The translations under genes and the position numbers were made by a program. This document shows, piece after piece, positions 1 through 32,241 of a DNA stretch of 32,241 bases. Origin of the DNA: an uncultured Bacteroidales bacterium (GTDB lineage: Bacteria > Bacteroidota > Bacteroidia > Bacteroidales > Paludibacteraceae); contig CAIYTJ010000713.1 of the NCBI GenBank assembly GCA_903929065.1, positions 1 through 32,241 on the forward strand, given 5' to 3'. The notes below the pieces were generated by a model. It was not told the DNA's origin. It worked only from the letters and a program-made list of their open reading frames with translations, and made no database searches. Each line of letters begins with the position of its first letter. Position 1 is the first letter of the stretch.

Positions 1-12
1 AAAAATCTCTTC

Positions 13-621
13 ATGGAAACACAGCAAGAATTAATAGTCAGTACGGCAAGTCACCTTTTTGAGCAGTTCGGTATCCGAAGTGTTTCGATTGATAATGTGT
101 GTACTGAACTACGAATTTCAAAAAAAACATTTTATACTTATTTTCAACAAAAAGAGGATTTAGTAGATGCTGTTTTGACTTATCAGCGAAATTCTAATTT
201 TGAGAGATACGACAAATTGTTCAAAAATAAAAATGCAATTGATTCACTAATTCTGATTATTAAAGAAATAAAGAAAAACGTTGAGCAGGAATCGCATCGG
301 ATTTGGTACGATTTAGCCAAATATTATCCAAGAATCAGTGAAAAGTTTGAAATGCAAAAACGAGAAACTATTCGGGCTGGATTTGAACTTAACTTGCGAC
401 AGGGAATTAAAGAAGGTTATTATCGGGAAGATTTGGATGTGGAATTGCTCTCTTTTTTTCATTCGATTCAATTGAAAAACAGTTTTGAGACAATGAATCA
501 GGATCTGAAGAAATTTTCACGAAAGAGATTAATTGATTTTTCTGTTGATATGATGATTCACTTGATTGCCAATGAAAAAGGACTGAAGTACATGGAAGAA
601 AACTATAATAAAGTAGATTAA
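13..621 (+). CDS. TetR/AcrR family transcriptional regulator, probable regulator of the downstream RND operon
   Basis: ORF with N-terminal HTH typical of TetR (LFEQFGIRSVSIDNVCTELRISKKTFYTYFQQKEDLV); located directly upstream of tolC/mfp/RND genes. Confidence 0.9.
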   Translation: METQQELIVSTASHLFEQFGIRSVSIDNVCTELRISKKTFYTYFQQKEDLVDAVLTYQRNSNFERYDKLFKNKNAIDSLILIIKEIKKNVEQESHRIWYDLAKYYPRISEKFEMQKRETIRAGFELNLRQGIKEGYYREDLDVELLSFFHSIQLKNSFETMNQDLKKFSRKRLIDFSVDMMIHLIANEKGLKYMEENYNKVD

Positions 622-762
622 GATTCATCAAATTAAAACTGTCATTCGTCGGGAAAAAATATCCATTCAACGATTTTATTATCATTATACAATTCAATAA
701 ATCTAATTTTGCACAAACTTTAAAGAAATAGACAACTAAAATATTAATTACTAAAATTATTT

Positions 763-2112
763 ATGATTGTGAAACGACTAAAAAGAGAAATTGTATTGAT
801 GGCTGCAGTGATTTGTATGCTACCTTCAATCATGTTAAAAGCTCAGGACACCCTTGTGGTTTCCTTACCGAAAGCAATTGAGATTGCTATGAGCAAAAGT
901 CCGACAATAAAAGTGGCGGATAAAGAAATACTGCGGGTTGATTATTCCAAAAAAGAAAAATTTGCAGCGCTATTTCCTAGTATATCTGTATCCGGTGCGT
1001 ATCAGAGAGCTCTTAAAAAACAACGTATGTTTTTTTCAATTCCGGGATTTCCTGCAAATCCGGATGGATTTGAGGTAGGACAGGACAACACTTATAACCT
1101 TGGTTTATCTGCATCAATGCCAATAGTTTCTCCTACTTTGTGGGCAGCATTGAAAATGACCGAAACAGATGCACAACTCGCATTGGAAAATGCCCGCTCA
1201 TCAAAACAGGCATTAATTAATCAGATTTCAAAATCATATTATGCAATCCTGCTAACTCAGGATTCGTATAACGTAATAAAACGAAGTTTTGAAATTACGG
1301 CTGAAAACGCCAGAATTATTCAAAACAAATATAAACAGGGAACAGTTTCAGAATTTGAGTGGATAAGGGCAGATGTTCAGGTAAAGAATGCCAGTTCAAA
1401 TTTAGTTTCAGCACAAAGTGCTGTTAATATGAGTATATTACAGTTGAAAATTTTGATGGGAATCGATATGTTTACCGGATTGAAAGTGGAAGGAAGTTTG
1501 GCTGATTTTGAATCAAAAATGTATGGTGATGTTTTATCAATTGACACTACCACGTTAAAATCAAATTCTGATTTGATGCAATTTGATTTAAAAACTAAAC
1601 AGTTGAACCATGCTTTAAAAATCCAAAAAGCAGCATGGTGGCCTACTCTGGCAGCAAGTTTCAATTATGCTTACATGTCGATGGGAAATGATGGTGATGC
1701 AATGAAGTGGTTCCCAAATTCAACAGCAGCATTAAGTCTTTCAATTCCTGTTTTTCAGGGAGGATCCAGACTTTTTAAACAAAAGCAACTTGAGATTCAA
1801 ATGAATGAAATGAAAGATCAACGTGATAATCTTCGTCATAGCCTGGAATTTCAGGTAATTACATGTCTTGATAACATTAAAAAAGCCATGGAAAAGATTG
1901 CATCAAATAAAGAAGGTTTACGACAAGCAGAAAAAGGAGTAACTATATCTAAAAAGATGTATGAAATTGGTACAAGCACTTTTCTGGATTTTTCAAATTC
2001 GCAATTGGCATATGTTTCAGCAGGTTTAATGTACAATCAATCAATTTTTGATTATTTGTCGGCTAAGTCCGATTTGGAAAAACTATTAGGAAATGACTCT
2101 TTAAAAAAATAA
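763..2112 (+). CDS. TolC family outer membrane efflux protein
   Basis: 449 aa, signal-peptide-like N-terminus, TolC-like repeats, followed by adaptor and RND genes. Confidence 0.92.
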   Translation: MIVKRLKREIVLMAAVICMLPSIMLKAQDTLVVSLPKAIEIAMSKSPTIKVADKEILRVDYSKKEKFAALFPSISVSGAYQRALKKQRMFFSIPGFPANPDGFEVGQDNTYNLGLSASMPIVSPTLWAALKMTETDAQLALENARSSKQALINQISKSYYAILLTQDSYNVIKRSFEITAENARIIQNKYKQGTVSEFEWIRADVQVKNASSNLVSAQSAVNMSILQLKILMGIDMFTGLKVEGSLADFESKMYGDVLSIDTTTLKSNSDLMQFDLKTKQLNHALKIQKAAWWPTLAASFNYAYMSMGNDGDAMKWFPNSTAALSLSIPVFQGGSRLFKQKQLEIQMNEMKDQRDNLRHSLEFQVITCLDNIKKAMEKIASNKEGLRQAEKGVTISKKMYEIGTSTFLDFSNSQLAYVSAGLMYNQSIFDYLSAKSDLEKLLGNDSLKK

Positions 2113-2145
2113 ATTTTAGAAATAAAACAATTAAAAATTATACAA

Positions 2146-3159
2146 ATGAAACGAATGAAATTAGTTAGCATGTTGGTTTGTGCATTTGCAATTGGACTGA
2201 CATCGTGCAGTAAAACCGCAAAAACCGATACAAAAGTGGTTGAAATTGCGAATGTAAAGATTCAACAGGCAGTTATTAAGGATGTTGAACAAACTTATGA
2301 ATTGACTGCAACAGTACAACCACAGGACAAAAACAGTATTGCGCCTTCAGCTCCGGGTCGTATCCGTCAGATATTGGTGGAAGTAGGACAACACGTAAGT
2401 AAAGGACAAAAAATTGTTCAAATGGATGTTGCCAATCTTACAAACCTGGAAGTTCAGATTGACAATTATAAAAAATCGTATAAACGTGTTCAGGAATTAT
2501 TTAATGTTGGCGGAGCTTCTCAGCAAGATTTGGATAATGTAAAAATCCAGTTGGATATGGCTCAGACAAATTACAAAAATTTGACTGAAAATACCTATCT
2601 GTTAAGTCCAATAGATGGAGTGGTAACCGAACGTAATTATGACGCTGGTGATATGTATTCGGCTCAAAAACCGGTTTTGGTGGTAATGAATATTAATCCG
2701 GTAAAACTGGTGATTAATGTATCCGAAACTTTCTATGCACAGGTAAAAAACGGAATGCCGGTTAAAATTGGTGTTGATGTATATGGAAATGAGAAATTTC
2801 AGGGAAAGGTGAGTCTTATTTATCCTACTATTGATGAACGTACACGTACTTTCCAGGTGGAAGTGAAAGTTAGTAACAACAATAATAAAATCCGTCCGGG
2901 AATGTTTGCCCGTGTTCAGATGGAATTTGGAAAAATGAAACGTGTTGTTGTGCCTGATGTTGCTATTGTAAAACAAGCAGGCTCAGGAGCAAAATTTGTA
3001 TTTGTTTACAACAATGGTAAAGTTGAATACAAACAGGTAGAATTGGGCCGTCGTGACAATACTGAATTTGAAGTGCTTTCAGGATTGAATGCGGGAGATA
3101 AAGTTGTTGTAGCTGGTCAGTCAAAGCTGGTTGATGGTACTGAAGTAAAAGTAATTTAG
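2146..3159 (+). CDS. RND efflux periplasmic adaptor subunit (membrane fusion protein), lipoprotein
   Basis: Lipobox (GLTSC), barrel-sandwich/lipoyl motif (APGRIRQILVEVGQHVSKGQKI), operon context. Confidence 0.93.
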   Translation: MKRMKLVSMLVCAFAIGLTSCSKTAKTDTKVVEIANVKIQQAVIKDVEQTYELTATVQPQDKNSIAPSAPGRIRQILVEVGQHVSKGQKIVQMDVANLTNLEVQIDNYKKSYKRVQELFNVGGASQQDLDNVKIQLDMAQTNYKNLTENTYLLSPIDGVVTERNYDAGDMYSAQKPVLVVMNINPVKLVINVSETFYAQVKNGMPVKIGVDVYGNEKFQGKVSLIYPTIDERTRTFQVEVKVSNNNNKIRPGMFARVQMEFGKMKRVVVPDVAIVKQAGSGAKFVFVYNNGKVEYKQVELGRRDNTEFEVLSGLNAGDKVVVAGQSKLVDGTEVKVI

Positions 3160-3223
3160 TAGTTTAGAAGCTACTTAATTGATATAGAATAAATTATTAA
3201 TTGTAAATTATTAATTAAAGAAT

Positions 3224-6200
3224 ATGAGTTTATACGAAAGTTCGGTGAGAAAACCGGTAATGACTTCGATAATTTTTATCGCTGTAGTTATTCTGGGACT
3301 TTTCTCCTACAATAAATTGCCAATTGATTTGTTGCCAAAGATTGAAACTAACACCATTATGGTTATGACGACATATGATGGTGCCAGTGCATCTGATGTT
3401 GAAACAAATGTTACACGGCCGCTTGAAAGCTCTCTGAATACCGTTTCCAACCTAAAAAACATAAAATCAACTTCGAAGGAAAATCGTTCGATTATTACGA
3501 TGGAGTTTGACTATGGTTTGGATTTGAATGTGGTGACTAATGATATTCGTAATAAATTGGATTTGGTGAAGTCCTATATGCCATCCGGTGCAGGAAACCC
3601 AATTATCTTCAAACTTAGCACGGATATGATTCCGGTAATAATGCTTTCGGCTACGGCTAATCAAAGTTTACCGGCTCTTTACAAAATCCTGGATACAAAA
3701 GTTTCCAACCCACTGGCACGCATTAACGGTGTCGGCTCTGTGTCTATTAGTGGTGCTCCACAGCGTGAAATTCAGGTTTATGTTGACCCTATCAAGCTTG
3801 AAGCATATCACATGACTGTAGAAGCTCTTGCGCAGTATATCCGTATGGAAAATTTGAATACTCCGGCCGGGTCGATGGATGTTGGTAGTGACACTTATGC
3901 ACTACGTGTTGAAGGTCAATTTAAAGATCCTTCAGAAATGAATAAAATTGTAGTAGGAAATTACAATGGAAAAACTGTGTTTTTGTCGGATGTGGCTGTA
4001 ATCAGCGATAAACATGAAGAGCGCATGCAGGAAAGTTTTACCAATGGTGTTCAGGGTGCTTCCATTATTGTTCAGAAACAGTCGGGTGCAAATACAGTTC
4101 AGATTGCCAGAGACGTAAAAAAAATGTTGCCTGAAATTCAGAAAAGCCTTCCAACAGATGTAAAACTTACTATTATAAATGATACTTCCGACAATATTAT
4201 TCGTACTATTGACAGTTTGGCGGAAACGGTAATATATGCACTCTTATTTGTAATGATTGTAGTGCTTTTCTTCCTGGGTCGCTGGCGTGCAACGGTTATT
4301 ATCATTCTGACAATCCCAATTTCGTTAATTGCTGCATTCATTTATCTGGCTTTAACGGGTGGAACCTTGAATATTATTTCGCTTAGCTCCTTGTCGTTGG
4401 CAATCGGTTTGGTGGTAGACGATGCCATTGTAGTACTTGAAAATATTACTACTCATATTGAGCGTGGAAGCCGTCCAAAAACGGCTGCTGTAAATGGAAC
4501 CAATGAAGTTGGACTCTCAATTATAGCTTCTACGCTAACCATTATTGCAGTATTCCTTCCATTAACAATGGTTCCCGGAATGGCAGGTGTAATGTTCTCT
4601 CAACTTGGTTGGATGGTAACCATAATTATTACCGTGTCAATGATTTGTGCATTAACATTGACACCGATGTTGGCTTCTCAGTTATTACGCCTCGACCCGA
4701 AACGCAGTAAAGGGTTTAATACCGTTTACGGACCAATTGAACGATTGCTCGATAAACTGGATGAAAAATATGCGCAATTGGTTAACTGGGCAGTTCGTCA
4801 TAAATGGATTGTTATAATTTCAGCTTCTTTGTTTTTTATAACAAGTATTATACCGCTGGCAGTGGGATGGGTGGGAACTGAAAACTTCCCAGCTCAGGAT
4901 AGTGGATTTGTTTCTGCTGTTGTTGAATTGCCGGTTGGTACAAGAATGGAAATTACCAAAGATGTTTGCCAGAAACTCTATACCGATTGGAAAAAGAAAT
5001 ATCCGGAAATTGATATTATTAATTTTAGTGTAGGACAAGCAAGCAGCAAAAACATCTTTGGTTCATTGTTTAGCAAAAACTCAAGTAATGTTGGTACATT
5101 TACATTAAGGCTTGTGAATTTAAAAATGCGTACGCGTTCTGCATTTGCAATTACAGACAGCATACGAAATGATATAAAAGTTATCCCTGAGATTCGCAAA
5201 TCAACTGTTACCGCAGGTGGTGGTATGAGTATGATGGGTGGACAATCGACCCTGGATGTAGAAATTTATGGTTATGATTTTGCGCAAACCGATAAAGTTG
5301 CTGCAGAAATATCGAAACGGGTATCTAAAATTCATGGTTTAGCAAATACAACTGTAAGTCGTGAAGAATATACACCTGAATATCAGGTTGATTTTGACCG
5401 GGAAAAACTAGCTCTAAACGGTTTAAACATTGCTACTGCTTCTAATTATCTGAATAACCGAATCAACGGAATAACCGCTTCACTTTATCGCGAAGATGGT
5501 GAAGAATATTCAATTGTTGTTGGTTATGCACCAAAATACCGTCAGTCCATCGAAGATGTTGAAAATATTATGATTTACAACAACCAGGGACAAGCTATTC
5601 GAGTGAAAGATTTAGGAACGGTTGTAGAACGGTATACTCCACCTACTATCGAACGTAAAAACCGCCAACGTATCATTACAGTTTCATCAACTGTTTCAGG
5701 AACCACATTGGATAAAGCGGTAAATGATATTAAGGCTGAACTTAAGAAGGTAGATATTCCTTCTGATATTACAACTACCATTGCCGGTTCGTTCAAAGAC
5801 CAACAAGAATCGTTTGGAGATTTGGGTGCATTGCTTATGATTATTATTTTACTGGTATTTGTTGTAATGGCTTCGCAATTTGAATCGGTAACTTATCCGT
5901 TCATTATTATGTTCTCCATTCCGTTCGGAATCTCCGGAGTAGTATTGGCGCTATGGTTGACAGGTTCAACCTTTAATGTAATGACCTTTGTAGGTGTAAT
6001 TATGTTGGTAGGTATTGTGGTGAAGAACGGTATTGTGATGGTGGATTATATCAATCTGAACCGTGAACGTGGCAACGGTATTATCCGTGCGGTAGTTACC
6101 GGTGGTAAATCACGTCTTCGTCCTGTATTGATGACCAGTTTGACTGCCATCCTTGGTATGTTGCCGTTGGCAATGAGCCATGGACAAGGTGCAGAAATGT

Positions 6201-6370
6201 GGAAACCAATGGCTGTTACCGTAATTGGTGGTTTGACGGTTTCAACTATGCTGACTTTGATAGTTGTGCCAACAATTTATACATTGTTTGCTGCAAGTGG
6301 AGTGAAACGCCAGCATAAGAAACAGAAACGTCAAGCAATTGAAAAAGCAATGTCAATTGAAAACAAATAA
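3224..6370 (+). CDS. Efflux RND transporter permease (AcrB/HAE1-like)
   Basis: 1048 aa, RND architecture with repeated TM blocks and motif GLVVDDAIVVLENI. Confidence 0.96.
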   Translation: MSLYESSVRKPVMTSIIFIAVVILGLFSYNKLPIDLLPKIETNTIMVMTTYDGASASDVETNVTRPLESSLNTVSNLKNIKSTSKENRSIITMEFDYGLDLNVVTNDIRNKLDLVKSYMPSGAGNPIIFKLSTDMIPVIMLSATANQSLPALYKILDTKVSNPLARINGVGSVSISGAPQREIQVYVDPIKLEAYHMTVEALAQYIRMENLNTPAGSMDVGSDTYALRVEGQFKDPSEMNKIVVGNYNGKTVFLSDVAVISDKHEERMQESFTNGVQGASIIVQKQSGANTVQIARDVKKMLPEIQKSLPTDVKLTIINDTSDNIIRTIDSLAETVIYALLFVMIVVLFFLGRWRATVIIILTIPISLIAAFIYLALTGGTLNIISLSSLSLAIGLVVDDAIVVLENITTHIERGSRPKTAAVNGTNEVGLSIIASTLTIIAVFLPLTMVPGMAGVMFSQLGWMVTIIITVSMICALTLTPMLASQLLRLDPKRSKGFNTVYGPIERLLDKLDEKYAQLVNWAVRHKWIVIISASLFFITSIIPLAVGWVGTENFPAQDSGFVSAVVELPVGTRMEITKDVCQKLYTDWKKKYPEIDIINFSVGQASSKNIFGSLFSKNSSNVGTFTLRLVNLKMRTRSAFAITDSIRNDIKVIPEIRKSTVTAGGGMSMMGGQSTLDVEIYGYDFAQTDKVAAEISKRVSKIHGLANTTVSREEYTPEYQVDFDREKLALNGLNIATASNYLNNRINGITASLYREDGEEYSIVVGYAPKYRQSIEDVENIMIYNNQGQAIRVKDLGTVVERYTPPTIERKNRQRIITVSSTVSGTTLDKAVNDIKAELKKVDIPSDITTTIAGSFKDQQESFGDLGALLMIIILLVFVVMASQFESVTYPFIIMFSIPFGISGVVLALWLTGSTFNVMTFVGVIMLVGIVVKNGIVMVDYINLNRERGNGIIRAVVTGGKSRLRPVLMTSLTAILGMLPLAMSHGQGAEMWKPMAVTVIGGLTVSTMLTLIVVPTIYTLFAASGVKRQHKKQKRQAIEKAMSIENK

Positions 6371-6382
6371 AAAAGAGAAATT

Positions 6383-6676
6383 ATGAAATCAATATTTATA
6401 TCATTCGATCAGGCTTATTACGATCAGGTTCAGGCTATATTATCCATCAACCATGTTCGTGGATTCAGTGGCTGGGAATCGGTTATTGGCCGTGGAAGCG
6501 TAACCGGCGAACCGCACTTTGGAACACATGCATGGCCGGCTTTGAATACTGCCATCATTACCATTGTGACTGATGAAAAAGTGAAACCAATTTTGGAAGA
6601 ATTGCGTGAACTCAATGCTACTTCCGAACGCATGGGAATCCGTGCTTTTGTATGGAACATTGAAGACGGAATGTAG
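6383..6676 (+). CDS. PG0541-like transporter-associated small protein
   Basis: 97 aa, 12 nt after the RND gene; PII/CutA-like size and alternating pattern; resembles the PG0541 transporter-associated family from memory. Confidence 0.7.
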   Translation: MKSIFISFDQAYYDQVQAILSINHVRGFSGWESVIGRGSVTGEPHFGTHAWPALNTAIITIVTDEKVKPILEELRELNATSERMGIRAFVWNIEDGM

Positions 6677-6680
6677 AATC

Positions 6681-6715
6681 AGTTATCAGTTGACAGTTAA
6701 CAATTAACAGTCAAA
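6681..6715 (+). repeat. Heptamer tandem array AGTTGAC-like after the PG0541-like gene stop codon
   Basis: AGTTATC AGTTGAC AGTTAAC AATTAAC AGTCAAA beginning 4 nt after the stop. Confidence 0.75.
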
Positions 6716-6740
6716 ACGTTTTTTCGTTTCTTTTGATTGG

Positions 6741-6781
6741 AATGCGCTTATTGATTTCAAAATCGATAGGCGCATTTTTTT
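6741..6781 (+). terminator. Intrinsic terminator of the RND operon
   Basis: AATGCGC-TTA-TTGATTT-CA-AAATCGA-TAG-GCGCATT followed by a T run. Confidence 0.75.
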
Positions 6782-6824
6782 GAAACTGAACAGATTATTA
6801 ATAATTTAAGATGGTGGATGTTGG

Positions 6825-6863
6825 ATAAAAAAATGCGCTTTACCAAGTTGGTTAAAGCGCATT
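6825..6863 (-). terminator. Intrinsic terminator for the minus-strand ettA-like gene
   Basis: AATGCGCTTTA-CCAA-G-TTGG-T-TAAAGCGCATT perfect arms; A-run on + strand becomes T-run on - strand. Confidence 0.75.
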
Positions 6864-6915
6864 ATTTTCTTATTACCGCTGTTAGGGCAGTTCACGATCT
6901 GTCCCTACGTGGATA

Positions 6916-8586
6916 TTAAACCATCAATTTTTTATAACGAATTCGTTTGGGACCTTCGTCACCAAGGCGCATTTTCTTGTTTTCTTCATATTCGGAGTAC
7001 GAACCTTCGAACACAAATACTTCTGAATTGCCTTCGAAAGCGATAATATGGGTGCAAATCCGGTCGAGGAACCAGCGGTCGTGACTGATAACCACGGCAC
7101 ATCCTGCAAAGGCTTCGAGACCTTCTTCCAGCGCACGGAGGGTATTTACGTCAATATCGTTGGTTGGCTCATCAAGAAGTAATACATTAGCTTCCGATTT
7201 GAGCGTGATAGCCAAATGCAAACGGTTTCGTTCACCACCCGACAGCACCCCGCAGAGTTTTTCCTGATCGCCACCGGCAAAGTTGAAGCGCGAAAGGTAA
7301 GCACGGGCATTAATTTCTTTTCCACCTACGCGAATGTATTCTGTACCTCCTGAAACCACCTGATAAACGGTTTTCTCAGGGTCAATATCGGCATGACTTT
7401 GATCAACATAACCAATTTTTACGGTTTCACCCATTTCAAATGTTCCTTTGTCGGCTTTTTCAATGCCCATCATCATGCGGAATAATGTGGTTTTACCGGC
7501 ACCATTAGGTCCGATAATGCCTACAATTCCGTTTGGCGGAAGCATGAAGTTCAGGTTGTCGAACAACAGTTTATCTCCAAATGCTTTAGAAACAGCGATA
7601 GATTCAACCACCTTATTCCCCAATCGTGGTCCATTCGGTATAAAAAGTTCGAGCTTTTCTTCTTTCTCGCGCTGATCTTCGTTTATCAACTTGTCATAAG
7701 CTTCCAAACGGGCTTTTCCTTTAGCATGACGGGCTTTCGGAGCCATGTGCACCCATTCCAACTCACGTTCAAGAGTTTTGCGGCGCTTGCTGGCTTGCTT
7801 TTCTTCGCCTGCCATGCGTGCCGTTTTTTGTTCGAGCCACGAAGTATAGTTTCCTTTCCATGGAATACCTTCACCACGGTCGAGTTCGAGAATCCAGCCC
7901 GAAACATTGTCGAGGAAGTAGCGGTCGTGGGTAATGGCAATTACCGTTCCGGCATATTGTTGCAAATGATGTTCGAGCCATTCAACCGATTCGGCATCGA
8001 GGTGGTTGGTTGGCTCATCGAGCAATAAAATATCCGGATTACGAAGCAACAAGCGACAAAGTGCCACCCGGCGACGTTCACCTCCCGAGAGATTTTCAAT
8101 CATCCAGTCTTCGGGCGGACAGCGCAACGCGTCCATGGCGCGTTCCAGTTTATTATCGAGATTCCACGCATCGGCATGGTCGAGTAATTCCTGCAATTCA
8201 CCCTGACGGGCAATAAGTTTATCGAAATCGGCTTCCGGATCGGCAAATTGTTCGTTGATTTTGTCGTACTCGGCTATCATATCCACAATTTCCTGCACGC
8301 CTTCCTGCACAATTTCCTTTACGGTTTTGGTTGGGTCGAGTTTTGGGTCTTGTTCCAGATAACCAACCGAATAACCGGGTGAGAAAACCACTTCTCCATC
8401 GAAGCTTTTTTCAACTCCCGCAATGATTTTGAGCAAAGTTGATTTACCGGAACCATTCAAACCGATAATACCGATTTTAGCTCCGTAGAAAAACGAAAGG
8501 TAAATGTTGTTCAATACTTTTTTTTGTGGAGGAAACGTCTTGCTGATGCCTACCATCGAGAAAATTACTTTTTTATCGTCGGCCAT
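6916..8586 (-). CDS. ettA: ABC-F ATPase, energy-dependent translational throttle protein EttA
   Basis: Two ABC domains ([34 protein letters not shown]), ABC-F linker; start revised to [13 protein letters not shown] at 8586. Confidence 0.92.
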
Positions 8587-8756
8587 AATACTATTTACGA
8601 TTTTTGATTTTAAATTGGAATGCAAAGATACAAAGAAAGAGGGAACTGGAAAATGGGCTAATTTGTCACAGTATCTTAAAAAGAAAGTAAGAATGCCTTA
8701 TTAAAGTCATTCTATCATGTTGAATTTTTAAAAGTTGAAATCAGATTTATTATTGG

Positions 8757-9116
8757 TTAATCCAGACGTGGTTCTTTATGAGTAAGCAGTAGGATTACCA
8801 AAGCAATTACACCAAACATAAGCGGACCTGGAATCATGGCATATTGTGCAACGCGAATATGCGTGGCAATGGCAACAAGCGTCCAAATAAAAATGCCATA
8901 AATGGTGAGATGACGAAAACGCGGCAATAAGATTAATGCAAATCCAAACGCTATTTCAGAAAGTCCGATAGGGAAACGAAACCAAAGCGGATAACCCCAG
9001 CTAGCCAAATTTTTCAGTTGCATTTCAATACCAATTACTTTTGTAACCCCTGATGCAAGAAATGCAAGGGCTAATAAGCCTGCCAATACCCAGGCGATGA
9101 TGTCTTTTGTTTTCAT
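8757..9116 (-). CDS. DoxX family membrane protein
   Basis: 119 aa, four predicted TM segments, DoxX-like pattern (LALAFLASGVTKVIG). Confidence 0.75.
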   Translation of the reverse strand: MKTKDIIAWVLAGLLALAFLASGVTKVIGIEMQLKNLASWGYPLWFRFPIGLSEIAFGFALILLPRFRHLTIYGIFIWTLVAIATHIRVAQYAMIPGPLMFGVIALVILLLTHKEPRLD

Positions 9117-9378
9117 TTTATTTAAAGTTTATAATTATCTTCTTTATGTTGCTTTTGGCAGTGCTTGTATTTACAACTAAATTGTCGGTTATTGCATCAT
9201 ACTTTTGTTATCTTAAATTATACAACTCATTTAAAGTATTCTTTGTTCACAAGACTGTTATAAAAGAGGTCTAAAAAAGTCCCGCAAATTAAGTGAATCA
9301 ATGCGTACAATAATAAATTCTGCAATAATTAACGAAATTAGCGGGAAATAATAAAAACCATGAAATTTAAAAGCTTCG

Positions 9379-10326
9379 TCAAATAACTTCAAACTCCATG
9401 ATGGTTTCCCAAACCCGTTCTTTGATTTCTTCAGGAGTAGGGTTTAATTCTTCAGTGGTGAACGTGCCATTCTCAATATCTATTCGCTCGAAAACCATTA
9501 GGTAAAGGGCAAATACGATTTCCAGACTCAACTGGCTGCGAGGTTCCAGCAACGGCATGATTTCGTTCATCATGGCGTAGGTTTTGTAACGGTATTCGGT
9601 TGCTACTTTGTAAAGCTCCCTGATCATTTCACGGAAACCTTGCAATATTTCGCCACCCTGAGCTATGGCAAGCAGTTTCGGCCGGTCAAGATTGTATTTC
9701 ACCATCAAATCTTCGGGAAAATAATTCAAATTGTGCGTATGGTCTTTTACAAAATCACGGATAATATGCACTAAGTAACTGAAAACAGCACACGGTGTCG
9801 CCACTTCTTTCACATCGAAAGCCGGTGCAGTATAATCTTCGTCGTTTTTGATCAATCCGCATAAATGGACGAAAATGGAAGCCGGAGCTACCGATGCTCC
9901 CGAAGCATAATCCAGAAATGACAGCAACGTTGGGAAACCATCGTTGTAAATGTCGTAAACCATGGATTTGGCAAAAGCTTCGAGCGGCCACGAAGGGATG
10001 TGGAATCTTTTGACAGTTTCAATCAATTCTTTTTGGGCAAAATCATCGTTCGAAGCAAACAAAATGGTATTAATCCATTCGGTTACGTTGGCTTCGAACT
10101 GCGCCCTGTCTTCCGGTGCAATAGTTTTATGATCCGATTTGTAATTGTCAATCAAATCGTCGATGGCACGCATAAAATGATAGCAGGTTTTGGCTGCATC
10201 GTAGCGTTCTTCATCCCAAAAATGGGCGGCAATCAGGATATTCGGGTGTTCCACAATCTTTTCGAAATCGATAGTATGGAAAATGTCCGAATAAATTTTT
10301 GTTTTAGACTGAAAAGTTGTTTCCAT
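9379..10326 (-). CDS. Squalene/phytoene synthase family protein
   Basis: Aspartate-rich motifs RAIDDLID and RDFVKDHTHNLNYFP; adjacent to phytoene desaturase-like gene. Confidence 0.88.
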   Translation of the reverse strand: METTFQSKTKIYSDIFHTIDFEKIVEHPNILIAAHFWDEERYDAAKTCYHFMRAIDDLIDNYKSDHKTIAPEDRAQFEANVTEWINTILFASNDDFAQKELIETVKRFHIPSWPLEAFAKSMVYDIYNDGFPTLLSFLDYASGASVAPASIFVHLCGLIKNDEDYTAPAFDVKEVATPCAVFSYLVHIIRDFVKDHTHNLNYFPEDLMVKYNLDRPKLLAIAQGGEILQGFREMIRELYKVATEYRYKTYAMMNEIMPLLEPRSQLSLEIVFALYLMVFERIDIENGTFTTEELNPTPEEIKERVWETIMEFEVI

Positions 10327-10331
10327 AATGT

Positions 10332-11825
10332 TTAGTTCAAAATTTCTTTTATAATCCGTTCGCTTGTAAGTTTAGCTCCCAATAAAACGAGTGGAATTCC
10401 GTTTCCAGGGTGTGTACTTCCTCCGACAAAATACAGGTTTTTATACTTGTTATGACGGTTGTGCGGACGAAACCAACCCATTTGAAAAATGGTATGGCTC
10501 AGGCTTCCGAACACCGAACCGTTAGCTACATTGCAATAACTTTCGAATGTTTTCGGCATAAAGCATATTTCAAATTTTATATGCTCTTCAATGTCGGTCA
10601 TTCCGGCTTCTTTCAACCGGCGGATGACTGATTCACGCGCTGAAAGTTTCAACGCTTGCCAGTCCTGATCGGCTTTTTTATCGATATGACCAACCGGAAT
10701 AATCACCGAAAGCGTGTCTTCATTTGCCGGTGCAGCCGATTTGTCGGTGCGAACCGGTGCATGGACATAGAAACTCGGGTTGCCGGACAATGATTTCTCG
10801 TTGAAAATCTTATCCATGCCTTCTTTGTAGGGTTCGTTCAGGAAAATGCTGTGATGGTCGAGTTGTGGATAGATTTTATCGACGCCCCAGTGAAATACAA
10901 TGGCCGAGCAGGAATATTCTTTCCGTTTCAGACGGTTTGCTTTTCGTTTATTGGGCAATAATTGGTCATAAACATACGGCAAATCGGCATTGGCAATCAC
11001 AATTCCGGCAGGAATCGTTTCACCGTTTTCCAACAGAATTCCTTCGGTTTTATTTCCTTTTACCATGATGCTGGCAACCGGTTTTTTGAAATGAAACTGT
11101 ACGCCCAGTCCGGTGGCGGTTTCCATGAGTTTTTCTACAATCCGGTGCATGCCACCGTTGGGGAACAACGCTCCTTCGGCAATTTCAGCTCCCGGTAACA
11201 TGGAGAAAAAAGCGGGCTGGCGGTACGGATTCTGCCCTACATAAATATTCTGAAACGTAAATGCTTTTTGTAGGCGGTGATCGGTGAAAAACCGTTTAAT
11301 GTAATCGGATTGTTTGATCCATGTTTTCAGTTTAATCAGCAACCAGATGCTTTTCAGGTTGATAAACTGGAAAATGTGGTAGAAATTTCGTCCAAGCAAC
11401 CCGTTCATCGACCTGTCAAAGAAATCATATCCTTCCTTGATATATTTTTCATATTGTGCATGGCTGCCTGTTTCAATGGTTTCGAGCTGCGCTTTCATTT
11501 TTTCCGGATCGCGCGTGAAGGCAAAATCGGTTCCATCGCCGAAAAACAATTTATAAACCGGTTCGAGCGAAGTGGTTTCCAGTTCGGCATCCATATCCAT
11601 TCCCAACGCCGAAAAAACCTGACGGTAAAGCGATGGCATCAGCAAAATGGTTGCACCCAGGTCGAAACGATGGCCTTCCTGCACCATTTGTCCGCAACGG
11701 CCGCCGGGGTTGGCGTTTTTCTCGAAAACCTCCACGGCAAAACCATTTTGTGCCAGAAAAACAGCGGTGGCAAGACCACCGACTCCGGCACCGATTATGA
11801 CTGCTTTTTGCTGATTGTCCATCAA
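10332..11825 (-). CDS. Phytoene desaturase family FAD oxidoreductase (CrtI-like)
   Basis: N-terminal Rossmann GAGVGGLATAVFLAQNGFAVEVFEKNANPGGRCG and C-terminal NLYFVGGSTHPGNGIPLVLLGAKLTSERI. Confidence 0.92.
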   Translation of the reverse strand: MMDNQQKAVIIGAGVGGLATAVFLAQNGFAVEVFEKNANPGGRCGQMVQEGHRFDLGATILLMPSLYRQVFSALGMDMDAELETTSLEPVYKLFFGDGTDFAFTRDPEKMKAQLETIETGSHAQYEKYIKEGYDFFDRSMNGLLGRNFYHIFQFINLKSIWLLIKLKTWIKQSDYIKRFFTDHRLQKAFTFQNIYVGQNPYRQPAFFSMLPGAEIAEGALFPNGGMHRIVEKLMETATGLGVQFHFKKPVASIMVKGNKTEGILLENGETIPAGIVIANADLPYVYDQLLPNKRKANRLKRKEYSCSAIVFHWGVDKIYPQLDHHSIFLNEPYKEGMDKIFNEKSLSGNPSFYVHAPVRTDKSAAPANEDTLSVIIPVGHIDKKADQDWQALKLSARESVIRRLKEAGMTDIEEHIKFEICFMPKTFESYCNVANGSVFGSLSHTIFQMGWFRPHNRHNKYKNLYFVGGSTHPGNGIPLVLLGAKLTSERIIKEILN

Positions 11826-11833
11826 TCCTTATT

Positions 11834-12832
11834 CTATAAATTGATTAAATTCGCGTTTGCCAAATCCTGAATAATCCGGTTCATTACTTCATTGATATGT
11901 TCGTCTGGTTCTTTATTCATGGTGTTTTCTTTGTACCATGCAATAATTTCTTTTGCGCCTTCACGGAATGAAATCTGAGGATGGTAATCGGGAACAAACT
12001 TTTTGATCTTCGAATTGTCGAAAATCATGCTGTGTGATTTATCGCCCAGCAGGCTGTCGCCAATGGTTTTATCGTACCGTGCAATTATTTCGGACGGAAC
12101 ATGAATCAACTTGGGCGTCACACCTAATTCGGCGGCAAGAGTCATGAAAATGCTGTTCCACGTCAGCCATTCGTCGGAAGTAATGTGGAAAGCCTCGTTG
12201 ATGGCGCTTTTATTTCCCAATAAACCCACCAACCCCACGGCAAAATCGCGGTGATGAGTGAGCGGCCAAATGGAAGTGCCGTCGCCATGAACCACCACGG
12301 GCAACCCGCGAAGCATACGGTGTAAAACGGTATAACCGCCCTGCACGGGAACCATCGTTTTGCTGTAGGTGTGCGAGGGACGGATAATGGTATACGGAAA
12401 TCCGCTATTTGCGAACTCGGAAACTAGCAGATTTTCGCACGCTATTTTATTCCGGGAATATTCCCAAAAAGGATTTTCCAACGGCGTTTCTTCGGTAACA
12501 GGCAGGGTAGAGGGCGGAGTCTGGTACGCCGAGGCGGAACTGATAAACACAAACTGGTCGGTTTTGCCGGTAAAGAGCCTTATATCGTTCAAAATATGTT
12601 CGGTTGTGTAGGCAATAAAATCGACTACGGCATCGAAATGATGGCCGGCAATCGCCTTTTCGGTTTCTTCCACCTGGCGGATATCAGCAACAATGGTTTT
12701 TGCTCCCTGTACGTTACGGATGCCGGAGGAAATGCCCCGGTTTAAATGGTATAAATCAATGCCGTGGCTGATGGCTATTTCCGAACATGCCGAACTGATA
12801 TTGCCTGTGCCGCCGATAAATAAGACTTTCAT
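11834..12832 (-). CDS. NAD-dependent epimerase/dehydratase family (extended SDR)
   Basis: MKVLFIGGTGNISSACSEIA Rossmann start; FVFISSASAY and YSRNKIACE active-site-like motif; 8 nt upstream of crtI-like gene. Confidence 0.85.
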   Translation of the reverse strand: MKVLFIGGTGNISSACSEIAISHGIDLYHLNRGISSGIRNVQGAKTIVADIRQVEETEKAIAGHHFDAVVDFIAYTTEHILNDIRLFTGKTDQFVFISSASAYQTPPSTLPVTEETPLENPFWEYSRNKIACENLLVSEFANSGFPYTIIRPSHTYSKTMVPVQGGYTVLHRMLRGLPVVVHGDGTSIWPLTHHRDFAVGLVGLLGNKSAINEAFHITSDEWLTWNSIFMTLAAELGVTPKLIHVPSEIIARYDKTIGDSLLGDKSHSMIFDNSKIKKFVPDYHPQISFREGAKEIIAWYKENTMNKEPDEHINEVMNRIIQDLANANLINL

Positions 12833-12854
12833 ACGGATTAATCTTTTATTTTTG

Positions 12855-12862
12855 CAAAGATA
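12855..12862 (-). promoter_or_regulatory. Candidate Bacteroidota -7 box for the SDR-crtI-crtB operon
   Basis: CAAAGATA on + strand equals TATCTTTG on - strand (TAnnTTTG), about 23 nt before the start codon; -33 box is weak. Confidence 0.5.
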
Positions 12863-13043
12863 TAAAAAAGTGTGAATTACAATACCGAGTATGAATATTC
12901 TTTTTAATATAATTAATTGAATAAATTATTACGCTCAACCAACTGACCACCAACGTGAATTTTAATAAATAAGGTTGTTGTGTAAAGTTCATTGTTTATC
13001 TATAAATCCGAACCTTTTTGAAATAAAAAGACTCGAACCTGCC

Positions 13044-13051
13044 TACCTTTG
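13044..13051 (+). promoter_or_regulatory. Candidate Bacteroidota -7 box for the methyltransferase gene
   Basis: TACCTTTG (TAnnTTTG); TTTG at 13017-13020 upstream with somewhat long spacing (23 nt). Confidence 0.5.
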
Positions 13052-13081
13052 ATAATATTACCCACCATTAAATCACCTTTT

Positions 13082-13849
13082 ATGCTATTTATTTCAACCC
13101 TGTACAAAGCAATCTATTGGTATATCAGTACCATCGACAGGAAAAAAGAAGTGCTTTTTATGAATTACGGTTATCATGATTCGTCTGAGGAAATTAAGCT
13201 TCAGCAAGTTGATGAAATAAACCGGTATTCCATTCAGTTATATTACCGTCTGGCCAAAATGGTCGATATTCATCACAAAGATATTGTGGAAGTAGGCAGC
13301 GGACGTGGCGGCGGACTGGCCTATATCACCAAACGATTTACACCTTCCTCGGCTCTGGGAATCGATTTGAATAAGAAGGCCGCCAAATTTGGAAACGCGC
13401 ATTATAACCTGAAGGGACTGACTTTCAGGCAGGGCAATGCGCAACAGCTGGATGTGCCTAACGATAGTGTCGACGTGGTTTTCAATGTCGAATCGTCGCA
13501 CCGGTACCCGAAAATGAAATTGTTTTTAGATGAAGTGTACCGGATTCTAAAGCCCGGTGGACACTTTATGTTTACCGATTTTCGGGTCAAAAAGGAAATG
13601 GAAAAACTAACCCACCTGCTGGCTCAATACCGGTTTGTGAAATTTGACGAGCAGCAGATTAATAACGAAGTGGTGGAAGCGTTGAAACTGGATGACCTCC
13701 GGCGAAAAAAATTAATAAACCGTTATGCACCGCCATTTTTTCGAAAGGCATTTCGCGATTTTGCCGGCAGCAAAGGCTCTCCAACCTTTAATGATATCAA
13801 AAGCGGGGAAATGGTGTATTTTGTGTTTGGATTTCAGAAGCCGTTCTAA
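13082..13849 (+). CDS. Class I SAM-dependent methyltransferase
   Basis: SAM motif DIVEVGSGRGGGLAYI, later FNVESSHRYPK and ILKPGGHFMFTD; start revised from TTG 13049 to ATG 13082 because the former overlaps a -7 box. Confidence 0.85.
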   Translation: MLFISTLYKAIYWYISTIDRKKEVLFMNYGYHDSSEEIKLQQVDEINRYSIQLYYRLAKMVDIHHKDIVEVGSGRGGGLAYITKRFTPSSALGIDLNKKAAKFGNAHYNLKGLTFRQGNAQQLDVPNDSVDVVFNVESSHRYPKMKLFLDEVYRILKPGGHFMFTDFRVKKEMEKLTHLLAQYRFVKFDEQQINNEVVEALKLDDLRRKKLINRYAPPFFRKAFRDFAGSKGSPTFNDIKSGEMVYFVFGFQKPF

Positions 13850-14616
13850 AAAATTACCCCCAGATTTATACCGTACGATTCGTATTGGGAATAGGCATTG
13901 GTTGGTGAGAACTGGATATTGATATCGGCACCAATGGTGAGGTAAAAGCTTTTGAAAACTTTGTACCCAAAAGTATATGAAGCATCGATGGAAGGTGCTA
14001 TGTATTGGGTTTGGAACATGTACGAATAACCGGCATCGAGGGCAAAGCTGCTCAATGTCTTTTTGCCGGGATTGAAATACCGCAAATCAATCATCAACGG
14101 CACCAGTGTTTCGTTCAAAATGGATTTAAAGCCTGTGGTAGCTCCAACGGCAATGCTGTGGTAAAGAAAAAAATCGTAGGTAACGTTTAGTTTGTACGAA
14201 CCGATGGCCAGATTGTCTGACGTAGCCACATCAGGTGTGAAAAAGTCGCCGATACCGGCCTGAATGATAAAAAGTTGTTTTTTGGCAATCGGTACGGTGC
14301 TTTCAGTTGATTCAGACAAAGGCTCAGGCACAGGTGTGTTTTCAGTGGATGCATTTTTTGCCAGATATTCCCGGATTTGGCGTTTTGTGACATTCATTTT
14401 TAAGGTATGTACACCGGCATCTCCAATGTCAGCGACAGGAATTAAAAGCTGGCCGCGATCGGTATCAATTTTCACTGTTTTGTTTGGACCGAGATTGACT
14501 AATTTACCGCAAATAATATCTCCATTTTTTAGAAACAACGTGTCCTGCACTGCTTCTTGTGCCGATACAGCTGTGCAAAGTAGAATAAATACGAAGAATA
14601 AGAATTGCTTTTTCAT
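13846..14616 (-). CDS. Hypothetical secreted/outer-membrane-like protein
   Basis: Signal peptide (FFVFILLCTAVSAQ), N-terminal LFLKNGDIICGKL element, C-terminal amphipathic segments ending in aromatic residue (GVIF). Confidence 0.7.
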   Translation of the reverse strand: MKKQFLFFVFILLCTAVSAQEAVQDTLFLKNGDIICGKLVNLGPNKTVKIDTDRGQLLIPVADIGDAGVHTLKMNVTKRQIREYLAKNASTENTPVPEPLSESTESTVPIAKKQLFIIQAGIGDFFTPDVATSDNLAIGSYKLNVTYDFFLYHSIAVGATTGFKSILNETLVPLMIDLRYFNPGKKTLSSFALDAGYSYMFQTQYIAPSIDASYTFGYKVFKSFYLTIGADINIQFSPTNAYSQYESYGINLGVIF

Positions 14617-14649
14617 ATTATAAGCCCCCTTTTGGGGGTTTGGGGGTCT

Positions 14650-15789
14650 TTAAACAATCAAATGCGGCACGAACCGGCTCAGATTATCGGTTATCAGCGT
14701 GTTAGTTTCGCGTATACCGATTCCGGCAGCTTCCTGACCCACCACCCAACTTCCGATGAGCGGATAATTGCCATCAAACTCCGGTAGCGGACATAATTCC
14801 TGATAAATAAAACCTTCTTCACCGTAATCGCCTTTGGTTTCGGAAATCAACTTTCCATTGTCGAAAAGCTGAATATTCGCTCCTTCACGCGACAGGATAG
14901 GCTTTTTGGCATAACTGAAACCGAGCGAAGTTTTCTCAACCTCGGTGAACGAGGGTAATAAATTCGGATGTCCGGGATTCAGCTTCCATAAAACAGGCAG
15001 AATGGCTTTGTTGGATAAAATCATTTTCCAACTCGGTTCAATCCAGAATGTTTTGTTGCGGTCGGGGATAATATGATTGCCAAACTCTTCGTTTGCCAGC
15101 CATTCCCACGGATACAATTTGAAAATGTTTTTAATCGGCAGTTCATCCAGGTCGCGGAATTCAAACCGGTCGACGTTCCATCCAATATCAGGCAGGTTGA
15201 TAAATTTGGTGTCGTATCCGGCCTGAATAGCGCAATCCCGCATGTATTCGGTCGTGGTCAGGTCTTCCAGGTTTTCCTCCATGGCCGCGAAATGCAATGT
15301 GCCTTCGTGCAGGTATTCTTTCAGATATTTCCAGTAAGCAATCAGTTTTTCATGTATGGAATTGAACTGGTCGTTTTTCGGAAACTTATCCTGCAGCCAG
15401 TACCATTGCACCACCGACGATTCAAAAAGCGAAGTCGGCGTATCGGCATTAAATTCCAGCAATTTCGGCACGCCGTCTTTCATCGAAAAATCGAAACGTC
15501 CGTAAATAGCTGGTGCATCATCGTTCCATGTGTTTTCAATATGTGGCACAAACCATTCGGGAATATGAAACCGACGGTACAGTTTGTTGTCCATCACATA
15601 TTGTACGGCTTCGAGGCTCATTTCCCAAAGATCATTGGTGGCTTTTTCGATGGTGTCGATTTCCGTCATGTTGAATTCGTAGTAAGCCGATTCGTCCCAA
15701 TACGTATTGTCCAGCGTATGAAAACCAAATCCGAGTGCTTCCACTTTCGATTGCCAATCAGGGCGGGGTGAGGTAGTTCTTCTTTTCAT
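14650..15789 (-). CDS. Glutathionylspermidine synthase family (YgiC/YjfC-like) ATP-grasp ligase
   Basis: 379 aa; motifs KLLEFNADTPTSLFESS, LYPWEWLANEEFG, KPILSREGANIQL, YIYQEL-like FIYQELCPLPEFDGNYPLIGSWVV characteristic of the family. Confidence 0.88.
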   Translation of the reverse strand: MKRRTTSPRPDWQSKVEALGFGFHTLDNTYWDESAYYEFNMTEIDTIEKATNDLWEMSLEAVQYVMDNKLYRRFHIPEWFVPHIENTWNDDAPAIYGRFDFSMKDGVPKLLEFNADTPTSLFESSVVQWYWLQDKFPKNDQFNSIHEKLIAYWKYLKEYLHEGTLHFAAMEENLEDLTTTEYMRDCAIQAGYDTKFINLPDIGWNVDRFEFRDLDELPIKNIFKLYPWEWLANEEFGNHIIPDRNKTFWIEPSWKMILSNKAILPVLWKLNPGHPNLLPSFTEVEKTSLGFSYAKKPILSREGANIQLFDNGKLISETKGDYGEEGFIYQELCPLPEFDGNYPLIGSWVVGQEAAGIGIRETNTLITDNLSRFVPHLIV

Positions 15790-15792
15790 AAT

Positions 15793-16113
15793 TTAGGATG
15801 AAACATGAAAAGCACTGCCGCCAAATCCACCACGAACGGTAGCGCTTTTAAATGAACTGCTCCCAATATTGGAGCCTTCGTGAATGCCACCGGAATAATA
15901 ACCTGCGCGGTAATATCCGTTGCCCATAAATAAACCGTACGGGCGAAATACATAGAAACCGCCATAATGAGAACCATTTCCGTGAGTCTGGGTATAATTT
16001 GCTGTGGTGTCGGAGCGCATGTATACTTTTTGGTCACGTTGGGTTTTGGGATTATTGCAAGCCGCAAGCGTAGCCGAAACCAACACCAATTTTATGATTT
16101 TCGATTTTTTCAT
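15793..16113 (-). CDS. Small Gly/Ser/Tyr-rich lipoprotein, possible YgiB-like partner of the ATP-grasp enzyme
   Basis: 106 aa, lipobox LAAC, low-complexity Gly/Tyr body, C-terminal SATVRGGFGGSAFHVSS; 3 nt upstream of the GspS-like gene. Confidence 0.65.
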   Translation of the reverse strand: MKKSKIIKLVLVSATLAACNNPKTQRDQKVYMRSDTTANYTQTHGNGSHYGGFYVFRPYGLFMGNGYYRAGYYSGGIHEGSNIGSSSFKSATVRGGFGGSAFHVSS

Positions 16114-16116
16114 GGC

Positions 16117-16434
16117 TTATTTCACGGTTATATAAATCTCGTAATCTTTCCGCAGAAAAACATTTTTGGTTTCGCCGTTATCGTTTTCTGCTTCTTCGGA
16201 AGTAATCCCCAATGAAGGCAAAGTATCTCGGTGAATAACAGTTTTTGCCAAAACTTTATGAAACCAGATTTTGTTGGTGGTAATCATTACATCGAGACTG
16301 TCGTTGAGATGATCTACCTGGATGCTGGTTTCGATGGCTCCGTTTTTTTGCACTTCTTTCACTTTATCCTCGTTGCAGGACTGGAAGGCAAGTATGCATA
16401 TTGGTAAGAAAAGATAAAAAATGATTTTCTTCAT
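16117..16434 (-). CDS. Small hypothetical lipoprotein
   Basis: 105 aa, lipobox FQSC followed by charged NEDK; 3 nt upstream of the Gly-rich lipoprotein gene. Confidence 0.65.
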   Translation of the reverse strand: MKKIIFYLFLPICILAFQSCNEDKVKEVQKNGAIETSIQVDHLNDSLDVMITTNKIWFHKVLAKTVIHRDTLPSLGITSEEAENDNGETKNVFLRKDYEIYITVK

Positions 16435-16530
16435 ATGAATAGTTTTTAGTTGAATTTTCTTCCTGCAAAGATTATAAAAAATATTTAAATTAACGGCAAT
16501 TTTGCTGTGAAATTTGAATGAAATGCAATT

Positions 16531-16560
16531 AAAAAAGCTACAGGTAAATTTCTGTAGCTT
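16531..16560 (-). terminator. Intrinsic terminator for minus-strand small membrane protein
   Basis: AAGCTACAG...CTGTAGCTT 9-bp perfect stem flanked by A-run on + strand (T-run on -). Confidence 0.7.
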
Positions 16561-16582
16561 AAAAATAAATGATAGAATGATT

Positions 16583-16777
16583 TTATTTATTGGTTTTATT
16601 TTTTAAAACCATTCTGAAAATAACAAAAGCCACCAGAATTATGGCAAATCCAGCCAGAAAAGCTACCAACGAATCGGAGTTGAAACTTCTGAAATAAAAT
16701 CTTCTGGCCAAGACCGCAAACAGAATAAGAACTATTCCGATAATCAGCGTTTTTGATTTTGCAGGAGTTTTTTGCAT
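16583..16777 (-). CDS. Small two-TM membrane protein, hypothetical
   Basis: 64 aa with two hydrophobic segments; followed by own terminator. Confidence 0.55.
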   Translation of the reverse strand: MQKTPAKSKTLIIGIVLILFAVLARRFYFRSFNSDSLVAFLAGFAIILVAFVIFRMVLKNKTNK

Positions 16778-16795
16778 AATACTGAAAGTTGAAAT

Positions 16796-17674
16796 TTATT
16801 GTCCGAAAGGTTTCTGAGTACTACAATTAATGTTTTCACCCGGCGAAACCTGAAAATAATTGCAAAAATACTGATAATACTGATACCGGTAGGCAGTTTT
16901 GTCAAGTTTGGCACCGTTGCATTCCACGCCGCCGTTTATCACATTCACCGTGGCTCCAAAACCGGGTACACGCCCTTTCAGCAAATCATTTTCAGTTGGT
17001 TTCCATTTGCCCGACATGATATCGTGGCATGATGGTTTAGGAAATTGAGGTGTCATCCAGAACCAAATGGCTGAAGCAAATGAAAGAACCGGATCTTTTG
17101 CCAGCCATTCGGGATGCTGCATCAGTGAATCTTTCGTTCCAAACCACGTTTCGCTGAATTGACCGTAATTGTAATTCCAGCTGAGTTGTTTTGGTCCGCG
17201 TCCCAAATAACTTTTACCTTCCACAGGCGGATAATTTTTCTTAGTCAAATCGGCATACTTGCTTTTGGTGCTGTCTTCCATTTCCTCCACAAAATAAAGT
17301 CCCCACTTAAAATAACCATCCGGAGCTTCCGCCCAACCACCGCTTGTTTCCTGGGCAATATTGGCCAAAAAAGCTGCCAATTCGCGTTTTTGCGTGGTTT
17401 TATCGCCGGTCAGAAAATTTGGAAAAACCCTTGCTGCTTTTACAAAAGCCTTAAAAGTATAGAAATCGCTCACTCTTGTTTTCGAAAAAACGCCGGTTTT
17501 ACCATATCGGTTGGGGAAAAGTTCGTTCCACTTCTTTTCATTCAGGTATTTAGTCAGAGAAGTTTTATTCAGGTGGTTAAGGCTTTTACACAGCGGTACT
17601 TTGACTGGCAAGACGGTTTGAGAGCAAATATTGATTGTCAGGAACAGCGTCAATATTGTCAGCAACTTTTTCAT
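16796..17674 (-). CDS. Secreted GH19 chitinase-like glycoside hydrolase
   Basis: AAFLANIAQETSGGW, YLGRGPKQLSWNYNYG, NVINGGVECNG are GH19 signature segments; signal peptide MKKLLTILTLFLTINICSQ; start revised to 17674. Confidence 0.9.
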   Translation of the reverse strand: MKKLLTILTLFLTINICSQTVLPVKVPLCKSLNHLNKTSLTKYLNEKKWNELFPNRYGKTGVFSKTRVSDFYTFKAFVKAARVFPNFLTGDKTTQKRELAAFLANIAQETSGGWAEAPDGYFKWGLYFVEEMEDSTKSKYADLTKKNYPPVEGKSYLGRGPKQLSWNYNYGQFSETWFGTKDSLMQHPEWLAKDPVLSFASAIWFWMTPQFPKPSCHDIMSGKWKPTENDLLKGRVPGFGATVNVINGGVECNGAKLDKTAYRYQYYQYFCNYFQVSPGENINCSTQKPFGQ

Positions 17675-17697
17675 GAAGAAAATGGAGTTTTTCAACA

Positions 17698-19635
17698 TCA
17701 ATTTTGAACTAAAAGTTTAGCGGATTTGAGATTTTTAATGTTCTCCAGAATGCTTGCAGCAATTCCTTCGGCATCAAGTCCGAGCATGTGGTATAGTTCT
17801 TCAGGACTTCCGTGTTCCACAAAATTATCAGGTATTCCGAGGCGTTTTACCTGAATATTATAATTGTTGTCGGACATAAATTCAAGCATCGCACTACCAA
17901 ATCCACCCTGAATTACGCCATCTTCAATGGTAATAATTTGTCTGAATTTTTTGGCAATATCGTGAAGCATAACCTCGTCAAGTGGTTTCAGAAAGCGCAT
18001 ATCATAATGTGCAATGGAAATATTTTGTTCTTTTTCAATTTTTTCAATTGCTTTTTCGGCCGGTATAGCCATTGTTCCAATGGTCAAAACAGCAAAATCA
18101 TTTCCTTGTTTCAGGCATTCGCCTTTGCCAATTTCAAGCTCTTGCATGGGTTGACGCCAATCGACAATTGTTCCTTTTCCACGTGGATATCGAATCACAA
18201 ACGGACCTTTGTTTTCTAATTGGGCTGTAAACATCAGGTTGCGAAGTTCAATTTCATTGCGCGGTGCGGTAATAGTCATATTTGGAATGCAACGCATAAA
18301 TGCCAGATCAAATTGACCGTGATGCGTTGCACCATCTGCGCCTACAATACCGGCACGATCCAGACACAAAACCACATTCAGATTCTGCAGCGCTACATCA
18401 TGAATAACATTGTCATAAGCCCGCTGCATAAACGAAGAATAAATGTTGCAAAATGGAATCATTCCTTCCTTAGCCATTCCGGCTGAAAAAGTTACGGCAT
18501 GACCTTCGGCAATTCCGACATCAAAAACGCGGTTTGGTAATTCATTTTGCATAAAAACCATGGAGCAACCGGTCGGCATAGCCGGAGTCACACCAACGAT
18601 TTTTTTATTTTTCAAGGCAAGTTTTGTAAGCGTTTTCCCAAAAACATCCTGAAATAATGGTGGTTCCGGAATCTCGGATTTACAGGCTGAACGTTCTCCG
18701 GTTTCCACGTCAAATTTACCCGGTGCATGCCATTCAGTGGCCGATTTTTCAGCTGGCTCATAGCCTTTTCCTTTTTTGGTAATGATATGAAGCACTTTCG
18801 GACCGTTATATTTTTTGATTTCTGACATAATCCGAACCAATTCATCCACATCATGACCATCAATCGGTCCAAAATATCGGATATTTAATCCCTCAAAAAT
18901 GTTGTGTTGTTTTGTCAGCGCAGCTTTTACGGTGTTGTTAAGACTTATAATTCTGTCCCGGCCTTTTTCAGTGATTAACCCGATTCTTTTAAGCGCATTA
19001 TATGTTTTATACCGGATTTTATTGTAAGCACGCGACGTGGTAATGTCAACTAAATATTGAGTAAAACCGCCTTTTATCGGATCAATAGCCATTTGATTAT
19101 CATTTAATATAATCAGCAGGTTGTTTTTGTCCATCGACGTGTTATTCAATCCTTCAAAAGCCAACCCGCCTGTCATCGCGCCATCGCCAATTACTGCCAC
19201 CACTTGTCGTTTTGGTTCTTCTTTCAAAAGTGATGCCACCGACATTCCCAATCCTGCCGAAATGGAAGTTGAGGAATGTCCCACTCCGAAGGCATCATAT
19301 TCGCTTTCTTTTGGGTTAGGAAATCCGCAAATGCCTTTAAATTGTCTGTTGGTATGAAACTGATCACGACGGCCGGTAAGAATTTTGTGTCCATAAGCCT
19401 GATGACCTACATCCCAAACAATACGGTCGTATGGCGTGTTAAATACATAATGAAGTGCAACAGTAAGTTCAACCACACCTAAACTAGAGCCTAAATGCCC
19501 CGGATTTTTAGAAACTTCGTCAATAATAAATTGTCGGAGCTCATCGCAAACTTCGGGAAGTTCATTTCGTTTAACAGCCTTTAAATCAATAGGAGAGTTG
19601 ATATGATTGATATAGTGATAGTCCCTTTTTTCCAT
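17698..19635 (-). CDS. dxs: 1-deoxy-D-xylulose-5-phosphate synthase
   Basis: [80 protein letters not shown]; start revised to MEKRDYHY at 19635. Confidence 0.97.
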
Positions 19636-19666
19636 GATATTTTCAAAATTCAATACAAAAATAATA

Positions 19667-19674
19667 CAAATTTA
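19667..19674 (-). promoter_or_regulatory. Candidate -7 box for dxs
   Basis: CAAATTTA on + strand equals TAAATTTG on - strand (TAnnTTTG), about 31 nt upstream of the revised start. Confidence 0.45.
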
Positions 19675-19840
19675 CGGTCATTATTGTATTTGCAACTTAT
19701 ATCTTCGTTTCATTTATGTTTTTTATATAACATTATCGGACGGAAATTGCTCATTTTGTATTGAATTATGATTTATTCTAAAAAAACAAGCCATATTTCT
19801 TACAAATTGAACAATAATAACATTTTTTTCTTTTAAACTA

Positions 19841-19871
19841 TTTGAAATTTCAATTAGTTGGCTTATCTTTG
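19841..19871 (+). promoter_or_regulatory. Bacteroidota-type primary sigma promoter for the ilv leader/operon
   Basis: TTTG at 19841-19844, 19-nt spacer, TATCTTTG at 19864-19871: matches TTTG-N19-TAnnTTTG. Confidence 0.8.
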
Positions 19872-19890
19872 CAGCCGAAATACAAACAAA

Positions 19891-19956
19891 ATGAATTCTC
19901 TAAGCTTTAATTCAATTCTATTCCTCGTCGTGCTTTTGGTCCAAAATCAGAAGTGA
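19891..19956 (+). CDS. Ilv operon leader peptide MNSLSFNSILFLVVLLVQNQK
   Basis: 22-codon ORF ATG AAT TCT CTA AGC TTT AAT TCA ATT CTA TTC CTC GTC GTG CTT TTG GTC CAA AAT CAG AAG TGA; 9/21 residues are Ile/Leu/Val; lies between promoter and terminator upstream of ilvD. Confidence 0.85.
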   Translation: MNSLSFNSILFLVVLLVQNQK

Positions 19957-20006
19957 GATGGTTGCGTTGTATTAAATGCATTGAACATACAAAAAACCTT
20001 TCTCAC
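19953..20006 (+). promoter_or_regulatory. Predicted antiterminator of the ilv attenuator
   Basis: GTGAG-AT-GGTT-GCG-TTGT (19953-19970) can pair with ACAA-AA-AACC-TTT-CTCAC (19989-20006), sequestering the 5' arm of the terminator. Confidence 0.7.
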
Positions 20007-20027
20007 CATAACGGAGAAAGGTTTTTT
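19991..20027 (+). terminator. Intrinsic terminator of the ilv attenuator
   Basis: AAAAAACCTTTCTC (19991-20004), 9-nt loop, GAGAAAGGTTTTTT (20014-20027): perfect 14-bp arms ending in U6, 34 nt before the ilvD ATG. Confidence 0.88.
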
Positions 20028-20061
20028 AATTTAAACAAGGTGAAGTAATAAAATAAAAAAT

Positions 20062-21894
20062 ATGAAACGGGAATTACGCAGCATTACAAGTACTGGTGGC
20101 CGTAGAATGGCCGGAGCTCGATCGCTTTGGCGTGCCAATGGAATGACCGACCAGCAAATGGGAAAGCCCATTATCGCCATTGTAAATTCGTTTACACAAT
20201 TTGTACCCGGCCATGCACATTTGCATCTGATAGGTCAGAAAGTAAAAGCAGAAATAGAAAAACTCGGTTGTTTTGCAGCTGAATTTAACACCATTGCCAT
20301 TGACGATGGAATTGCCATGGGGCATGATGGGATGTTATATTCCCTGCCATCCCGCGATTTAATTGCGGATAGTGTGGAATTCATGGTGAACGCTCACAAA
20401 GCTGATGCCATGGTGTGTATCAGCAATTGCGATAAAATTACACCGGGAATGCTTATTGCATCCATGCGGTTAAATATCCCGACCATTTTCGTTTCAGGTG
20501 GACCGATGGAGGCCGGCGAACTGGACGGAAAACATTTGGATTTAGTGGATGCCATGGTTCAATCGGCCGATGAAAGCGTTTCCGATGATCAGGTAAAAAG
20601 GATTGAGAATGCCGCATGTCCGACCTGTGGTTCTTGTTCGGGAATGTTTACCGCCAATTCGATGAATTGTCTGAATGAAGCAATCGGTCTGGCTTTGCCC
20701 GGTAACGGAACCATAGTTGCCACACATGCCAATCGTACTCAACTTTTTGTTGATGCAGCCAAACTGATTGTCGAGAATGCCAATAAATATTATTTCGAAG
20801 GTGATGACTCTGTGTTGCCACGTTCAATCGCCACTCGCGAAGCTTTTATGAACGCCATGACATTGGATATTGCCATGGGCGGTTCGACCAATACAGTTCT
20901 TCATATTCTGGCAATTGCTCACGAAGCTGAAGTTGAATTCACCATGGATGATATTGATGCGCTTTCACGCAAAACACCTTGTTTGTGTAAGGTGGCACCG
21001 AATTCACAGAAATATCATATTGAAGATGTAAACCGTGCCGGTGGAATTTTGGGTATTTTAGCTGAACTCAGCAAAGGCGGACTTCTGGATAAATCAGTTA
21101 AACGGGCTGATGGCCTGACATTGGGAGAAGCCATTGAGAAATTTGATATTACAAGTCCGTTTGTTATTCCGGTGGCCATTGAAAAATATAAAAGTGCACC
21201 AGCTCATATATTCAATCTGGTAATGGGTTCGCAACATACTCAATATCCTGAATTGGACGGCGACCGAATCAACGGCTGTATCCGTGATATAGAGCATGCT
21301 TACACCAAGGATGGTGGACTTGGAATTTTAAAAGGAAACATTGCACAGGATGGTTGTGTTATTAAAACCGCAGGTGTTGATGAAAGTATATGGAAATTTA
21401 CCGGACCGGCTAAGGTTTTCACTTCTCAGGATACTGCTTGCGAAGGAATTTTACGGGGCGATGTGGTTTCGGGTGATGTGGTGGTTATCACGCATGAAGG
21501 ACCAAAAGGCGGTCCCGGTATGCAGGAAATGCTTTATCCGACGTCGTATATCAAATCAAAACATCTTGGTGCAGCATGTGCATTAATTACCGATGGACGT
21601 TTTTCGGGTGGAACTTCCGGTTTGTCAATCGGTCACGTTTCACCGGAAGCTGCTGCAGGTGGAAATATCGGACTAATTCACGATGGTGATATTATTGAAA
21701 TTGATATTCCAAGTCGTTCAATAAATGTGAAAGTAAGCGATGCCGAATTGCAGATTCGTCGCGAAGCAGAATTGGCTCGTGGAAAGGACGCATTTAAACC
21801 AAAAGACAGAAATCGTATCGTTTCACAGGCCTTGCGTGCTTATGCGAGCATGGTAAGTTCGGCCGATAAAGGTGCTGTGAGAATGGTAGATTGA
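20062..21894 (+). CDS. ilvD: Dihydroxy-acid dehydratase
   Basis: 610 aa; [44 protein letters not shown]; first gene of BCAA operon. Confidence 0.97.
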
Positions 21895-21971
21895 TATTTG
21901 TAAATTCAGGAAAATAAAATTTAGATAACTCAGAAATTTAGTTGAAAAACTGCAAAGATTGAGGAAAATAT

Positions 21972-23672
21972 ATGGAAACAAAAACTAAAATAACAGGAGC
22001 TCATGCATTTATGCAGGCTTTGGTGGCGGAAGGAGTTGATACTATTTTCGGTTATCCGGGCGGTGCAATTATGCCCGTTTTCGATGCATTATACGATTAC
22101 GACAAACATTTAAATCATATTCTAACCCGTCACGAACAAGGTGCAACACATGCAGCACAAGGTTATGCGCGTGTTTCGGGAAAAGTAGGCGTTTGTCTGG
22201 TGACTTCCGGTCCGGCAGCAACCAATGCCATTACCGGTGTTGCGGATGCAATGCTTGATAGCACTCCGTTGGTTGTTATTACCGGACAAGTTGGCGCTGC
22301 GTTGTTGGGAACGGATGCTTTTCAGGAAATTGATGTGGTTGGTATTACTCAACCAATTACCAAATGGGCGTACCAGATTCGTCGTTCGGAAGATATAGCC
22401 TGGGCTGTTGCCCGCGCATTTTATATTGCACGCAGCGGCCGTCCAGGTCCTGTGGTGCTTGATTTTGCCAAAAATGCACAAATTCAGGAAGTCGACTTCG
22501 ACTACAAACCTTGTACTTTTATCCGCAGCTATTTACCTGTTCCGGAAGTTCAACCGAATCAGATTGAAGCGGCTGCTGCATTAATCAATCAGGCAAAAAA
22601 ACCGTTTGCGTTAGTTGGACAAGGCGTTATTTTGTCCAATGCTGAAAACGAATTGAAAGCATTTTTGGAAAAAGCCGATATTCCTGCTGCCTGGACATTG
22701 CTTGGTGCATCAGCTATGTCGTCGGATTTTCCGTTGAATAAAGGATTTCTGGGAATGCACGGAAACGTAGGACCCAATATGAAAACCAACGAATGTGATG
22801 TGCTTATTGCCATCGGAATGCGTTTTGACGACCGCGTTACCGGTGACTTGAAAACTTATGCCAAACAAGCCAAAATCATTCATTTGGATATAGATATTGC
22901 CGAAATAGGTAAAAATGTAATTCCAGATGCGCCGGTATTGGGTTCGGCAAAGGATACATTACCAGCTTTAACTGCAAAACTTAATCCGGCAAAACATACT
23001 GAATGGATTGCATCTTTTGCGGAATATGAAAAACTGGAATTGGAAAAAGTTATCCAACGCGAAGTTTATCCGGAATCGGGTGAAATAACGATGGGCGAAG
23101 TAATTCGCAGAGTATCGGATGCAACGTTTGACAATGCAGTGATTGTAACTGATGTTGGACAGAACCAAATGCTGGCTGCACGTTATTCAAAATATTCACA
23201 AACACGAAGTCTGGTTACTTCGGGCGGCTTGGGAACGATGGGATTCGGGCTTCCGGCTGCTATGGGCGCTAAAATGGGTGCTCCGGAACGTACTGTTTGT
23301 ACATTCTGCGGCGATGGCGGTTTCCAAATGACTATTCAGGAACTGGGAACCATTATGCAGGAGCAAATTGGTGTAAAAATGATAATTCTCAACAATCATT
23401 ACCTCGGAATGGTACGCCAGTGGCAGGAAATGTTCTTTGACGAACGGTATTCATTCACCAATATGCAAAATCCCGATTTCGTGGCAATTGCCAAAGCCTA
23501 TCGCATTGATGGAAGTGAGGTCCATAAACGAGAAGAACTTGATGCAGCTATTGCGGATATGTTGAAAGACGACAAACCGTATTTGCTGGTTGTAAATGTA
23601 GAGAAAAAAGGGATGGTTTTCCCAATGGTTCCTGCCGGTGCATGTGTTACAAACATTTTATTAGGAGATTAA
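21972..23672 (+). CDS. ilvB: Acetolactate synthase large subunit
   Basis: VDTIFGYPGGAIMPVFDALYD, GVCLVTSGPAATNAITGVADAMLDSTPLVVITGQV; ThDP-binding GDGGFQM. Confidence 0.96.
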   Translation: METKTKITGAHAFMQALVAEGVDTIFGYPGGAIMPVFDALYDYDKHLNHILTRHEQGATHAAQGYARVSGKVGVCLVTSGPAATNAITGVADAMLDSTPLVVITGQVGAALLGTDAFQEIDVVGITQPITKWAYQIRRSEDIAWAVARAFYIARSGRPGPVVLDFAKNAQIQEVDFDYKPCTFIRSYLPVPEVQPNQIEAAAALINQAKKPFALVGQGVILSNAENELKAFLEKADIPAAWTLLGASAMSSDFPLNKGFLGMHGNVGPNMKTNECDVLIAIGMRFDDRVTGDLKTYAKQAKIIHLDIDIAEIGKNVIPDAPVLGSAKDTLPALTAKLNPAKHTEWIASFAEYEKLELEKVIQREVYPESGEITMGEVIRRVSDATFDNAVIVTDVGQNQMLAARYSKYSQTRSLVTSGGLGTMGFGLPAAMGAKMGAPERTVCTFCGDGGFQMTIQELGTIMQEQIGVKMIILNNHYLGMVRQWQEMFFDERYSFTNMQNPDFVAIAKAYRIDGSEVHKREELDAAIADMLKDDKPYLLVVNVEKKGMVFPMVPAGACVTNILLGD

Positions 23673-23675
23673 ATT

Positions 23676-24224
23676 ATGGAAAATACATTATACACGATAA
23701 CGGTTTTTTCAGAAAATACGGTCGGTTTGCTTGGTCAGATAACGATTATTTTTACTCGTCGTAATTTGAATATCGAAACACTTTCGGTTTCGCCGTCAGC
23801 TATAAAAGGCATTCATAAGTTTACCATCACGTTACTTTCTACTGAAGAAGTGGTTTCGAAAATGGTAAAACAGATTGACAAACGCGTCGATATTCTGAAA
23901 GCCTATTACAACACGGATGAAGATTTGGTCTTTCAGGAAATTGCCTTGTATAAAGTGGCAACCGATAAGCTTTTCGAGAAAGGTTCGGTAGAAGAATTAA
24001 TCCGCAAATACCATGTTCGTGTGTTGGAAATGAATGCCGACTATGTGGTTTTTCAAAAAGCCGGGCATTATGAAGAAACGCAGCAAATGTTCGAAGAACT
24101 GAAGGAAACCGTTGGTGTTTTGCAGTTTATCCGTTCGGGACGTGTGGCAATTACCCGTTCGAAAGTAGAGCGATTGAGCGACATGCTTGAATCGATTCAG
24201 GAAAAATTCGAAAAAAATCAGTAA
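23676..24224 (+). CDS. ilvN: Acetolactate synthase small (regulatory, ACT) subunit
   Basis: ACT domain start YTITVFSENTVGLLGQITIIFTRRNLNIETLSVSPS; adjacent to ilvB. Confidence 0.93.
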   Translation: MENTLYTITVFSENTVGLLGQITIIFTRRNLNIETLSVSPSAIKGIHKFTITLLSTEEVVSKMVKQIDKRVDILKAYYNTDEDLVFQEIALYKVATDKLFEKGSVEELIRKYHVRVLEMNADYVVFQKAGHYEETQQMFEELKETVGVLQFIRSGRVAITRSKVERLSDMLESIQEKFEKNQ

Positions 24225-24253
24225 TTTTGCAGCCTGAAAAAATACTGAACTAC

Positions 24254-24976
24254 ATGTCATACAAAAAGTCTTATCCTTTCCGGATTCAACCGCAAGATGT
24301 TGATTTCCAATTTAAGGTAACCATGGCAGCGTTGGGGAATATTCTCCTGACAACCGCCGGTTTTAATGCTGATGAGAACGGTTTTGGTATCCGGAGGTTG
24401 AATGAAATTGATTGCACGTGGGTGTTGACTCGGTTTGCGGTGGAAATGAAACGTTTCCCGGAGCAATACGAAGATATTTCGGTGGAAACATGGATTGAGG
24501 AGGTGGGACGTGCCAGCACGACCCGTAATTTTTGCATCCGTGATTCGAAAAATGAAATTATCGGAAATGCCTGTTCCGTTTGGGTGATGCTCGATATGAA
24601 AGCCCGACGGGCAAAGGATTTGCTGACGTTGGATGGCATTCATCAGTTTGCTTCGGGCGAAGCCGGATTAATTGAAAAACCAATGAAACTCGACACGGTT
24701 GATGGCGAAGATTATGACGGATTCAAAGTAAAATACAGCGATATCGACATTAACGGACACGTCAACACAATCAGTTATATTGAATGGATCAGCGATTGTT
24801 TTTCGCTGGACTGTTACCGGAAATGTGGAGTAAAACGCTTTGAGTTCAATTTTATGAATGAAATGCTTTACGATGATTTTGTTGAAATCGTAGGGAAACA
24901 ACACCGGCCGGGTGATTTTCGTTTCGAAATCATGAAAGAAGATAAAACAGCTTGCCGTGCAAGAGTAGTTTTTTGA
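24254..24976 (+). CDS. Acyl-ACP thioesterase family (hotdog) protein
   Basis: Double-hotdog pattern; WVLTRFAVEMKRFPEQYEDISVETWIEEVG, KVKYSDIDINGHVNTISYIEWI; start revised to MSYKKSYPF at 24254. Confidence 0.87.
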   Translation: MSYKKSYPFRIQPQDVDFQFKVTMAALGNILLTTAGFNADENGFGIRRLNEIDCTWVLTRFAVEMKRFPEQYEDISVETWIEEVGRASTTRNFCIRDSKNEIIGNACSVWVMLDMKARRAKDLLTLDGIHQFASGEAGLIEKPMKLDTVDGEDYDGFKVKYSDIDINGHVNTISYIEWISDCFSLDCYRKCGVKRFEFNFMNEMLYDDFVEIVGKQHRPGDFRFEIMKEDKTACRARVVF

Positions 24977-25051
24977 AAGAAAATAAATAGAATATCAAAT
25001 AAATTAATTCTCAGCAAACTAAAAGTGAGGTTGAGTTTAAAATCAAAGAAA

Positions 25052-26530
25052 ATGGCAAATTATTTCAGTTCACTTCCACATCGCCTGAAAGTTCAGGAGC
25101 TTGGAAAATGTGATTTTATGCAAAGCAGCGAATTCGCTGATGGAGTTAAGAAACTTGTTGGAAAGAAAATCGTGATTATCGGTTGCGGTGCGCAGGGATT
25201 GGCACAAGGCCAGAATATGCGCGACAGCGGCCTTGATGTGTCTTACGCGTTGCGTCAGGAAGCGATTGACAACAAACGTGCTTCGTATGTAAATGCTACC
25301 GAAAACGGTTTCAAGGTGGGTACTTTCGAAGAATTGGTTCCGACTGCTGACCTGGTGTCGAACCTTGCTCCGGACAAACAACACACTTCGGTGGTTAATG
25401 CAGTGGTTCCGTTTATGAAAAAAGGCGCTTGTCTTTCATATTCACACGGCTTCAATATTGTGGAAGAAGGAACTCAAATCCGCAAGGACATTACCGTGGT
25501 GATGATTGCTCCAAAATCGCCTGCCTCGGAAGTTCGTGCAGAGTATCTTCGCGGTTTCGGCGTTCCAACGTTGATTGCCGTTCACTCGGACAACAATCCT
25601 AACGGCGACGGACTGGAAATAGCCAAAGCCTATTGCGTGGGTACAGGTGGTCACAAGGCCGGTGTGTTGCTTTCGTCGTTCGTTGCCGAAGTAAAATCGG
25701 ATTTGATGGGCGAGCAAACCATTCTTTGCGGATTGTTGCAGACGGGTTCTATTCTTTCATTCAACAAAATGGTTGAAAAAGGAATTGACGCCGGATATGC
25801 TTCCAAACTGGTTCAATACGGTTGGGAAACGATTACCGAAGCGTTGAAAATCGGTGGTATCACCAACATGATGGACCGGTTGTCGAATCCCGCTAAGATT
25901 GAAGCATTCAAACTGGCAGCCGAATTGAAAGATATTATGCGTCCGTTGTTTATCAAACACATGGACGATATTTTGTCGGCTGAATTCTCGAAAACCATGA
26001 TGGAAGACTGGGCTGCCGGCGATAAAAACCTGTTGGCATGGCGTGCTGAAACCGGTGAAACTGCTTTCGAAAAAACTCCTGCCGGAAATGTTGAAATTTC
26101 CGAACAGGAATATTTCGATAATGCCGTGTTGATGGTTGCTTTCGTGAAATCGGGTGTGGAACTGGCTTACGAAACCATGACTTGCTCGGGCATTAAAAAC
26201 GAATCGGCTTACTACGAATCGTTGCACGAAACGCCGCTTATTGCCAATACCATTGCGCGCAAAAAATTATTTGAAATGAACCGGGTAATTTCCGATACCG
26301 CCGAATACGGTTGCTACCTGTTCGACCATGCTTGCAAACCGCTGTTGGCTGACTTTATGAAGAAAATCGATACTAATGTAATCGGTAAAAACTTCAATGC
26401 AGGCAAAGATGGCCACGTGGATAACTTCGAACTGGTAAAAGTAAACGCCGCTATCCGCAATCATTCCATCGAAATTTGTGGTGCCGAATTGCGTGCTGCC
26501 ATGACGGCAATGAAAAAGGTAGTAGAATAA
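25052..26530 (+). CDS. ilvC: Ketol-acid reductoisomerase, long (class II, E. coli-like) form
   Basis: [31 protein letters not shown]..., [27 protein letters not shown]; about 492 aa; start revised to ATG 25052. Confidence 0.95.
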
Positions 26531-26532
26531 TA

Positions 26533-26573
26533 TTATCTTGTAGAGACGCAAGGCTTGCGTCTCTACAAGATAA
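26533..26573. repeat. Near-perfect interspersed palindrome (GTAGAGACGCAAG/CTTGCGTCTCTAC)
   Basis: TTATCTTGTAGAGACGCAAG-G-CTTGCGTCTCTACAAGATAA: 20-bp arms with one central base. Confidence 0.85.
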
Positions 26574-26583
26574 ATGATACAAT

Positions 26584-26621
26584 AAGAGTTGCTCCAACCG
26601 GAGGCAGCTCTTGTTTTGTTT
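26584..26621 (+). terminator. Probable intrinsic terminator of the ilv operon
   Basis: AAGAGTTGCTCC-AACC-GGAGGCAGCTCTT followed by TTGTTTTGTTT. Confidence 0.65.
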
Positions 26622-26647
26622 AATGGCTAAAATAGTTGAAAGTTAGT

Positions 26648-26870
26648 TCCCGCTTGGAGCGAAAGCATGAAATTTCTCCGTCGTTGCCTTTCGCTCCGAG
26701 CGAAAAGGCAAATTTTCGCTACCGCAGGCTTTCGCTCGGAGCAAAAACGTGATTTTTCTCTGTCGCGAGGTTTCGCTCGGAGCGAAAGGACAAATTTTCT
26801 CCGCCGCATGCTTTCGCTCCGTGCGGAAGCATGAATCTTAAAAAAGTAGGTTTTCACTCGGAGCGGTGGG
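26648..26870. repeat. Diverged 41-bp tandem repeat array, about 6 copies, each with a TTTCGCTCSGAGCGAAA palindrome
   Basis: Unit starts at 26648, 26689, 26730, 26771, 26812 and 26852 (41, 41, 41, 41, 40 bp); cores TTTCGCTCCGAGCGAAA, TTTCGCTCGGAGCAAAA, TTTCGCTCGGAGCGAAA etc. Confidence 0.9.
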
Positions 26871-26871
26871 A

Positions 26872-28038
26872 TTATTTTTCTTTCATTCTCCCCAAATACA
26901 CCATCAACACCAGCGTCATCACTCCGCTCATTATAAAAAGGTATTTGGCTCCCAGGCTGTACCAGATAATGCCCGCCAGTGAACTGGCCACCATCGTGCA
27001 GACACTTTGCAGGGCGGAGAAAGTGCCAATGGCTGTTGCGGTGTCTTTTTTGTCGGTGATATTGCTGATCCAGGCTTTGGAAACGCCTTCGGTGGCCGAA
27101 GCATATAGTCCGTAGATAAAGAATAGTGCCAGAAAAATATAGAGATTGGTATTGATGGAAAATCCGAAATAGACCATCGAAAACAATCCCAGTCCGATAA
27201 TAAACATGCGTTTCAGTCCGATTTTATCAGCCAGCGAGCCAACCGGAAAGGCAAACAGCGCGTAAACCATGTTATAGAAAATATAAATGCCAATTACGTA
27301 TGTGTCATTCAGCCCGGCATCTTTGGCTTTGAGCAGCAGAAACACATCAGAGCTGTTGAACAGTGTAAACAGCAGCAATCCGATTAATAATTGTCGGTAG
27401 GCAGCCGGACTTTGTTTCCAGTATTTCAGAAACGAAAAGAACGAAACTTTTTCACGGGTAGGGGCAAGGGGCTTTTTCTTTTCCTTAAGAAAAAGAGTGG
27501 TAACAATAGCCAGCACACCGGGAATAAAGGCGATATAGAATAACGTAATGTATTTTCCGGGATAAAAATACAAGTAAACCAGCGCCAGAGTAGGTCCAAT
27601 GGCAGCACCAATCGTATCCATGGCACGGTGAAATCCGAAAACGGTTCCTTTTGTTTCGGGTGTAGCTTCGTCGGAAAGAATGGCATCACGCGCTCCGGTA
27701 CGAACGCCTTTAGCAAAACGGTCGGTGGTTCGGACAAAGAAAATCCAGACCGGATGCGTAAAAAAGGCAGTAATAGGCTTGGCAATAGCGCTCAAAATAT
27801 ACCCGATTTGCACAAAGGGCAATCGTTTTCCGGTTGCGTCAGACAGTTTGCCGAAATATCCTTTGCTCAGTCCGGCGGTTGCTTCTGCCAAGCCTTCCAA
27901 CAAACCGATAACAAGAATGGAAAAACCAATGCTTTTCAGGTAAATGGGCATTACCGGATAAAGCATTTCGCTCGCCACGTCGGTAAATAAACTGACGACT
28001 GACAAAATCCAGACAACACGGGTAATTTTTTTAAACAT
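26872..28038 (-). CDS. MFS transporter
   Basis: 388 aa, about 12 TM; MFS loop motifs (GKLSDATGKRLPFVQIGY; GSLADKIGLKRMFIIG). Confidence 0.9.
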   Translation of the reverse strand: MFKKITRVVWILSVVSLFTDVASEMLYPVMPIYLKSIGFSILVIGLLEGLAEATAGLSKGYFGKLSDATGKRLPFVQIGYILSAIAKPITAFFTHPVWIFFVRTTDRFAKGVRTGARDAILSDEATPETKGTVFGFHRAMDTIGAAIGPTLALVYLYFYPGKYITLFYIAFIPGVLAIVTTLFLKEKKKPLAPTREKVSFFSFLKYWKQSPAAYRQLLIGLLLFTLFNSSDVFLLLKAKDAGLNDTYVIGIYIFYNMVYALFAFPVGSLADKIGLKRMFIIGLGLFSMVYFGFSINTNLYIFLALFFIYGLYASATEGVSKAWISNITDKKDTATAIGTFSALQSVCTMVASSLAGIIWYSLGAKYLFIMSGVMTLVLMVYLGRMKEK

Positions 28039-28052
28039 GGATTAAATTCTTT

Positions 28053-28080
28053 CAAAACTGTCAACTGTCAACTATCAACT
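28053..28080 (-). repeat. Heptamer tandem array AGTTGAC after the dnaX stop codon
   Basis: Minus strand: AGTTGAT AGTTGAC AGTTGAC AGTTTTG beginning 3 nt after the dnaX stop. Confidence 0.8.
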
Positions 28081-28083
28081 AAT

Positions 28084-29799
28084 TTAGTCGATTTCCAGCT
28101 GCAATCCGTTCTTCAATGTGTCCAGAGCAGGATTTTTCTCGGCAAGAATTCTATAACGGTCTTCAGGAGTATTGGCTTTTTGAGATTCGGTTTCTTCCGC
28201 TATTTTTATATTCATTTTCACTTTCGAATTCTGAAGATGTTTTTGAATAAATACCAGTAATTCCGGCTGAAGTCTTTTCAGTTCTTTCTCCTGCAAATGA
28301 TTACTTACAGTTACTTCAAAATTTGTTTCGGAAAGTAAATGGGGTTTGGTGCTCAGAATAAAACTCTTCATACGACCTTGTTCCGGAATGGTTTCGGTAA
28401 ACTGCAGCCAGGCTACTTCCAGCTCGTCAGTAGTAAAAGGTTTATCTAAAACAGGCAGCGGTTCAACCTTTGTGGTTTCGTAGCTGGCAGCAGGTGCTGA
28501 CGTAACTATGGGTGCAGAAATAGAAATACTTCCCGGTTTTTGAAAAGTCGGTTTCGTTTCATGATTTACCGGTTTTGGCTTTTCATGAACATGAATAACC
28601 GGTTTAGCAATTTCGGGAGCTTTAGTTTCAGGTAAATTTACAGTTTCTACGACTATTTTTTGAATTGGCGCAGGCAGGTCGTCAATTAGACTGGATTTTT
28701 TTTTTTCATCCGTCAATTGGCACAGACGAATTAATGCCAGCTCAACCAGCAAGCGTTTATTTTTACTCAGCCGGTAGTCAATGTCACAATCGTTACTGAT
28801 TTTCAATGCCTGAAACAAAAACTCGGGCGTACAAAGTTGTGCCTGCGATTTGTACCGTTCGCCGATATCCGCGCCAACTTCTAATAAGCTGATGGTTTGC
28901 GGATCTTTGCTTACCAGTACATCGCGCAAATGTGAACTTAGTCCGGTGATAAAATGATGTGCGTCGAAACCTTTGTTCAATACTTCGTTGAAAATCAGAA
29001 GCGTTTTACTGACTTCACCTTTCAGAAAAGCTTCAACCAATTTGAAATAATATTCATAATCAAGAACATTCAGGTTTTCAATCACACCCTGATAAGTGAT
29101 GTTATTTCCACAAAAACTAACCAATTGGTCAAATATGGACAAGGCATCACGCATTCCACCGTCGCTCTTTTGAGCAACCACGTTCAATCCGTTCACATCA
29201 ACCGTTACACCTTCTTTTTCGGCTACCATTTGCAGGTGTTTCACGGTGTCAGCCACCGTAATCCGGTTGAAGTCATAAATCTGACAACGCGAAAGTATCG
29301 TAGGTATGATTTTATGTTTCTCGGTAGTTGCCAAAATAAAAATGGCATGTGCCGGCGGTTCTTCAAGCGTTTTCAAAAATGCATTGAAAGCGCCTTGTGA
29401 CAGCATATGAACCTCGTCGATAATATAGACGCTGTACTTCCCGATTTGTGGTGGTATACGCACCTGATCGGTCAGGGAGCGAATGTCATCTACTCCGTTA
29501 TTGGATGCAGCATCTAGCTCATGAATGTTGTAGGAGCGTTGTTCGTTGAATGAAACGCACGATTCGCACTGGTTGCAGGCTTCAAAATCTGTAGTCAGGT
29601 TTTCGCAGTTTATGGTTTTCGCAAAAATACGTGCACAGGTAGTTTTTCCAACTCCACGTGGGCCGCAAAACAAGTAGGCATGAGCCAAATGATTGCTTTT
29701 GATGGCATTTTTAAGTGTGGTGGTCAGTGCCGATTGGCCGACAACCGAATTAAACGTGGATGGGCGGTATTTGCGTGCCGAAACAATGAAATTCTCCAT
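28084..29799 (-). CDS. dnaX: DNA polymerase III subunit gamma/tau
   Basis: RKYRPSTFNSVVGQ, CGPRGVGKTTCARI, zinc-binding CNQCESC, IIDEVHMLSQGAFNAFLKTLEEPPAHAIFILATTE; start revised to MENFIVSARKYRP at 29799. Confidence 0.97.
   Translation of the reverse strand: MENFIVSARKYRPSTFNSVVGQSALTTTLKNAIKSNHLAHAYLFCGPRGVGKTTCARIFAKTINCENLTTDFEACNQCESCVSFNEQRSYNIHELDAASNNGVDDIRSLTDQVRIPPQIGKYSVYIIDEVHMLSQGAFNAFLKTLEEPPAHAIFILATTEKHKIIPTILSRCQIYDFNRITVADTVKHLQMVAEKEGVTVDVNGLNVVAQKSDGGMRDALSIFDQLVSFCGNNITYQGVIENLNVLDYEYYFKLVEAFLKGEVSKTLLIFNEVLNKGFDAHHFITGLSSHLRDVLVSKDPQTISLLEVGADIGERYKSQAQLCTPEFLFQALKISNDCDIDYRLSKNKRLLVELALIRLCQLTDEKKKSSLIDDLPAPIQKIVVETVNLPETKAPEIAKPVIHVHEKPKPVNHETKPTFQKPGSISISAPIVTSAPAASYETTKVEPLPVLDKPFTTDELEVAWLQFTETIPEQGRMKSFILSTKPHLLSETNFEVTVSNHLQEKELKRLQPELLVFIQKHLQNSKVKMNIKIAEETESQKANTPEDRYRILAEKNPALDTLKNGLQLEID
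28696..28706 (-). promoter_or_regulatory. A11 homopolymer slippage tract within dnaX
   Basis: T11 on + strand, i.e. GAT GAA AAA AAA AAA TCC on coding strand; both alternative frames stop within 3-5 codons. Confidence 0.65.
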
Positions 29800-29905
29800 A
29801 AATTGAAACCTTTTTCTGCTTTTGATTGCAAATATACTGAAAATATGATGACAATTCATCAAAAAAAAAGATTTCTGAAAAAAAAGGATGAACGTAAAAT
29901 TTGTT

Positions 29906-29913
29906 TACCTTTG
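29906..29913 (+). promoter_or_regulatory. Candidate -7 box for the FtsB/DivIC-like gene
   Basis: TACCTTTG (TAnnTTTG), about 47 nt before ATG 29961; no clear -33 TTTG. Confidence 0.4.
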
Positions 29914-29960
29914 TCAATCAATTCAGTGATTTATTTTTCAGATACTTCAACTTTTGTCCA

Positions 29961-30266
29961 ATGTCGTCAACTAATAAAACAGGAAAGAAACTCAAAAAGA
30001 TACTGCTTAATAAGTATCTGATTGTATTCGTTTTGTTTACTGTTTTTGTTACTTTTTTTGATGAACACAGCCTCGTTCACCGTTGGGAAACGCATCGGAA
30101 AATTGTAGGCATGGAAAAAGAGCTGAAATTTTATCAGGATGAAATAAAAGCGACCAAACAAAAGAAGCAAGAGTTACAGTCAAGCAAGGAAAATCTGGAA
30201 AAATTTGCGCGTGAACATTATTACATGAAAAGAGTAACGGAAGATATTTATATTGTCAAGGAATGA
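29961..30266 (+). CDS. Septum formation initiator family protein (FtsB/DivIC-like)
   Basis: One TM followed by coiled coil (MEKELKFYQDEIKATKQKKQELQSSKENLEKFAREHYYMKRVTEDIYIV); start revised to ATG 29961. Confidence 0.88.
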   Translation: MSSTNKTGKKLKKILLNKYLIVFVLFTVFVTFFDEHSLVHRWETHRKIVGMEKELKFYQDEIKATKQKKQELQSSKENLEKFAREHYYMKRVTEDIYIVKE

Positions 30267-30592
30267 AAGAAAAAGAAGGATCTCAGCTGATTTTTATACT
30301 TGCAGGTACGCTTACTATTTTGGGAGCTTTTGCACAACTTTTCGATTTGAAATTTGCCCCGTATATATTTTCGCTTGGCGCCGGATTTCTGATATTTTTA
30401 TATGGAAAAAATGTTTTTGATAAAGCTAAAATAGATAAACGCCAACAGAGAATGGCACGTATTGGGCTATTCACAAGTTTGATGCTTGGCATTGCTGCCT
30501 ATTTTATGATTATAGGTTCGAACTCCTGGGTGCCATTTGTGCTGATTTATGCGCTATCTTCTTTCTTCCAGTCATTTAGGGGAGAAAAATAA
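30263..30592 (+). CDS. Hypothetical small membrane protein
   Basis: 109 aa, about four TM segments; overlaps the FtsB-like stop (ATGA). Confidence 0.75.
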   Translation: MKEKEGSQLIFILAGTLTILGAFAQLFDLKFAPYIFSLGAGFLIFLYGKNVFDKAKIDKRQQRMARIGLFTSLMLGIAAYFMIIGSNSWVPFVLIYALSSFFQSFRGEK

Positions 30593-30613
30593 TATATAAA
30601 CTTCATAAAATCA

Positions 30614-30660
30614 AAAGCGCGATATTCTTTCCGAATACCGCGCTTTCTTATTTTTAGGGT
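30614..30660. terminator. Intrinsic terminator between convergent genes
   Basis: AAAGCGCG-A-TATTC-TTTCC-GAATA-C-CGCGCTTT then T-rich tract. Confidence 0.7.
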
Positions 30661-30673
30661 TTGTATGTCAGTC

Positions 30674-31279
30674 TTATCGTTTAGCAGCAAACCGCTCGTT
30701 TAATAATTTTGTAACTTCGGTTGTAATGTCGTAAGCTTTATCAGCATAAAGTATATTGTCATTCGAAGTGTTGCTTATAATCAGTTGATATTTATGGTCT
30801 TTGTTGTATTCCTTCATAAAAGTATTGATTGTATCACGGAGTTGCTCACTCATTCTTTGTTGTACCTGAACCAATTGTTTGCTCAGATTACCGTCCATTT
30901 CCTGCAAATCCTGTTGCTTTTTCTGTAAGCGGGTTTGTTCCTGTTGAGCTCTGTCGCGGCTTAAGAATGCATTGTTTTCAAGTTTGCGTTGAAAATCACT
31001 CATCTCACCTTGCAACTGACGAGCCATTTGGTTGATTTTCAAGCGTGAATCTTCTTGTTTTCTAATCAAAGATTCGTTTGCATCCTTGGCAAACTGGTAG
31101 TGTAACAACAATGAATCAACATTAATGTAAGCAATTGGCAATTTTGTGTAGTTAATTGCATTTTTGCCTGTAGCAAGCTGGTTTGCAGTAATATTTGATT
31201 TGTTTCCTAATACTAATACGAAAAGAATTATTACTGCTACCGCCAGTACGGCATTAATGATGAGTGATAAGTTTTTCAT
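30674..31279 (-). CDS. OmpH/Skp family periplasmic chaperone-like protein
   Basis: N-terminal TM/signal, IAYINVDSLLLHYQ, long coiled coil with K/Q/E, C-terminal ILYADKAYDITTEVTKLLNERF. Confidence 0.88.
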   Translation of the reverse strand: MKNLSLIINAVLAVAVIILFVLVLGNKSNITANQLATGKNAINYTKLPIAYINVDSLLLHYQFAKDANESLIRKQEDSRLKINQMARQLQGEMSDFQRKLENNAFLSRDRAQQEQTRLQKKQQDLQEMDGNLSKQLVQVQQRMSEQLRDTINTFMKEYNKDHKYQLIISNTSNDNILYADKAYDITTEVTKLLNERFAAKR

Positions 31280-31463
31280 TCGTTTTTGTTCTTTTTTGAT
31301 TATAAAACTAAGTTCTCCAAAAAAAATTGGAATCGGAGTACAAAGATAATTTTTTTAGAACATTTCAATTCAAACAGCATTCAATTTTTAGGAAAATGAA
31401 TGTTTGATTGTTTATTTTAACGATTATTTTGAGAATGTCATCATTTTTTCAGAGTAGTTCATT

Positions 31464-31500
31464 TAAAAAAAAAGCCGGATTGACTTTGTATCAACCCGGC
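31464..31500 (-). terminator. Intrinsic terminator of the superoxide dismutase gene
   Basis: Minus strand GCCGGGTTGA-TACAAAG-TCAATCCGGC followed by a long T run. Confidence 0.8.
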
Positions 31501-31520
31501 CCTATTGAAATTAGTTAATT

Positions 31521-32096
31521 TTAATATCGACCTGAAACTACATTCCAGTCTACCAAATCCCAGAGTGCTGCTACATAATCAGCTCTACGATTTTGATAAT
31601 CAAGATAATAAGCATGTTCCCAAACATCAAATGTCAGAAGTGGAGTAAGACCACGTGTAATTGGATTTCCGGCGTTACTTTCTTTTACAATGGATAGTTT
31701 TCCATCAGCATCTTTAACCAGCCATGCCCAACCTGAACCAAATACTGAAACGGCTGCTTTGTTGAATTCAGCCTTAAAGTTGTCGATTGAGTCCCACGCT
31801 GAATTTATAGCTTTTACCAGTTTTTCACTTGGAACGCTTCCTTTATTAGGCGTAAGTGACAGGAAATAGAACGTATGATTCCAAATTTGTGCTGCATTAT
31901 TGAAAATAGGGCCTTCCGATTTTTTTACAATTGTTTCCAAATCGTCGTTTGCAAACTCAGTACCTTCAACCAATCCATTCAGATTATTAACGTAGGTTTG
32001 ATGGTGTTTTCCGTAATGGAAACCAATGGTTTTTTCACTGATAATCGGTTCTAATGCATTTTGAGCATAAGGTAATTCTGGTAAGGAGAATTTCAT
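31521..32096 (-). CDS. sodB: Superoxide dismutase [Fe/Mn]
   Basis: FSLPELPYAQNALEPIISEKTIGFHYGKHHQTYVNNLN, GSGWAWLVKD, DVWEHAYYLDYQNRRADYV. Confidence 0.96.
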   Translation of the reverse strand: MKFSLPELPYAQNALEPIISEKTIGFHYGKHHQTYVNNLNGLVEGTEFANDDLETIVKKSEGPIFNNAAQIWNHTFYFLSLTPNKGSVPSEKLVKAINSAWDSIDNFKAEFNKAAVSVFGSGWAWLVKDADGKLSIVKESNAGNPITRGLTPLLTFDVWEHAYYLDYQNRRADYVAALWDLVDWNVVSGRY

Positions 32097-32241
32097 AACT
32101 TTAAGTTTTATATATTAGTAAATAAATTAATTTTTCACTTTAGTATAATTTAAACGCATTAAACCCTTATTTTGTTTGACAAAATGAGATTTTTTTCACG
32201 AAATTTATTAAAGGTCTTGTTTAACTGATTTTTTCTTATCA

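Follow-up and report, generated by a model that had tools for sequence, protein, structure and literature searches.

The window analysed here is a stretch of 32,241 nucleotides from an uncultured Bacteroidales bacterium of the family Paludibacteraceae (assembly GCA_903929065.1, contig CAIYTJ010000713.1). By profile search, its plus strand carries an operon for branched-chain amino acid (BCAA) biosynthesis with the gene order ilvD-ilvB-ilvN-(thioesterase-like)-ilvC. These genes encode dihydroxy-acid dehydratase (ilvD, 20062-21894; NF009103, 1059.7 bits), the large and the small subunit of acetolactate synthase (ilvB, 21972-23672; TIGR00118, 701.6 bits; and ilvN, 23676-24224; TIGR00119, 77.4 bits) and ketol-acid reductoisomerase (ilvC, 25025-26530; NF003557, 870 bits). 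The thioesterase-like gene (24227-24976), which sits inside the operon with ilvN on one side and ilvC on the other, displayed a weak match to TIGR00051 of 27.8 bits, below the cut-off. The upstream neighbour of the operon is the divergent gene dxs.

A first-pass annotation, made by reading the sequence, had placed a complete ribosome-mediated attenuator upstream of ilvD. The Bacteroidota-type promoter it described, TTTG-N19-TATCTTTG, is present on the plus strand at 19841-19871, with TTTG at 19841-19844, a spacer of 19 nt and TATCTTTG at 19864-19871. The motif recurs in relatives, where TAnnTTTG occurred at most 90 nt upstream of the ATG of a leader ORF in 63 of 68 cases, compared to 6% of shuffles, and mostly at a distance of 15–37 nt. 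As TAnnTTTG is located so near the leader ATG, the leader ORF probably begins near the 5' end of the transcript. In the window, this ORF (MNSLSFNSILFLVVLLVQNQK, 21 codons) occupies 19891-19956 of the plus strand, starting with ATG at 19891 and ending with a TGA stop codon at 19954-19956; it is an ATG-initiated, BCAA-rich short ORF that is conserved in relatives. Codons 9–17 (Ile9-Val17; 19915-19941) encode the previously noted run I-L-F-L-V-V-L-L-V and constitute the predicted window for ribosome stalling. In the best stretch of the leader, Ile, Leu and Val account for 8 of 10 residues, and an ATG-initiated short ORF with at least 8 of 10 such residues appeared in 1.1% of dinucleotide shuffles of the upstream region of the window. 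There is no evident Shine-Dalgarno sequence before the leader ATG, as had been pointed out. This absence is no departure from the expected, since mRNAs of Bacteroidota generally lack such a sequence.

At 19991-20027, as originally read, the leader ORF is followed by the perfect 14-bp stem of an intrinsic terminator (3:4), with 34 nt between it and the start of ilvD at 20062. The stem carries a T tract and is supported by both folding and covariation. Two further segments, supported by duplex z-scores and covariation, can form a competing helix (2:3; z = -2.8 in the window): region 2 (19952-19970), the 5' strand of the antiterminator, and region 3 (19988-20006), its 3' strand, which is also the 5' arm of the terminator. 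The complementarity of GTGAG..GGTT..TTGT with ACAA..AACC..CTCAC is found at 19953-19970/19989-20006, and the leader stop codon lies inside region 2. Antiterminator and terminator are mutually exclusive, as region 3 is common to both. When the segment from 19878 to 20061 was folded as a whole, it performed better than 200 shuffles (z = -3.6). One element of the first-pass annotation was wrong, namely the supposed lack of a 1:2 pause or protector hairpin. Both the minimum-energy and the centroid structure contain such a hairpin at 19926-19960, with an energy of -13.5 kcal/mol. The Leu-Val-Val-Leu-Leu-Val codons make up its 5' arm, which is paired to the last part of the leader ORF and the beginning of region 2. 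The device is therefore more classical than previously held, and the predicted layout is the complete 1:2/2:3/3:4 scheme as in enterobacteria.

We then performed a folding scan in which a model ribosome was moved along the leader. The RNA was taken to be free from 12 nt beyond the start of the A-site codon onwards, and the part left free before synthesis of region 4 was folded. Without a ribosome, or with one on codons 1–8, the 1:2 hairpin formed and 2:3 hardly did (0.4–1.9 expected pairs). With the ribosome on codons 9–18, 2:3 formed with 9.3–11.5 expected pairs, and from codon 19 to the stop it was blocked (0–3.4 expected pairs). In the scan, the antiterminator was thus freed only at the Ile/Leu/Val run plus one codon. 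That stalling frees the antiterminator and finishing the leader masks it, as had been proposed, is accordingly a prediction of the folding scan. If no ribosome were present, or if it were stuck in the first codons, 1:2 would form, region 3 would remain free and 3:4 would terminate transcription. Under scarcity of BCAA-tRNAs, a ribosome would stall on codons 9–17 and melt 1:2, so that 2:3 could form ahead of the synthesis of region 4, allowing RNA polymerase to proceed into ilvD. When BCAAs are plentiful, the ribosome would reach the stop codon inside region 2 and block 2:3, and the terminator would form. Counting against an attenuator, the equilibrium fold favoured the terminator over the antiterminator at every ribosome position; antitermination must therefore be kinetic. 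The same applies to classical attenuators.

ilvD and its upstream DNA were sampled from the family and genus of the window, plus named genomes, resulting in 139 upstream regions. A leader was defined as an ATG-started short ORF with at least 7 Ile, Leu or Val in 10 residues. Such an ORF was present in 76 of the 139 regions (55%), compared to 2.9% of dinucleotide shuffles and 2.9% of reverse strands; under a stricter limit of 8 in 10 residues, the values were 46% and 0.3% in shuffles. The remaining 45% of the sampled regions had no detectable leader, which counts against the attenuator reading. Most leaders of the genus share the ending ...VVLLLVxNQR or a close variant, and the named taxa with the device include Bacteroides, Phocaeicola, Tannerellaceae, Heminiphilus, Prolixibacteraceae, Marinifilaceae and Alistipes. 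ilvD proteins with 67–71% identity to that of the window also occur outside Bacteroidota, in records L102 and L113 and other records of Desulfobulbaceae and spirochaetes, two isolates among them. No leader was found in these Desulfobulbaceae or spirochaete records, which suggests that ilvD was transferred without its attenuator.

A T-tailed hairpin no more than 70 nt past the leader stop was observed in 68 of the 76 leader-bearing regions, and in most of these 68 the 5' arm of the terminator can pair at or near the end of the leader (median z of -3.0). This arrangement bears on the idea that the leader ORF mainly boosts translation of ilvD by reinitiation and that the hairpin is plain structure without regulatory termination. 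For many phyla, Bacteroidetes among them, it has been proposed that leader genes near structural genes enhance translation, with a distance peak at 11–14 bp (PMC4833913). The leader stop of the window, however, is 105 nt away from the ilvD start, far beyond this distance, and the two are separated by a conserved T-tailed terminator, so we consider reinitiation extremely improbable as the main function.

We determined covariation in 65 regions aligned with MAFFT by sequence only, using 300 shuffles per helix, which do not remove relatedness, and slid registers, which keep it, as a second control. In helix 2:3, 76.8% of the cells were paired, compared to 72.0% (sd 0.6) in shuffles and 44–55% in slid registers, and 44 cells were compensatory, compared to 20 in shuffles and 15–31 in slid registers. 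Helix 3:4 displayed 94.6% paired cells (89.2% in shuffles, 43–72% in slid registers) and 51 compensatory cells (8.3 in shuffles). None of the 300 shuffles reached the observed values for either helix. The core pairing is clearly replaced in relatives, for example by CAAGAGA/TCTCTTG, GGGAGA/TCTCCC or ATGAGAATGGT/ACCATTCTCA. Comparison across relatives revealed a conserved BCAA micro-ORF, and more compensatory changes in both exclusive helices than in shuffles. By a loose criterion, 63 of 68 relatives have region 2 paired with upstream sequence. Support for 1:2 across relatives was modest, as the leader segments barely beat shuffles (median z of -1.2), and this counts against the attenuator reading.

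Related leaders occur elsewhere in the same genome. Upstream of leuA (L141:1-123, G000:C38), a leader ending in GIIILLQNK at the contig edge is followed by a core, AGAAGTGAG ... GCCTTTCTCACT, that is nearly the same as the antiterminator/terminator core of ilvD; a full Leu/Ile leader, for example MNNNFLHILLLGIIILLQNK, precedes leuA in all 11 other congeners searched. Upstream of the gene for prephenate dehydratase (L167:1480-1625, G000:C728), the Phe/Tyr leader MVNRFFTYFYFYFYFKG comes with a terminator and an antiterminator (-18.5 kcal/mol) of its own, and this locus is a predicted pheA attenuator. No matching leader was found at the hisG, trpE and aspartokinase genes of this genome.

A covariance model built from ilvD leaders only matched in 53 of 248 Bacteroidota genomes. 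At about 21–22 of the 29 loci that were read, the leader was biased towards the amino acid of the downstream gene, which was identified by profile at six loci and the pheA locus and by eye at the others. Leader and pathway matched elsewhere in the phylum as Trp before trpE, Thr/Ile before aspartokinase, and Ile/Val before ilvD or the BCAA aminotransferase gene (ilvE). Trp-rich leaders such as FTWAWFWF and NWWWWNSV preceded trpE at L172, L178, L192 and L198, and Thr/Ile leaders preceded aspartokinase at L188 and L189. At L196 (minus strand, around 1501-1608), the leader MNPTPRTYIHHSHYYLQ lies before a gene that by eye is phenylalanine 4-hydroxylase-like; this is possibly a Tyr-sensing attenuator, or chance. 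The remaining hits among the 29 loci look like plain terminators. Similarly, the weaker hits in the genome of the window (C282, C265 and C718) had no amino-acid-biased leader or no downstream gene and the look of ordinary terminators. Such hits lend something to the notion that the ilvD hairpin, too, is a constitutive terminator, such as one that ends another transcript, beside an ORF that arose by chance, and exerts no regulation. Given that this terminator sits downstream of the operon's own promoter, and that both leader and antiterminator are found in relatives much more often than by chance, we assign this notion hardly any probability.

Searches of the window with Rfam, at gathering threshold and at a relaxed E-value, yielded no match beyond chance; Thr_leader (RF00506) scored 20.5 bits and Phe_leader (RF01859) 19.2 bits, both at chance level compared to a gathering threshold of 55. 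Mutually exclusive terminator and antiterminator helices are also typical of terminator-type riboswitches and protein-bound antiterminators, in which a metabolite or protein would be sensed directly and the short ORF would be incidental. The conserved part of the ilvD leader is, however, the BCAA-biased ORF, leaders switch to Phe/Tyr, Trp or Thr with the downstream pathway, and neither a conserved aptamer-like core outside the switch helices nor an Rfam match was found, making direct sensing very unlikely. The conserved leader, the covarying exclusive helices and the matched leuA and pheA leaders together provide strong comparative support for BCAA-leader attenuation as first proposed. We therefore conclude, with a probability of roughly 0.92, that a ribosome-mediated leader-peptide attenuator controls ilvDBN-ilvC by the supply of charged Ile, Leu and Val tRNAs; leader translation, ribosome-polymerase coupling, premature termination and the starvation response are steps that we infer.

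Attenuators of the leader-peptide type control ilvGMEDA, ilvBN and leuABCD in enterobacteria, and also trp, his, thr and phe operons. The device in the window is like these in its amino-acid-matched leader, 1:2 protector, 2:3 antiterminator, 3:4 terminator and the stop codon in region 2. It is unlike them in its Bacteroidota promoter, the lack of an evident Shine-Dalgarno sequence and a leader near the predicted 5' end, and no sequence relation to the enterobacterial leaders was found with Rfam models. A comparative survey by Lopatovskaya and colleagues from 2010, cited in PMC4833913, may already include such operons. The Bacteroid-trp motif (RF01692), whose name points to trp genes, is listed as a cis-regulatory RNA of Bacteroidetes (PMC2864571); it had no match above the cut-off in the window or the same genome, and the four trp loci named above stay below this cut-off as well. 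In Flavobacterium psychrophilum, leader-peptide candidates upstream of amino-acid operons have been put forward with clues from transcriptome structure (PMC9723704). They belong to the same phylum and share the proposed mechanism, and ilv is not named in the main text of that report (PMC9723704). For B. thetaiotaomicron, 5' UTRs containing short ORFs have been described (PMC7366714). A conserved upstream ORF regulates the ilvBNC operon of Corynebacterium, in whose mRNA the ilvB-II motif is described (PMC10272879); the likeness is a conserved regulatory ORF in an ilv leader, while the difference is that Corynebacterium belongs to the Actinobacteria and the operon is another (PMC10272879). Our literature search brought up no specific work on leaders of ilvD in Bacteroidetes. 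Thus, leader-peptide attenuation is classical and has already been suggested in Bacteroidota, and the ilvD device is a well-supported case where little has been described.

Two aspects remain of interest, namely how far the attenuator set extends and the coupling of ribosome and polymerase in Bacteroidota. With regard to the former, we tentatively propose, as a possibility that we regard as rather doubtful, that Bacteroidota possess a set of leader-peptide attenuators that extends across the phylum and is largely uncatalogued. These would have one layout across ilv, leu, phe, trp and thr operons, a partly common core (GTGAGA..GGTT / AACC.TTCTCAC) and leaders near the transcript start without Shine-Dalgarno sequences, and would have spread by duplication and exchange of control codons. 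As there is no Rfam family for these leaders and a 21-codon ORF is easy to overlook, their description fills an annotation gap. With regard to the latter, in leader-peptide attenuation the movements of ribosome and RNA polymerase must be closely timed to each other. That such a device is conserved and covaries argues that ribosome-polymerase coupling works in Bacteroidota despite their other promoters and general lack of Shine-Dalgarno sequences, and the ilvD leader would be a ready reporter for testing such coupling in this phylum.
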